NCBI RefSeq assembly: GCF_000013405.1
Contig: NC_007759.1
Coordinates: forward strand, 1,613,001-1,677,000
Reading direction: 5' to 3'
Length of the DNA stretch: 64,000 nt
Origin: Syntrophus aciditrophicus SB
GTDB lineage: Bacteria > Desulfobacterota > Syntrophia > Syntrophales > Syntrophaceae
Shown: one piece after another, positions 1-64,000 of the stretch
How the letters are laid out: each line of letters opens with the position of its first letter
Numbering within the stretch: position 1 is the stretch's first letter
Translations under genes and position numbers: made by a program
The notes under the pieces: model-generated
Told to the model about the DNA's origin: nothing
Database searches by the model: none
The model's input: only the letters and a program-made list of their open reading frames with translations

Positions 1-226
1 TAAGATTCAGGCTGTAGGTTTTTCCGTCTTTCGCCTGGTAGGGAAGGGTGATTGCCTGACTTTTGATGGTGATTCCCCGTTCTCTTTCGATGTCCATGTT
101 GTCCAGCATCTGATCCTTGAACGTTCGTTCATCCGATATTCCCGTAAACTGGATCAGTCGGTCGGCCAGTGTGGACTTTCCGTGATCGATATGGGCAATG
201 ATGCTGAAATTGCGTATGTGATCCAT
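1..226 (-). CDS. lepA: Elongation factor 4 (LepA), N-terminal part
   Basis: Reverse-strand gene starting at 226 and running off the left edge; only about 75 residues are present. LepA/EF4 is a ribosome-associated translational GTPase. The visible part starts [19 protein letters not shown], with the P-loop at residues 11-19, and continues into the switch I segment [10 protein letters not shown], both typical of LepA rather than EF-G. The ATG is the only sensible start for this family. It reads away from adk, and a terminator-like hairpin separates the two. Confidence 0.93.
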
Positions 227-290
227 TGATATATCCTGTTGGAGATTTGTAAAATTCTTGCTCCTGTTTTCCTTTCGAATGAATTCAGAT

Positions 291-326
291 AAAAAAGCCT
301 TCCGGAAGAGCTGGAAGGCTTTTTTT
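291..326. terminator. Terminator hairpin between adk and lepA
   Basis: An inverted repeat, AAAGCCTTCC (294-303) against GGAAGGCTTT (313-322), with a 9-base loop is flanked by an A-run on the left and a T-run on the right. It can act as an intrinsic terminator in either direction. For the reverse-strand genes it lies just after the adk stop, so it probably ends adk transcription before lepA. Confidence 0.8.
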
Positions 327-347
327 GCGTCAGAGAGAAGTTGAAGA

Positions 348-1022
348 TCAGGAAAGCTTTTTGAGCAGATCCTCAGAAACTTCCTTTACACCGGGCAGAC
401 CATCGACTTCTATGACCTTGACCCGATCCTTGAAAAAATTGACGGCGGCCAGCGTACCGGTCTTGGTGTCGTAGTAAATGCCATGACGTTTTCCAATCGC
501 TTCCTCATCCTGATCATCGGCACGGGTGCTCAGTTGATCGCTTCCGCACACCCGGCATACCATCTTGCCATCCTTCTCCGCCGGCTTGATGGCGTCGATG
601 AAGATGTTGTTGGGATGATTGTTATCCACGGCACAGAGTCTTCTGCCCATGATCCTGTTTTTCGATGTCTGCCGATCGAGAACGATCTCAACGACATAGT
701 CCAGTTTGATTCCTTCCTTCAGCAGGGCGTCCCACATCGCTTCCGCCTGTGCCAGATTGCGGGGGAAACCGTCGAGCAGCCAGCCGGTCTTGCAGTCGTC
801 CTGTTTGATACGATTAAGAATCATGGGGATGGTGATCCCATCGGGAACAAGATCTCCCCGGTCGATATAGGCCTTGGCCTCTTTTCCCAGCTCCGTCCCC
901 TTGGAGATGTTTTCTCGGAAAATGACCCCGGTTTCAATATGGGGGACGTTAAATTTCTTCTGTACGATAGCACCCTGTGTTCCTTTGCCACTCCCATTCG
1001 GTCCGAAAATGAGAATATTCAT
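348..1022 (-). CDS. adk: Adenylate kinase
   Basis: Cytoplasmic enzyme interconverting ATP+AMP and 2 ADP. The 224-residue protein has a P-loop GPNGSGKGT (about residues 7-15), the AMP-binding stretch ending in LLDGFPRN, and a long LID with CRVC, suggesting a metal-binding LID. The open frame extends 11 codons further upstream, but I chose the ATG at 1022 because AAAGGAG sits about 11 bases before it and the protein then starts MNILIFGP as in the family. The P-loop reads GPNGSGKGT instead of the common GAPGAGKGT, so it belongs to a divergent adk branch, but the catalytic framework is present. Confidence 0.9.
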
Positions 1023-1278
1023 GCCCGTGAAGCTCCTTTCGTCTGAGAAATGCATTTTGTCAAAAAACTGCCTCCTTATAATTGATTAAACATCTTTTGG
1101 CAATGAGAAAATGAATCCCCACCCCTGGGAAAACACATCCGTGAATGGGACGCAAAAGATAAATGAAAACAGCTGATGAGGAATCGGATGAGAGGAGAGT
1201 GACATATCGGAAACAGGCTTAAGCGGTGCTGAAGAAAAAACACCGGGCTGTGGCACACTGCCACAGAACTCAGTGGGC

Positions 1279-1482
1279 TCAGGTGCTGCAGGAGGTGGAG
1301 GAACATGAGGAACATTCCGACGAGGAGGCGCCGCCGAATGTTCCGCCGAAAACGGACATAAGTTTTTCAACCTGGTCTGAGCTGCAGTCGGGACAGAGAA
1401 CTTCTCGTTTTTCAGAAATCGAAAAAAACAGGACTTCAAAAACCTTTTTGCACTGCCTGCATCGAAATTCATAAATCGGCAT
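1279..1482 (-). CDS. FmdB-type zinc-ribbon protein
   Basis: Small 67-residue protein starting MPIYEFRCRQC, the hallmark of the FmdB/CxxC zinc-ribbon family. Two CxxC pairs (CRQC near residue 9, CPDC near 30) would bind one zinc. The tail is rich in Ser, Gly and Cys, also usual for the family. The family is called a putative regulator from the fmd operon, but its true role is unknown. Start chosen at 1482 with GGAG about 10 bases upstream rather than the ATG five codons earlier. It stands alone between adk and the divergent aminotransferase gene. Confidence 0.82.
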   Translation of the reverse strand: MPIYEFRCRQCKKVFEVLFFSISEKREVLCPDCSSDQVEKLMSVFGGTFGGASSSECSSCSSTSCST

Positions 1483-1741
1483 AAAAAGATACTCCAAAAG
1501 CGGTCTTGTTCAAAAAGCCCGGTCTTCCTCGCATGGAAGAGACCATGCCGTTATTGAAAGCATGAAGTTTCATATAAATAATGCGTCACATCTTGTCAAG
1601 AAAATCAGGGGAGGCTCATGTAAAATATTCCAATGTCTTATTGACGACTTATCGGTGCTGTGTTAAGTACTCGGCAGCAGTGAAAATATTTTCCCGCAAC
1701 TTGATCAATCGCCCCGGGGAAGAGGCGGAAAGGGAGTCGGC

Positions 1742-2929
1742 ATGCCTATTTCAAATAAAATTCATGGACTGATCACGCGATCCTCCTGGATCAGAAAAAT
1801 GTTTGAGGAAGGTTTGATTTATAAGAAAAAATACGGTCCTGAGAATGTGTATGATTTCACGCTGGGCAATCCTAATGTTCCGCCTCCCTCGGAGTTCGGA
1901 GATGCCCTGCTGGAAGTTGCCGCCCAGTCCATTCCCGGCAAGCATGGTTACATGCCCAACGCGGGCTATCCTGAAACCCGGGAAGCGATCGCCGCTTATC
2001 TGACTGCCAAATTTCACATACCCCTGACAGCTGATCACATTATCATGACCTGCGGCGCCGCGGGAGCTTTGAATGTGACCATGAAGACGATTCTGGATCC
2101 AGGCGATGAAGTGATTATTCCAACCCCCTATTTTGTGGAGTACGAATTCTACGTGGACAACGCCGGAGGGATAAGCCGCCTTGTTCCAACAAAGGAGGAT
2201 TTCAATCTCGACCTGGAGGCGATTCGTTCAGCCTTTACGGAGAAAACCAGGGCCGTTCTGATCAATTCGCCGAACAACCCGACCGGGAGAGTCTACGACG
2301 AGGAAACCATCCGGGGACTTGCAGCCATCATCGAGGAAAAGGGCAGACTTTATAACAGAGCAGTTTACCTGGTTTCAGATGAGCCATACAGTGACATCGT
2401 TTATGACGGGATCAAGGTTCCCTTTATTATGGAGTGCTGCAAGAACAGCATCATTGCTTTTTCCTATTCCAAATGCCTTTCTGTACCGGGGGAGCGCATC
2501 GGATACCTTGCCTTGCATCCGGAACTTGCCGATCTGCAGGACGTCCTCAGCGGGATGATCTTCTGCAACCGGATTCTGGGATATATCAATGCCCCCGCCC
2601 TGATGCAGAGGGTGATATCCCATATTCAGGGGGTACATGTCAATGTGGAAGAGTACAAGAGGAAGCGTGATCTGCTCTGTGAAGGATTGAGCGCCTGTGG
2701 ATATTCCTTTGCCAAACCGGAAGGAACCTTCTATCTCTTTGTGCGTTCACCCATAGCGGATGATGTGACTTATGTCCGGGCGCTTCAACTGCGTCGCGTT
2801 CTCACCACGCCGGGAATCGGGTTCGGCGGGCCGGGCTACTTCAGAATCGCATACTGCGTCGATGACGCTGCAATCACAAACGCCATGCCCGGCTTTGCAG
2901 ACACGTTGAAAGAATATCAGAATCGATGA
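1742..2929 (+). CDS. PLP-dependent class I/II aminotransferase
   Basis: A 395-residue fold-type I aminotransferase, the aspartate-aminotransferase-like family. Visible landmarks are the NSPNNPTGR cofactor loop, SDEPY, the Schiff-base lysine in FSYSKCLSVPGERIGY, and FRIAYC near the end with the substrate carboxylate-binding arginine. The start has GGGAG seven bases upstream. It is a single gene, and the amino acid donor cannot be told from sequence. It is distinct from the second aminotransferase at 34510 (few shared stretches outside the motifs), so the two probably serve different substrates. Confidence 0.88.
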   Translation: MPISNKIHGLITRSSWIRKMFEEGLIYKKKYGPENVYDFTLGNPNVPPPSEFGDALLEVAAQSIPGKHGYMPNAGYPETREAIAAYLTAKFHIPLTADHIIMTCGAAGALNVTMKTILDPGDEVIIPTPYFVEYEFYVDNAGGISRLVPTKEDFNLDLEAIRSAFTEKTRAVLINSPNNPTGRVYDEETIRGLAAIIEEKGRLYNRAVYLVSDEPYSDIVYDGIKVPFIMECCKNSIIAFSYSKCLSVPGERIGYLALHPELADLQDVLSGMIFCNRILGYINAPALMQRVISHIQGVHVNVEEYKRKRDLLCEGLSACGYSFAKPEGTFYLFVRSPIADDVTYVRALQLRRVLTTPGIGFGGPGYFRIAYCVDDAAITNAMPGFADTLKEYQNR

Positions 2930-3021
2930 GAAATCATTGTAACTGTGAAGATTCAGGCGTGATCCTTTCATCAGGCTGAATTCCCCATGGCATGGCAGGG
3001 TCAGTCATTGAGATGACCGTC

Positions 3022-3312
3022 TCATGATGCTCTCTCGTCGTATAGGATGCGGAAGTCGTCAAATTCTCCAGTATACGTTTCCTCACAAACATCCAGATGT
3101 TCCACAATGGCATGAGAGGGTCCCTGGCGGCACCAGTCAATCAGGGCATTGACCTCCGGAGATCTTCCTTCAAAAACAGCCTCTACCCGACCATTGGGAA
3201 GATTTCTGACCCAGCCGTTGACGTGGAATCGCAAGGCTGCCTTGCGTGTATGGGCACGGAAAAATACTCCCTGAACCTTTCCTTTCACGTAAACATGAAC
3301 ACGCTTCATCAT
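3022..3312 (-). CDS. acyP: Acylphosphatase
   Basis: A 96-residue acylphosphatase, which hydrolyses carboxyl-phosphate bonds such as acetyl phosphate. The active-site segment VYVKGKVQGVFFRAHTRKAA carries the catalytic Arg of the GxVQGVxFR motif, and VNGWVRNLPNGRVEAVFEG contains the catalytic Asn. Either of two adjacent ATG codons could start it (3312 or 3309), and no clear ribosome site is seen. It lies about 20 bases after ligA on the same strand and is likely co-transcribed with it. Confidence 0.92.
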   Translation of the reverse strand: MMKRVHVYVKGKVQGVFFRAHTRKAALRFHVNGWVRNLPNGRVEAVFEGRSPEVNALIDWCRQGPSHAIVEHLDVCEETYTGEFDDFRILYDERAS

Positions 3313-3332
3313 TTTTATTATTCAAACGATTC

Positions 3333-5620
<2,288 letters not shown>

Positions 5621-5831
5621 GATCAAACTCCAGCAAATATATTCGCGCCAATTTAGAACAGCCATAACCGATATGTCAAATTCAAACATAATCCGATTTC
5701 ATTTTCACATTGTGCGTTCGGAATTTCATCAGGCAGGCAGAAATCATGTTCACATAAAATTCTTGTATTTTGATCAGCGATGCCGATATAATTTTGTGCT
5801 TATTTTAAACAGAGACAAGAGGGCTTCTCAG

Positions 5832-6326
5832 GTGAAGATTGGTGTGATTTCGGATACCCATCTGCCCGGCTGCGATGAAAAGCTGAAAAGAATTGTCGAC
5901 CGGTATTTTCACGATGTGGACATGATTATCCATGCCGGGGATCTTGTGGATATCCGTGTTCTGGATGCATTTGGCGACAGGCAGGTCAGGGCGGTTTGTG
6001 GAAATATGGATAACCTTTCGGTTCGACAGCGTCTTCCGGATCGTTTGATTCTTGACATCCAGGGATTTCATCTGGGAGTAATGCACGGCTGGGGAACAGC
6101 CGAGAACCTTGAAGAGAAGATATATCATCTTCTTGGTCCCGTGGACTGTCTCATCTACGGGCATACACATTATCCTGTAAACAGAGTGAAAGAGGGGGTG
6201 CTCTTTTTTAATCCGGGATCGGCATTGGATAAACGGTTCACTCGGGAAAATACGTTGGGAATTCTGAAGATCGGGGATCGGATCACAGGGGAAATCATCA
6301 AAATTGAAATTGAAAAAGAACAATGA
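5832..6326 (+). CDS. YfcE/MJ0936-type metallophosphoesterase
   Basis: A 164-residue calcineurin-like phosphoesterase of the small YfcE group, which hydrolyses phosphodiesters with two metal ions. The metal motifs are all present and in order: DTH (residues 8-10), IHAGD, CGNMDN, MHGWG and GHTH. I chose the GTG at 5832 because the protein then begins VKIGVISDTH as in the family; the open frame continues more than 120 codons upstream but that extension has no family character. It is the first gene of a forward run that continues with the HIT gene. Confidence 0.88.
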   Translation: MKIGVISDTHLPGCDEKLKRIVDRYFHDVDMIIHAGDLVDIRVLDAFGDRQVRAVCGNMDNLSVRQRLPDRLILDIQGFHLGVMHGWGTAENLEEKIYHLLGPVDCLIYGHTHYPVNRVKEGVLFFNPGSALDKRFTRENTLGILKIGDRITGEIIKIEIEKEQ

Positions 6327-6446
6327 ATACCGTAATAGTAAGAGTCCGGCTGTTCAAGGATAGGGATTCTTTTGACACTGCCTGCGGGTGGCGACAGTAG
6401 AATCCGCATCGTTTTTAATGTCAGATATCGGCAAGGATAATAATTT

Positions 6447-6932
6447 ATGAAATCAATATATGCTCCGTGGCGCATGGCCTATATCAAGGGTAAGAAGGTT
6501 GAAGGATGCGTATTCTGCAAGGAATCCGTTCGGGACGATCAATACGTTCTTCTGGAAGGCAAAACGGCTTTTGTCATGCTTAACGCGTATCCATACACCA
6601 ACGGGCATCTGATGATCATTCCCTATCGTCATCTCGGCAGCCTGGAATTTCTGCTTCCGGAGGAGAGACTGGAAATGTTTGACCTCGTGGATATTTCGGT
6701 AAGGGTATTAAAGGAGGCCATGTGTCCGGACGGTTTCAATATCGGCATCAATCTCGGCAGAGCAGCGGGAGCTGGGATCGAAGATCACATTCATATTCAC
6801 GTGGTCCCGCGATGGAACGGCGACACCAATTTCATGAGTGTGGTGGGAGGAATACGCGTTATCCCTGATGACATTCTCAAGTGCTGCGAACAAATCAAGT
6901 GCCTTTTCGATAAATATCGACCGGAGGAATGA
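6447..6932 (+). CDS. HIT-family nucleotide hydrolase/phosphorylase
   Basis: A 161-residue histidine-triad protein. The triad is HIHIHVVPRW (about residues 113-122) with the catalytic middle histidine. The N-terminal CVFC pair together with the opening IYAPWRMAYI places it in the diadenosine-polyphosphate phosphorylase-like branch common in bacteria. Likely role: cleaving dinucleoside polyphosphates or nucleoside phosphoramidates; the true substrate is unknown. Its stop is one base before the start of the next gene, pointing to an operon. Confidence 0.88.
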   Translation: MKSIYAPWRMAYIKGKKVEGCVFCKESVRDDQYVLLEGKTAFVMLNAYPYTNGHLMIIPYRHLGSLEFLLPEERLEMFDLVDISVRVLKEAMCPDGFNIGINLGRAAGAGIEDHIHIHVVPRWNGDTNFMSVVGGIRVIPDDILKCCEQIKCLFDKYRPEE

Positions 6933-6933
6933 G

Positions 6934-7254
6934 ATGAAGATCCTTTACACAATCATAATCGTTCTGCTGATTCTCTTTGTCGTTACCTTTTCCCTGCAGA
7001 ATACACTTCAGGTGCGTCTAGTTTATTATGATGTACTGGATGTCATCTTGCCTGTTTACATGCTGATTTTATTTGCCTTTCTGATCGGAGTGATTTTTAC
7101 GGGCTTCATGGGTATTATCGAACGATATCGGTTGAACCGCACCATCAACCGTCTGAATCGAATGGTCCGGGATTTGAAGAGGGATGTGCGGGAAAATGAA
7201 CCGCCTGTCGTCCGTGAGGACACTCGACAGCATGACCAGGCGCTGCAGAACTGA
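6934..7254 (+). CDS. LapA-like inner-membrane protein (DUF1049)
   Basis: A 106-residue membrane protein. Two hydrophobic segments (about residues 3-20 and 40-62) are followed by a basic, coiled-coil-like cytoplasmic tail (YRLNRTINRLNRMVRDLKRDV). The FSLQNTLQVRLVYYDV segment between them is typical of the LapA/DUF1049 family, linked in enterobacteria to lipopolysaccharide assembly control. Start chosen at 6934, with GGAGG eight bases upstream, two bases after the HIT stop. Function here is inferred from the family only. Confidence 0.8.
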   Translation: MKILYTIIIVLLILFVVTFSLQNTLQVRLVYYDVLDVILPVYMLILFAFLIGVIFTGFMGIIERYRLNRTINRLNRMVRDLKRDVRENEPPVVREDTRQHDQALQN

Positions 7255-7314
7255 TCAGGGGAGAGGATATGCTCAGGCTGCGGTCTTTCATCGTAACAAA
7301 GTACGGAGACCTGC

Positions 7315-7785
7315 ATGCAATTCATAACCGATATCAATCTCGGACGGCTGGCAGTGCGGTTGCGCATGCTCGGTTTTGATACGATTTTTTACAGAGGAAC
7401 CGCAGACCGAAATTTTCTGAGAATAGCACAGCAGGAAAACCGGGTCGTGTTGACGAGAAAAAGGGAGCTGGCGAAGCGACAATTTCAAGGGATTCTTGTC
7501 GTGGTTGAAAGCGACCGGGTTGAAAGACAATTAGAAGAATTACTATCGAAGCTGAATCTGAAACCGCAGTCCGACCGGTATTTCACCCTCTGTTTACGGT
7601 GCAACGTTCCTCTCCAGGAAATTTTGAGGGAGGATGTCGTAAATCGCGTACCACCTTACGTATATGAAAATTATTCCCGTTTCATGACCTGCCCCCGATG
7701 CGGTGCAATCTACTGGCCGGGAACCCACATCGAGCATGCTCGGAATTGGATCAGGGCGTTGCGCATTCCGTCTCGTCACCCCTGA
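7315..7785 (+). CDS. Mut7-C RNase domain protein (DUF82)
   Basis: A 156-residue protein with the Mut7-C fold: FITDINLGRLAVRLRMLGFDT at the N-terminus, a PIN-like acidic start (the Asp in TDINLGRLA), VLTRKREL in the middle, and a C-terminal zinc ribbon CLRC ... CPRCGAIYWPGTH. The family is a predicted ribonuclease related to the PIN fold; its target in bacteria is not known. GGAG lies close upstream of the ATG. Its 3' end overlaps the convergent mogA gene by 35 bases. Confidence 0.83.
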   Translation: MQFITDINLGRLAVRLRMLGFDTIFYRGTADRNFLRIAQQENRVVLTRKRELAKRQFQGILVVVESDRVERQLEELLSKLNLKPQSDRYFTLCLRCNVPLQEILREDVVNRVPPYVYENYSRFMTCPRCGAIYWPGTHIEHARNWIRALRIPSRHP

Positions 7786-8245
7786 TTTTTTCCAGGGCGT
7801 GTTTTAAGGCAGGCAGAATAACGGCCAGATTTTCTCGAACCCCCCTTGGGCTTCCTGGAAGGTTGATGATCAGAGTCTGTCCCCGAATTCCAGCGACCGC
7901 CCGCGATATCATGGCATGAGGTGTTTTTTTCAGACTTTCCTGCCGCATCGCCTCCGCCATTCCTGGAAGAACCCGCTCAATCACTTCCAAAGTGGCATCG
8001 GGCGTCACGTCCCTCGGGGTGACGCCCGTTCCACCTGTCGTAACAATCAGATCCAGTTTCTTATTGTCGGCCAGATCAATCAGGGTTTGCCGGATTTGAT
8101 CCTTTTCATCGGGAATAATCGCCGTTTCACTGATGAGGATGGAAAGCTCTTCCAGCATGCGAACAACTTCCTTTCCACTCAGGTCCTCACGTTCTCCCCT
8201 GGAACCTTTATCGCTCACGGTGACAACCCCTGCAGAAAACGACAT
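7751..8245 (-). CDS. mogA: Molybdopterin adenylyltransferase MogA/MoaB type
   Basis: A 164-residue protein that activates molybdopterin by adenylation before molybdenum or tungsten insertion. It shows TVSDKGSRGEREDLSG, TTGGTGVTPRDVTPDAT and LINLPGSPRGVREN, the substrate-binding signature of MogA/MoaB. I chose the ATG at 8245 (GAGG about 10 bases upstream) over the longer frame because the family starts SAGVVTVSD. It sits four bases after the EF-G-like gene, so both are likely on one transcript. Confidence 0.9.
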   Translation of the reverse strand: MSFSAGVVTVSDKGSRGEREDLSGKEVVRMLEELSILISETAIIPDEKDQIRQTLIDLADNKKLDLIVTTGGTGVTPRDVTPDATLEVIERVLPGMAEAMRQESLKKTPHAMISRAVAGIRGQTLIINLPGSPRGVRENLAVILPALKHALEKIRGDETECATP

Positions 8246-8249
8246 GATC

Positions 8250-10325
8250 TCAAGCCTCTTCCTTTTTTGATTCCGCAATAATTTTTTCTGCCAGATGCGC
8301 CGGCACTTCTTCGTAATGAGAGTGCGAATAAGTAAATGTACCCCTGCCGCTTGTCATGGAGGTTAGATCAGGTGCGTATTTCAGGATCTCAGCCAGAGGG
8401 ACCTGCGCCTTGATGATCTGATGAGGGCCCTTGCTGTCCATTCCCAGGACCTTGCCGCGTCTGCTGTTCAGATCGCCGATGACATCCCCCATGTATTCGT
8501 CGGGGATCTCGATTTCGATGTTGACGATCGGTTCAAGAAGGATTGGCTGACAGTCCATGATGCCTTTTTTGAAAGCCATGGACCCGGCGATCTTGAAGGC
8601 CATTTCCGAGGAATCCACGGTATGGTAGGATCCGTCAACAAGAGAGACCTTTATATCGACAACGGGATAGCCTGCAATCACACCATCCGCCATGGCCTCG
8701 ACGATGCCTTTTTCCACGGCGGGACGGTACTGCTGAGGAATGACGCCACCCACAATTTTATCCTCGAATAAAAAGCCCTCACCGCGCGGCATGGGCTCGA
8801 TATCGATCCAGCAGTCTCCGAACTGGCCTCGACCTCCCGACTGCTTTTTGTAACGGCCCTGGACGTTAGTCTTGCCTTTTATCGTTTCCCGATAAGGAAC
8901 TTTCGGCTGTTTTAAAATGACTTCCACACCGAACTTCCGCCTCATCTTTTCCACATTGACCTCAATATGGACCTGCCCCATGCCGGAAAGGATCATTTCC
9001 TTCGTTTCCTCATTGCGAACAAAGGTCAGGGTCGGATCCTCTTCACTGAGGCGCAGAATGGAGGAGACGATTTTTTCTTCATCACCCCGGGCCTTCGGCT
9101 CAATGGCAAAAGACATGACGGCGGGTGGCGGCTCAACTTTTTCATAAATCACAGGGAATTTTTCCGCGCAGAGTGTATCACCCGTTACCGCCTCCTTAAG
9201 CTTGGCCACTGCGGCTATGTCGCCGGGTATAAGAAGTTCGGCAGGTTTCTGGTTTTTTCCTTCAAGATAGAACAAGTTGCCGAAACGCTCGCTCGTTTTG
9301 CGTGTCGAGTTGTAGACAGGGGTATCCGATTTTAATGTTCCTGAATAGACACGGAAAAGAGTCAACCGGCCGGCATATGGATCAGCAATCGTCTTGAAGA
9401 CGTATGCAGAGAAGGGAGCGGTTTCATCGGGAAGCCGTTCCTCGATATCCTCCGTGCCCGGTTTCCGGCCGACAGCATGGCCGCGGTCTACAGGCGAAGG
9501 AAGATATCGGACAATGACGTCCAGCAGCGGGGTTATTCCGATATGCTTGAGTGCTGAGCCGCATATCACCGGAACAATGGATCCGGAAAGGACGCCTGCC
9601 TTAAGACCGTTTTTCATGTCTTCCACACTGATCTCTCCATCCTCAAGGTATTTTTCCATGAGGCTCTCATCAGACTCGGCGATGTCTTCCATCATCGTTT
9701 CCCGCAGACTTTCTGCTTCATCCTTCAGGTCCGCCGGGATATCGACAGTCTTGTATCCACCCTTGGGGCCTTCGAAAAAACAGGCCTTCATGGCGACCAG
9801 ATCGACGACGCCCTTAAAGGATTCTTCGGCGCCGATGGGCAGGAAAATGGGTGTTACCTTCTGAATCCGGGTTTTGATGCTTTCCAGAGCCTTGGAAAAA
9901 TCGGCGCGTTCCCGGTCCATCCGGTTTATGAAGATGATACGGGGAAGTTTGTAACGATCGGCATATTCCCAGACTTTCTGCGTCTGAAATTCCACACCGC
10001 TGACTGCATCAACCAGGATGACTGCGGCGTCAGCAACACGCAGACAGCTTCTTGTATCAAAGGCAAAATTGGAATCACCGGGGGTGTCCACGAGGTTGAT
10101 TTTGTGCTTCTCCCAGTCCACAAAGCCTGTGGCGGCGGTGATGGAGATATGCTTTCTCTGCTCTTCCGGCTCGTAATCAAAAGAGGAGGAGCCTTCGTCC
10201 ACCCGACCCGGTCTTTCAGTCTTACCACTGACAAAAAGAAAGGATTCGCAGAGCGTGGTTTTTCCGGTTCCGCCGTGTCCTACGATTGTGACATTTCTCA
10301 AACTCCTGGATTCGTATTTTGCCAT
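8250..10325 (-). CDS. EF-G-like translational GTPase
   Basis: A 691-residue protein with all EF-G domains: G domain, domain II, III, IV (RYKKQSGGRGQFGD) and V. The G motifs are those of the EF-G-like (type 2) family rather than the main FusA: G1 is GHGGTGKTT, G3 is DTPGD, so the usual catalytic His after DTPG is Asp, and G4 is NRMD rather than NKxD. An ordinary fusA is expected in the str operon elsewhere. Its role, possibly in stress or ribosome recycling, is not settled. ATG with AAAGGAG seven bases upstream. Confidence 0.88.
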   Translation of the reverse strand: MAKYESRSLRNVTIVGHGGTGKTTLCESFLFVSGKTERPGRVDEGSSSFDYEPEEQRKHISITAATGFVDWEKHKINLVDTPGDSNFAFDTRSCLRVADAAVILVDAVSGVEFQTQKVWEYADRYKLPRIIFINRMDRERADFSKALESIKTRIQKVTPIFLPIGAEESFKGVVDLVAMKACFFEGPKGGYKTVDIPADLKDEAESLRETMMEDIAESDESLMEKYLEDGEISVEDMKNGLKAGVLSGSIVPVICGSALKHIGITPLLDVIVRYLPSPVDRGHAVGRKPGTEDIEERLPDETAPFSAYVFKTIADPYAGRLTLFRVYSGTLKSDTPVYNSTRKTSERFGNLFYLEGKNQKPAELLIPGDIAAVAKLKEAVTGDTLCAEKFPVIYEKVEPPPAVMSFAIEPKARGDEEKIVSSILRLSEEDPTLTFVRNEETKEMILSGMGQVHIEVNVEKMRRKFGVEVILKQPKVPYRETIKGKTNVQGRYKKQSGGRGQFGDCWIDIEPMPRGEGFLFEDKIVGGVIPQQYRPAVEKGIVEAMADGVIAGYPVVDIKVSLVDGSYHTVDSSEMAFKIAGSMAFKKGIMDCQPILLEPIVNIEIEIPDEYMGDVIGDLNSRRGKVLGMDSKGPHQIIKAQVPLAEILKYAPDLTSMTSGRGTFTYSHSHYEEVPAHLAEKIIAESKKEEA

Positions 10326-10525
10326 GAAATCTCCTTTCGGTATCTTTCCATATCAATCATGAAACAGCTGTTTCCGCTGCGGCTCTTTAGCTTATTCCCT
10401 GTTTTAAAGTCAAGTCAAATTTAGCTCTTAGAGTCAATCCCTCACAATATTGCAGGCTGATTTTCCGAGTCAAAATGTACATGAAATCATTTTTAACGGG
10501 AAGCGGGCCATGCTTCATAATTGGA

Positions 10526-10554
10526 TTGACAACGCCAAGGAAACACAGTATAAA
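10526..10554 (+). promoter_or_regulatory. Strong sigma-70 type promoter for the biotin carboxylase operon
   Basis: Perfect -35 TTGACA (10526-10531), 17-base spacer, and -10 TATAAA (10549-10554). It lies in the 397-base gap between the reverse EF-G-like gene and the forward carboxylase, about 165 bases before the start codon, leaving a leader of roughly 160 bases. The rest of this gap holds no gene that I can support. Confidence 0.75.
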
Positions 10555-10722
10555 ATTCGACCCACAATGGATAACCATGCTCGCAATATGAACCCGCCTG
10601 TCGCACGAACGCGTTGTTTTTTCAATTTTGGAAAGTGATTTCAGAAATAACTCAACGTGCAGGTATTCCGGTAATTCCGCACAGATGAGATAGGTGAAGA
10701 GTGTACGAGAGGAAGAGATAAT

Positions 10723-12183
10723 ATGGCTGTTACAAAGAAAAAGATAAAGAAGGTTCTGATTGCCAACAGAGGTGAGATTGCTCTGCGAATCCTCCGGACA
10801 GTCAAGGAACTTTCCATGGATAGTGTCGTGATCTATGAAAAGCCGGACAGCGAAGCGTATTATATCCGTCTTGCCGACGACGCTATCATGATTGGTGATG
10901 GACCACGGAAGGATTATCTGGATATCGATAAGATCATCTGGGCAGCCCGGAAAAGCGGTGCGGATGCCATTCATCCCGGCTATGGGTTTCTGTCGGAAAT
11001 TCCGGAATTTTCCGCGGAATGTGCGCGGGCCGGGATTGTTTTTATTGGTCCGCCTCCCGATGTCATCCGCAATCTGGGTAATAAAGTCGTAGCCCGGGAT
11101 ATAATCGAGAAGGCGAACCTTCCCTTTATTCCGGGAACAAAAGATTTATTCCGCGGTGATGCCGGACTTCGGGAAGCTATTGCCTTTGGACGCCGTTATG
11201 GTTACCCCGTGATGCTGAAGGCTTCTTCAGGGGGTGGTGGCCGTGGGATCAGGAAGGTCATCAACGAGGCCGACCTCGAGATTCAGCTGCCCCAGGCGAG
11301 AGCGGAGGCACTTTCCGCGTTCGGCGACGAAAACGTCTATGTGGAAAAATGCATCGAAGCACCGCGGCATGTGGAAATACAGATCCTTGCCGACTCTTAC
11401 GGTAATGTCATTCACCTGGGCTCGCGGGACTGTTCCATCCAGAGACGTCATCAGAAACTCCTGGAAATCGCACCGGCAGATCTTCCCCCTGACGTGCTCA
11501 ATGCCATGTACGGCGCCGCTATCGAAGCAGCCAGAGTCGCGGGATATGTCAATGCCGGAACGGTCGAGTTTCTTGTCGATTCCCGAACGAATGAATTCTG
11601 GTTCATGGAGATGAATACCCGCCTTCAGGTTGAGCATACGGTGACGGAAGAATTGACCGGCGTGGATATCGTCCGGGAACAGATCCGGATTGCCGAAGGT
11701 GAGCATCTGAGTATTCCCCTGGAAAGAATTCATTTAATGGGTAAGGCTGTTCAGGTCCGGATTAATGCTGAAGATCCCAAGAACAATTTCATGCCGGAAG
11801 GGGGAAAAAGGGTGGAAGTTTATCAGTCCGCCGGCGGTCCGGGAGTGCGACTTGATGGCCTGGTTTATCAGGGATATAAAATTCCCACGGAATACGATTC
11901 GCTGATGGTGAAAATGACCGTTCGCGGATTCAACTGGGAGCAGACTATTCAAAGACTGAAAAGATCCCTCGAGGGGTTTCTCATTGTCGGGCTCAAAAGC
12001 ACGGTGCCATTTTATCTTGCGATCTGTGACGAACCCGATTTCCAGGCGGGGAAATTCGATACCAGTTACATCGAAACGCACCCTGAAATTTTCAATTACC
12101 CTGAAGCAGAGCGGGAAATTGCAAAACTTTCAAGGCTTATCGCCGAAACGCACGCAAAGAAGATCAATCCTTATGCCTATTAG
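10723..12183 (+). CDS. Biotin carboxylase subunit (AccC/PycA type)
   Basis: A 486-residue ATP-grasp biotin carboxylase, which uses ATP and bicarbonate to carboxylate biotin. Landmarks: VLIANRGEIALRI, HPGYGFLSE, the glycine-rich ATP lid KASSGGGGRGIRKV, and EMNTRLQVEHTVTE with the catalytic Glu and Arg residues. The neighbour downstream supplies a carboxyltransferase plus biotin carrier, so this is more likely the A subunit of a two-subunit pyruvate-carboxylase-like enzyme than acetyl-CoA carboxylase AccC, which normally sits with accB. GAGGAAGAG precedes the ATG. Confidence 0.9.
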   Translation: MAVTKKKIKKVLIANRGEIALRILRTVKELSMDSVVIYEKPDSEAYYIRLADDAIMIGDGPRKDYLDIDKIIWAARKSGADAIHPGYGFLSEIPEFSAECARAGIVFIGPPPDVIRNLGNKVVARDIIEKANLPFIPGTKDLFRGDAGLREAIAFGRRYGYPVMLKASSGGGGRGIRKVINEADLEIQLPQARAEALSAFGDENVYVEKCIEAPRHVEIQILADSYGNVIHLGSRDCSIQRRHQKLLEIAPADLPPDVLNAMYGAAIEAARVAGYVNAGTVEFLVDSRTNEFWFMEMNTRLQVEHTVTEELTGVDIVREQIRIAEGEHLSIPLERIHLMGKAVQVRINAEDPKNNFMPEGGKRVEVYQSAGGPGVRLDGLVYQGYKIPTEYDSLMVKMTVRGFNWEQTIQRLKRSLEGFLIVGLKSTVPFYLAICDEPDFQAGKFDTSYIETHPEIFNYPEAEREIAKLSRLIAETHAKKINPYAY

Positions 12184-12291
12184 CCTGCGGCAAATCGTCC
12201 GGCCGCCCGCCGATGACGCTTCGCAGAAAATTCAAGCCATTCCCGGCATTTTCTCTCTGATGGCGAGGAGGGGCTTTAACCTAAACTTAAA

Positions 12292-14253
12292 ATGAAAATT
12301 AAAGTATATCCTATGAAGATATCCGAACATCTCCTTGAAGAACGAATTTCACCCCAAGACTTAAAGAAAAAAGGCGTTTCCTTTATTGTTGATAAAATCC
12401 GGCGATCCGAGGGGTATTACGTGACCAACACGGAGCGGGACCTCTCCCAGTCCGATTTCAAGAACCGGGTCATGCCCCATACACAGCTTCTCGTAGCCAG
12501 GGAACGAAATGAAGCAGGCTTTTTTTCCATTGAGATTACAGGCGGCGCCTCGATTCACGTTGACATGCTGCGCAAACAGATTAATCCCCTGGAAAAGCTG
12601 GAAGTATTAAGCGCCAACATGCCGGATACGCTTTTTCAGACCCTGTGCCGGGGGATAAACATGTTTGGATACCGGCCCTATCCAGAAAACGTGATCCGTT
12701 TGACGGTTCGATCCTTTGCCCGATACGTCCATATATGGAGGGTGTTCGATTTCCTGAACCACGTTTCGAACATGATCCCTGTGTTTGAAGAAGTGAGGGC
12801 GTCGGGCTGCCTTCTGGAGCCGGCCATCTGCTTTTCCACGGGTCCCGAACACACGGACGCCTATTATGTAAAAAAAGTCGGAGAGATCCTCGATGTTACC
12901 GGACCCGATATCCTGTTGGCCATCAAAAACCATGGAGGACTGGGGACACCCAAACGGATCGGCGAACTGGTGCGATCCATATTGAATGCCTACCCCGATC
13001 TGATTATCCATTATCACGGACACAACACGGATGGCGCGGATGTCGGCAGGATTGTAGAGGCTGTGCGGAACGGCGCAAAGATCGTCGATGCCGCGGACCA
13101 TGCTTTTACCGGTTTTTACGGACCGCCTCCGCTGCTGACCGTTGTGGATGTCCTGCAGGAATATGGATACCGGCCATCCGGACTGAATCGTCAGGCAGTT
13201 ATGGATACCTCAAATAAACTTCGACCGGAACGTGAATACTATAAGGACTTTGAGTCTCAGTTTCTTGGGTTTGATTCCACGGTCCAGATTCACAAACTGC
13301 CCGGGGGGGCAACCGGTTCGAGCTTTGAGCAGGCCGTGAAGGGGGGATTCCTGAACCGCATGCCGGAGATCCTGCAGAACGAACTGCCCCGCGTTCATGT
13401 TGAACTGGGGAACTGGTGGAGCGTCACGCCCGGGTCTCAAATTCTCTGGACCACCGCCGTCAATAATGTCCTTAAAGGGCAACGGTATAAGGAAGTCAAT
13501 GACGACCTGAAAAATCTCATGCTGGGGCGTTACGGAGAACTTCCTTTTTATCGCCCTTCGGATGAAATTTATTGTTCGGTCTTTGGACCTGAATGGAAAA
13601 AAATAGTTGAGCAGGAATACGGCTTTCAGAAGGTGGAGGATATCGACATCGAAGTCGAGAAAAAGGTGCTGGAACACCGGTTGGGACGCGAAGCGACGGA
13701 AGACGAACTCGTCCTTTACCTGCAGCATCCCAATGACGCGGTGGATTTTTTCAAATTCGAAGCCAAATACGGCAAAACCTGGGTGCTGCCGCCAAAGATA
13801 TGGTTTAAAAAGGGCGGCTTCAATCTGGGTGAAAAGTTCGAAATTCTCGATGCATTCGGAAAACTGCATATCATTGAAATCGGAACCCAGCGGAAAACAA
13901 AGACCGGTGACGCGATTACTTACATGCTCATCGATCACCATTCACAGCCCATCCTGACCGAATTGGAAGGTGAGGGACCGTCAGCGGCAAGAAAGATCCA
14001 GTTGACAGCCAAAGAGATCGACGCCCTGGCTCTGTCCGGCGACATCCGTTCACACATTACCGGTACAGTGAGCGAAATTCCTGTTTCGGAGGGAGATGAA
14101 GTGTCCGCGGGCCAGATCCTCATCATCCTTGAGGCGATGAAGATGTTGAACAATGTTGTTTCTGAAGTCAACGGCCAGGTTTCGGAAATTTTTGTTTCCC
14201 CTGGAGACAGGGTTGAAGTCGGCGCGCCGCTGCTGATGATAAAAAAAGCATAA
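12292..14253 (+). CDS. Divergent carboxyltransferase with C-terminal biotin carrier domain (PycB/OadA type)
   Basis: A 653-residue protein: HMGL-like TIM barrel (about residues 40-330), conserved carboxylase domain, then a biotinyl domain with EAMKM near residue 617. Against the normal DTTLRDAHQS signature it reads NTERDLSQS, keeping Arg, metal-binding Asp and Gln while changing neighbours. The carbamylated-lysine segment is AIKNHGGLGTP and the metal histidines are in HYHGHN. The C-terminal PGGQ-type loop reads PGGATG. It therefore looks active but may use an acceptor other than pyruvate or oxaloacetate. GAGGAGGGG lies about 18 bases upstream, rather far; no other in-frame start exists. Confidence 0.8.
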   Translation: MKIKVYPMKISEHLLEERISPQDLKKKGVSFIVDKIRRSEGYYVTNTERDLSQSDFKNRVMPHTQLLVARERNEAGFFSIEITGGASIHVDMLRKQINPLEKLEVLSANMPDTLFQTLCRGINMFGYRPYPENVIRLTVRSFARYVHIWRVFDFLNHVSNMIPVFEEVRASGCLLEPAICFSTGPEHTDAYYVKKVGEILDVTGPDILLAIKNHGGLGTPKRIGELVRSILNAYPDLIIHYHGHNTDGADVGRIVEAVRNGAKIVDAADHAFTGFYGPPPLLTVVDVLQEYGYRPSGLNRQAVMDTSNKLRPEREYYKDFESQFLGFDSTVQIHKLPGGATGSSFEQAVKGGFLNRMPEILQNELPRVHVELGNWWSVTPGSQILWTTAVNNVLKGQRYKEVNDDLKNLMLGRYGELPFYRPSDEIYCSVFGPEWKKIVEQEYGFQKVEDIDIEVEKKVLEHRLGREATEDELVLYLQHPNDAVDFFKFEAKYGKTWVLPPKIWFKKGGFNLGEKFEILDAFGKLHIIEIGTQRKTKTGDAITYMLIDHHSQPILTELEGEGPSAARKIQLTAKEIDALALSGDIRSHITGTVSEIPVSEGDEVSAGQILIILEAMKMLNNVVSEVNGQVSEIFVSPGDRVEVGAPLLMIKKA

Positions 14254-14338
14254 TGCTTTCAGGTTAATCGCTTCTTTATCGAATGGGAAAAAGAAGAGGA
14301 GCGGGAACCCGGTTTGTTCAGATTATGATATTAAGATT

Positions 14339-14584
14339 ATGATGTTAAGTACAAAGATTCTTCGTTTAAAGAGAGAAGATCTTGTTCTTATACAATATAT
14401 TCTTGAAGGATATGAAGGCATCTGTTCCATCTCTACGGTAGACTCTCGTGTGGCCTTGATCCGTGTCACTTTAATGCCCGGTTTGGAATCGGCGTTATCG
14501 GAAATCCTCGACCGGTTGCGATCGGAATTTAATTTCGAGGACGTTCCGCCGTCCTGTTCTGAATTCGAAGGCAAGTCGTCATGA
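14339..14584 (+). CDS. DUF4911 family protein
   Basis: An 81-residue protein of the DUF4911 type, recognised from the LVLIQYILEGYEGICSISTV segment and the following VALIRVTLMPGLESAL. It looks like a small alpha/beta (ACT-like) domain with no predicted membrane part. Two ATG codons in a row could start it and no strong ribosome site is visible. Its stop overlaps the start of the next gene by four bases (ATGA), so the two are translated together. Function unknown. Confidence 0.65.
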   Translation: MMLSTKILRLKREDLVLIQYILEGYEGICSISTVDSRVALIRVTLMPGLESALSEILDRLRSEFNFEDVPPSCSEFEGKSS

Positions 14585-15005
14585 AAGCACCGTTGAACCT
14601 GATCTCAGTCTCGATTTTTTTCCTTTTTCTGTCAGGCATGAGTTCTCGCTCAGGCCGGAACCCGGAAACAATCCCTCTACCTGAGAAAAACTTTACGGCA
14701 ACTTTATTGACGTATCCGATATGGTTACGGAATGCCGAAATGTCAGCATTGAAGGCGGGACATACATTTCAGGAAAAAGAGGAGAGGGATTTCTTTCAAT
14801 TCCCTTTGAAAATCTTACGTCAATTACTTTTTTTCATACCGAAGGAACATTAAAGGGAGTCATTAAACTCCGCACCGGAAGTTCCATAGAATTAATCATG
14901 AAAAAAGACAACGAAGCTTACGGACTGACCCGTTATGGAGATTTTCAGATTAAACTCGTGGATTTGAGAAAAATAATCCTGGGGACGCAGGCGTCCCGGT
15001 GGTGA
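14581..15005 (+). pseudogene. Exported conserved protein with apparent one-base frameshift
   Basis: The reading frame from the ATG at 14581, overlapping the DUF4911 stop, encodes a convincing signal peptide (LNLISVSIFFLFLSG). After residue 37 it turns into low-quality sequence. In the -1 frame, the run from about 14685 onward gives a well-formed protein: KLYGNFIDVSDMVTECRNVS, GTYISGKRGEGFLSIPFENL, and on to 15005. The two halves meet at a run of five A bases (14686-14690); one extra A would join them into a protein of about 140 residues. Either a real indel, a sequencing error, or an unusual expression route. The mature part looks beta-rich; function unknown. Confidence 0.55.
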
Positions 15006-15132
15006 ATTCTGAAGATGCTGCCCCTCAGGAATGCAACAGTTCAGAGTTTGAATTGTTCACGTTACCACCCTGTACAATCATCACGACATCAAGATTTTGG
15101 TGTCGCCACTCCATATTCCCGGAATCTTTAAA

Positions 15133-17358
15133 ATGGAAAAATCCCCGGACAGAACGCATTCCTCGGCAGACCCGCTGGTTGACCTTCAGGGGCACATTGA
15201 GCGCGTCAGTTACATCAATGAAGAAAGCGGTTATACCGTTGCCCGGGTGAAGGTATCCGGCCACCGTGATCCGGTGACGGTGGTGGGCGGCATGATGAAC
15301 CCCACGCCCGGGGAAAAGGTCCGGATGAAGGGGGAATGGACGAATCACCCCCGGTTCGGGGAACAGTTCCGTCTCGTGTTCTGCGAATCTTCCGTTCCGG
15401 CAACGGCCGTCGGCATCGAGAAGTATCTGGGATCGGGGCTGATTAAAGGGATTGGCCCCGTCATGGCACGGCGGATGGTGGAGAAGTTCGGCGAGGCCAC
15501 TCTGGAAATCATCGATCAGGATAGTGCCCGCCTTCAGGAAGTGGAGGGCATCGGTGAAAAACGGATCACCATGATCCGCAGGGCATGGGAAGAACAGCGG
15601 GAAATCCGGTCCATCATGATTTTTCTTCAGTCACATGGGGTCAGCGCAGCCTATGCAGCCCGGATCTTCCGTCAGTACGGCAATGCCGCCATAAAGGTGC
15701 TTCAGGAAAACCCCTATCGCCTTGCCACGGATATCTTCGGAATCGGGTTTCTCACGGCCGACCGAATCGCTGAAAAGATGGGCTTTGCCCGGGATTCCCA
15801 TCTCCGTGCGGAAGCGGGAATCCTCTATGTCCTTCATGAACTTTCCGAGGAGGGCCACGTCACTTACCCTGCCGGGCCGCTGATCCGAAAATGTGAGGAA
15901 ACCCTCGAAATCGATCGGAAATTCATCGCTGCGGCTCTGGAAGGGATTGCCGGAGAGCGACAGATCGTCATTGAAGACGGAGCATCTTTCCCCGAGGCAC
16001 TCCCGGACCGGACCGTTTCCCTGGCAAAATATCACCTTTCGGAAACGCAGACCGCAGCCAGGCTGAGGATTCTGCTGAACACTCCGTCAGCTCTCCGTGA
16101 AATCGAAACAGAGAAGGCCATCGCCTGGGTGCAGGAAAAATTATCCCTGACTCTGGCGCACAACCAGATCGAGGCGATTCGTGCCGCCGTGTCGAATAAG
16201 CTGCTGGTCATAACCGGCGGACCGGGGACAGGGAAAACCACGATTATCAATGCGATCATTCGCATTTTTTCCGCATCGGGGACCAAGATTCTGCTGGCTG
16301 CGCCCACGGGGAGGGCGGCCAAACGAATGAGCGAAGCCACAGGGATGGAGGCGAAGACGATTCACCGGCTGCTGGAATACAGCCCTCAGAAGGGTGGATT
16401 CCAGAAAGACGACACATCCCCCCTGGACTGCGAGATGCTGATCGTGGACGAGGCTTCGATGATCGACATCATCCTGATGCATCACCTTGTAAAGGCCATT
16501 CCTCTTCCGTCCTCTTTCATCATGATCGGGGATGGCGATCAACTTCCCTCAGTGGGAGCGGGCCGCGTTCTGAATGACGTGATCGAATCGGGTTGCCTGC
16601 CTGTGGTGGAATTGCGTGAAATCTTCCGTCAAGCGCGGGAAAGCTCCATTATCAACAATGCCCACGAAATCAACCGGGGGAAATTTCCCCGCCTCCAGCC
16701 CCCCGGAGACCGGTTGGATGACTTCTATTTTGTGGAACAGGAAGATCCGGAAAAAGTGGTCGATCTGATTATCCGCCTGGTAAGGGAACGCATTCCCCAG
16801 CGTTTCGGGCTTGATCCAATGGAAGACATTCAGGTGCTTACTCCCATGCATCGGGGTCTTGCCGGGGCGGGGAATCTGAACAGCGTCCTGCAGGCGACAC
16901 TGAATCCCGGTAAAGACGGTCTGCAGAGGGGCGGGAGGTTTTACCTCGTCGGAGACAAGGTCATGCAGATCCGCAATAATTATGACCGCGACGTTTACAA
17001 CGGCGATATCGGCAGGATTGTCCGGCTGGACCATGAACTTCAGGAAGCCACCCTGAACTTTGACGGGCGCGAGGTTGTCTATGAGTATGGCGATTTGGAG
17101 GAGATTGTCCTGTCGTATGCCGTTTCTGTCCACAAATCACAGGGGGCGGAATATCCCGCCGTGATCATGCCTCTGCTTATGCAGCATTACATGCTTCTTC
17201 AGCGGAATCTCCTCTATACGGCGGTTACGCGCGGGAAAAAACTGGTTGTGATTATTGGCTCAAAAAAGGCATTGGCCATCGCCGTCCGTAACAACAAAAC
17301 ACATAAGCGTTTCACACTGCTCAGCCAGCGTTTGCGGAAGGCAATGGCCGAATCATGA
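15133..17358 (+). CDS. recD2: RecD2-type ATP-dependent 5'-3' DNA helicase
   Basis: A 741-residue superfamily 1B helicase of the stand-alone RecD2/RecD-TraA kind, thought to act in DNA repair and replication fork maintenance without RecBC. It has an N-terminal OB-like domain, helix-hairpin-helix repeats (KGIGPVMARRMVEKFG, QEVEGIGEKR), Walker A GGPGTGKTT, Walker B LIVDEASM, GDGDQLPSVGAG, and VHKSQGAEYP near the C-terminus. I chose the ATG at 15133 because the family starts close to the LQGHIERV segment; an in-frame start at 15097 is possible and ribosome sites are weak for both. Confidence 0.9.
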   Translation: MEKSPDRTHSSADPLVDLQGHIERVSYINEESGYTVARVKVSGHRDPVTVVGGMMNPTPGEKVRMKGEWTNHPRFGEQFRLVFCESSVPATAVGIEKYLGSGLIKGIGPVMARRMVEKFGEATLEIIDQDSARLQEVEGIGEKRITMIRRAWEEQREIRSIMIFLQSHGVSAAYAARIFRQYGNAAIKVLQENPYRLATDIFGIGFLTADRIAEKMGFARDSHLRAEAGILYVLHELSEEGHVTYPAGPLIRKCEETLEIDRKFIAAALEGIAGERQIVIEDGASFPEALPDRTVSLAKYHLSETQTAARLRILLNTPSALREIETEKAIAWVQEKLSLTLAHNQIEAIRAAVSNKLLVITGGPGTGKTTIINAIIRIFSASGTKILLAAPTGRAAKRMSEATGMEAKTIHRLLEYSPQKGGFQKDDTSPLDCEMLIVDEASMIDIILMHHLVKAIPLPSSFIMIGDGDQLPSVGAGRVLNDVIESGCLPVVELREIFRQARESSIINNAHEINRGKFPRLQPPGDRLDDFYFVEQEDPEKVVDLIIRLVRERIPQRFGLDPMEDIQVLTPMHRGLAGAGNLNSVLQATLNPGKDGLQRGGRFYLVGDKVMQIRNNYDRDVYNGDIGRIVRLDHELQEATLNFDGREVVYEYGDLEEIVLSYAVSVHKSQGAEYPAVIMPLLMQHYMLLQRNLLYTAVTRGKKLVVIIGSKKALAIAVRNNKTHKRFTLLSQRLRKAMAES

Positions 17359-17502
17359 ATATCCACCATCAGAAATGGCATTTATGCCGGAAGCAGTGAA
17401 GAGATGGCTGCGGATGTTCGTTAGGGGCCAATGTTGAACATGGCGCAGCGAACCTGGAATTCCGCAGTAAGGGGATGAAGGGAAATGTCAATGGCATAAC
17501 GG

Positions 17503-17530
17503 TTGACATCCTTTCAAAATGGTGTATGAA
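17503..17530 (+). promoter_or_regulatory. Likely secA promoter
   Basis: Perfect -35 TTGACA (17503-17508), 16-base spacer and a moderate -10 TATGAA (17525-17530), about 105 bases before the secA start. It lies inside the open frame that could extend SecA upstream, which argues that the extension is not translated. Confidence 0.5.
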
Positions 17531-17579
17531 AAGCGCATTATTTTATTCTGAAAAGACTGTCATCCCAGATCCAGGATTT

Positions 17580-17604
17580 AAACCGGCAGCCCGCAGGCCG
17601 GTTT
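17580..17604 (+). repeat. Leader hairpin ahead of secA
   Basis: Perfect 8-base inverted repeat AAACCGGC / GCCGGTTT with a 9-base loop, ending 32 bases before the secA ATG. No T-run follows, so it is not a typical terminator. It might tune secA translation or mRNA stability; that is inference. Confidence 0.45.
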
Positions 17605-17636
17605 CATCAGAAGAAGGTTATAGTAAAGGTTATAAT

Positions 17637-20162
17637 ATGTTTGCATCAGTCCTTAAAAAGATCGTAGGTACAAAAAACGACAGGGAACTCAAGAAATATT
17701 CTTTAATACAACGTGAAATCAATGCCTTGGAATCATCCATCGCTGCACTGAGCGATGAGCAGCTCAAGGAAAAAACGCCTTATTTCAAGGAAAAACTGCA
17801 TACCGGAGCCAGTCTGGACGACATTCTGCCCGAAGCCTTTGCCGTCGTCCGTGAAGTCGCCCGGAGAACGGTGAACATGCGTCCCTTTGACGTTCAGCTT
17901 ATCGGAGGGATGGTGCTTCACGAGGGCAAAATTGCGGAAATGAAGACGGGTGAAGGAAAGACCCTGGTAGCCACGATGCCCATGTATCTCAACGCGCTGG
18001 AAGGGAAGGGCGCCCATCTGGTTACCGTCAACGATTACCTGGCCAGTCGTGATGCCGAATGGATGAGCCCGATCTACAGCTTCCTGGGCTTGTCCGTGGG
18101 GGTGATCGTACATGGCATGGATGATGATGAGCGAAGAGCCGCCTATGCCTGCGATATCACCTACGGCACGAACAACGAGTTCGGATTCGATTACCTGCGG
18201 GACAATATGAAATATTCCCTGGAGGATTATACGCAGCGCGAATTTAATTATTCGATCGTCGACGAAGTGGACAGCATCCTTATAGACGAGGCACGGACGC
18301 CGCTGATCATTTCCGGTCCGTCTGAAGAATCGACCGATAAATACTATCGGATCAATCAGATTATCCCCAGACTGAAGAAGGAAAGGGACTACACTATCGA
18401 TGAAAAGAGCCGGACCGTCGTCCTGACGGAAGAGGGAGTTGCGAGGGTTGAGTCCTATCTGAACGTTTCAAACCTGTATGAACCCCGGAATATCGATACC
18501 CTCCATCACGTCAATCAGGCCCTTAAGGCTCATACGCTTTTCAAGCGCGATGTGGATTATCTCGTGAAAGACGGGCAGGTCATTATCGTCGATGAATTCA
18601 CCGGACGGATCATGCCCGGCAGACGGTACAGCGATGGTCTGCACCAGGCCCTGGAAGCCAAGGAAAAGGTCAAAATTGAACAGGAAAACCAGACGCTGGC
18701 CTCCATCACGTTCCAGAATTTCTTCCGGATGTACTCCAAACTGGCCGGCATGACAGGTACAGCCGACACCGAGGCCGCAGAGTTCAAGAAAATCTATAAT
18801 CTGGATGTGGTCGTGGTGCCGACAAACATGCCGATGATCCGGGTGGATCATACCGATGTCATCTACAAGACGGAAAAGGAGAAGTTTTCTGCGGTCATCG
18901 AGGAAATCAAGGAACTGCACAAGGCGAAAAGGCCGGTTCTGGTGGGAACCATTTCCATTGAAAAGTCGGAGCTTCTAAGCAAATACCTGACTCAGACAGG
19001 CATCCAGCATCACGTTCTGAATGCGAAAAATCATGAAAAGGAGGCGGAAATCGTCTCCCAGGCCGGTCAGCCCGGTCAGGTGACCATCTCCACGAACATG
19101 GCCGGCCGCGGGACAGACATCAAACTGGGCGAAAGGGTGGCGGAACTGGGCGGGTTGCATATCCTGGGCACGGAGCGGCACGAGAGCCGCCGAATTGACA
19201 ATCAGCTCCGGGGGCGTTCCGGTCGACAGGGCGATATGGGATCTTCCCGGTTTTATCTCTCCTTGGAAGACGATCTCCTGCGAATTTTCGGGGCGGAAAA
19301 AATTTCTTCCATCATGGACAAGATCGGAATTGAAGAGAACCAGCCCATAGAGCATAAACTTATCTCCAGGGCCATCGAAAATGCGCAGAAGCGGGTTGAA
19401 GGGCAGAACTTTGATATCCGCAAGCATCTTCTGGAATATGATGACGTCATGAACCGTCAGCGGCAGGTCATTTACGAGCAGCGGAGAAATGTGCTCAAAG
19501 GTGACGAACTGCGCGAAGACCTTCTGGATATGATTGAAGAAGTTGTTGAAGATTTTGTTCCGGAATACGTAGATGAAAAGCGTCACCCCGATGAATGGAA
19601 TCTCAAGGGACTGGAGGACAGGGTCTTAAAGCAATTTTCCCTGAGGCTGGATTTCAGCAAGTCGGGCGATGTCGGGAGCCTGGAAGATATTCAGGAAAAA
19701 ATCGTTGCAGCCGTCAATGATCTTCTTAACAGAAAAGAAGCGGAATTCGGGAAGCCGCTTATGGATTATCTCATCAGGATGATCAGCATCCAGTCTATCG
19801 ACAGCCACTGGAAGGATCATCTGCTGGCCATGGATCACCTCAAGGAAGGCATTGGTCTGAGGGGATATGGGCAGAAGGACCCCGTGCGGGAATATCAGAA
19901 AGAGGGGTATGACCTCTTTATGGATATGATTCGGCGGATCAAGGAAGACACTCTTGAAAAACTCTGCATGGTACAGATCCGGCGAGAGGAAGAGGTGGAA
20001 GAAATGCGGGAGCAATCCCGGCAGAATTACATCATGAACCGGGGCGAAGATATTGCAGCGCCGGCGACTGTCAGAAGAAAAAATGAAAAAGTCGGTCGCA
20101 ACGATCCCTGTCCCTGTGGCAGCGGGAAAAAATACAAGAAGTGCTGCGGTGCTAATAAATAA
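17637..20162 (+). CDS. secA: Preprotein translocase ATPase SecA
   Basis: An 841-residue SecA, the motor that drives precursor proteins through SecYEG. Visible: Walker A MKTGEGKT (about residue 102), DEAD-like [17 protein letters not shown], the helicase motif [13 protein letters not shown], and a C-terminal SEC-C zinc motif [13 protein letters not shown], which binds SecB or ribosomes. I start it at 17637 ([18 protein letters not shown]) with AAAGG eight bases upstream; the longer in-frame ATG at 17475 would add 54 residues with no family character. Followed by argJ. Confidence 0.96.
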
Positions 20163-20226
20163 CAATGTCTGACTCAGAAAAACAGACCCGCTCGAAATAT
20201 GAACAGCTGAAAAACAGGTGAATCAC

Positions 20227-21420
20227 ATGAATTCTCATGAATATTATGTCCCCGGTTATCTGGCCAACGGGATTTCCGCAGGGATCAAGGAGGCGGGCAG
20301 GAAAGACCTTGCCCTGATTTTTTCCGAAGTTCCGGCGAAAGCTGCCGGTGTATTCACAACGAACTGTTTTAAAGCAGCCCCGGTATTGGTGGATATGGAA
20401 AGAATATCTTCAGGGACTGCCCAGGCCATTCTGACCAACAGCGGCAACGCCAACGCCGCGACGGGCGATGAGGGATACCGGGATGCCTTGACCATGTCCC
20501 GCGTCGCCTCCAGACAGCTTCACATTGCTGATGAACTGGTTATGGTGGGCTCCACCGGAGTGATTGGCCACCCCCTGCCCGTAGATAAAATAGAAAACGC
20601 TGTCGAACCACTGGCTGCCGGGATGCACTCCGGAGGAATACCCGCTGCCGAAGAGGCCATGATGACGACCGACCGGTTTCCGAAAATGTCATGCCGGAAA
20701 ATCCTTATCGGTTCCAGAGAAGTCACACTCTGCGGCATTGCCAAGGGGGCGGGCATGATACAACCCAATATGGCCACTATGCTGGCCTATCTGATGACGG
20801 ATGCCGATATCGAGATCTCCGCTCTGAATGCGGTCTTTAAGGAAGGGGTTGCGCAGAGCTTCAATGCCATTTCTGTTGACGGCTGCATGAGCACGAACGA
20901 CACGGCGCTCATTCTTGCCAACGGCATGGCCGGCAATCGGACGATCCGCAGGCGATCCCGGGAACTTACACCCTTTCGGGAGATGCTGTTTGCTGTTCTG
21001 AACGAACTCTGCCGAGATATGGTCCGTGACGGCGAGGGGGCGACAAAACTCATCGAGCTGGTCGTGGAAGGGGCAAGGACGGATTCGGAGGCCCGTCGGG
21101 TAGCCTATGCCGTGGCCAACTCCAATCTGGTCAAAACAGCCTTTTACGGGGGAGATCCTAACTGGGGACGTATCATCTCGGCAGCCGGCTCGCTTGGCAT
21201 TCCACTGCCTGTAAAAGCAGTGAAACTCTTTTTTGATGACGTATGCCTTTTCTCAGCAGGTCAGGGGACAACGCCACCAGCAGACCGGGTAGCGGCCATC
21301 ATGGCCCAGGATGACATTCAGGTCCGTCTCGATCTTGCCATGGGGAATAAAAGATTCAGGATTTACACGTCCGATCTTTCCTTCGAATATGTGAAAATCA
21401 ACGCCCATTATCACACCTGA
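20227..21420 (+). CDS. argJ: Bifunctional ornithine acetyltransferase / N-acetylglutamate synthase
   Basis: A 397-residue ArgJ. It moves the acetyl group from N-acetylornithine to glutamate in the cyclic arginine pathway. The self-cleavage site is in KGAGMIQPNMATMLAYL: the bond before the catalytic Thr of MATML is cut to give alpha and beta chains. SGNANAATG and the ending FEYVKINAHYHT are also family marks. I chose the ATG at 20227, with AGGTG as ribosome site, over the GTG three codons upstream. Whether the acetyl-CoA activity is kept cannot be judged here. Confidence 0.95.
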   Translation: MNSHEYYVPGYLANGISAGIKEAGRKDLALIFSEVPAKAAGVFTTNCFKAAPVLVDMERISSGTAQAILTNSGNANAATGDEGYRDALTMSRVASRQLHIADELVMVGSTGVIGHPLPVDKIENAVEPLAAGMHSGGIPAAEEAMMTTDRFPKMSCRKILIGSREVTLCGIAKGAGMIQPNMATMLAYLMTDADIEISALNAVFKEGVAQSFNAISVDGCMSTNDTALILANGMAGNRTIRRRSRELTPFREMLFAVLNELCRDMVRDGEGATKLIELVVEGARTDSEARRVAYAVANSNLVKTAFYGGDPNWGRIISAAGSLGIPLPVKAVKLFFDDVCLFSAGQGTTPPADRVAAIMAQDDIQVRLDLAMGNKRFRIYTSDLSFEYVKINAHYHT

Positions 21421-21440
21421 TTCCAGTACGGCAGACCGGG

Positions 21441-22091
21441 ATGAAAGTAATTCAATGCTGGGATGACGGTCCTGTCAATGATCTCCGCCTGATCGATATT
21501 CTGAGGCGTTATCAGGCAAGGGCAACATTCTGTCTCAATCCAGGCCTTTATCAGGATGAACGATCCTTCGGTTGGCTTCATGATGGTCAGGAAGTCTGGC
21601 GGCTCAGTATTCATGAATTGCCTGAGGTGTATGAGGGATTTGAGATCTGCAACCACTCCATGACCCATCCTGACCTGACCGGACTGACGGGTGAACGGTT
21701 GGACTGGGAAATCAGAGCCAGCCGGGAGCTCCTGGAAAAAATCTTTCAGAAGCCGGTCCTTGGGTTCTGTTATCCTTTCAATGCGTATGATCATTCGACT
21801 CTTCATGCCGTTCGTTCGGCCGGTCATCTCTGGGCGCGATGCGGGCAGAACGGAAAGCATATTTTTCCGCCGGATGATCCATTGAGGTTTTCTCCCCATT
21901 GCCACTTTCTTGATCCGGAATTCCGGCTTAAATACGAACACGCGAAAAAAAAGGAAAAAATATTTTTCTTCTGGGGGCACAGCTATGAACTTACTTCAGA
22001 GGACATGTGGGTAAAATTTGAAGGCTGGATCAAAGAAGCAGGTTCAGATGAAACAGTGGAATGGTCGTTCATAGATGACCTGTTTGGATGA
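21441..22091 (+). CDS. Polysaccharide deacetylase (NodB-type) family protein
   Basis: A 216-residue protein of carbohydrate esterase family 4 type. Metal and catalytic landmarks are present: WDDGP near residue 7 (the Asp pair), NHSMTHPDL (the two His ligands), GFCYPFNAYDHS, and FFFWGHSYEL with a catalytic His. It has no signal peptide, so it is probably cytoplasmic and may act on a soluble sugar rather than on cell wall. The start ATG has CGGGATG upstream. Placed 20 bases after argJ, in the same direction, but with no obvious functional link. Confidence 0.85.
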   Translation: MKVIQCWDDGPVNDLRLIDILRRYQARATFCLNPGLYQDERSFGWLHDGQEVWRLSIHELPEVYEGFEICNHSMTHPDLTGLTGERLDWEIRASRELLEKIFQKPVLGFCYPFNAYDHSTLHAVRSAGHLWARCGQNGKHIFPPDDPLRFSPHCHFLDPEFRLKYEHAKKKEKIFFFWGHSYELTSEDMWVKFEGWIKEAGSDETVEWSFIDDLFG

Positions 22092-22110
22092 AATAAAGGA
22101 CTCTTCCCTA

Positions 22111-22128
22111 TTCATGTCTTGACATGAA
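22111..22128. repeat. Perfect palindrome overlapping a -35 box
   Basis: TTCATGTC TT GACATGAA is an 8-base perfect inverted repeat with a 2-base centre. It contains TTGACA at 22119-22124, so a protein bound here would cover a possible -35 element. The matching -10 region is weak. A dimeric repressor operator is a reasonable guess. Confidence 0.4.
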
Positions 22129-22149
22129 GACAATAAAATGATTACGTAA

Positions 22150-22340
22150 AACCGTCATTTGCAGTTTCAATTACAATATGCGTCATGAATCCTGATGAAT
22201 CCGGGATCTCATCCAGAATAGTCCCGGCCGATCAGAATTTATTTCCGCCGATTTCGCGCAAACCGGCAGCAAAGGCGTCAACAGTCAATATAGAATTGCG
22301 TTGTTTGAAAGGTGCCCACAACAGGCGGGTGCCTTTTTTT
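22150..22340 (+). ncRNA. Candidate structured small RNA
   Basis: The 338-base gap between the deacetylase and rnk holds no convincing gene but does hold structure. Bases 22165-22170 and 22174-22176 can pair with 22305-22310 and 22301-22303, closing the region. Inside lies CCGGGA (22201-22206) against TCCCGG (22222-22227), and a terminator ends it. A 6S-like or other regulatory RNA is possible; I cannot assign a family. A 62-codon open frame here (22185-22373) has no ribosome site and runs through the terminator, so I do not call it. Confidence 0.3.
22308..22340 (+). terminator. Intrinsic terminator upstream of rnk
   Basis: GGTGCCC (22311-22317) can pair with GGGTGCC (22327-22333) using two G-U pairs, flanked by AAA before and seven T after (22334-22340). 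It would end a transcript from the deacetylase gene or a separate small RNA before rnk. Confidence 0.7.
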
Positions 22341-22429
22341 AGCTTTTATCCACCCATGGCCGACGTCATCTGAAGAATCGCAGTTGGGATAAATTAGATA
22401 TTTTCTTACAGTATCAGGAGCGTGTAATT

Positions 22430-22834
22430 ATGAACAAACGTCGAATTTATGTCACAGAACAGGATATGGAGAGACTGGAGGATCTCCTGGAAACATCGAA
22501 GAAATCAGAGTATGCGCGGAGTCTGGAAGCTGAGCTGGTAAATGCCGTCGTGGTGCCTTCGGAAGAGATGCCTCCAGATGTCGTGACTATGAACTCCTGT
22601 GTCTGTTTTGAAGATCTGACGACAGGAAACAGGGAAACCATAACACTGGTTTATCCTGGTCAGGCCAATATGGCTTCCGGGAGGGTTTCCGTGCTTGCGC
22701 CCGTCGGTTCGGCTTTGATCGGGTTATCGGTCGGCCAGACAATTGAATGGCCCATGCCGAACGGCCGTAAACGACGTCTGCGCATTGTGGAAGTGCTTTA
22801 TCAACCTGAAGCGGCAGGGGATTTCCATCTATAG
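22430..22834 (+). CDS. rnk: Rnk-type regulator of nucleoside diphosphate kinase (GreA/GreB C-terminal fold)
   Basis: A 134-residue protein with a short coiled N-terminal helix (EQDMERLEDLLE) followed by a GreA-like C-terminal domain: VVTMNSCVCFEDL, ITLVYPGQA, VSVLAPVGSALIGLSVGQTIEWPMPNGRKRRLRIVEV. This is the Rnk layout, a protein that binds RNA polymerase and in enterobacteria affects nucleoside diphosphate kinase level. Starts at ATG 22430 with AGGAG about nine bases upstream. It stands alone ahead of the rpsB cluster. Confidence 0.88.
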   Translation: MNKRRIYVTEQDMERLEDLLETSKKSEYARSLEAELVNAVVVPSEEMPPDVVTMNSCVCFEDLTTGNRETITLVYPGQANMASGRVSVLAPVGSALIGLSVGQTIEWPMPNGRKRRLRIVEVLYQPEAAGDFHL

Positions 22835-23068
22835 CGGAAGCTCCTTCCGTGTTAACCCGCATGGCAATTCCAGTTGACAAATTCCATCCGTGGAATCTTA
22901 CTTCGGCAATGTCTTTCTGTTTTATCTTGCGTATTATCAATCTTTATGCTATCAGCCTGCGCAATTCACACATCCTCGGACCGGACGGCTGTTGCTTTTG
23001 GTTTCAAGAGTTTCCGTTCGGAATGAAAAGGATGGAGGATAAATAAAAAACAAAAGAGGAGTTTATTT

Positions 23069-23902
23069 ATGGCAATTATTTCAATGAAGCAATTGCTGGA
23101 GGCAGGGGTCCATTTCGGACATCAGACGAACAAATGGAATCCGAAGATGAAACCGTATATCTTCGGGGCAAGAAACAACATCTACATTATCGATCTCCAG
23201 CAGACGGTAGGATTGTTTCAGAATGCTTATAATTTTGTTATCGACACCGTTTCCGAAGGTGGGGAAATCATGTTTATCGGGACAAAGAAACAGTCCCAGG
23301 ATTCCATCCATGATGAAGCCACGCGATGTGGGATGCCCTATGTGAACCAGCGATGGCTGGGCGGGATGCTGACGAATTTTGTCACCATCAAAAAGAGAAT
23401 CGACCGCTTGAATTATCTGGACCAGATTTTTGAGGACGACAGCGTCCGGGCATTTCCTAAAAAGGAAATCATGGGTCTCCAGAAGGAGAGGGAGAAACTG
23501 GTGAAGGTTCTGGGCGGGATTCAGAAGATGAAAAGTCTTCCCGCCGCTCTGTTTATCGTCGATCCGAAAAGGGAAACCATCGCCGTCAACGAAGCAAAGA
23601 AGCTTCGAATTCCCATCATAGCCATCGTCGATACAAACTGTGATCCTGAAAATATTGATTATATCATTCCAGGAAATGATGACGCCATCCGGGCGATCAA
23701 ACTCTTTTCTTCAAAATTCGCCGATGCGGTTACCGAAGGAAAGCGGCGGTATGAAGAACGCCTTCAGGCGGAGACGGACAAGGATGCTGAATCCTCGACT
23801 GTACAGCAGGAAGAAAATCCGGAAGCGGATATACCTGAAAGCATTGAGACCAAGGAAAGCGTCTCTGCTGCAGCGGATTCCGATCTGGACGAAAACGAGT
23901 AG
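23069..23902 (+). CDS. rpsB: 30S ribosomal protein S2
   Basis: A 277-residue S2, a small-subunit protein at the head-body junction that also recruits S1. Recognisable pieces: [51 protein letters not shown] and [13 protein letters not shown]. The C-terminal 45 residues are a Glu-rich tail longer than in enteric bacteria. GAGGAG precedes the ATG. It opens a long forward run of genes. A TTGACA at 22874-22879 could be its -35 box, but the -10 is poor. Confidence 0.97.
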
Positions 23903-23926
23903 CGAAATGTAGAGGAGGAATATAAA

Positions 23927-24532
23927 GTGGGTATTACATCAGCAATGGTCAAAGAATTGAGAACGAAAACGGGGGCGGGAATGATGGACTGCAAAGAAGC
24001 CCTGACTTCGTCCAATGGAGATTTTGAAAAAGCGATAGATTATCTGCGGAAGAAGGGCATGTCTGCGGCAACGAAGCGCTCTTCCAAGGCAGCAAAGGAA
24101 GGAACCATCGCCTCCTACATCCATATGGGAGGAAGAATCGGTGTGATGGTTGAGCTGAACTGTGAAACGGACTTTGTCGCAAAGACAGAAGATTTTAAGA
24201 ATACGGCAAAAGATATCGCCATGCATGTGGCTGCCTCCAACCCGACTTATGTGAATCCCGATGAAATTCCGGAAGAAGCTCTGGAAAGAGAAAAGGAAAT
24301 CTATCGAAGTCAAGCCCTGGCTGAGAAAAAACCGGAGAAGATCTGGGATAAAATCATCGAAGGAAAACTCAATAAGTATTACGAGGAAGTATGCCTGACC
24401 AAACAGAAATTCATCAAAAATACGGATATCACTATTGAAACCCTCATCAATAATCTGATTGCCAAGACCGGCGAAAATGTCATTATTCGACGTTTCGCCC
24501 GTTATCAGCTCGGAGAGGAACTCAAAAAATAA
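23927..24532 (+). CDS. tsf: Elongation factor Ts
   Basis: A 201-residue EF-Ts, the nucleotide exchange factor for EF-Tu. The N-terminal UBA-like segment MVKELRTKTGAGMMDCKEAL and the core NCETDFVAKTEDF are clear. It is the shorter form, with a single core subdomain, as in many non-enteric bacteria. GTG start with GAGGAGG nine bases upstream. The rpsB-tsf-pyrH-frr order is widely conserved. Confidence 0.97.
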   Translation: MGITSAMVKELRTKTGAGMMDCKEALTSSNGDFEKAIDYLRKKGMSAATKRSSKAAKEGTIASYIHMGGRIGVMVELNCETDFVAKTEDFKNTAKDIAMHVAASNPTYVNPDEIPEEALEREKEIYRSQALAEKKPEKIWDKIIEGKLNKYYEEVCLTKQKFIKNTDITIETLINNLIAKTGENVIIRRFARYQLGEELKK

Positions 24533-24579
24533 TTTTTTGCAGGAAATTCCTGATATTTAAAGGAATACGTTAAAGGCAA

Positions 24580-25311
24580 GTGGTCAATTTCTTGGAAAAG
24601 CCGGTTTATAAAAGGGTCCTGCTGAAGCTCAGCGGGGAAGCCCTGATGGGCGGTCACCGAAGCAGCAGTATTGATCCGGAAATGGTCAATGCAATTGCTG
24701 CTGAAATAAAGGAGGTCGTCAATCTGGGCGTTTCTCTGGGGGTTGTGGTCGGTGGCGGAAATATTTTTCGTGGTGTCGAAGCCAATGCGAAAGGTATGGA
24801 CAGAACTTCTGCGGATTACATGGGCATGCTTGCCACGGTGATCAACAGTCTGGCCCTGCAGAGCGCTTTTGAAAGAATTGGAATCGACACGCGGGTGCAG
24901 TCCGCCATCGCTATGCGGGAAATTGCCGAGCCCTTTATCCAGCGGAAAGCGATGAGCCACCTGGAAAAGAGACGGGTGATGATTTTTGCGGCTGGAACTG
25001 GAAATCCCTACTTTACCACCGATACGGCCGCTGTTTTACGGGCGATGGAAATCAAGGCGGATGTGATCATGAAAGCGACCAAGGTGGACGGGGTTTATGA
25101 CAAGGACCCGGTTGCTTATTCCGATGCCGTAATGTACAAAAATATCACCTATAGTGATGTGTTGGCTCAGAACCTGAAAGTAATGGACGCAACCGCGATA
25201 TCTCTCTGCCGGGATAACCATCTGCCCATCCTGGTGTTCAATCTTCAGAAACCCGGCAATATTGTCAGATGTATTTCCGGAATACCCATAGGAACCCTTG
25301 TTGGAGATTAA
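24580..25311 (+). CDS. pyrH: Uridylate kinase
   Basis: A 243-residue UMP kinase of the amino acid kinase fold, making UDP for RNA, DNA and sugar nucleotide synthesis. [14 protein letters not shown] binds phosphate, [12 protein letters not shown] and [19 protein letters not shown] are family signatures. The GTG at 24580 has AAAGG only three bases away; an in-frame TTG at 24592 has better spacing, so the exact start is uncertain by four codons. Part of the rpsB cluster. Confidence 0.95.
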
Positions 25312-25314
25312 CAA

Positions 25315-25872
25315 ATGAAGGACATGGTCTTTGACGAACTGAAGCAGAATATGGAAAAAGGATTGCAGGCTCTGGAAAAATCCTTTAACAAAGTGCGTAC
25401 GGGAAGAGCTTCAATATCATTGCTTGACGGAATTAAAGCGGATTATTACGGTACACCGACGCCTCTCAATCAGGTCGCTACCCTTTCTGTTCCGGAAAGT
25501 CGGCAGATCCTGATTTCTCCGTGGGATACCAGTGCCCTGAACGCCATAGAAAAGGCGATTCAGAAATCCGACCTGGGACTCGTTCCGAATAATGACGGCA
25601 AGGTTATACGGATTTCTATTCCGCCATTGACTGAGGCCCGACGGAAGGAACTGGTCAAAGTCGTTAGGAAGATGGCGGAAGAATGCAAGGTTAAACTCAG
25701 AAACGCCCGAAGAGACGCCAACGAAGAATTCAAATCCATGAAAAAAAATAATGATATTTCCGAAGATCAGATGCATGATTATCAGGATCAGGTTCAAAAA
25801 ATGACAGACAGCTATATTGAAAAGTCAGAGGATATTCTCGTACAGAAAGAAAAAGAAATTATGGAGATATAG
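25315..25872 (+). CDS. frr: Ribosome recycling factor
   Basis: A 185-residue RRF, which with EF-G splits the post-termination ribosome. The N-terminal KVRTGRASISLLDGI, YYGTPTPLNQVATL and the C-terminal RNARRDANEEFKSM segments are diagnostic. It starts three bases after pyrH stops. A clear terminator 40 bases after the stop partly separates this gene from uppS. Confidence 0.97.
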   Translation: MKDMVFDELKQNMEKGLQALEKSFNKVRTGRASISLLDGIKADYYGTPTPLNQVATLSVPESRQILISPWDTSALNAIEKAIQKSDLGLVPNNDGKVIRISIPPLTEARRKELVKVVRKMAEECKVKLRNARRDANEEFKSMKKNNDISEDQMHDYQDQVQKMTDSYIEKSEDILVQKEKEIMEI

Positions 25873-25911
25873 CCGGTTTCCGGAATTGCATGTTTCTTTT
25901 ATAATCAGGGA

Positions 25912-25936
25912 GGGGAGCCAAGAGGCTCCCCCTTTT
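25912..25936 (+). terminator. Terminator after frr
   Basis: Perfect 8-base stem GGGGAGCC (25912-25919) / GGCTCCCC (25924-25931) with a 4-base loop, followed by CTTTT. It probably gives partial termination between the translation genes and the envelope/isoprenoid genes that follow. Confidence 0.8.
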
Positions 25937-26017
25937 GTTCAATAGGCGTTTTTTTACAGCCTGATTTATATCCTTTCCCAGGGAATAAGTCATGGGGGCC
26001 GGTAGACAATCTGTTAT

Positions 26018-26803
26018 ATGATGGCAGAAAATAAAGAAGCATCCGGAAAGTATTTGAAGGACCTTGATCCTGATAAAATGCCCAGGCATATTGCGATCAT
26101 TATGGATGGAAATGGTCGATGGGCAGAAAAACATACTCTGGGCCGAATCTTCGGGCACAAAAAGGGAGCTGAAGCTGTTCATGTGGCGGTACGAACCTGT
26201 CGAGAATTAGGAGTGAAATATTTGACTCTTTATGCTTTTTCTATTGAAAACTGGTTTCGACCCACGATTGAAATCAACGCGCTGATGAATCTTCTTGAAG
26301 AATACCTGAGCAGCCAGCTTGAAGAGATGATGGAATACAGGATTCGGCTGAAGGTCATCGGCGATTTTAATTCTCTCCGGGATTCCGTGAAGAAGAAATT
26401 GCGCGATGTCATGGATAAAACAGCCTCCAACGATGCCATGACACTGACGCTTGCCCTCAGTTACGGAGGGCGGGACGAGATCCTGTCGGCGGTAAAGCAG
26501 ATATTGAAGGATGGGATGGAGGGACGCATTAAACCGGAAAATTTGGACCGCGAGCTGTTTTCCCATTATCTTTATACGGCTGAAATGCCGGATCCTGACC
26601 TTCTGATTCGCACCAGCGGTGAGTACCGCATCAGCAATTTCTGCCTCTGGCAGATCGCCTATACCGAATTCCATTTTACAGAGGTTTTGTGGCCTGATTT
26701 CAGCAGGGATGATATGATCAGAGCGATCGCCGATTATCAATCCAGGGAAAGACGGTTTGGAATGACAAGTGAGCAGGTTAGAGTAAATCATTACAAATCT
26801 TGA
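26018..26803 (+). CDS. uppS: Isoprenyl transferase (undecaprenyl diphosphate synthase)
   Basis: A 261-residue cis-prenyltransferase that makes the C55 lipid carrier for peptidoglycan and O-antigen. HIAIIMDGNGRWAEK holds the catalytic Asp and the phosphate-binding loop; LTLYAFSIENWFRP and DLLIRTSGEYRISNFCLWQIAYTE are the other conserved blocks. It starts at one of two adjacent ATG codons (26018 or 26021) and is followed by cdsA and dxr, the common order. Confidence 0.96.
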   Translation: MMAENKEASGKYLKDLDPDKMPRHIAIIMDGNGRWAEKHTLGRIFGHKKGAEAVHVAVRTCRELGVKYLTLYAFSIENWFRPTIEINALMNLLEEYLSSQLEEMMEYRIRLKVIGDFNSLRDSVKKKLRDVMDKTASNDAMTLTLALSYGGRDEILSAVKQILKDGMEGRIKPENLDRELFSHYLYTAEMPDPDLLIRTSGEYRISNFCLWQIAYTEFHFTEVLWPDFSRDDMIRAIADYQSRERRFGMTSEQVRVNHYKS

Positions 26804-26873
26804 GTAATCAATCTATTATGATGGTCATGGTTTTCGGGAGGAGCAGGATACACACTCGCCGATGGAATAGAAT

Positions 26874-27680
26874 ATGACGCCGCACGTTCAACGATGGGTA
26901 ACAGGATTAATTGCCGTACCGTTTCTCTTTGCGGTCATTTATTTCGGATCGGAAACGCTGTTTGCCCTCGTGGTGGGCGCGGCCATTCTTGCGGCATGCG
27001 CTGAATATAACTTTATGGCCTTCGGGAAAGGATTTTCCTGGGAAAAAGGGGCGGTTATGTTCAGTGGCGCTTTTCTTCCCTCTGCGGCCTTGCTGGGAGG
27101 CGAGTCCTTGCTGATGGCTGCTTTCACCGCCACGATCATGATTTTTTTTCTGATCTTTCTTGGAAGCATTCATGAAGGAAAAATTACGGTCATTCCCGTC
27201 AGCCGGGTTTTTTTCGCCATAGTCTATATTCCTTTAATGCTCTCCTATTTTATTTTGATCCGACAATGGGAAAATGGTGTGTTATGGATCTTCTTCATCT
27301 TGATTCTAACGGCTTCAGGTGATATCTCCGCTTTTTATTTCGGACGGACGCTGGGAAAGCATAAATTTTATCCCCTGGTCAGTCCGGGAAAGACGGTGGA
27401 GGGTGCCATCGGCTCTTTTGCGGGCAGCATTCTCGCCTGTATTCTTTATAAAACCTGCGTCCTGCCCTCACTGCCTCTTTTTCACGTGCTGATTCTGGCC
27501 TGCGTCGGCAGCTGTTTCGGTCAGTTGGGCGATCTCTGCGAGTCCGCAATTAAAAGGTCTGCAGGAGTAAAAGACTCAGGAACTATCTTTCCCGGACATG
27601 GTGGAATTCTTGATCGGTTGGACAGCCTGATCTTTCTCGCACCTTTTGTTTATTATTATCGTATTTTTTTGATCGTATGA
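26874..27680 (+). CDS. cdsA: Phosphatidate cytidylyltransferase
   Basis: A 268-residue integral membrane enzyme making CDP-diacylglycerol from phosphatidate and CTP. About seven hydrophobic segments are visible. The C-terminal signature SAIKRSAGVKDSGTIFPGHGGILDRLDS matches the CdsA family pattern with its metal-binding Asp. CDP-diacylglycerol feeds PssA, encoded a few genes on. Its stop overlaps the dxr start by four bases. Confidence 0.95.
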   Translation: MTPHVQRWVTGLIAVPFLFAVIYFGSETLFALVVGAAILAACAEYNFMAFGKGFSWEKGAVMFSGAFLPSAALLGGESLLMAAFTATIMIFFLIFLGSIHEGKITVIPVSRVFFAIVYIPLMLSYFILIRQWENGVLWIFFILILTASGDISAFYFGRTLGKHKFYPLVSPGKTVEGAIGSFAGSILACILYKTCVLPSLPLFHVLILACVGSCFGQLGDLCESAIKRSAGVKDSGTIFPGHGGILDRLDSLIFLAPFVYYYRIFLIV

Positions 27681-28840
27681 AAAAGATATCTCTTCTTGGT
27701 TCCACAGGTTCCATCGGTTGCAGCGCTCTCGAAGTGATTCGCAGAAATCCGACAAAGTTTCAGATCGTTTCATTGGCTGCCGGGCGTAATATTGACCTGC
27801 TCAAGAAACAGATTGAAGAATTTCATCCGGTTATGGTTTCCGTTCTCGAACAGGAATGTGCGGCCGCACTGAAAAAGAAACTGAGTCCTTCATCGGGTAT
27901 CGAGATCCTTTACGGTTGTGAAGGCTGTTGCAGAGTTGCCTCTGTTGAAGATGCCGACATGGTGATTTCGGCCATAGTTGGAGCGGCAGGGCTTCTACCG
28001 ACACTGGCGGCGATTGACGCAGGCAAGGACATTGCGCTGGCCAACAAGGAAACCCTGGTCATGGCGGGAAAGCTCGTAACTGAAAAGGCAAAATACAGGG
28101 GAGTGACGATTTTTCCTGTGGACAGTGAACACAGTGCTATTTTTCAGTGCCTTGCCGGCCAGAATTCTAAAACGGTAAGGCGTGTTCTTCTAACGGCATC
28201 GGGTGGCCCCTTTTACCGATTTTCTTCGAAACAACTGGAGTCTGTGAAACCCGGAGATGCCCTGAAACACCCCAACTGGGTCATGGGAAACAAAATTACA
28301 ATAGATTCGGCAACAATGATGAACAAGGGGCTGGAAATCATCGAAGCACACTGGCTTTTCAACATGGATATCGAAAGGATCCATGTTTACATTCATCCAC
28401 AGAGCATTGTTCATTCCATGGTGGAATACATTGATGGTTCCGTTATTGCGCAGCTTGGCATCCCGGACATGAAAATTCCCATTGCTTACGCGCTCTCTTT
28501 TCCGGAAAGGCTGGATTGCCCGGAACTTTCCCTGGACCTTTTCAGGGTTGGTAAACTGGAATTTTTCCCCCCTGATGTCAACCGCTTCCCCTGTCTTTCC
28601 CTGGCATGTGAAGCGGTTCGACAGGGAGGGACGATGCCCGTGGTCCTGAACGCGTCCAATGAAGTCGCCGTTGAAGCGTTTCTCGCGAAGAGACTCCCTT
28701 TTACCCGGATTTCCGAACTTGTTGATCGGGCCATGAGTTCCCATCAGTGCATGACCTCTCCAGAAATCGAAGATATTCTGGAAGCAGATGGGTGGGCACG
28801 CAAAGAAACTGAAAAACTTCTAAAGAGCATGGGGCATTAA
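27677..28840 (+). CDS. dxr: 1-deoxy-D-xylulose 5-phosphate reductoisomerase
   Basis: A 387-residue Dxr, second enzyme of the MEP isoprenoid pathway, converting DXP to MEP with NADPH. The nucleotide loop is LLGSTGSIG (residues 6-14), NKETLVMAG and PVDSEHSAIFQ follow, and the C-terminal helical domain is complete. Together with ispG at 37446 it shows that this organism makes isoprenoids by the MEP route, feeding UppS. Confidence 0.97.
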   Translation: MKKISLLGSTGSIGCSALEVIRRNPTKFQIVSLAAGRNIDLLKKQIEEFHPVMVSVLEQECAAALKKKLSPSSGIEILYGCEGCCRVASVEDADMVISAIVGAAGLLPTLAAIDAGKDIALANKETLVMAGKLVTEKAKYRGVTIFPVDSEHSAIFQCLAGQNSKTVRRVLLTASGGPFYRFSSKQLESVKPGDALKHPNWVMGNKITIDSATMMNKGLEIIEAHWLFNMDIERIHVYIHPQSIVHSMVEYIDGSVIAQLGIPDMKIPIAYALSFPERLDCPELSLDLFRVGKLEFFPPDVNRFPCLSLACEAVRQGGTMPVVLNASNEVAVEAFLAKRLPFTRISELVDRAMSSHQCMTSPEIEDILEADGWARKETEKLLKSMGH

Positions 28841-28843
28841 AAT

Positions 28844-29944
28844 ATGATCGGACTCAGTATCATATCAGTTGTCATATTGCTGGGTGTTCTTATTTTTGTA
28901 CATGAATTCGGGCATTTTATCGCGGCGAAATATTCCGGAGTCGGGGTTCTGAAATTTTCCCTTGGTTTCGGTCCGAAGCTCATCAGTCGCAAGATTGGTG
29001 AGACCGAGTATCTTCTGTCACTCATTCCTCTTGGAGGGTATGTAAAACTTTTAGGCGAATCCCCGGATGACCTTCTCTCTCCTGAACAGGAAAAACGGTC
29101 TTTCCTGAAACAGCCTGTCTGGAAGCGCATCATCATCGTGGCTGCGGGACCGGTCTTCAATTTTCTCCTGGCCATCCTTATTTTTAACATAGTCTATATG
29201 ACAGGGGTTCCGGTTCTTGCGCCGACTGTCGGCGGCATCGAACAGGGAAGTGCTGCCTGGAAGGCGGGCATCAAGGAAGGCGATTCCATTCTGACCGTAA
29301 ACGGCAGAACCATATCCCAGTGGGACGAACTTGCTGAGGAGATCGGCAGAAGTAAGGGTAAAGCAGTGAAGCTGCGGATCGGGAATGGTGAGCCCCCCAG
29401 GGAAGTGACACTTGTCCCCCAGTTAATGAAAGGGACGAATATTTTCGGGGAAGAGGTGGAAAATTACCGGATAGGAATCAGTGCGTCTTCAAAGATTCTG
29501 ATCTCCAGGACGGGACCCTTGAATGCCTTCTGGATGAGCCTCAAACAGACATGGACAATCACAAAGCTGACCATGGTCAGTATAGTAAAAATGATCGAAG
29601 GGGTGGTTTCACCTAAAAATCTTGGAGGGCCTATCCTGATTGCTCAGATTGCCGGCGCTCAGGTCAAGGAAGGAATCACCCCCTTTGTCCTGTTCATGGC
29701 ACTGCTCAGCATCAATCTGGCTGTTCTGAACCTTCTGCCTATCCCGGTTCTTGATGGAGGACACCTCATGTTCTTCATTATTGAGCTGGTCATCGGGAGG
29801 GAAATCAGTATCCGCTGGAGGGAAGCGGCCCAGCAGGTGGGACTGGTTATTCTGGTCCTCCTTATGGCTTTTGCTTTTGCTATGGATATAAGTCGCTTGA
29901 ACATCGGATTCATCGATGAATTTTTTAAAATGATCGGCAGGTAG
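28844..29944 (+). CDS. rseP: Site-2 intramembrane zinc protease RseP
   Basis: A 366-residue membrane protease which cuts anti-sigma factors or leftover signal peptides within the membrane. The zinc site HEFGH is at residues 20-24 in the first membrane helix, the third ligand is in LLPIPVLDGGHL, and a PDZ domain (APTVGGIEQGSAAWKAGIKEGDSILTVNG begins it) lies between. Only one PDZ domain is evident, against two in E. coli. Starts three bases after dxr. Confidence 0.95.
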   Translation: MIGLSIISVVILLGVLIFVHEFGHFIAAKYSGVGVLKFSLGFGPKLISRKIGETEYLLSLIPLGGYVKLLGESPDDLLSPEQEKRSFLKQPVWKRIIIVAAGPVFNFLLAILIFNIVYMTGVPVLAPTVGGIEQGSAAWKAGIKEGDSILTVNGRTISQWDELAEEIGRSKGKAVKLRIGNGEPPREVTLVPQLMKGTNIFGEEVENYRIGISASSKILISRTGPLNAFWMSLKQTWTITKLTMVSIVKMIEGVVSPKNLGGPILIAQIAGAQVKEGITPFVLFMALLSINLAVLNLLPIPVLDGGHLMFFIIELVIGREISIRWREAAQQVGLVILVLLMAFAFAMDISRLNIGFIDEFFKMIGR

Positions 29945-29950
29945 AAAGAC

Positions 29951-30673
29951 ATGATGACGCTCGCGCTGGATACGTCCTCCAAAACTGTGGGAATTGCCCT
30001 TCTTGATGGAGAGGAAATTCTTGCGGAGACCTTTTTTAACCTGAACGTGAATTCATCTCTTCTACTGCTTCCGGCCATCGAGGATATGTTCCGGATAACG
30101 AACGTGAGCGCGGAACATATCGACCTCTGGGCCTGCACTGTGGGACCGGGCTCCTTTACCGGTTTGAGAATCGGAGTCGGTACGGTAAAAGGTCTGGCTC
30201 TGGCGACGGGACGACCTGTCGTGGGGGTTTCCACCCTGGAAGCTCTCGCTTTCAATGGCGTTGACGCCGGGATGATGATCTGCCCCATGATGGATGCACA
30301 GAAAAATCAGATCTATACAGCTCTTTACTTTCCTGGTTCCGGATATTCCCTGAAAAGAATCGGAGATGAGCGAAGCACCGATCTTCAGACTTTTCTGGTA
30401 TCAATCGATGAAAATGTGCTGTTTATCGGCGATGGGGCGCTCAAACACCGGGATCGCATCAGCGAGTTCCTTCCATCCCAATCCTGTTTTGCCGCCCCTC
30501 ATCTCCATGCTGTCAGAGCATCTTCCGTCGGGCTGTTGGGCCTTAAATATCATGAACGAGGCGAGACCCTTGATCTTTTAACCTTCACACCCCGCTACCT
30601 CCGTCTTTCCGAGGCGGAATTGAAACTGGCGCAACAGAATATCCAGGCCGGACCGGAAAGTGAAAACGGTTGA
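29951..30673 (+). CDS. tsaB: tRNA t6A threonylcarbamoyl transferase complex subunit TsaB
   Basis: A 240-residue ASKHA-fold protein, partner of TsaD and TsaE in making the t6A base next to the anticodon of ANN-decoding tRNAs. LALDTSSKTVGIALLDG at the N-terminus and VGPGSFTGLRIGVGTVKGLA are diagnostic. It begins six bases after rseP at one of two adjacent ATG codons. A gap of 199 bases then precedes psd. Confidence 0.94.
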   Translation: MMTLALDTSSKTVGIALLDGEEILAETFFNLNVNSSLLLLPAIEDMFRITNVSAEHIDLWACTVGPGSFTGLRIGVGTVKGLALATGRPVVGVSTLEALAFNGVDAGMMICPMMDAQKNQIYTALYFPGSGYSLKRIGDERSTDLQTFLVSIDENVLFIGDGALKHRDRISEFLPSQSCFAAPHLHAVRASSVGLLGLKYHERGETLDLLTFTPRYLRLSEAELKLAQQNIQAGPESENG

Positions 30674-30721
30674 TATGCAGATCCATTCATGGAAGGCGGC
30701 TTCGATTCAAAACAAGAATCA

Positions 30722-30750
30722 TTGACAAGCCTCTTCAATTAAGATAAGTC
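30722..30750 (+). promoter_or_regulatory. Possible promoter ahead of psd
   Basis: A perfect TTGACA (30722-30727) lies in the largest gap of this gene run. The -10 candidates (GATAAG at 15-base spacing, TAAGTC at 17) are weak, so this is only suggestive of a second start for psd-pssA. Confidence 0.3.
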
Positions 30751-30872
30751 AAGGTTCCTTTTTAAATTAAACAGAAATCATTGAAATATGTAGAAATCTC
30801 TTGAATTCATGAACCGTTTTCTCCGTATCCAGGCTCAAAATCTGATTATCTCTCTTGCAGGATTCTTTCAAT

Positions 30873-31514
30873 ATGAAACATGACAGTTTCATAGCGCGTG
30901 AGGGCATTCCTTTTATTATCGCTTTCGGCCTGACCACCCTGCTTGCCGTTTTTTTCCTGGAACAATCCTGGATTGCCGTCTTACCTCTAACCGCCACATT
31001 ATTCACATGCTGGTTCTTCCGCAATCCGGAAAGACATACGCCTGAGGGTGAAAAACTCATTGTTTCGCCTGCGGATGGAAAAGTGATCCGGATCGATGAA
31101 GACTTCCATCATGAAATGCTTTCTCAGCCCTGCAGCAAAGTCAGCATTTTTATGAATGTATTTAACGTTCATGTGAATCGGGTTCCTTATTCCGGAAAAG
31201 TGACAAAAATCAGCTACAGCCCGGGGAGATTTCTTTCCGCCAACCTGGATAAGGCCTCGGAACAGAATGAACGGAATGCCATTCTGGTTCGAACCAGTGA
31301 TGGAAAGGAAATTATGACCATCCAGATCGCGGGGTTGATCGCGAGAAGAATAGTTTGCTGGGTAAGAGAGGAAGATGTTGTGAAAAGGGGTGAACGATTC
31401 GGGATGATCCGTTTCGGTTCAAGACTTGAAGTTTTTATGCCGAAAGAAACGAAAATACTGGTTACTGTCGGAGAAAAAGTGAAAGCAGGCGAATCCCCTC
31501 TGGGGACGTTCTAA
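30873..31514 (+). CDS. psd: Phosphatidylserine decarboxylase (short, archaeal-type form)
   Basis: A 213-residue proenzyme that turns phosphatidylserine into phosphatidylethanolamine. It has an N-terminal pair of hydrophobic segments, FRNPERHTPEGEKLIVSPADGKV, FMNVFNVHVNRVP, and the self-cleavage GS pair in MIRFGSRLEVFMP that creates the pyruvoyl group. I use the ATG at 30873 (AGGA about 10 bases upstream) rather than the TTG six codons earlier. The stop overlaps the pssA start by one base. Confidence 0.94.
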   Translation: MKHDSFIAREGIPFIIAFGLTTLLAVFFLEQSWIAVLPLTATLFTCWFFRNPERHTPEGEKLIVSPADGKVIRIDEDFHHEMLSQPCSKVSIFMNVFNVHVNRVPYSGKVTKISYSPGRFLSANLDKASEQNERNAILVRTSDGKEIMTIQIAGLIARRIVCWVREEDVVKRGERFGMIRFGSRLEVFMPKETKILVTVGEKVKAGESPLGTF

Positions 31515-32278
31515 TGAAGCAGGGGGACAAATTGGGCAGAGGCCGCATGAAAAAAGGGGTTTACCTCTTACCGAATCTTTTCACATCGGCTAATCTTTTT
31601 TTCGGATTTTATTCAATCATTTTATCAATAAGGGGATCATTTGCCCAGGCGTCGTTCTTTGTTCTCATATCGATTGTTCTTGACAGTCTGGATGGACGGA
31701 TCGCTAGGATGACCAACTCCATGAGTAAATTCGGCACTGAATACGATTCATTGTCCGACCTCGTCGCCTTTGGGGTTGCGCCCGCAGTGATGGTTTATTT
31801 ATGGTCCCTTTCTCATTACGGCAAATGGGGGGTTGTGGCGTCGTTCTTATTTGTTCTTTGTGGAGCTCTGCGTCTGGCACGCTTCAATATTCAGATCGGC
31901 ATTGTGGAAAGTAAAGTCTTCAATGGTTTGGCCATACCTGCCGCGGCAGCGGTTGTTGTAACTGGAATACTGCTTTATGATTATCTGGTAGGCAAGGGGT
32001 CCTTTCCTCATGTCCTTATTCCAGTTGCCGTGGTCGTCCTGTCTTTTCTGATGGTCAGTAACGTGAAATATTACAGTTTCAAGGATCTGAACTATTTCGC
32101 CAGAAAGCCTTTCATGTCTTTTTTTCTGATTGTGATTGTCTTACTCATTATTGTGGCTGAACCTCAGATCATGGTCTTCATATTTGCATTAACATACTGC
32201 CTGTCCGGCCCTGTTTGGATGCTTTTCAGAATCCTGCGCCGTTATCTCGATTCGCGAATGCAGGCTTCAAAGCCGTAA
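31514..32278 (+). CDS. pssA: CDP-diacylglycerol-serine O-phosphatidyltransferase
   Basis: A 254-residue membrane enzyme making phosphatidylserine from CDP-diacylglycerol and serine. The CDP-alcohol phosphotransferase motif DGRIARMTNSMSKFGTEYDSLSD holds the metal-binding Asp residues (DGxxAR-x8-G-xxx-D-xxx-D). About eight membrane segments. With cdsA and psd it completes phosphatidylethanolamine synthesis in one region. An alternative start is the ATG 11 codons in (MKKGVYLLPN). Confidence 0.95.
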   Translation: MKQGDKLGRGRMKKGVYLLPNLFTSANLFFGFYSIILSIRGSFAQASFFVLISIVLDSLDGRIARMTNSMSKFGTEYDSLSDLVAFGVAPAVMVYLWSLSHYGKWGVVASFLFVLCGALRLARFNIQIGIVESKVFNGLAIPAAAAVVVTGILLYDYLVGKGSFPHVLIPVAVVVLSFLMVSNVKYYSFKDLNYFARKPFMSFFLIVIVLLIIVAEPQIMVFIFALTYCLSGPVWMLFRILRRYLDSRMQASKP

Positions 32279-32339
32279 CGGCCCAAAGAAAGGATGCAGG
32301 AAATAATTTATAAGTTCATGTTTTTAAAAGGGTGCCTCA

Positions 32340-32414
32340 ATGAATCTGATCGGTCCGGGGTGTCGGCTGAACGGAATTTTATCAATCATCGATAATGAAA
32401 TATCGATGAAATAA
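32340..32414 (+). CDS. Possible 24-residue leader peptide ahead of asd
   Basis: A short frame, ATG at 32340, with AAGGG eight bases upstream, encodes MNLIGPGCRLNGILSIIDNEISMK and stops at TAA (32412-32414), directly abutting the GGAG ribosome site of asd. Its position and own ribosome site suggest translational coupling or a leader peptide. It is not rich in Thr, Met or Lys as a classic attenuator would be. It could also be chance. Confidence 0.3.
   Translation: MNLIGPGCRLNGILSIIDNEISMK
32386..32409 (+). repeat. Inverted repeat just upstream of the asd ribosome site
   Basis: Perfect 8-base repeat TCATCGAT (32386-32393) / ATCGATGA (32402-32409) with an 8-base loop, 6 bases before GGAGAA of asd. 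Could be an mRNA hairpin or a protein-binding operator. Confidence 0.4.
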
Positions 32415-32428
32415 GGAGAACCAGATTA

Positions 32429-33445
32429 ATGAAGTCATATAATGTAGCCGTAGTCGGAGCAACAGGCGCTGTAGGCAATGAAATGATTCGGGTTCTGGAG
32501 GATCGCAATTTTCCTGTAAAAGAATTGACTCTTCTGGCGTCGGAAAGATCCTTAGGGGTTGAAATTGATTTTCATGGAAAAGCGATTCCGGTCAAGGTGC
32601 TTGATGAAAATTCCTTTGCCGGCATAGACATCGGGCTTTTTTCAGCGGGGGGCAGCGTCAGTGAACGGTACGCACCCGTTGCCGCAGCCGCGGGATGCGT
32701 GGCTATCGATAATACCAGTGCCTTCCGGATGACGCCGGAGATTCCTCTGATTGTGCCCGAAGTCAATCCAGAAGCCATTGCTCAGTACCGCAATAAGGGA
32801 ATTATCGCCAATCCCAACTGCTCGACGATTCAGATGGTTGTCGCGCTCAAGCCGATTCACGATGCTGCGCGCATCCGGCGGATTGTTGTGTCCACCTATC
32901 AGGCCGTATCCGGAACGGGAAAGAAGGCCATTACGGAGCTGGCTGAACAGACCCGGGCTTTGATGAGTTGTCAGGAAATCCAGGTTAAGGTCTATCCTCA
33001 TCAGATCGCCTTCAATTGTCTGCCGCACATCGACGTGTTTCTTGACAACGGCTATACCAAGGAAGAGATGAAGATGGTCAATGAAACCAAAAAAATCTTC
33101 AATGACCCTTCCATTGCGGTGACGGCCACGACAGTCCGGGTTCCCGTTTTTTACGGCCATTCGGAATCCGTAAATATCGAAACGGAGAAAAAAATTACAG
33201 CGGAAGAGGTAAAAAAACTGCTTGCTGCGGCGCCTGGCGTCAAACTGGTTGATAATCCGAAGGAAAATTCCTATCCCCTGGCGATCTACGCGGCGGGGCA
33301 GGACGATACCTTTGTCGGTCGTATTCGTGAGGACGAATCGATTCCGAACGGTATCAACATGTGGGTCGTTGCCGATAATATTCGAAAGGGCGCGGCGACA
33401 AACGCCGTTCAAATCGCTGAGGTCCTGATTCGGGATTATCTATGA
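32429..33445 (+). CDS. asd: Aspartate-semialdehyde dehydrogenase
   Basis: A 338-residue NADPH-dependent enzyme that reduces aspartyl phosphate, the branch point for lysine, diaminopimelate, threonine and methionine. VVGATGAVG binds NADP, the catalytic Cys is in NPNCSTIQ, and the substrate-binding segment is PHQIAFNCLPHID. AAGGAG sits nine bases before the ATG. The stop overlaps the rsmD start by four bases. Confidence 0.96.
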   Translation: MKSYNVAVVGATGAVGNEMIRVLEDRNFPVKELTLLASERSLGVEIDFHGKAIPVKVLDENSFAGIDIGLFSAGGSVSERYAPVAAAAGCVAIDNTSAFRMTPEIPLIVPEVNPEAIAQYRNKGIIANPNCSTIQMVVALKPIHDAARIRRIVVSTYQAVSGTGKKAITELAEQTRALMSCQEIQVKVYPHQIAFNCLPHIDVFLDNGYTKEEMKMVNETKKIFNDPSIAVTATTVRVPVFYGHSESVNIETEKKITAEEVKKLLAAAPGVKLVDNPKENSYPLAIYAAGQDDTFVGRIREDESIPNGINMWVVADNIRKGAATNAVQIAEVLIRDYL

Positions 33446-34014
33446 GAATCATCGGGGGGCAGGCAAAAGGCAGACGCATTGCTGTCCCCCCGGGATATGC
33501 CGTCCGGCCGACATCCGACCGGATCAAGGAAGCTCTGTTCAATATCCTGGGGCCGGTGGAGGGTCAAGAGTTTCTCGATCTTTACGCCGGAACCGGAAAT
33601 GTGGGAATGGAAGCACTGAGCCGTGGCGCCGACGTGGTTGTTTTTGTTGAAAAGATAAGCGTTCTCGTGACATCTCTCAAGAGGAATCTTGAACAGTTCG
33701 GTTTCCAGGGACGGTACCGAATTTTTCGGATGGAAGTCGAAAAAGCCGTCGCACACCTGGCTGAGGGTGGGATGTGTTTCGATTTGATCTTTGCAGATCC
33801 GCCATACAGAAAGGGGTTTGTTGACAGAACAATCGGCTTGATTAAAGATTACCCGTCAATTTTGAGGAAAGACGGCATGCTGGTTCTTCAGCACGCGGCG
33901 AATGAAACAATTGAAATAAAAGAGGATATGGCACTGGATGTGGTCGACGTGAGGAGGTATGGGGATACCCTCCTGACATTTTTGAATATTCAAAATAAAG
34001 TAGAAAGGGGATGA
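33442..34014 (+). CDS. rsmD: 16S rRNA (guanine966-N2)-methyltransferase
   Basis: A 190-residue SAM-dependent methyltransferase acting on the small-subunit rRNA. MRIIGGQAKGRRI, RPTSDRIKEALFNIL and FLDLYAGTGNVGMEALSRGA (SAM site) are typical, and the catalytic DPPY is in IFADPPYRKG. The rsmD-coaD pairing, here with one base between them, is widely conserved in bacteria. Confidence 0.95.
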   Translation: MRIIGGQAKGRRIAVPPGYAVRPTSDRIKEALFNILGPVEGQEFLDLYAGTGNVGMEALSRGADVVVFVEKISVLVTSLKRNLEQFGFQGRYRIFRMEVEKAVAHLAEGGMCFDLIFADPPYRKGFVDRTIGLIKDYPSILRKDGMLVLQHAANETIEIKEDMALDVVDVRRYGDTLLTFLNIQNKVERG

Positions 34015-34015
34015 T

Positions 34016-34513
34016 ATGAAGAAGATTGCTGTTTACCCCGGTTCTTTCGATCCTATTACGAATGGTCATCTCGATATCATTAAAAGGGGCTTGTCGATGT
34101 TTGACGAGCTTATTGTCCTCATTGCATACAACGCAGCAAAGTCGTCTCTGTTTACTGTTCAGGAACGGATAGAAATGATTCAGGAAGCACTCCATGACAG
34201 AAAAGGTGTCCGCGTCGACAGTTATGACGGTCTTCTGGTGGATTACGTCCGCAAAGAAGGGGGAAATGTCATTCTTCGGGGGCTGAGAGCCATGTCAGAG
34301 TTCGAATATGAGTTTCAGCTTGCTTTGATGAATCGTCGCCTGAATCGCAACATTGAAACGGTTTTCCTCATGACAGGCTATAAGTGGTTTTATACAAGCT
34401 CGACAATTATCAAAGAGGCCTCCCGCCTTGGAGGCTCTCCGAAAGGTCTTGTACCGGAGGTGGTTTTCAGAAAAATGCAGGAAAAATATCCACTAATGAA
34501 TAAGGGTAAATGA
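34016..34513 (+). CDS. coaD: Pantetheine-phosphate adenylyltransferase
   Basis: A 165-residue enzyme for the fourth step of coenzyme A synthesis. YPGSFDPITNGHLDII carries the TxGH-type nucleotide motif (residues 6-21), RGLRAMSEFEYEFQLALMNR binds substrate, and YTSSTIIKE is the second nucleotide motif. AAAGGGG precedes the ATG. Its stop overlaps the next start by four bases. Confidence 0.96.
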   Translation: MKKIAVYPGSFDPITNGHLDIIKRGLSMFDELIVLIAYNAAKSSLFTVQERIEMIQEALHDRKGVRVDSYDGLLVDYVRKEGGNVILRGLRAMSEFEYEFQLALMNRRLNRNIETVFLMTGYKWFYTSSTIIKEASRLGGSPKGLVPEVVFRKMQEKYPLMNKGK

Positions 34514-35712
34514 TGATTATGAAACTGGCATCAAGAGTATCTATGATAAAACCTTCACCGACGCTGGTCATAACCGCAAAAGCCGGCGCCCTGCGTGCTG
34601 AGGGGCGGGATATCATCGATTTCGGGGCAGGGGAACCGGATTTCAATACCCCCGATCATATTAAGATGGCTGCCATCCATGCGGTGGAATCCAATTTTAC
34701 CCGCTACACGCCTGTCGGAGGAATCGATGAACTGAAAGACGCAATCATCGGCAAGCTCAAAAGGGATAATTATCTATCCTACAGACGATCGGAAATCATT
34801 GTCTCCTGCGGAGCCAAGCATACGCTCTTCAATCTTTCCCAGGCTCTTTTTGACGAAGGGGATGAGGTCATCATTCCAAGTCCCTACTGGGTTTCCTATC
34901 CGGATATCGTTCTTTTGACGGGCGCCCGGCCTGTAATCGTGGAAACCAGAGAGGAAAACGGCTTTAAAATGACGCCCGCTGAACTGGAAGCGGCGATCAC
35001 TAAAAACAGCAAAGCCGTCATAATCAACAGTCCATCAAACCCGACGGGCTGCGTCTACTCGAAAGAAGAACTTGCCGCCCTGGCTGAGGTGGTACTCCAT
35101 CATCAGCTGATTGTCGTTTCCGATGATATTTATGAAAAAATTATCTATGATGATTTTCCTTTCTGGAACATAACCGCCGTCAACCCGTCATTGAAAGACC
35201 TGACTGTCGTCGTCAACGGGATTTCAAAGGCCTATGCCATGACCGGATGGAGAATCGGTTATGCCGCAGCTCCCGAATTTCTTATCGCGGCCATGGCAAA
35301 GATTCAGAGTCAGAGTACATCCAATCCCTCCTCGATTTCCCAGAAAGCTGCAGTGGAAGCTCTGACCGGCGATCAGCAGATTATTGCCGGGATGGTGGCA
35401 GAATTTCAAAAACGACGTGATTACGTGGTTTCAACACTGGAGAGTTTCGACGGCATTTCGTGCCTGGAGCCCCAAGGAGCGTTTTACGTCTTTCCCAATG
35501 TGGAGTCCTTGTATGGATTGCGCTGCGGAAATAAGAAAATTTTAGATTCGACAACACTGGCGGAATATCTTCTTGATGAAGCCGAGGTTGCCGTAGTGCC
35601 GGGCATTGCATTTGGGAACGACCGGCATATCCGTATTTCCTACGCGACATCCATGGCTCTTATTGAAAAAGGGCTGGAACGAATACGGATGGCCTTGAAA
35701 CGGTTAAGTTGA
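34510..35712 (+). CDS. aspC: Aspartate aminotransferase (type Ib)
   Basis: A 400-residue PLP enzyme interconverting aspartate/2-oxoglutarate and oxaloacetate/glutamate. Blocks: GAGEPDFNTPDHIK, YTPVGGIDELKDAI, IINSPSNPTGCVYSKEEL, SDDIYEKIIY, and the PLP lysine in NGISKAYAMTGWRIGY. This is the usual AspC-Ib pattern. Being last in the run that includes asd fits a role in supplying aspartate to the aspartate family. Several nearby ATG codons make the exact start uncertain by up to 11 codons. Confidence 0.9.
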   Translation: MMIMKLASRVSMIKPSPTLVITAKAGALRAEGRDIIDFGAGEPDFNTPDHIKMAAIHAVESNFTRYTPVGGIDELKDAIIGKLKRDNYLSYRRSEIIVSCGAKHTLFNLSQALFDEGDEVIIPSPYWVSYPDIVLLTGARPVIVETREENGFKMTPAELEAAITKNSKAVIINSPSNPTGCVYSKEELAALAEVVLHHQLIVVSDDIYEKIIYDDFPFWNITAVNPSLKDLTVVVNGISKAYAMTGWRIGYAAAPEFLIAAMAKIQSQSTSNPSSISQKAAVEALTGDQQIIAGMVAEFQKRRDYVVSTLESFDGISCLEPQGAFYVFPNVESLYGLRCGNKKILDSTTLAEYLLDEAEVAVVPGIAFGNDRHIRISYATSMALIEKGLERIRMALKRLS

Positions 35713-35720
35713 CCATAAAT

Positions 35721-35750
35721 TTGAATGATTAAGTTTAAAAAAATTATAAA
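35721..35750 (+). promoter_or_regulatory. Possible promoter of the purF-like gene
   Basis: TTGAAT (35721-35726), 18-base spacer and TATAAA (35745-35750) in an AT-rich gap after aspC. It would give a very short leader before the ATG at 35771. Confidence 0.35.
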
Positions 35751-35770
35751 ATTTTACAGGTAAACATGCC

Positions 35771-37168
35771 ATGGGCGGATTATTCGGGGTTGTTTCCAAG
35801 GGAAACTGCATAAAGCCTCTTTTTTATGGAACAGATTATCATTCCCACCTGGGAACGGAAAACGGGGGGCTTGCCGTAATCGGAGAAAAAAGTTTTCATA
35901 AAGCCATACACAGCATCAGTCAGGCGCAATTCAAATCGAAATTTATCGATCATTACCGTCAGATGAGAGGGACGGCCGGAATCGGAGCCATTGACGATGA
36001 ATCGCCGCAGCCTTTGATTATCCGCTCCAAATTCGGCACCTTTGCGATTGCTGCTTCGGGTCTGGTCACCAATAAGGATCGTCTCGCTCATGAACTGCTT
36101 CAAGAGGGAACCTCATTCAGTGAAGTGGCGGGAGGCGCCGTCAACACAGTCGATCTAGTGGCAAAGCTGATCAGCCGGAGTACAAGCCTCGTCGAGGGCA
36201 TTGTGCAGATGCAGGAAGTCATCGAGGGCTCAATCTGTGTTCTGATTTTGACATCGGAAGGCCTCTATGCCGCGAGAGACAAATATGGCCGATTTCCTCT
36301 GGCATTGGGAAGGGAAAGAGATGGAGACGGGTACGCCGTAGCGACGGAATCCAGCTCGTTTCCCAATCTGAACTATGAACTGGTGAAATTTATCGGTCCG
36401 GGAGAAATTGTTCTGATGACCGCCGACGGCTACAGGACCTTGCGGCCTGAGAATCCGGAAAAGAAAGTCTGCGCGTTCCTCTGGATTTATACCGGCACGC
36501 CTTCCTCCTCTTATGAAGGAATTTCAGTGGAAAACGCAAGGGAACACTGTGGGCGGGCTCTGGCTAGAGAGGACAGCATTGCGGCTGACCTGGTCTGCGG
36601 CATACCGGATTCAGGCGTCGGGCATGCCCTGGGATATGCAGCGGAATCACGAATTCCCTATCGCCGACCTCTGGTCAAATACACGCCCGGCTATGGTCGG
36701 AGTTATACGCCTCCCACTCAGGATATCCGTGATCTTGTGGCCACCATGAAACTGAGTGCCATTCGTGATGTCATCAAAGACAACCGGATGATCGTCTGCG
36801 ATGATTCGATTGTACGAGGCACGCAGTTGAAAAATTACACCATAAAGAAACTGTGGGATAACGGCGCTCGAGAGATTCATATTCGGGCCGCCTGTCCGCC
36901 ACTCATGTTTACATGCCCTTATGGATCATCAACACGCTCTCTTTCGGAGCTGGCTGCCAGACGCGCCATCCGGGCCATCGAGGGAAAGGATCCTGATGAC
37001 GTTGCACCGTATCTTGATTGCCGTTCGGCGGAATATGCCAGAATGGTCGAATGGATCCGCAAAGATTTGAACGTGACGACTTTGAAATACCTCAATATTG
37101 AATCCATGATCGAAGCCATCGGCCTGTCGAAAGATCAGCTGTGCCTTCACTGCTGGCGGGGGCACTGA
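35771..37168 (+). CDS. Amidophosphoribosyltransferase paralogue lacking the glutaminase cysteine
   Basis: A 465-residue PurF-like protein. The C-terminal phosphoribosyltransferase half is intact: VCGIPDSGVGHALGYA, RSYTPPTQ and the PRPP loop MIVCDDSIVRGTQ. Four cysteines match the iron-sulfur ligands of Bacillus-type PurF (KVCAFLW, FTCPYG, CLHC). The N-terminal glutaminase half starts MGGLFGVV instead of MCGIFGI, so the nucleophile Cys1 is Gly, and the glutamine-binding HNGN-like loop is AASGLVTN. It can scarcely use glutamine; free ammonia or another role is more likely. Similar MGG paralogues occur in other anaerobes. Stands alone, away from purM and purN. Confidence 0.85.
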   Translation: MGGLFGVVSKGNCIKPLFYGTDYHSHLGTENGGLAVIGEKSFHKAIHSISQAQFKSKFIDHYRQMRGTAGIGAIDDESPQPLIIRSKFGTFAIAASGLVTNKDRLAHELLQEGTSFSEVAGGAVNTVDLVAKLISRSTSLVEGIVQMQEVIEGSICVLILTSEGLYAARDKYGRFPLALGRERDGDGYAVATESSSFPNLNYELVKFIGPGEIVLMTADGYRTLRPENPEKKVCAFLWIYTGTPSSSYEGISVENAREHCGRALAREDSIAADLVCGIPDSGVGHALGYAAESRIPYRRPLVKYTPGYGRSYTPPTQDIRDLVATMKLSAIRDVIKDNRMIVCDDSIVRGTQLKNYTIKKLWDNGAREIHIRAACPPLMFTCPYGSSTRSLSELAARRAIRAIEGKDPDDVAPYLDCRSAEYARMVEWIRKDLNVTTLKYLNIESMIEAIGLSKDQLCLHCWRGH

Positions 37169-37445
37169 TCTTTGCTCTACAGAAGGCCTTCCACAGAACC
37201 CTTCATTCATGGCAAGAAAAGGCATGTCCTGCGCTCCTGTTGAATGGAAACCCTCTGAGTCAACCTGGAAACCCTCACCACCATAAAAAATAACCTGCCA
37301 TGAATCTGAAAAACGCGGCGAGCGGCAGAAATATGTCGCTGCTCCCGTAATCATTTCATTCCAGGAACTTCGGATATTCCTCATTGAAGGTGTTTATGCC
37401 TTTGTGCTATACCGATTAGCAAATATCAAAGTATAAGGAATTTCA

Positions 37446-38513
37446 TTGAATAACCAGGTCAAGAGAAGAAAGACCAAAGCGGTCAATGTCGGAAAGGTTC
37501 AGGTTGGTGGAGGGGCCCCGGTTGCCGTTCAGTCCATGACCTGCACGGATACACGCAACGTCCGCGAAACGATAGAGCAGATTGAAGCCCTGGAAAAGGC
37601 CGGCTGTGAAATTGTCCGGGTGGCAGTGCCTGATGCTGAAGCCGCTTCCGTATTGGGAAAAATAAAAAAGTCCATTTCCATTCCCCTGATTGCCGATATC
37701 CATTTCAATCATCATTATGCCCTCATGGCCATCGAGCAGGATGTTGACGGGATTCGGATCAATCCGGGAAATGTGGGTAAAAAGAATATTGCGGAAATTG
37801 TAAGGGCTGCAAAGGATCACAATACGGTCATCCGGATCGGTGTGAATGCCGGATCGCTCGAAAAGGAACTGCAGGAAAAGCACGGCGGCCCAACAGCCCA
37901 TGCGCTGACAGAAAGCGCCTTGAACAATCTTGCCTTTGTTGAGGATATGGGTTTTGACCGGATCAAACTCTCCCTCAAATCATCCCATGTTCCCACCATG
38001 ATTGACGCTTACCGGCTTGTCGCGGATAAAACCGACTATCCCCTTCACCTGGGTGTGACCGAAGCGGGCACTCTTGTCACTTCCGCTGTCAAGTCCTCCA
38101 TCGGCATGGGACTTCTCCTGCACGAAGGGATAGGCGATACCATCCGTGTTTCAGTCACCGGCAGTCCGGTTTTGGAAATTGGAATCGCTTACGACATTCT
38201 GCGCGCCCTGGATATTCGCAGAGTAGGGCCGGATATCATTTCCTGTCCCACCTGCGGACGCTGTGAGATCGATCTTTTTGGCCTGGTTGAGCAGGTCGAG
38301 CACTCCTTGTCCGGAATGAAAGATTACATGAAGATAGCCCTCATGGGATGTGTCGTGAACGGTCCAGGCGAGGCGGCTGAAGCTGATGTCGGCATTGCGG
38401 GCGGCAGGGGAATGGGCCTGCTTTTCAAAAAGGGGCAGGTGATCCGTAAGATAAGAGAGGAAGAATTTGTCAAGGCTTTGCTTCAGGAAATACAGGAGAT
38501 GACAGGGGAATAA
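37446..38513 (+). CDS. ispG: 4-hydroxy-3-methylbut-2-en-1-yl diphosphate synthase
   Basis: A 355-residue iron-sulfur enzyme (GcpE), the sixth step of the MEP isoprenoid pathway. VQSMTCTDTRNVRETIEQI opens the TIM barrel, and the 4Fe-4S ligands are in SCPTCGRC and GCVVNGPGE near the C-terminus. It uses a TTG start at 37446 with AAGGAA eight bases upstream; there is no ATG near the N-terminus. It works with dxr at 27677. Confidence 0.96.
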   Translation: MNNQVKRRKTKAVNVGKVQVGGGAPVAVQSMTCTDTRNVRETIEQIEALEKAGCEIVRVAVPDAEAASVLGKIKKSISIPLIADIHFNHHYALMAIEQDVDGIRINPGNVGKKNIAEIVRAAKDHNTVIRIGVNAGSLEKELQEKHGGPTAHALTESALNNLAFVEDMGFDRIKLSLKSSHVPTMIDAYRLVADKTDYPLHLGVTEAGTLVTSAVKSSIGMGLLLHEGIGDTIRVSVTGSPVLEIGIAYDILRALDIRRVGPDIISCPTCGRCEIDLFGLVEQVEHSLSGMKDYMKIALMGCVVNGPGEAAEADVGIAGGRGMGLLFKKGQVIRKIREEEFVKALLQEIQEMTGE

Positions 38514-38608
38514 CTCGTATATTGAAGTGAGCGCCGGGATCGGCAGGGTGTGTGCCCAACCCGAGCGGCTCGCTGTTTTTATCATTTATTAAAAATCAAG
38601 GAGGCCAA

Positions 38609-40345
38609 ATGCGATATTCGGAAATGTTCCTGCCTACAGAACGGGAAATACCTTCAGATGCAGAGGTTGTCAGTCACCAGCTCATGCTCAGGGCGGGGAT
38701 GATCAGAAAATTGTCAGCAGGAATATACTCCTATCTTCCACTTGGTTACCGGGTTCTTCGCAAGGTGGAACAGATTATCAGAGAGGAAATGAACCGGGCG
38801 GGCGCTCAGGAAGTATATCTGCCTATGGTTCAGCCGGCGGAACTCTGGCAGGAGTCGGGACGCTGGGAACATTATGGAAAGGAACTTCTGCGCTTCCGGG
38901 ATCGGCATGATCGGGAGTATTGTCTGGGTCCCACTCATGAAGAAGTCATTACGGATCTGGTCCGTCATGAAATCAAGACGTACCGGCAGCTTCCCAAAAA
39001 CCTTTACCAGATCCAGACCAAATTCCGGGATGAGATTCGTCCCCGTTTCGGAGTGATGCGCGGTCGGGAATTCGGAATGAAAGACGCGTACAGTTTCGAT
39101 GCCGATGAAGAAGGAGCAGAAATCAGCTATCAGAAGATGTTTGAAGCCTATAAACGAATCTTCGCCCGCTGCGGTCTTCGCTTTCGTCCAGTCGAAGCGG
39201 ATTCGGGGACGATTGGAGGAAGCTTTTCCCACGAATTCATGGTGATGGCCGATTCAGGCGAAGACGGACTGGTATTCTGCGCAACATGCTCTTATGCGGC
39301 CAACCTGGAAAAGGCAGAGGTCCATCCTCCAGAAAAGATGGAAATCTCCAATGATGAAATGCTGCTGCTGACGGAGGTTCATACGCCCAATGCGCGGACA
39401 ATTGACGAAGTCTGTGCGTTTCTTAATGTGACGCCGCAGGAGATTGTCAAGACGCTGATTTTCAATGCAGACGGAAATCCTGTAGCTGTTCTGGTTCGCG
39501 GAGATGAAGAGGTCAACGAGATCAAGGTCAAGAATTATCTCAAATGCCAGGAGCTTGAACTGGCCATGGATGACATGATTCAGGACGTCACGGGCGCCCC
39601 GCGCGGGTTTGCCGGGGCCATCGGCATAAAAAAGGCCAGAATTCTGGCGGATTATTCGCTGCTGAACATGAAAAACGTCGTCATGGGCGCCAACAAAGAA
39701 GACTATCACCTGCGGAATGTCAACGAAGGCCGAGATTTCCAGATATCGGCTTTTGCGGATCTGAAGGTTGCCAGGGAAACGGATTCCTGCCCACGCTGCC
39801 AGGGGGCGCTTAAATTCGCCAGGGGAATCGAAGTCGGACATGTATTCAAACTGGGAACAAAATACAGCAAGGCCATGGGGGCTTCCTATCTGGATAAAAA
39901 TGGAAAAGAGCAGATCATGATCATGGGTTGTTACGGGATTGGCACCGGCCGGACCGTGGCGGCCTGCATTGAACAGAACCACGACGAGAACGGCATTGTC
40001 TGGCCGATGCCGATCTCCCCTTATCAGGTGATCATCACACCGGTAAACATGAATGATAAGGCCCTCGCCGAGACAGCGGAACGTCTCTATGAAAGTCTGG
40101 CCGGCAAGGGCGCGGAAGTGCTTCTCGATGACCGGGACGAACGGGCCGGCGTCAAATTCAAGGATGCAGACCTCATCGGAATACCGATCCGAGTGACGGT
40201 CGGGCCCAAAAAACTGGCCGAAGGTAAAGTGGAGGTTCGTTTGCGGGATACAGGCGAGACATCCGATGTCCAGGTGGATTCCGTTGAAAAGATGATCCTT
40301 CGCGTCATTGAAGGAAAAATGAGCGAATCATATTTAATCTTTTGA
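38609..40345 (+). CDS. proS: Prolyl-tRNA synthetase (bacterial type, with editing domain)
   Basis: A 578-residue class II synthetase that charges tRNA-Pro. Class II motifs: [22 protein letters not shown] (motif 1), [25 protein letters not shown] (motif 2) and [13 protein letters not shown] (motif 3). The YbaK-like editing domain that clears Ala-tRNA lies between motifs 2 and 3. I chose the ATG at 38609, with GGAGG eight bases before it. Its tRNA-Pro substrate (TGG) is encoded 4.5 kb downstream. Confidence 0.97.
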
Positions 40346-40385
40346 ATGTATTGTGAATATCAGAAATATTCGATTCCATACATTC
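40344..40385 (+). repeat. Nested hairpin at the proS 3' end
   Basis: Outer repeat GAATGTAT (40344-40351) / ATACATTC (40378-40385) encloses an inner one GAATAT (40355-40360) / ATATTC (40366-40371). It overlaps the last bases of the proS stop. No T-run follows, so it may be an mRNA stability element. Confidence 0.45.
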
Positions 40386-40394
40386 CCATACATC

Positions 40395-40408
40395 AACAAT
40401 TGATTGTT
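40395..40408. repeat. Short palindrome upstream of rel
   Basis: AACAAT TG ATTGTT, perfect 6-base arms with a 2-base centre, about 55 bases before the rel start. It may be an operator; no T-run. Confidence 0.3.
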
Positions 40409-40461
40409 ATATTATGTATCATTGGCAAAACCGGCTTCATCAGCAATAAAGAAGGGGCTTC

Positions 40462-42633
40462 ATGCTCAGGATTACAGATATCCTCGATAAAACACAGGAA
40501 TATCTTACTCCCATAGAACAGGAGTTGATTGAAAAGGCCTATATCTTTTCGGCATCCGTCCATCAGGGGCAGGTGCGTCTCTCCGGCGAGCCCTATATGA
40601 CCCATCCCATGGAGGTTGCAGGCATTCTGTCTGACATGGAACTTGATGCGGCGACTATAGCAACGGGACTTCTGCACGACACCGTGGAAGACACCCTGAC
40701 AACTCTTGAACAGATCGAAGAGCTCTTTGGGAAAGATGTCGCGTTCCTTGTCGACGGACTGACAAAGATCAGCAAGATTACCTTCAGCAGTCAGGAAGAA
40801 CGTCAGGCGGAAAATTTTCGCAAGATGATTCTGGCCATGTCAGCGGATATTAGAATTCTCCTTGTGCGTCTGGCGGATCGTATCCACAACATGAGAACCC
40901 TCGAGTTTCATACACCTGAAAGACAGAAGTATATAGCAAAAGAAACCATGGAGTTATATGCACCTTTGGCCAATCGTCTGGGCATCTATCGAATGCAGGT
41001 TGAACTTGAAGACATTGCGTTCCGTTACCTGGATTACGAATCATACGCAAATCTGTCTCGGCGCATTGCGTTGAAGCGGGAAAAAAGAGATGAGTATACC
41101 GAGGAAGTCAAAAGCATAATTCAGGCAAAACTCGATGAGTACGGCATGAAAGGCGTCGTTGAAGGAAGGGCAAAGCATTTCTGGAGTATTCACAAGAAGA
41201 TGCATGAGCAGAAAATCAATTTTGACGAGGTTTATGATTTGACTGCCTTCCGCATCATTCTGGATTCCGACAAGGAAAAAGATTGTTACGAAGCCCTCAG
41301 CATCGTTCATTCTCTGTGGATCCCGGTACCCAGAAGGTTTAAGGATTATATCGCCATGCCGAAGGCGAACAACTATCGTTCACTTCATACGACCGTCATC
41401 GGCCCCTATGGCCAGCGGGTGGAAGTCCAAATCCGAACGAGGGAAATGCATGAGTGGGCGGAGGAGGGGATCGCCGCTCATTGGCGATATAAGGAAAAAC
41501 GATCGCTTCCAGGGGATGACGAGGAACAGATTCGAAAACTTCGCGAGTTGCTGGAAGTTCAGCAGGAGTTGAAGAACCCTCGTGAGTTCATGTCAAATCT
41601 CAAACTGGCGTTGTTTCCGGATGAAGTTTATGTTTTTACGCCTGGGGGAGATGTCAGGTCATTCCCCAAAGGGGCCACGCCGATTGATTTTGCCTACAGC
41701 ATCCATACCGATGTGGGACACCAGTGCATCGGTGCGAAGGTCAATCGGAGTATCGTTCCCCTTAAATATGAACTTAAAAATGGAGATATCGTTGAGATTA
41801 TCACTCAGGCTGGCCATCATCCCAGCAAAGACTGGCTGAAGCACACGGTAACCTCCAGGGCAAGATCGAAAATCAAGAACTGGGTCAAGGCGGAAGAAAG
41901 CAAAAAAAGCATCTCCCTTGGAAAGGATCTTCTGGAAAAAGAGTTCAGAAAACATTCACTTAAATTCAGCTCGATCGTCAAATCTGATGAAATCCGCGAT
42001 CTCTATAATGAATTATCTGTCAATTCACTGGATGATCTTCTGGCCCTTGTGGGATACGGCCGAGTTTCCGCGAAACGGATCGTTAATTATTTTGTCCACG
42101 AAGAGATCGGTGTCAGTGAAAAACCTCCTGACGAAACCATATCCAGGAAAGGTAAAAGAGACGCCTCTCAAGGGATTTCCATAACCGGTATTGAAGATAT
42201 CATGGTGCGGTTTGCCAAATGCTGTGACCCGATCCCCGGTGATGAGATCGTCGGGTACATATCGAGAGGGCGAGGCGTAGCCATTCATACCGTTGATTGT
42301 GAACGGTTGCAGGAACTGGATTCAGAACGGATCATCGATGTCTCCTGGAGTGCAAAAGCCAGTCAGACCTACTCCGTAAATATGGTCGTCACCTGTAAGG
42401 ACCAGAAAGGTATTCTGGCGGAAATCAGTTCAGCCATTTCATCACTGGATGTCAATATCAGCTCGGCGAGGGTTGAAACCCGAAAGGATGGTCGAGTCAT
42501 TTGTTTTTTCCGGATCGATGTGACCGGGTTGAGACAGTTGAATGCCCTCACTTCAGCAATCAAACAGCTCAAAGATGTCATTTCTGTGGAGAGGGTTCAT
42601 CAGACTAAAGAGCAACCCCGGCCATCCGATTAA
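40462..42633 (+). CDS. relA: Bifunctional (p)ppGpp synthetase/hydrolase Rel
   Basis: A 723-residue long RSH enzyme, controlling the stringent response. HD hydrolase: HPMEVAGILSDM and LLHDTVEDT. Synthetase: GRAKHFWSIHKKM (ATP loop), YDLTAFRIIL, and DYIAMPKANNYRSLHTTVIGP. Then TGS (VYVFTPGGDVRSFPKGATPIDFAYSI begins it) and a C-terminal ACT domain. Both catalytic halves look intact, so it is the single bifunctional Rel/SpoT kind. GAAGGGG precedes the ATG. Confidence 0.95.
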   Translation: MLRITDILDKTQEYLTPIEQELIEKAYIFSASVHQGQVRLSGEPYMTHPMEVAGILSDMELDAATIATGLLHDTVEDTLTTLEQIEELFGKDVAFLVDGLTKISKITFSSQEERQAENFRKMILAMSADIRILLVRLADRIHNMRTLEFHTPERQKYIAKETMELYAPLANRLGIYRMQVELEDIAFRYLDYESYANLSRRIALKREKRDEYTEEVKSIIQAKLDEYGMKGVVEGRAKHFWSIHKKMHEQKINFDEVYDLTAFRIILDSDKEKDCYEALSIVHSLWIPVPRRFKDYIAMPKANNYRSLHTTVIGPYGQRVEVQIRTREMHEWAEEGIAAHWRYKEKRSLPGDDEEQIRKLRELLEVQQELKNPREFMSNLKLALFPDEVYVFTPGGDVRSFPKGATPIDFAYSIHTDVGHQCIGAKVNRSIVPLKYELKNGDIVEIITQAGHHPSKDWLKHTVTSRARSKIKNWVKAEESKKSISLGKDLLEKEFRKHSLKFSSIVKSDEIRDLYNELSVNSLDDLLALVGYGRVSAKRIVNYFVHEEIGVSEKPPDETISRKGKRDASQGISITGIEDIMVRFAKCCDPIPGDEIVGYISRGRGVAIHTVDCERLQELDSERIIDVSWSAKASQTYSVNMVVTCKDQKGILAEISSAISSLDVNISSARVETRKDGRVICFFRIDVTGLRQLNALTSAIKQLKDVISVERVHQTKEQPRPSD

Positions 42634-42724
42634 TGTCCCCCACTTATTTATTGACAGGTGTTCGTTTTTTGCTGTATGAGAGGCACACCTCATTGAGCAT
42701 GATACAGGGAAGACAATCCGGCAT

Positions 42725-43426
42725 ATGGTAAATTCGACTTGCAAAAATAAAAGAGCATTCTGTGCGGTTATTCTTCTGTTCGTTTTTTCCCTCCTGCCGT
42801 TATCCATCTCACCGGCATACGGAGGTCTGTTTGTGATGATTGATCCCTCCCATGGTGGTCCAGACCGGGGCGTCAAATTTTCTGATGAATTCTATGAAAA
42901 AGATGTGACCCTTGCCATTGCCCTGATGATTCAAAAGGAACTCGCGTCGACACCGGCAATCCGTGTTCAGCTTACTCGAGACACAGACAGGGAACTGAAT
43001 ATTCAGGAAAGAGAACAGATCGTTCGCAGGGCGGCTCCTGATGTGTTTATCAGCCTCCACATCAACGCGGGATTTGGGAAAAAGGCATCGGGTTTTGAAA
43101 TTTATTTTCCCGGATTCAAAGGACAGACGCAGGGCGACTCAGGGGATTCTTCCGTAATCCTGAAAGATATGCAACGGAATAAATACCTTAATGACAGTGT
43201 CCGTCTTGCCTATATCCTGCAGAAGAATCTGGAACAGGTGTTTCCGCGGAAGGGCAGGGGGCTCCGAGAAGCACCAGTTCCCATAATTGAAGGCATAGCC
43301 AAACCGGCACTGGTTATTGAGCTGGGTTTCGTTTCCAATCCGGAGGACCGGAAAAAGATCACTGAAAGGGATATCCAATCTTCTATTGCCGACGCGATCA
43401 GCAGGAGCATAAAAGAACTTTACTGA
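42725..43426 (+). CDS. N-acetylmuramoyl-L-alanine amidase (Amidase_3)
   Basis: A 233-residue exported zinc amidase that cuts the sugar-peptide bond in peptidoglycan. The signal peptide covers about residues 1-32 (hydrophobic AVILLFVFSLLPLSISPAYG). The catalytic domain shows IDPSHGGPDRG, EKDVTLAIAL, DVFISLHINAG and LVIELGFVSN. It lacks the N-terminal AMIN domain of AmiC, so it is a stand-alone catalytic unit. Start at 42725. Confidence 0.92.
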   Translation: MVNSTCKNKRAFCAVILLFVFSLLPLSISPAYGGLFVMIDPSHGGPDRGVKFSDEFYEKDVTLAIALMIQKELASTPAIRVQLTRDTDRELNIQEREQIVRRAAPDVFISLHINAGFGKKASGFEIYFPGFKGQTQGDSGDSSVILKDMQRNKYLNDSVRLAYILQKNLEQVFPRKGRGLREAPVPIIEGIAKPALVIELGFVSNPEDRKKITERDIQSSIADAISRSIKELY

Positions 43427-43483
43427 TCACGGGTCTTTTTTTCAGCGTCTCATTCGTAACTTTTATACAGGGGCATCGGAATA

Positions 43484-44206
43484 TTGAGGAAAAATCGTCG
43501 TCATGAGGATGAACTTCGGGAAGTGAAAATCACCCGGAATTATTTGAAGCACCCCCAGGGGTCAGTCCTCATTGAAGTCGGGGATACAAAGGTAATCTGT
43601 ACAGCGGCATTGGAAGCAAAGGTCCCGCCCTTTCTGAGAAATTCAGGAAAAGGTTGGTTGACAGCTGAATATGCGATGCTTCCCATGGCTACCCAGGAAC
43701 GAAACCAGAGGGAATCTGTGCGGGGCCATATCGGGGGAAGAACTCATGAAATCCAGAGGCTGATTGGCAGATCCCTTCGAGCAGTAACCGATCTGGACAG
43801 TTTGGGCGAGAATACCGTCTACATTGACTGTGACGTCATTCAAGCTGATGGGGGAACAAGAACAGCGTCCATCACAGGAAGTTTTGTGGCCTTGGTTGAT
43901 CTTTTCCGAAAAATGAAGGAAAAGGGCATCTGCGAGACCATGCCGATACGGGATTACGTGTCCGCAGTAAGTGTGGGCGTCGTTGACGGTCAACTCCTGC
44001 TTGATTTGGAATACGAAGAGGATTCGCGTGCGGACGTGGATATGAATGTGGTCATGACGGGCGCAGGCGAATTTATTGAAGTGCAGGGAACGGCGGAAAG
44101 GGTTCCTTTCGGGCGGGACAGACTGACCGCAATGGTCGAACTGGCTGGAAGAGGAATCAGAAAGTTGACGGAAGTTCAGAGAGAGATCCTGGGAGGACAG
44201 ATCTGA
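43484..44206 (+). CDS. rph: Ribonuclease PH
   Basis: A 240-residue phosphorolytic 3'-5' exoribonuclease that trims tRNA 3' ends. Blocks: [49 protein letters not shown] and [21 protein letters not shown] start at 43484. Directly followed by rdgB, the widely conserved pair, and then by a tRNA gene. Confidence 0.96.
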
Positions 44207-44820
44207 GAAAAAAAGTCGTTTTCGCATCCCGCAATGAAGGAAAGATCGGGGAAGTACGTGCAATCCTTGAAGGTCTTGATATCGATCTGGTTTCATTGGC
44301 AGAGTATGACCATGTCCCAGAGGTCATTGAGGATGGGTCTTCTTTTTTTGAAAATGCTCTGAAGAAAGCAAAAACGATTTCCGAATTTACGGGTGAAACA
44401 GCACTGGCTGACGATTCCGGTCTGGAAATCGCTGCCTTGAATGGTCAACCTGGAATTTACTCCTCCCGTTTTGCCGGTGAAGATGCCGACGATGATCGTA
44501 ACATTGATAAAGTTTTGGATTTATTGGCAAATACTCCCTTGAAGAATAGGACCGCAGCTTTCCGGTGCTCGATAGTTTTGTATTCTCCTGAAGGAAGCTA
44601 TGAAGCTTTTGAGGGTCGATGGGACGGTCTGATCAGCGAAGCCCGCCAGGGAAGCGGCGGATTCGGTTACGATCCGATATTTTATGTCCCGGAATTCAAA
44701 AAAACCGTAGCACAGTTGACGTCACAGGAAAAGAATCGCTTGAGTCACCGGGCAAAAGCCCTTTTCGCACTGAAGGAGAGCTTGCGGACTCGATTGGAAC
44801 TGAATAAAAGAAGTTTGTAA
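44203..44820 (+). CDS. rdgB: dITP/XTP pyrophosphatase RdgB with apparent CTG start
   Basis: A 205-residue house-cleaning enzyme (Ham1 family) that removes deaminated purine nucleotides. [12 protein letters not shown] at the start, [10 protein letters not shown] (catalytic Asp), [14 protein letters not shown] and the C-terminal [15 protein letters not shown] are typical. The family N-terminus ([12 protein letters not shown]) lies upstream of the first ATG at 44296, which would cut away 31 residues including the substrate-binding SxN. No ATG, GTG or TTG fits; the CTG at 44203 does, six bases after GGGAGG and overlapping the rph stop (CTGA). I infer a CTG start. Confidence 0.85.
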
Positions 44821-44826
44821 ATCATC

Positions 44827-44903
44827 CGGGGCGTAGCGCAGCCTGGTAGCGCGCCTGCTTTGGGAGCAGGATGTCGCAGGTTCAAATCCTGCCGCCCCGA
44901 CCA
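44827..44903 (+). tRNA. tRNA-Pro (anticodon TGG)
   Basis: Complete 77-base cloverleaf with genomic CCA (44901-44903). Acceptor CGGGGCG/CGCCCCG, D arm, anticodon stem CCTGC/GCAGG with loop TTTGGGA, and T arm around GGTTCAAATCC. It follows rdgB by six bases and may be processed from the rph-rdgB transcript. Confidence 0.97.
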
Positions 44904-44912
44904 GTAAAAAAG

Positions 44913-44948
44913 AAAGGGCTGACGAGAATCGTCAACCCTTTCTTTTTT
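44913..44948 (+). terminator. Terminator after tRNA-Pro
   Basis: AAAGGG (44913-44918) pairs with CCCTTT (44936-44941) and GACG (44921-44924) with CGTC (44930-44933), followed by six T. It ends the rph-rdgB-tRNA-Pro transcript. Confidence 0.85.
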
Positions 44949-45147
44949 CCCGCAATGTTTGGTGTCCTGCCTCATCAGGAAATGGACTTTCAGGAAGTTT
45001 TTGATATATAGTGATTTTGTGTTCAGGTTAAGTTCAGTACAGAACACTCTCTTTTTTTGATTTCCCAGTCTTCTTAAATTTGTATGGAGAGAAAGGGAAA
45101 GATTGGACAGAAGAGGCTTTGAACTTTTGGAAAAAGGAGGTCGAAAA

Positions 45148-45441
45148 TTGAATATCGAAAAATTGTTTTCAATAAAAATCATGGAGGGACGGATCAAGGT
45201 TACACCATCGGAAGAGCTGTTATCGATGTCAAGGGATCAACAGATAACTACCCTTGAAAGCGAATTGCGAAAGTATGAATCTAAACTGCAGAACATCAGC
45301 AGGCCGCCGGAAGAAAATGAATTCAGCGAAAAGGAGGCCGATAGAAACTCAGATATATATGAAGTTGAATTTATAACTGTTATACTCAAAAACATGATAA
45401 AGCAATTCCGGGAATCACATTGGGAGCATCTTAAATTATAA
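45148..45441 (+). CDS. Small unknown protein between tRNA genes
   Basis: A 97-residue protein with no family that I recognise. TTG start at 45148 with a strong GGAGG seven bases upstream; the longer frame from 45103 lacks such a site. Charged and largely helical (DQQITTLESELRKYESKLQNI looks like a short coiled coil), with no membrane segment or metal motif. It is a lone gene between the tRNA-Pro terminator and the convergent tRNA-Lys. Confidence 0.5.
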   Translation: MNIEKLFSIKIMEGRIKVTPSEELLSMSRDQQITTLESELRKYESKLQNISRPPEENEFSEKEADRNSDIYEVEFITVILKNMIKQFRESHWEHLKL

Positions 45442-45706
45442 AGATAATAGCGTGTTTCATTGAGTCAATAGAAACTGCTTCCACGAGTCAGTTTGTTCCA
45501 TCGTTTTACACGGTTTAATTTAGCTGTATCTACCTCCGTTTTTTTTATTATTTCGTTTGAGTCTCCAGATATCTTTTGCCTTTTTCCCACATGCGCATTT
45601 TTTGAGTGTTTCTTGAAGTATGCAATGATTCTTTGTTGTCATATTTTGTTTTAAAATTTGTTTTTGACGCATCGAACTATACAATTATTTGGATATTCAA
45701 AAAGCA
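45442..45706. other. Noncoding AT-rich gap
   Basis: Between the small gene and the tRNA-Lys terminator I see no gene with a ribosome site, no duplicated tRNA end and no integrase. It is T-rich on the forward strand. The open frame starting at 45606 runs into the antisense strand of the tRNA and is not real. Confidence 0.5.
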
Positions 45707-45738
45707 AAAGGACTTAAGCCAGATTGACCAAGTCCTTT
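45707..45738 (-). terminator. Terminator of tRNA-Lys
   Basis: On the reverse strand, a perfect 9-base stem AAAGGACTT / AAGTCCTTT (45738-45730 with 45715-45707) followed shortly by a T-run, eight bases after the tRNA-Lys CCA end. Confidence 0.85.
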
Positions 45739-45745
45739 ATCTTAT

Positions 45746-45821
45746 TGGTGAGCCCTGTCGGGATCGAACCGACAACCTACTGATTAAGAGTCAGTTGCTC
45801 TACCAGCTGAGCTAAGGGCCC
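45746..45821 (-). tRNA. tRNA-Lys (anticodon CTT)
   Basis: Complete 76-base cloverleaf on the reverse strand with genomic CCA (45746-45748). Acceptor GGGCCCT/AGGGCTC with a G-T pair, anticodon loop CTCTTAA, T arm with GGTTCGATCC. Confidence 0.97.
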
Positions 45822-45890
45822 ACTTATTTAATAACGCACAAACTAAGATAATCCAGTTATCAGCAACCGGATTTCTCTTGGAGGCTAAGC

Positions 45891-45919
45891 TATATATAGA
45901 TAAAAATTCATGTTGTCAA
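45891..45919 (-). promoter_or_regulatory. tRNA-Lys promoter
   Basis: On the reverse strand: perfect -35 TTGACA (45919-45914), 17-base spacer and TATATA (45896-45891), about 70 bases before the mature tRNA-Lys 5' end. Confidence 0.7.
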
Positions 45920-46061
45920 CAAAATATTTCGATACAGAAAAATGGAAAAGTATCATTAATACTGCATTCATGACAACATTAAAATCCTTCGGAGAAAATG
46001 CTTGAAGGCTGTTTTCATTATTGATAACATGCACCCCCATTAAACTGGGAAGGACGGAAGC

Positions 46062-46511
46062 GTGAGGGCGGTTGTTCAACGAGTCGATAAAGCCATTGTT
46101 AAAGTAAATGATCGGATTGTTTCCGATATTTCAAAGGGGATGCTTGTTTTCCTCGGCATCGAGAAGGGGGATGACTTCTCCGATGCGGATTTCCTTCTGG
46201 AGAAAGTGATTAATTTAAGAATCTTCGAAGATGAAGAGGGAAAGATGAACCGTTCTTTGTCAGACATTTCCGGGGAAATGCTTGTCGTTTCGCAATTTAC
46301 ACTTCTTGGAGATTGCCGAAAGGGCAGGCGGCCATCCTTTACATCCGCGGAAGACCCGGAACGGTCAAATATTCTTTATTCGCATTTCATTAATCAGGCA
46401 TCGGAACGGATCCCTGTGGTCAAGTCAGGAATATTTCAGGCGATGATGAAGGTCAGTCTGGTCAATGACGGACCGGTAACAATGCTTCTTGACAGTAAAA
46501 GGCTTTTTTAA
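46062..46511 (+). CDS. dtd: D-aminoacyl-tRNA deacylase
   Basis: A 149-residue enzyme that removes D-amino acids (and glycine from tRNA-Ala) from mischarged tRNAs. MRAVVQRVDKAIVKV, GMLVFLGIEKGDD, VSQFTLLGDCRKGRRPSF and the C-terminal NDGPVT motif (usually NxGPVT) are present. GTG start with GGAAG upstream. Next to it, 15 bases downstream, is a DUF1285 gene. Confidence 0.95.
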   Translation: MRAVVQRVDKAIVKVNDRIVSDISKGMLVFLGIEKGDDFSDADFLLEKVINLRIFEDEEGKMNRSLSDISGEMLVVSQFTLLGDCRKGRRPSFTSAEDPERSNILYSHFINQASERIPVVKSGIFQAMMKVSLVNDGPVTMLLDSKRLF

Positions 46512-46526
46512 GAAAGAGAGGCTTTT

Positions 46527-47006
46527 ATGACTGAGGATTTAAAAAATGAAATCCCTTCGATAGATATCAGGATAGACAAAGACGGTGTCTGGTACTACAA
46601 AGGAAACGAAATGATCCGAAAGGACATTCTGGAGTTGTTCTTTCAGAGTCTGGATATTGACCAGCAGGGAAGATATCTGATCAAGAAAGACCAAGAGACT
46701 TTTTATATTGAGGTTGAGGATGTTCCTTTCACGGTCATATCCATAGAACCTGCATCCAATGAAAAAGAGGGAGCCATGAGTTTCAATATCCTTCTTTCTG
46801 ATCAGAGCGTCGAAAAACTGGATCCGACCACGTTGCGTCAGGGAGAGGAAAACGTTCTTTATTGCTCAATTAAAAACAAACGCTTCGAAGCCCGTTTTAC
46901 AAGAAAAAGTTATTACCAGCTTGCAGAATATATTCAATATGATAGAGAAAACGATCGTTATTTCATAACCATCAATGACAGTCGTTACAACATTTCATCG
47001 AAGTAA
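46527..47006 (+). CDS. DUF1285 family protein
   Basis: A 159-residue protein of the DUF1285 type: IDIRIDKDGVWYYKGNEMIRKDILELFFQSL, GRYLIKKDQETFYIEVEDVPFTV, and RFTRKSYYQLAEYIQYD near the end. Soluble, no membrane segment. The family has a known fold but no settled function. It lies just after dtd with GAGAGG before the ATG, so both are probably one transcript. Confidence 0.85.
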   Translation: MTEDLKNEIPSIDIRIDKDGVWYYKGNEMIRKDILELFFQSLDIDQQGRYLIKKDQETFYIEVEDVPFTVISIEPASNEKEGAMSFNILLSDQSVEKLDPTTLRQGEENVLYCSIKNKRFEARFTRKSYYQLAEYIQYDRENDRYFITINDSRYNISSK

Positions 47007-47034
47007 TACCAAAACCAGTAATGCGTGATGTCTG

Positions 47035-47093
47035 TGGCGGCTCTATTATTTTTAAAAAAGACGACGAGAGCCGACTGCCATAGTTTATTTTTT
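47035..47093 (+). terminator. Likely terminator between DUF1285 and guaB
   Basis: GGCTCT (47039-47044) pairs with AGAGCC (47067-47072); TGGC (47035-47038) and GCCA (47077-47080) extend the stem across a 4-base bulge. A T-rich tail follows. The loop is long, so efficiency is uncertain. Confidence 0.45.
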
Positions 47094-47129
47094 CAAATTT
47101 GAGCTGCTCAGAAGGGGCTGGAGCCATGA

Positions 47130-48617
<1,488 letters not shown>

Positions 48618-48644
48618 AAACCAGAACTTTGAAAGTAACATCCG

Positions 48645-51600
48645 ATGAAAATTGAAACGTTTGTTCACCTCCATGTCCATACGCAGTACAGTCTGCTTGA
48701 CGGCACCATCCGGATCAAGGATCTGATCTCGAAGGCTAAAGAATTCGGAATGCAGGCCGTCGCGATGACGGATCATGGAAATATGTTCGGTACGATTGAT
48801 TTTTATCAGGCGGCATGCAAAGAAGGAATCAAGCCGATTATCGGTTGCGAACTTTATGTGGCCCCAAAAACCCGTTTCGAAAAAACAGGCGGCAGCATCG
48901 GCGATACAGCACGTCACCTTCTCGTATTGGCCAAGGATTATCAGGGCTACCAGAATCTGATGAAATTGTCCTCCCTTGGTTATCTGGATGGATTTTACTA
49001 CCGTCCCCGGGTAGACAAAGAACTATTAAAGAAATATCACAAAGGACTCATTGCTCTAAGTGCCTGTCTGAATGGGGAGATTGCTAATTATATATTAAAG
49101 GATAAGTTTAAGGATGCCTTATTAGCTGCTGAGAATTACAGGCAGATATTTGGTGAGCACAATTTTTATCTGGAGATCATGGAGAACGGCTTGCCCGAAC
49201 AGAAAACCGCAAACGAAGGATTGCTGGAAATCTCCAGACAGCTTTCGATACCCGTGGCTGCCACCAATGACTGCCATTACCTTAATCGGGAAGACGCAGA
49301 ATCCCATGAAGTTTTGTTATGTATCCAGACAGGGAAGACACTGGATGACTCCGACCGGATGAGATTTTCAACTGATGCTTTTTATTTCCGGTCGCCGGAT
49401 GATATGAAGCAGTTGTTTAACTATTGTCCGGAAGCAGTAGAGAATACAAAGGAAATAGCTGATAGATGCAACTTGTCTTTTGAGTTCGGTAAATTTTATC
49501 TTCCAAAGTTCGAAGTGAGCAGCGATGAAACTCTGGAAGATCGCCTGGAAAAAGTGGCGATTCAGGGTCTTGCGGAACGAATGCCCCCAATTGTTGACGA
49601 AAGAGGGGAGGAAGTCAGGGGAATATACGAAAAGAGACTGGCTGACGAACTGAAGATTATCAAATCTATGGGTTTCGCCGGTTACTTCCTGATTGTTTCC
49701 GATTTCGTTTCCTACGCGAAAAGGATGAACATCCCCGTCGGTCCCGGACGTGGTTCAGCAGCCGGCAGTCTTGTTGCTTACGCCTTAACTATTACCGACA
49801 TCGATCCAATTCGCTACGACCTTTTTTTCGAACGATTTCTGAACCCTGACCGAATCAGCATGCCTGATATCGATATTGATTTCTGCCCCGAGGGGCGCGG
49901 CGATATTATTCGCTATGTGACGGAAAAGTATGGAGAAGACAAAGTCTCTCAGATCATCACCTTCGGTAAAATGCAGGCCCGTGCAGTCATTCGTGACGTG
50001 GGAAGGGCGCTGAACATTCCTTATGGTGAAGTGGATTCCATTGCCAAACTCGTGCCCAACATACTGAATATATCTCTCGATGATGCTATGGAGATGGAGC
50101 CTCGCCTTCAGGAGGCTGCTAAGCGCGATGAAAAAATTCGGAAACTGTTGAAGCTTTCAAAATCACTGGAAGGATTAAACCGCCATGCCTCTGTGCATGC
50201 GGCCGGAGTCGTGATCTCGGATGTGCCGCTTGTGGAAAGAGTTCCGCTTTATAAAAGCCCGAAAGATGATGTGACGACGCAGTTTTCCATGAATGATCTG
50301 TCAACCGTGGGTTTGACCAAGTTCGATTTTCTGGGCCTGAAAACGCTCACAGTTATAAAAAACGCGCTTTCGTTCATTAAGGAGGGTCTTGGAACAGATC
50401 TTGACTTGAAAAATCTGCCACTGAATGATGCCGATACCTTCAAACTGCTCAGCAAGGGCGAAACAGATGGAGTTTTTCAACTTGAAAGTGACGGAATGAA
50501 GGAAATTCTCGTCCGTATGAAACCGGATTGCATCGAAGATCTGATTGCATTGATCGCCCTTTACCGTCCCGGTCCCATGAATATGATTCCTGAATTTATC
50601 GCCAGGAAACAAGGGAAAACCCCGATCATCTACGAAATTGACCAGTTGGAAGGCATACTGAAAGAAACATACGGCGTTATTCTTTATCAGGAACAGGTCA
50701 TGCAGATCGCAAGTGTTATTGCTCAATATTCGATGTCTGAAGCGGACACGCTCCGTAAGGTGATGGGCAAAAAAGACACGGCCAAGATGGAGACGGAACG
50801 CCCCAAATTTATGGAGGGGGCAAAGGCCAACGGCATTCCGGAGCAGAAAACCAGGAAGATCTGGGAGCAAATGGAAACCTTTGCTTCCTACGGGTTCAAT
50901 AAGTCGCACAGCACGGCCTATGCTATGGTTACTTATCAGACCGCCTATCTCAAGGCGCACTACCCCGTTGAATTTATGGCTGCGCTGCTGACCAGTGAAA
51001 AAGACAACAGGGACAAAATCATCAAATATATTCATGTCTGCAAGGAAATGGGGATTGCGATTCTTCCTCCGGATATTAATGAATCTCAGCGGGATTTCAG
51101 CGTAGCTGGAAACCGCATTCGCTTCGGGCTCGCGGCCATCAAAAATGTTGGACTGGGTGCGATCGATGCCATGATCTCTTCACGGCAGAAAGGAGGAGAA
51201 TTTTTATCCTTTGAAGATTTCTGTAATCGGACCGACCTTAAGAAGGTAAACAAGCGCGTTCTCGAAAGTCTGATCAAGTGTGGCGCTTTTGATTCGACAG
51301 GACAGAGGCGGCGGCAACTGATGTCGGAATATGAGAACATCATCGAGATTTCTCAAAAGCGTCAGAAGGACAAGGCCAGCAAACAGGCCAGTTTTTTTGA
51401 CGATATGGAAGACTTGGGAGTTGAGGAAAAGAGATCCTATGCCAACTCCTCTGCGGCTGAAATTCAGGAATGGGACCCTAAAGAATTACTTGCCCATGAA
51501 AAGGAATTTCTCGGATTTTATGTTACAGGCCATCCGCTTGAGGGTTATGCGTCCAAAATCAGCATGGTAGCCAATACGGACTCAGCCGGCATTCTGGAAA

Positions 51601-52112
51601 AGGGTGACAAGGAACCGGTTTCCCTGGCGGGTATTGTGTCCGGAATACGGGAAGTCTTTACGCGGAAAAAAGAAATCATGGCCTATGTATCCCTTGAAGA
51701 CCTCAAAGGAGCGACGGATGTAATCTTTTTTCCTGAAATTTATAAAAAAGTGACGGATATCCTTCACGGTGATGCCCCGATTTTTGTAAAAGGCATACTA
51801 GATGTAGCGGAAGAAAATGTGAAAGTAATCGCCGAAGAAGCCTCGCTTTTATCTGAAACGGAATACAATCCTTTTTCAAGCGTCCATTTCATGGTGGACA
51901 TCGAAAATAACGGTACCTCAGATCATCTTGTCGACAGGCTGCATCAGTTAACCAAAAATTATAAAGGAAAATATGACGCATATCTTCATCTCATCAATGG
52001 CTCCTGTGAAACAAAGATCTATCTCGGTGACAAGGCAAAGTTATCCATCAGCCCGGAATTAAAGAGAGAAGCCAATATAATTCTTGGAGAAGGGGTGATG
52101 ATTTTCATGTAA
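48645..52112 (+). CDS. dnaE: DNA polymerase III alpha subunit
   Basis: An 1155-residue replicative polymerase of the DnaE1 type. N-terminal PHP domain (FVHLHVHTQYSLLDG), palm with the catalytic Asp residues in MPDIDIDF and RGSAAGSLVAYAL, thumb and fingers, helix-hairpin-helix, and a C-terminal OB fold (VSLAGIVSGIREVFTRKKEIMAYVSLED). The PHP metal residues appear largely kept, so it may retain proofreading-like activity. Length is normal. Confidence 0.97.
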   Translation: MKIETFVHLHVHTQYSLLDGTIRIKDLISKAKEFGMQAVAMTDHGNMFGTIDFYQAACKEGIKPIIGCELYVAPKTRFEKTGGSIGDTARHLLVLAKDYQGYQNLMKLSSLGYLDGFYYRPRVDKELLKKYHKGLIALSACLNGEIANYILKDKFKDALLAAENYRQIFGEHNFYLEIMENGLPEQKTANEGLLEISRQLSIPVAATNDCHYLNREDAESHEVLLCIQTGKTLDDSDRMRFSTDAFYFRSPDDMKQLFNYCPEAVENTKEIADRCNLSFEFGKFYLPKFEVSSDETLEDRLEKVAIQGLAERMPPIVDERGEEVRGIYEKRLADELKIIKSMGFAGYFLIVSDFVSYAKRMNIPVGPGRGSAAGSLVAYALTITDIDPIRYDLFFERFLNPDRISMPDIDIDFCPEGRGDIIRYVTEKYGEDKVSQIITFGKMQARAVIRDVGRALNIPYGEVDSIAKLVPNILNISLDDAMEMEPRLQEAAKRDEKIRKLLKLSKSLEGLNRHASVHAAGVVISDVPLVERVPLYKSPKDDVTTQFSMNDLSTVGLTKFDFLGLKTLTVIKNALSFIKEGLGTDLDLKNLPLNDADTFKLLSKGETDGVFQLESDGMKEILVRMKPDCIEDLIALIALYRPGPMNMIPEFIARKQGKTPIIYEIDQLEGILKETYGVILYQEQVMQIASVIAQYSMSEADTLRKVMGKKDTAKMETERPKFMEGAKANGIPEQKTRKIWEQMETFASYGFNKSHSTAYAMVTYQTAYLKAHYPVEFMAALLTSEKDNRDKIIKYIHVCKEMGIAILPPDINESQRDFSVAGNRIRFGLAAIKNVGLGAIDAMISSRQKGGEFLSFEDFCNRTDLKKVNKRVLESLIKCGAFDSTGQRRRQLMSEYENIIEISQKRQKDKASKQASFFDDMEDLGVEEKRSYANSSAAEIQEWDPKELLAHEKEFLGFYVTGHPLEGYASKISMVANTDSAGILEKGDKEPVSLAGIVSGIREVFTRKKEIMAYVSLEDLKGATDVIFFPEIYKKVTDILHGDAPIFVKGILDVAEENVKVIAEEASLLSETEYNPFSSVHFMVDIENNGTSDHLVDRLHQLTKNYKGKYDAYLHLINGSCETKIYLGDKAKLSISPELKREANIILGEGVMIFM

Positions 52113-52113
52113 G

Positions 52114-52833
52114 ATGAAATACATTGAGCGAACATACCGAAATCAGATTTCATGTAAATTTCTGACATCGTTTCATGTCTGTGAAGAACAGACCGATCTT
52201 TTTATTCAGGCGGATCAGGATCTGACAAATAACGCGGCAGCCTCTGTACATCATTACCGCACTCATCTCAAATACTACATGCAGTCTCACCCTGAATTTG
52301 TTACATCCTTCAGACCATTGCCTGAAGATGATCTGGCCCCGCCGATTGTGAAGGCCATGCTGAAGGCCAGTAGATACGCCGGTGTTGGTCCTTTAGCTGC
52401 GGTGGCGGGGGCCGTCGCGGAATTTGTGGGGCGGGATCTTATGAACTCTTCATCCCAGGTCGTTGTTGAAAATGGAGGAGATATTTTTCTCAATGCGTCG
52501 CAAGAATTAAACATTGCCGTTTTTGCGGGTGATTCACCCTTGAGTTATCAAATCGCCTTAAGGATAAAACCAGGTGACACACCGCTGGGTATTTGCACCT
52601 CATCGGGAACGGTTGGTCATTCAATCAGCTTTGGAAAAGCAGATGCCGTATGCGTGAAAGCCAAATCAGCTGCTCTTGCTGATGCTGCGGCGACGGCTAT
52701 TGGGAATCGAGTCATGAATAAAGCCGATATAAAACATGCCCTCGAATCGGGAGCTCTCATTCAGGGTGTCCTGGGAATATTGATTATTCTGGAGAAACAG
52801 ATGGGCGTAATCGGAGATATGGAACTGATATAA
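52114..52833 (+). CDS. UPF0280 / ApbE-like family protein
   Basis: A 239-residue protein of the UPF0280 group, related to the FAD-dependent ApbE fold. GPLAAVAGAVAEFVGRDLM and VVVENGGDIFL are the main conserved blocks, followed by GICTSSGTVGHSISFGKADAV and ALADAAATAIGN. Two bases separate it from the dnaE stop. The function is unknown; a flavin transfer role is possible but not shown. Confidence 0.85.
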   Translation: MKYIERTYRNQISCKFLTSFHVCEEQTDLFIQADQDLTNNAAASVHHYRTHLKYYMQSHPEFVTSFRPLPEDDLAPPIVKAMLKASRYAGVGPLAAVAGAVAEFVGRDLMNSSSQVVVENGGDIFLNASQELNIAVFAGDSPLSYQIALRIKPGDTPLGICTSSGTVGHSISFGKADAVCVKAKSAALADAAATAIGNRVMNKADIKHALESGALIQGVLGILIILEKQMGVIGDMELI

Positions 52834-52885
52834 AAATAGTCCTTCTGGTTTACATAATATATCTTATAGGACAAAGAGATTATTT

Positions 52886-53833
52886 CTACAGACCTTCCTC
52901 AGCAAGTGACTTAATCAGCGCCGCCTGCCTTTCTGACAATTTTTTCGGGACGCTGACGGTGATTCTCACGTATTGATCGCCTCTGGCACCGCCCTTGAGA
53001 TTGGGAACACCATAGCCTTTCATTCGAATCCGCGTATTGTTCTGAGTTCCCGGAGGAATTTTAATCCGCTTTGTCGATCCATCTATCGTAGCAACTTCAA
53101 TGGTCGTTCCCAATGAAGCCTGACTGAAATTAATGGTCTTTTCAATATAAATATCATTACCTTCCCGGGAAAAAAGAGGATGCGGCAGGACTGTGATGTT
53201 CAAATACAGATCGCCGGGAGGCCCGCCTTCAAGACCTGGATTGCCTTTACCGGCCAGTCTCAGCTTCTTTCCCGTATTGATGCCTTTAGGAATTTTTATG
53301 TTGAGCTCGTCAACCTTATCCCCTTTTTGAAGAGCAATTTTCTTTTCACCACCGAACACCGCTTCTTCAAGGGTAATGGAAAGATTGTACTGAAGATCCT
53401 GACCTTTCTGCGGAACACGAGCGTACTGAGCTTGCTCTCCGAAAAGCTCGGCAAACGGATCATAGCCGCCCTGCGTTCCATAGGTTCGATTTCTTCCACG
53501 ATACGTGCGGGAGCCCGAGGGGCCATAACCTCCCAGACCACCGAAGCCCATCTCCCGAAGAATCGAGTTGATGTCAAAATTCCGGAAAATATCCTCCTGC
53601 GTATACCGCTGGCTGAAGGTATCTGAACCGAAGCTGTCGTATTGTTTCCGCTTTTCCGGATCGCTGAGAACGGCATAGGCTTCGCTGATTTTTTTAAACT
53701 TTTCTTCTGCTTCTTTGTTATCTGGATTTTTGTCCGGATGATATTTTAAGGCAAGTTTCCGGTACGCCTTTTTTATTTCGTCGCTTGTCGCCGTTTTTTC
53801 AAGTTCAAGAATTTTATAGTAATCTTCAGCCAT
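52886..53833 (-). CDS. cbpA: DnaJ-class co-chaperone without zinc finger (CbpA type)
   Basis: A 315-residue J-domain protein: J domain at residues 1-70 with the HPD motif in [17 protein letters not shown], a Gly/Phe/Tyr-rich linker, then the two beta-barrel peptide-binding domains of the DnaJ C-terminus. The cysteine-rich zinc finger of DnaJ is absent, as in CbpA. It stimulates DnaK. Convergent with the dnaE-UPF0280 pair, with 52 bases between. Confidence 0.92.
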
Positions 53834-53966
53834 ATCTTTTCAACGCATCTTCTCAAGGAAGTAAAATATTAAAAATTATTTATTTTAAAGACATTTAAAA
53901 AATGTATCCATTGATTCGATTTTGTCAAGAAATACCTGAATCTATGACTTAAGTCCGCCTTCCTTA

Positions 53967-54644
53967 TCAGGAAAGGGTTGCTATTTTACGCTTAATGAAA
54001 AGGGTGACAGTCGGGTCAATCGATTGCTCCAGGGCTTTTCTGTAAAATTTCAGGGCTTCGCTGCGATTCTGCATTTTTTCATAAAGCCTGCCCATATCCC
54101 GATAAAGGAAAGTCCCGAAGTATTTCCCCGCTTCAACTTTCTCCGCCTGTTGCAACGCCTTCAGCGCTTTCTGATAATCTTTCTTTGATTCATAGCAATA
54201 GGCAAGGCTGCTATAGGAAAGCACTTTAAATTCATTTTCGTCGGAGGCATTCGCAATAAATTTTTCATAGGACTTTATCGCTGAATCGATGTCATTATTT
54301 TTGAAGTAAAGATTCCCTAACCGGTAATCGCTCAACTGGGAAGCTTGACTTCCTGAAAATTTCGAAGAAAGATCTCTATATTTTTTAATGAGGATATCAC
54401 TGTTGACGGCAGATTCTTGTAAAACTGCCGTTTTCTCAATTTCAGCATACTCTTCCCATGCCTTTTTTTCGTTATAATATTTATATGTAAACCAGCCGAC
54501 AACGATCATAAGCACCAGAATCACGACGGCGGCAATGGTAAGAACTTTTCTCTTGTTCAAGACATAGAATTGAGAAATATTTGCAATAAATCTTTGAAAA
54601 TAATCCGGTTTTTCTATTTCTCCCAAAATTGCTTTTTTTGTCAT
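53967..54644 (-). CDS. YfgM-like membrane-anchored TPR protein
   Basis: A 225-residue protein with a cytoplasmic N-terminal stretch of about 32 residues, one membrane helix (VLTIAAVVILVLMIVVGWFTY, about residues 35-55), and a periplasmic domain of tetratricopeptide repeats (for example FKVLSYSSLAYCYESKKDYQ). This is the YfgM/DUF2133 layout, linked to chaperone networks at the Sec translocon. GGAGAG precedes the ATG. It is the last gene of the hom-apgM-thioesterase run. Confidence 0.8.
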   Translation of the reverse strand: MTKKAILGEIEKPDYFQRFIANISQFYVLNKRKVLTIAAVVILVLMIVVGWFTYKYYNEKKAWEEYAEIEKTAVLQESAVNSDILIKKYRDLSSKFSGSQASQLSDYRLGNLYFKNNDIDSAIKSYEKFIANASDENEFKVLSYSSLAYCYESKKDYQKALKALQQAEKVEAGKYFGTFLYRDMGRLYEKMQNRSEALKFYRKALEQSIDPTVTLFIKRKIATLS

Positions 54645-54658
54645 GGCTCTCTCCTGAC

Positions 54659-55075
54659 TTATTCCTCAGATGGCGCATTGGCCTTGAGTACTTCAAGAAT
54701 GTGAAGTGGTATTCGCACGATTTTTCTGTCCCGATTTGTACAGGCATGAATAGTGTAGCCTTCAACAAAAGTCTTTTCCCTCTTTTCGTCTAAAAGGGTG
54801 TAATTGAATTTTAAACTGGCTCTTCTGACGTAGGCAATTTCCGTTTCAATCAGGATGATTTGATCATACACCGCGGGAAAAAGATATTGACAGTATGCTT
54901 CGGAAAGAGGAAGGTTGATCCCCTGCTCTTCCATCTGGGCATACACAACACCGATTTCCCTTAAATATTCGGAGCGTCCGATCTCAAACCATTTAATATA
55001 GTTTGTATGATAAACGATGCCCATGGCATCCGTATCGGCATACATGACTCTGATTTTAGCTGTGCTTTTCTTCAA
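54659..55075 (-). CDS. YbgC-type acyl-CoA thioesterase (4HBT hotdog fold)
   Basis: A 138-residue hotdog-fold thioesterase. The active-site Asp and the hot-dog helix are in VMYADTDAMGIVYHTNYIKWFEIGRSEYLRE. Likely substrate: short or aromatic acyl-CoA or acyl-ACP, as for YbgC and 4-hydroxybenzoyl-CoA thioesterase. It overlaps the end of the apgM-like gene by 20 bases. Confidence 0.87.
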   Translation of the reverse strand: MKKSTAKIRVMYADTDAMGIVYHTNYIKWFEIGRSEYLREIGVVYAQMEEQGINLPLSEAYCQYLFPAVYDQIILIETEIAYVRRASLKFNYTLLDEKREKTFVEGYTIHACTNRDRKIVRIPLHILEVLKANAPSEE

Positions 55076-56285
55076 TAAAAGACCTCCATCCCTTCAAGAA
55101 CAGATCCATGAGATGGTGTCCCGGAGATATGAACAATCCACTCTTTTTTGCAGATGATTCGCAAAAAGACCATCCCGACGCCATGTTTTCATGTTTTTCA
55201 GATGAAAGAACCGCAAAGGGACTTGGCTCTCCTGAATGGGTTCTAAGGATGATCGGCGTCGGGTGATCGCTGAGGACCAGGACTCTGTAGTCATTAAAAT
55301 TTTTGATGCCCTCAAGTACCGTTCCTACCACCTTCTTGTCGAGATCCTCTATGGAACGGATTTTTCCGGCCAGGGAACCCTCATGTCCCATTTCATCCGG
55401 TGCTTCCACATGGATAAAGACGAAATCCATATCCTTCAGCGCGGCCAGGGCCTGCTCCGCTTTGCCTGCGTAATTTGTGTCCGTATATCCCGTTACGCCT
55501 TCAACATGAATTTTTTCGAGCCCTGCGTACTTCCCGATTCCATTAAGTAAATCTACGGCAGAAATCATTCCTCCCCTGATAGAATAGCGGTCAGTGAGTC
55601 GAACAATTTTCGGCGCCTTTCCCTGCCCCCAAAGCCAGATGGAATTTGCGGGTTTCAGCCCTGCCGAAATACGATTTCTGTTTACAGGATGATCTTTAAG
55701 GATTTTCTGAGAACGCTTCATCAGTCTGATAACCTGATCCGCCCCTTCGCCTCTGGGCAGGTAATGATAAACTGACCGGCCTGTAATGTCGTGTGGCGGT
55801 GTTGTTTCCAGAGCTTCCTGTCCCCTGCGCCACACCATGAGATGTCTGTAACCCACGCCGGGATAAAATCTGTAGGTATCGGAACCCATTTCTTTATTCA
55901 GGTCATTGATGATCTCTTGCGCCTCTCCCGAACTGATATGACCCGATGTAAAATCTTCCATCATTGGATTTTCAATCGGTCCCAAGGTAACCAGATTGCA
56001 TCGGAAGGCCACATCTCCGGATTCCAGTTCAAGTCCAAGGCTGGCCGCTTCAAGCGGTCCCCGCCCGGTATAGGTTTCCAGTGGATCGTAACCCAGAACG
56101 GAAAGATTGGCAACATCGCTTCCCGGTTGCAATCCATGAGGAATTGTGTCAATCAACCCCAGAGTTCCCTCGGCAGCCATTTGATCCATATTGGGGGTGC
56201 AGGCTGCTTCGAGAGGGGTTTTGCCATCAATTTCATCGATGGGATAGTCAGCCATTCCATCCCCTAAAATAATCACGTATTTCAT
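55056..56285 (-). CDS. ApgM-type phosphoglycerate mutase family; candidate homoserine kinase
   Basis: A 409-residue alkaline-phosphatase-superfamily protein of the archaeal ApgM type. IILGDGMADYP is the metal-binding start, SDVANLSVLGYDP holds the catalytic Ser, and HVEAPDEMGHEGS and VLSDHPTP hold the second metal set. By family name it interconverts 2- and 3-phosphoglycerate. But its start overlaps the stop of hom by four bases and no thrB is next to hom. Homologues in this setting have been proposed as substitutes for homoserine kinase, which I consider at least as likely here. Confidence 0.82.
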   Translation of the reverse strand: MKYVIILGDGMADYPIDEIDGKTPLEAACTPNMDQMAAEGTLGLIDTIPHGLQPGSDVANLSVLGYDPLETYTGRGPLEAASLGLELESGDVAFRCNLVTLGPIENPMMEDFTSGHISSGEAQEIINDLNKEMGSDTYRFYPGVGYRHLMVWRRGQEALETTPPHDITGRSVYHYLPRGEGADQVIRLMKRSQKILKDHPVNRNRISAGLKPANSIWLWGQGKAPKIVRLTDRYSIRGGMISAVDLLNGIGKYAGLEKIHVEGVTGYTDTNYAGKAEQALAALKDMDFVFIHVEAPDEMGHEGSLAGKIRSIEDLDKKVVGTVLEGIKNFNDYRVLVLSDHPTPIILRTHSGEPSPFAVLSSEKHENMASGWSFCESSAKKSGLFISPGHHLMDLFLKGWRSFIEEKHS

Positions 56286-57595
56286 GATAGTCTGTCATCC
56301 TCTATTCTGATCAGTACGGTACGATCCTGAACGATATCCAGTCTGTCGATTTGCCGCAGCGCCCTTTGTACATTCTTTTCCTTCGATCTATGGGTTGTCA
56401 TGACAATCGGTACAGCCTGTCCCTGTTTTCTTCCTTTCTGAATCACGGTGGCAATGCTGATGTTTTCTTCCGCCAGGATGCCGGCGATTTTTGAAAGGAC
56501 TCCAGGCCGATCAAGAGCCGAAAATCTGAAATAATAATGTGAGATAATTTCATCAACCGGCATCAGTTCGATTTCTTCAATGACTTTTTCCTGAAAGGAT
56601 CGGGCCGGTACACGCCAGGAAATTCCCTTTAAGATGTCACGTGATATGTCGATGATATCGCTGACTACCGCGCTTGCAGTAGGCATCATGCCCGCCCCCT
56701 GACCATAGAGAAACACGGAATCCGAAGCATCTCCGATAATGTGAAAGGCGTTGTAATTCCCGTTTACATTGGCCAGGAGATGATGAAACGGGACCATCGT
56801 CGGATGAATTCGCGCTTCGATGAGTCCATCGTGCTGCCTTGCTATGGCAAGCAGTTTGACGCGATATCCCAGTTCGCCGGCGAATTCCACATCCTGCTGA
56901 CTGATATCTGAAATGCCCTCCCTGTAAAGCTCATCCAGGGGTACTCTTTTCCCGTACGACAACGTCAGGACGATGGCCAGTTTGTGAGCCGTATCAATAC
57001 CCTCGATATCGAAGCTCGGATCAGCTTCCGCAAAACCGAGATCCTGAGCCTCTTTCAGAACAACCTTGAAATCTTTCCTGTCATCCGTCATCTTGGTCAG
57101 AATGAAATTCGACGTGCCGTTCATGATGCCCAGAACGGATAGAATTCTATTGGCAACCAGCGCCTCCCGGATCGTTTTGATGATAGGAATCGTCCCTCCA
57201 ACGCTGGCTTCAAATCCGATGTTTACCGCCTTCTTTTCGGCAAGTTCGAAAAGATCGTTGCCAAAGGTGGCCAGAAGAGCCTTATTCGCCGTGACGACAT
57301 GCTTTCCTTTGTTCAAAGCTTCAGTGATAAAATGGAGAGCGGGATCATAACCTCCAACCAGTTCAATGACGATGTCGATTTCCGGATCGTTCATAATCGA
57401 ATTGACATCGGTCGACAAAAGCTGAGGTTCCACGGAAACGATTCTTTGAGAAGTGATGTCGATATCTACAATCCTTTTCAGGATGAGCCTGGTCCCCAGG
57501 CGCCTTTCCAGAATATCCGCATTTTCTTTTAAGAGCTTGACTACGCCTGTTCCTATGTTTCCGAAGCCTATTAACCCGAGTTTGATATTCCTCAT
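56282..57595 (-). CDS. hom: Homoserine dehydrogenase
   Basis: A 437-residue NAD(P)-dependent enzyme converting aspartate semialdehyde to homoserine, towards threonine and methionine. LIGFGNIGTGVVKLL is the nucleotide-binding loop, GGTIPIIKTIREAL and GTSNFILTKM are the central signature, and a C-terminal ACT domain (RFSALDRPGVLSKIAGILAE) suggests threonine feedback control. GGAG lies upstream of the ATG. It opens a reverse operon of four genes. Confidence 0.96.
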   Translation of the reverse strand: MRNIKLGLIGFGNIGTGVVKLLKENADILERRLGTRLILKRIVDIDITSQRIVSVEPQLLSTDVNSIMNDPEIDIVIELVGGYDPALHFITEALNKGKHVVTANKALLATFGNDLFELAEKKAVNIGFEASVGGTIPIIKTIREALVANRILSVLGIMNGTSNFILTKMTDDRKDFKVVLKEAQDLGFAEADPSFDIEGIDTAHKLAIVLTLSYGKRVPLDELYREGISDISQQDVEFAGELGYRVKLLAIARQHDGLIEARIHPTMVPFHHLLANVNGNYNAFHIIGDASDSVFLYGQGAGMMPTASAVVSDIIDISRDILKGISWRVPARSFQEKVIEEIELMPVDEIISHYYFRFSALDRPGVLSKIAGILAEENISIATVIQKGRKQGQAVPIVMTTHRSKEKNVQRALRQIDRLDIVQDRTVLIRIEDDRLS

Positions 57596-57906
57596 GAACG
57601 GATGATCTCCTTACACTTCCAATATGAGACCCTGTACTGTCTTGTATTCCGGAAAAAATTTTTTACGAATTCACTTCAGAGCTTTTCCGGAAAGCTGAAC
57701 TGGACTTCCACAAACTTGCGTGAAGAGCTCTGCAAGAAAGAACAGTTTGATTTTTCAATGTAATTTTCAACTTAAAGCAGGTATTGTTAACAAATATTAA
57801 TAGTTTGCGCAAGGAAAGATTTGACTTTTGGAGCGATCTAAAATAGACAGTCTCTTTCAATCTGGCATCAGAGAAGTTTTTTAAAACGTTCATCAGGGGA
57901 GTCTAT
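57596..57906. other. Divergent hom/purM intergenic region
   Basis: A 311-base gap between two divergent genes, so it must hold both promoters. I see AT-rich tracts, a small inverted repeat AGCTTT/AAAGCT around 57676-57692 and TTGACT at 57821-57826 with only a poor -10 box. No purine-operator or riboswitch that I can name. Confidence 0.4.
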
Positions 57907-58950
57907 ATGCGTGAGCAATCGTCATATAAGGATGCGGGCGTGGACATTGATAAGGCCAATCTCTTCATTAGCAGGATCATTCCTCTTATCAAGATGACAT
58001 CAAGAAAAGAGGTAATGAAGGGAATCGGAGGATTTGGAGGACTTTTCCACCTGGATCTCAAAAAAATCAAAGATCCTGTACTGGTTGCTGCAACAGATGG
58101 TGTGGGTACGAAGATCAAGATCGCCCAGATGATGAACAAACACGATACGGTAGGCATCGATCTTGTTGCCATGTCCGTCAACGACATCATCGTTCAGGGA
58201 GCTGAACCCATATTTTTCCTTGATTATATCGCCATCGGACAGATGGATGTTGAACGCAACGTCAAGCTTATAGAGGGGATCGTCAAGGGTTGCCAGGAAG
58301 CTGGATGTGCCTTGATCGGTGGTGAAACGGCCGAAATGCCGGGCATTTATTCTGAAAACGAATATGATCTGGCCGGCTTCTGCATCGGTGTTGTTGAAAA
58401 CGGCAGAATCATCGACGGTTCGGACATTCGCGTCGGCGACCGTGTAATCGGAATTGCATCAAACGGCATTCACAGCAACGGATATTCCCTGGTTCGCAAG
58501 GTTATATTTGACAAAGCAAAGTTAAATGTCGACGACACAATAGAGGGTATCGAAAATTCCATTGGAGAAGAACTTCTGCGGCCAACACGAATCTATGTCA
58601 AACCCGTCCTTAATTTAATGAAGAGCTTTAATATCAAAGGGATTGTTCATATTACGGGTGGAGGCTTTGTTGACAATATTCCCAGAATCGTTCCCAATCA
58701 ATGCTGCACTGTGATCCGAATGAACAGTTGGCAGATTCCGCCCATATTCAGTATTATCCAGGAGCTCGGTGATATTGACCAGATGGAAATGGTCCGTGTA
58801 TTCAATATGGGAATCGGAATGATCCTCATTGTTTCAGAAAAGGAAACCGATGATATTGTGGAACGCCTCAACATGCTGGGGGAAAAGGCCTATATTATCG
58901 GATCTATCGAAAAAGCTGACGGCGAGAAAAGCGCTGTTTCTTTTACATAG
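57907..58950 (+). CDS. purM: Phosphoribosylformylglycinamidine cyclo-ligase
   Basis: A 347-residue AIR synthetase, fifth step of purine synthesis. The ATP-binding DGVGTKIKIAQM, GVDLVAM-like IDLVAMSVNDIIVQGAEP, and GGETAEMPGIY are diagnostic. GGGGAG sits about eight bases before the ATG. Followed 15 bases later by purN, the usual pair. Confidence 0.96.
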   Translation: MREQSSYKDAGVDIDKANLFISRIIPLIKMTSRKEVMKGIGGFGGLFHLDLKKIKDPVLVAATDGVGTKIKIAQMMNKHDTVGIDLVAMSVNDIIVQGAEPIFFLDYIAIGQMDVERNVKLIEGIVKGCQEAGCALIGGETAEMPGIYSENEYDLAGFCIGVVENGRIIDGSDIRVGDRVIGIASNGIHSNGYSLVRKVIFDKAKLNVDDTIEGIENSIGEELLRPTRIYVKPVLNLMKSFNIKGIVHITGGGFVDNIPRIVPNQCCTVIRMNSWQIPPIFSIIQELGDIDQMEMVRVFNMGIGMILIVSEKETDDIVERLNMLGEKAYIIGSIEKADGEKSAVSFT

Positions 58951-58965
58951 CCTGATATATTGATT

Positions 58966-59631
58966 ATGAACAGAAAGCTGCCTATTGGTGTCCTTGTCTC
59001 CGGAAGCGGTTCAAACCTGCAGTCCATCATTGATCACATTGAGCGGGGTCTACTTGGTGCGGAGATCAAGGTGGTGATCAGCAACGTACCAGATGCCTAT
59101 GCCTTGGAACGGGCCCGAAAACATCACCTTCCCACTCTCGTTATTCGTCATGAAGATTTTGAAACAAGGGAAGCATTCGACGCGGAAATTGTCCGTGTCT
59201 TTAAATCCGCAGATGTTGAGCTTGTCGTTATGGCCGGTTTTATGAGAATTATCACTCCTGTTTTACTTGATGCCTATCCGTACAGGGTCATGAACATTCA
59301 CCCTGCCCTTCTGCCTTCATTCCGGGGCATGAACGCGCAGCGTCAGGCTGTCGATTACGGTGTCCGATTTTCAGGATGCACGGTTCATTTTGTCGACCAA
59401 GGCGTTGATTCCGGTCCTATCATCATTCAGGCGGTTGTCCCCGTTCTTGATGAAGATACGGAAGAAACCCTTTCTGCAAGGATTTTAAAAGAGGAACACC
59501 GAATTTATCCCCAAGCCATTCAGTTTTTTGTCGAAGGACGAATTTCTGTCAATAATCGCAGGGTAAGAATTCGAGACGGAAAATGTGACGAATTCTTAAC
59601 AGTTCATAACCCTGCCCTTTCCGGATTCTAA
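58966..59631 (+). CDS. purN: Phosphoribosylglycinamide formyltransferase
   Basis: A 221-residue folate-dependent GAR transformylase, third step of purine synthesis. GVLVSGSGSNLQSIID binds the phosphate, FMRIITPVLLDAYPYRVMNIHPALLPSFRGMNAQ holds the Asn-His catalytic pair, and GCTVHFVDQGVDSGPII the Asp. I use the ATG at 58966; a TTG two codons upstream is possible. Confidence 0.95.
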   Translation: MNRKLPIGVLVSGSGSNLQSIIDHIERGLLGAEIKVVISNVPDAYALERARKHHLPTLVIRHEDFETREAFDAEIVRVFKSADVELVVMAGFMRIITPVLLDAYPYRVMNIHPALLPSFRGMNAQRQAVDYGVRFSGCTVHFVDQGVDSGPIIIQAVVPVLDEDTEETLSARILKEEHRIYPQAIQFFVEGRISVNNRRVRIRDGKCDEFLTVHNPALSGF

Positions 59632-59769
59632 AAAAAGGCAAAAAACTTTATATAATATTATACTATCAATTACATATATAAAGGGCTGTTCTGTTCTTTT
59701 TTTTGTGTTATACATAAATTAAAACATATTTTAGTCTCCAGCTTGCGGCACGGGAGGATTAATGGTTTC

Positions 59770-61134
59770 ATGAAAAAAGTTCAGCAGGAAGATTATATTA
59801 TACAAAACTTGGGTGAATGTGCGATCCAGTCTCCGGTAATCGTTAATGATTTTACGCCCGACAGCAAGCGTTTGCTGCTGAAACAATATCTTGACTATAG
59901 TAATACCGGAAAAAATAAGGACGAAAAAGTGAAAAGGGAGATTCCCCTTTCTGTGGAAGTGGCAGGTCCACGGGAAAAAATATTTTTCGATCCTTCCAAA
60001 ACAAAAGCGGCGATTGTCACTTGCGGCGGCTTGTGCCCGGGAATCAATGACGTGATTCGCGCCATCGTCATGCAATTATATCACCGTTACGGTGTTCGCA
60101 ACATAATTGGAATAAAGTATGGATTCCAAGGACTTATACCATCATACGGACATGAAATTGTTGAATTGACGCCTGAATCGGTTGAAAATATCCATCGCGA
60201 AGGTGGCAGTATATTATCTTCCTCACGAGGTCAGCAGAATATTGGAGAAATGGTTGACGCCCTTTCGCGAATGAATGTCAATATTTTTTTCTGTATCGGC
60301 GGTGATGGAACCATGCGCGCGGCTGAACGCATTACAGAGGAAATTACAAGACGAAAATTAAGCATAAGCCTAATCGGTATCCCGAAAACGATCGATAACG
60401 ATCTGAATTTTGTTCAGAAAACATTCGGGTTTGATACAGCAATCGCTGAATCCGAAAACGCAATCTCCTGCGCCCATGTTGAAGCGAAAGGTGCGCCTAT
60501 GGGAATAGGACTCGTCAAGATTATGGGACGGCTCTCCGGTCAGATCGCTGTTGGTGCGGCACTGGCACAGAATGACGTCAATTTTGTCCTGATTCCCGAA
60601 GTACCTTTTGATCTTGAAGGCGAAAACGGCCTCTTCAAAGCCTTGGAAAAACGTCTCATACGCAGAAAACATTGTGTTATTCTTGTGGCAGAAGGCGCCG
60701 GTCAGGAACTGATGCGCACAAATAATACGCCTCAGGAAACAGATGCTTCCGGCAATATCCGTCTGCTGGATATCGGCTATTTTTTAAAGGTGCGGATTGA
60801 AGACTACTTTAAAAAAGCGGGCATCCAGATCAATCTGAAATATATTGACCCCAGCTATATGATTCGCAGTGTTCGCGCAAGTGCCAGCGACAGTATCTAT
60901 TGCTCCGCTCTTGGCCAGTACGCCGTTCATGCCGGGATGGCCGGAAAAACCGGGATGCTGGTCGGTTTATTGAAAGATGAATATGTCCACTTGCCAATCC
61001 GGGTTGTTACTTCAGGGAAACAGATCGATCCGGAAGGCAATTTATGGATGCGGGTTCTTGAATCGACGGGTCAGCCTCCTTCCTTGCTTAATAAACCTTT
61101 GGACCCTCCTGTTGAGGAACATGTTGTTATTTGA
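59770..61134 (+). CDS. 6-phosphofructokinase, group with GGDGT signature (probably ATP-dependent)
   Basis: A 454-residue PFK of the long clade that includes plant and Treponema-type enzymes. It has an N-terminal extension of about 85 residues before the fold begins at AAIVTCGGLCPGINDVIRA. The donor-site motif GGDGTMRAA has Gly where PPi enzymes have Asp, pointing to ATP; but PKTIDND has the Lys typical of PPi enzymes, so the pattern is mixed. Substrate residues in MGRLSGQIAV. ATG at 59770 with GGGAGG 12 bases upstream. Convergent with a second PFK. Confidence 0.87.
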   Translation: MKKVQQEDYIIQNLGECAIQSPVIVNDFTPDSKRLLLKQYLDYSNTGKNKDEKVKREIPLSVEVAGPREKIFFDPSKTKAAIVTCGGLCPGINDVIRAIVMQLYHRYGVRNIIGIKYGFQGLIPSYGHEIVELTPESVENIHREGGSILSSSRGQQNIGEMVDALSRMNVNIFFCIGGDGTMRAAERITEEITRRKLSISLIGIPKTIDNDLNFVQKTFGFDTAIAESENAISCAHVEAKGAPMGIGLVKIMGRLSGQIAVGAALAQNDVNFVLIPEVPFDLEGENGLFKALEKRLIRRKHCVILVAEGAGQELMRTNNTPQETDASGNIRLLDIGYFLKVRIEDYFKKAGIQINLKYIDPSYMIRSVRASASDSIYCSALGQYAVHAGMAGKTGMLVGLLKDEYVHLPIRVVTSGKQIDPEGNLWMRVLESTGQPPSLLNKPLDPPVEEHVVI

Positions 61135-61154
61135 ATTTTTCCATGGGTGAGAAA

Positions 61155-61184
61155 AGCCCGCCAGTTAAACCTTACCGGCGGGCT
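61155..61184 (-). terminator. Terminator between the two phosphofructokinase genes
   Basis: Perfect 8-base stem AGCCCGCC (61155-61162) / GGCGGGCT (61177-61184) with a 14-base loop. On the reverse strand a T-run (TTTTC) follows, so it fits best as the end of the reverse PFK gene; it may also stop the forward one. Confidence 0.65.
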
Positions 61185-61232
61185 AAGCATAAATCCAACA
61201 CCTATAGAAAAATCCAGGTTAAATATCTAACT

Positions 61233-62339
61233 TTAACTGATTATGGATCGACGTCCATTATATCGTTCTTTGTCGTAATACTTTACAGTATCCACAAGTT
61301 TTAATTTTCCGATGCATTCCTTCAGAGGAACACTGGTAATTTCACCCCGCTGCAGGCTTGCCATACGGCCAAAATCTTCATTAATAATCATATCCACCGC
61401 AGCGATTCCAAACCATCTTGCCATCAGTCTGTCATGGGCTGATGGTGTACCGCCGCGCTGCAAATGACTAAGGATTAAGTGTCTGGTCTCCAGACTCGTT
61501 CTTCCTTCAATTTCATCAGCGACGAATTTGGCTATCCCCCCAAGAGCGACATGGCCGAATTCATCTATTTTGGAACTTGTGATAAACTCTTTCTGACCGA
61601 CCGGCTTCGCTCCCTCAGAGACAACAAGAATGGCATAGCGGATTTCCCTTCCTTTTCTTTCCTGGAGCAGCGTGCATATTTCATCGAGATTAAATGGATG
61701 TTCAGGAATAAGAATGATATAGGCGCCACTGCATTCACCGCCATGAAGTGCAAGCCATCCGGCGTGACGTCCCATGGTTTCCACAACGAAAATCCGGCTG
61801 TGTGAACCGGCTGTCGTCCGCAGACGGTCGATTTCTTCCGTAATCACATTGACGGCAGTGTCGAATCCAATAGAATAATCCGTTCCAACCAAGTCGTTAT
61901 CAATTGTCTTAGGAATACCAACGGTCTTGATTCCCAGTTTGTGCAGACTGTAAGCCGCCCCCAGAGTATCTTCCCCTCCGATGGCGACAACTACATCAAT
62001 TCCGAGTTTTTTAATATTATCCAGTAATATTTCCGATCTGTCATTTTTGGGATTGAAAGGATTGGTGCGTGAAGTTCCGAGGTTAGTCCCTCCATAACGG
62101 TCCCACGTCCGAACGATTTCTTCATCAAGAGGACGAGTGTATTTTGCCAGGCTTTTGGGATCGTCCGGATCAACATCAACCAGTCCACGCCATCCATCCG
62201 TAATCCCAATGACTTCGAATGACATGGAACGTTTTGATCCCAACCATTGATCTGTTGCACTTTTTGTAACCCATTTTACCGCGCCGTTCAAACCGGGACA
62301 ATCACCACCGCCTGTCAGTACAGCAATTTTCATTTTCAT
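61233..62339 (-). CDS. Pyrophosphate-type phosphofructokinase
   Basis: A 368-residue PFK starting MKMKIAVLTGGGDCPGLNGAV. Donor-site residues are GGEDTLGAA and PKTIDND: the Asp and the Lys both match PPi-dependent enzymes (Amycolatopsis-like clade) rather than ATP-dependent ones. VETMGRHAGWLAL binds fructose 6-phosphate. The PPi reaction is reversible and so can serve both glycolysis and gluconeogenesis. I start it at 62339 with GGGAGG six bases upstream; the longer frame to 62447 adds 36 residues with no family character. Confidence 0.9.
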   Translation of the reverse strand: MKMKIAVLTGGGDCPGLNGAVKWVTKSATDQWLGSKRSMSFEVIGITDGWRGLVDVDPDDPKSLAKYTRPLDEEIVRTWDRYGGTNLGTSRTNPFNPKNDRSEILLDNIKKLGIDVVVAIGGEDTLGAAYSLHKLGIKTVGIPKTIDNDLVGTDYSIGFDTAVNVITEEIDRLRTTAGSHSRIFVVETMGRHAGWLALHGGECSGAYIILIPEHPFNLDEICTLLQERKGREIRYAILVVSEGAKPVGQKEFITSSKIDEFGHVALGGIAKFVADEIEGRTSLETRHLILSHLQRGGTPSAHDRLMARWFGIAAVDMIINEDFGRMASLQRGEITSVPLKECIGKLKLVDTVKYYDKERYNGRRSIIS

Positions 62340-62600
62340 AAGCAGCCTCCCATGATTTATGAATTCACTTGTCAAATAAATAAATTGGTAATATTCCTCT
62401 GTGCCTTGCCTGGCGCGGGCCATCTGTTTGCGTGAAGCTTTTAACATAAGTGCTTCAAAAGAATCTATCTTTTTTCATCTATTGAAAGTTGCCTGAGGGA
62501 TAAGGAACTTGAATGAAATTAGATAAAGATAAAAAGTTCTTGCAAAAATAAACGTTATGTTTTAGTAACCAACGCATTCTTTTGAAGGGAGAAATGGTAC

Positions 62601-62798
62601 ATGTCTAGAATTTGTGACGTTTGTGGCAAGGGTCCGGTTGTCGGAAACAATGTGAGCCATGCAAATAATAAAACAAAGAAAGTTTGGTATCCCAATCTTC
62701 AGAGCCTCAGATGCCTTGACGGCAAAACAGGCGCAGTTAAAAGAATGAAGGTCTGCACGCGCTGTTTGCGTTCAGGTTTTGTAAAAAAGGCCTTGTAA
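62601..62798 (+). CDS. rpmB: 50S ribosomal protein L28
   Basis: A 65-residue L28 of the zinc-binding type: [28 protein letters not shown] begins with CxxC, and [12 protein letters not shown] supplies the second pair. GAAGGGAG lies eight bases before the ATG. No rpmG next to it. Confidence 0.96.
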
Positions 62799-63253
62799 AA
62801 AGGAGAGGATCCCTGAATCTCAGGCTAAATTCCGTATCATATTCAGGAACGCATCGCAATTGTCGATCAGAACCACCCCTTTGAGTGGGAACAATATAGT
62901 TTGCCTACCAAAAGAAATATCCGGATTAAGGTCGAATGGGTCTATATATAAGCCGATTCGGCCTTTTCTATTTTTTATAACCTTTTTCCTGATTATTCTC
63001 TTCCGTGGCTTTGCCTTTCCTCTATTTTCCTATGATTTTTCTTTCCATGCTTCACTTTGAAGAATGACCGAATTCTCATGAGTGAAAAAACGATCATATC
63101 CTTTCGCTGGAATAGCCATGTACTTTAGTTATGGATTTTTACCTTGCGGTCGGCATAAATGTGTGATGTAAATTCCCGCTCATATAGATCCTGCAAATCA
63201 TTAATGAGCCGTGCGTAACCTGAAAAACCTACTCGTTATAAGGATTAGAAATC
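62799..63253. other. Long gap after rpmB
   Basis: A 455-base gap. It holds a terminator about 130 bases after rpmB, so the rpmB transcript has a long 3' tail. A 66-codon frame (62860-63060) has no ribosome site and spans that terminator, so I leave it out. From 63060 to 63253 I see no recognisable element. Confidence 0.5.
62928..62976 (+). terminator. Terminator downstream of rpmB
   Basis: AAGGTCGAAT (62928-62937) pairs with ATTCGGCCTT (62956-62965) over 10 bases with one G-T pair; an interrupted T-run follows (to 62976). Confidence 0.65.
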
Positions 63254-64000
63254 ATGGAAAAAAGAATAACAGGAATGCGAAATTTATTGATCGCTCTGGC
63301 GGCTTTGCTGCTCGTCCTATTTCACCATCGGCCGGTTCAGGCCCTTCCTTTATCCGACGCGTCACACCCTGTCCCAGTCGCAGCTATGAAGCTTGTGCAG
63401 TTCTGTGCTGATCCCAAAGTCGGGTTCGATTCGCAAGCCGTTGCCAACCTTATAAATCATGTGATTGCACCTAAACAGAATAAAGAATCAGCTCTCCCCA
63501 CATTTCGGAATGCTACCGGAGCCTATTATGAACTCGACACCAGGATCAACTTTTCCGATTTCCTGAAATATTCCTTCAGCAGCGAAATTCCATCGGTTCT
63601 CACCAGTCCGGCTTCTCTAAGATATTCACTTTGGACAGACACTCAGGGAAAATCACAGAAAATGCCCGTCAATTGGAAACTGGTCCCCTCAAATGGAAAG
63701 CCGGTTATCATCCGCGGGTTGGAACAGATCGGGATCACTCCAGATATCAATACAGGCATTCATTATAAATATAAACTGCAAAGAACTCTCATCCTTCTTA
63801 ATCATGACAACCGGCAGGTCATTATTTCCATTTCAAAACAGACGGATATTTCCGATGTCGGCAAAAAGGGTGTCATTCTGGGGCATGATGACGACTGGAA
63901 TTACTATTATTCAGCAGAAACCGGTTCGACCAAGGCAGGACTGGGCTGGGTTAAATCCTACATTTATGACTATTTTTCCGTGGGAGTTCATATCCAGTCA
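63254..64000 (+). CDS. Exported protein of unknown function, N-terminal part
   Basis: An open frame of 249 codons that runs off the right edge. ATG at 63254 with AAGGA nine bases upstream. The signal peptide is clear: KR near the start, hydrophobic NLLIALAALLLVLF, then a likely cleavage after PVQA (about residue 31). The mature part is mixed beta-like sequence with several Tyr/Trp (HDDDWNYYYSAETG, VKSYIYDYFSVGVHIQ) and one Cys. I recognise no domain. Likely periplasmic or outer-membrane associated. Confidence 0.7.
   Translation, partial: MEKRITGMRNLLIALAALLLVLFHHRPVQALPLSDASHPVPVAAMKLVQFCADPKVGFDSQAVANLINHVIAPKQNKESALPTFRNATGAYYELDTRINFSDFLKYSFSSEIPSVLTSPASLRYSLWTDTQGKSQKMPVNWKLVPSNGKPVIIRGLEQIGITPDINTGIHYKYKLQRTLILLNHDNRQVIISISKQTDISDVGKKGVILGHDDDWNYYYSAETGSTKAGLGWVKSYIYDYFSVGVHIQS

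Follow-up and report, generated by a model that had tools for sequence, protein, structure and literature searches.

Two adjacent 6-phosphofructokinase (PFK) genes of different PFK-A branches were found in the window, the 64 kb stretch of DNA analysed here from the single-contig genome G000 (3,179,300 bases). We consider it probable that the forward gene, pfkF, works with ATP and the reverse gene, pfkR, reversibly with pyrophosphate (PPi), and that pfkR is an accessory gene set in a pur-pfkF-rpmB cluster, most likely linking hexose flux to PPi. The genes, their motifs and their neighbours are listed in Table 1.

Table 1. Positions of the two PFK genes, their motifs and their neighbours in the window
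Feature	Position	Strand	Basis or remark
purM and purN (upstream of pfkF)	57907..59631	+	ORFs; purN by PF00551; purM presumed from reading of the ORF
pfkF	59770..61134	+	454 aa; trypanosome-branch ('50 kDa', NF005301/PRK06830) phosphofructokinase, predicted ATP-dependent
GGDGT donor motif of pfkF	60298..60312	+	Ala at E. coli position 108, four residues past the deciding Gly
PKTIDND of pfkF, including the catalytic Asp	60382..60402	+	motif located in sequence
Hairpin between the convergent genes	61155..61184	.	11-bp stem, 8-base loop
pfkR	61233..62339	-	368 aa; short phosphofructokinase, predicted PPi-dependent
PKTIDND of pfkR, including the catalytic Asp	61893..61913	-	motif located in sequence
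GGEDT donor motif of pfkR, Asp at E. coli position 104	61965..61979	-	motif located in sequence
rpmB (ribosomal protein L28), far-side neighbour	62601..62798	+	PF00830

Families and donor motifs of the two enzymes

Both open reading frames were found to be convergent, tail to tail, as an earlier note on this DNA had described them, and the motif pairs that it read, GGDGT with PKTIDND in the forward gene and GGEDT with PKTIDND in the reverse gene, were located in them. The ATG of pfkF at 59770 has GGGAGG 12 bases upstream, and its open frame extends back to a TTG at 59743 (463-aa form); the ATG of pfkR at 62339 has GGGAGG 6 bases upstream, in a frame that extends back to an ATG at 62447. The stops end at 61134 and 61233, with 98 bp between them. 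PF00365 scores of 203 bits (pfkF) and 315 bits (pfkR) lie far above the cut-off of 30.9, so neither ORF is a chance match. Of 320 residues aligned between the two proteins, 98 are identical, which makes them old relatives rather than products of a recent duplication, and their sequences place them in separate branches of the PFK-A superfamily.

The Asp of PKTIDND is catalytic in the PFK family, and its Lys was kept in all 80 named relatives, with Asp at the donor position (E. coli 104) in 17 and Gly in 63. A Lys that accompanies either donor residue says nothing about the donor, so PKTIDND cannot serve as the mark of PPi use for which the earlier note took it. As a separate observation, 26 of the 80 (within L252-L310, mostly Bacteroidota) carried GGNGT instead of GGDGT. 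The motifs assigned to donors in the excerpted text of PMC11609450 are GGDGSxxG for ATP, GGDGSxxI for ADP and GG(D/E)D(S/T)xxx for PPi, and residues 104 and 108 are linked to donor use also in an excerpt of PMC10339645. A 2019 study cautioned that in many cases the donor cannot be predicted from sequence, and it detected no activity in a clade III PFK that carries Gly and Lys (excerpt of PMC6543838).

Conservation was followed in 149 genomes drawn from a larger group of the order, many of them incomplete, with ortholog thresholds of at least 60% identity for the forward gene and at least 59% for the reverse gene. Asp104 was present in 58 of 58 readable pfkR orthologs (GGEDT in 56, GGDDT in 2; one more, in G110, is truncated) and Gly104 in 111 of 111 readable pfkF orthologs (one more, in G108, is truncated), the donor residue being constant within each set across the sampled order. 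In six genomes a second copy of the forward type, at 50-53% identity, was present and was tallied separately. The donor assignment made earlier, probably ATP for the forward and PPi for the reverse gene, thus agrees with conserved motifs and stays a prediction. The Asn of PKTIDND was kept in 33 of 59 pfkR orthologs; the other 26 had it replaced, mostly by Gly or Met, and retained both Asp (for example L063, L043, L070 and L078, of families f15, f2 and f5).

The donor motif of pfkR matches the PPi motif GG(D/E)D(S/T) published for short PPi-PFK-A enzymes (PMC11609450), and PPi use is the best reading of this gene, predicted from that motif. In a tree of 96 rows (14 of 44 reverse-ortholog loci including that of the window, all 23 paralog loci and 59 of the 80 named loci, with 21 of the 26 named GGNGT loci omitted), pfkR fell within a 21-row clade that has Asp104 throughout (SH-aLRT 99, quick method); no characterised enzyme was among the rows. 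Over the wider family the tree, whose deeper branches are weak, needs 7 changes between Asp and Gly. The best-scoring model for pfkR was TIGR02483 PFK_mixed, at 381.6 bits below its cut-off of 430.55. The protein passed NF002872 'ATP-dependent 6-phosphofructokinase' (342.6 bits, cut-off 253), a name in conflict with the PPi motif, so an automatic annotation would probably state the wrong donor.

The short 'group 3' PPi-PFKs of Thermoproteus tenax and Amycolatopsis methanolica resemble pfkR in size class and PPi motif (excerpt of PMC11609450). A Caldivirga GGDDT sequence was placed on the side of the tree where pfkR lies, at a weak support of 46. The A. methanolica enzyme carries GGEDT. However, pfkR, a predicted PPi enzyme, sits in its own well-supported clade, and the T. 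tenax and A. methanolica enzymes are not among the tree rows. The cyanobacterial ADP-dependent PFK-A enzymes belong to the same superfamily, and PRK14071, a PFK model of the cyanobacterial type, scored 298.7 bits on pfkR. This is far below the model's cut-off of 544, and pfkR has Asp where the ADP enzymes carry Gly (excerpt of PMC11609450).

For pfkF, the 463-aa form matched 2hig at E 3.1e-99 (336 bits) over residues 64-442 in 463-aa numbering. This entry, the T. brucei PFK (PMC7383607), was one of two PDB matches near 3e-99; the second, 6qu3, is named only as ATP-dependent 6-phosphofructokinase, and the next match stood at 3e-26. NF005301, an ATP-dependent PFK equivalog model, gave 681 bits (cut-off 400). 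Along its catalytic core pfkF is by these matches a member of the trypanosome-branch '50 kDa' ATP-PFK-A enzymes, and it combines Gly104 with the Lys of PKTIDND as that branch does. The T. brucei ATP-PFK (PDB 2hig, 3f5m and 6sy7) has the same GGDGT and PKTIDND, so the combination that had been called 'mixed' is no anomaly; the accompanying judgement, probably ATP, is the one suggested by the motif. ATP use is the best reading of pfkF, predicted from motif and family.

Further donor signatures were observed in the order. Six genomes of family f17 (L005, L007, L010, L011, L012 and L014) have a PFK with the ADP motif GGDGSxxI in addition to a PPi-type PFK, and five of them also carry the forward type, giving three donor signatures per genome. 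ADP-PFK-A has been found mostly in cyanobacteria and alphaproteobacteria (excerpt of PMC11609450), groups to which these genomes do not belong. A second mixed-signature pair occurs in another family of the order (L018, G119:C96, about 28 to 32 kb), where an FBPase gene, a PFK with GGDGSLRL, a variant of the ADP motif, and a divergent PFK with the PPi motif GGDDTLSY stand together; this PPi-type enzyme is on a different branch from pfkR.

Sugar-pathway complement and pyrophosphate setting

The division of labour in the earlier note involves two PFKs, which are not the whole PFK complement of the cell. A third PF00365 gene with an ATP-type motif was found in G000 at C1:770,127-771,431, outside the window. 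It is 53% identical to pfkF, has Gly at position 108 (GGDGTQRG), overlaps a preceding class II aldolase gene by 4 bases and is followed downstream by pyruvate kinase; the genes for glucokinase and glucose-6-phosphate isomerase come next, on the opposite strand. This gene looks like the glycolytic copy; it is the enzyme best placed for sugar breakdown and was left out of the proposed two-enzyme division of labour. G000 also contains FBPase (PF00316 and its C-terminal domain) and three PPDK_N matches, one of them on a 908-aa frame of PPDK size. GlpX (PF03320) was matched in none of the 149 sampled genomes and in 8 of 14 control genomes.

Soluble pyrophosphatases were rare in the sample, PF00719 being matched in 2 and PF02833 in 9 of the 149 genomes, and neither family was matched in G000. 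The membrane pyrophosphatase family PF03030 was matched in 134 genomes, twice in G000. This profile fits the physiology described for S. aciditrophicus in an excerpt of PMC4992975, with a PPi pool twice as large as in E. coli, no soluble pyrophosphatase activity, production of PPi by acyl-CoA ligation and its consumption in the Acs1 reaction. A pyrophosphate-rich background, in line with the turnover assumed earlier, is supported.

FBPase was absent in 6 of 57 genomes with pfkR and in 18 of 92 without it (p 0.17; four of the negative genomes, G133, G137, G140 and G147, were identified by inference, being missing from both lists), and transaldolase in 8 of 57 and 11 of 92 (p 0.80). With no association in either case, the need for a gluconeogenic or a pentose role of pfkR is not supported. 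Replacement of FBPase by the PPi-PFK found no support in this result or in the gene content of G000. Since G000 has FBPase, gluconeogenesis may not depend on pfkR; FBPase is likewise kept in two other organisms for which a gluconeogenic role of a PPi-PFK is proposed (excerpt of PMC12203962). Replacement of transaldolase gained no support from the same survey, though the G000 gene is broken.

The search of G000 for transaldolase yielded a single family member, which is broken across two frames (L088 2397-3049; C1 ~1468396-1469048), and the other three genomes of the genus have one unbroken match each; the split may be a sequencing error or a true loss in the strain. It lends some weight to a mainly pentose-phosphate function for pfkR, in which the enzyme, together with aldolase, would replace transaldolase by phosphorylating sedoheptulose 7-phosphate, a role suggested for cellulolytic clostridia; the Pfp of C. 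thermocellum, a PPi-PFK, does phosphorylate sedoheptulose 7-phosphate (excerpt of PMC10339645). We regard this function as unlikely, since the order-wide comparison showed no link to transaldolase absence, the break may stem from an assembly error in this one genome, and the genus has pfkR alongside unbroken transaldolase.

Gene order around the pair

Among the 149 sampled genomes, pfkF was found in 112, pfkR in 57 and both in 40; the two were adjacent in 5, namely three of the four genomes of the window's genus and two of family f17. In 39 of the 40 genomes with both, Gly104 was combined with Asp104, and in the remaining one a gene is truncated. Possession of both genes is therefore common in the order and their adjacency rare, pfkF being the common copy of the order and pfkR an accessory gene. 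The side-by-side arrangement that the earlier note viewed as a device, and proposed to look for in related genomes, is accordingly the exception.

Ten pfkF neighbourhoods in which pfkR is not adjacent were fetched. All ten have purM and purN upstream, eight of them with a purN-pfkF gap of about 1.5 to 2 kb, and rpmB follows pfkF directly in seven, lies 3.7 kb on in one and is missing from the fetched stretch in two. Four of the fetched relatives carry the pair (G019, G036, G033 and G087); in these, pfkR is flanked by pfkF and rpmB, purM is present in all four and purN was matched in two. Where pfkR does not adjoin pfkF, nine neighbourhoods were fetched (L223-L231): rpmB stands next to pfkR in one of them (G055), and no neighbour genes of the window were found in the other eight. 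In G048, of the window's genus, pfkR is also beside rpmB; the 757 bases past it to the contig end hold no pfkF, which is on a different contig and stops 75 bases short of its end. A partial ORF just past this pfkR at the contig end (L023 2930-3334) presumably encodes a transposase. The order purM-purN-pfkF-rpmB looks like the older one, with pfkR between pfkF and rpmB in a few lineages. The genes would be adjacent, then, because pfkR sits inside an old and otherwise ordinary pur-pfkF-rpmB cluster.

A conserved module was rejected, with 5 of 40 genomes adjacent and one of the four genomes of the genus (G048) not adjacent as assembled. The tail-to-tail pair as a functional unit, that is, a co-regulated switch or valve, would account for the adjacency within the genus and in f17 and for the hairpin between the genes. 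On the minus strand the interval 61130-61235 folds with a z of -6.7 (0 of 200 shuffles as stable), and a short U run (UUUCUC) after the stem makes the predicted hairpin a possible terminator of pfkR; a consensus terminator scan between the genes gave 0 sites. Convergent genes, however, share no promoter, pfkF keeps its purM-purN surroundings in every fetched place without pfkR beside it, and both the 5 adjacent cases of 40 and the G048 contig speak against a unit. We judge such a unit improbable, and the position of pfkR within the older cluster is the preferred explanation of the pairing.

Proposed roles of the ATP-type and PPi-type enzymes

Comparison with the T. brucei PFK showed differences in the donor pocket and the AMP site. 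Position 108, Gly in the T. brucei enzyme and in the ATP-PFK-A motif (GGDGxxxG), is Ala in pfkF and in 99 of its 111 readable orthologs, the other 12 having Gly; this lessens the certainty of ATP as donor and leaves branch membership unaffected. Residues Asn125 and Thr159, among those of the T. brucei AMP site (PMC7383607), are His and Glu in pfkF, so activation by AMP is not assured. A preference of pfkF for ADP or another nucleotide over ATP, through loss of the second donor-pocket glycine, is very improbable: ADP-PFK-As do differ from ATP enzymes at 108, and an AMP:ATP ratio of 5.9 is given for S. aciditrophicus on crotonate (excerpt of PMC4992975), but the ADP enzymes have Ile, much larger than Ala, those assayed are short enzymes of another branch (excerpt of PMC11609450), and the equivalog model NF005301 carries an ATP-dependent name.

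With ATP as its predicted donor, pfkF would phosphorylate fructose 6-phosphate with release of ADP, Gly104 leaving space for the alpha-phosphate of the nucleotide. In pfkR, Asp104 would block the nucleotide and anchor PPi, and the same reaction, with PPi converted to Pi, would be reversible. A cell in which acyl-CoA activation yields PPi and soluble pyrophosphatase is lacking offers a pool on which a PPi-PFK could draw or which it could feed. There, pfkR would most likely allow hexose flux, whichever way it runs, to consume or regenerate PPi, chiefly in gluconeogenesis during growth on acids. Families, motifs, conservation and gene order were observed directly; the donors, the direction and the physiological role proposed here are predictions from them.

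The division into an irreversible ATP enzyme and a reversible PPi enzyme, as the earlier note had it, is unsafe, since the closest solved relative of pfkF, the T. brucei PFK, contributes to gluconeogenesis in vivo (excerpt of PMC12121924), and the reverse direction is also described for it in vitro (excerpt of PMC6340114). More tentatively, pfkR might run backwards in vivo as an energy-saving step, a possibility to which we give limited credence. On crotonate or benzoate, fructose 1,6-bisphosphate from gluconeogenesis and Pi would yield fructose 6-phosphate and PPi, the PPi would be turned into ATP via the PPi-dependent acetyl-CoA synthetase Acs1, and the three PFKs (PPi-type, order-wide ATP-type and glycolytic-cluster ATP-type) would divide direction and donor among them. 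If this were true, the phosphate bond wasted by FBPase would be kept.

Each of the two enzymes belongs to a known kind, the pair is ordinary in kind, and bacteria with an ATP- and a PPi-PFK together are already known. In Amycolatopsis methanolica, Thermotoga maritima, Clostridium thermocellum and Pseudoclostridium, two donors likewise serve the same reaction within a cell (excerpts of PMC10339645 and PMC6543838). The ATP-type enzyme of G000 differs in being of the trypanosome branch, and its gene lies next to that of the PPi-type enzyme. No paper matched the two motif strings in a literature search, which is no claim that the pair is unpublished.

What is useful here is the presence of a third PFK, a gene order that accounts for the pairing, the donor residues conserved in the sampled order and a probable misannotation, as the general model passed by the PPi-type pfkR bears an ATP-dependent name. 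What is apparently a model syntroph, already known to run its energy metabolism on PPi, gains a probable PPi-linked hexose step by this finding, which also makes it possible to test cleanly whether PPi can be returned to Acs1 by gluconeogenesis.
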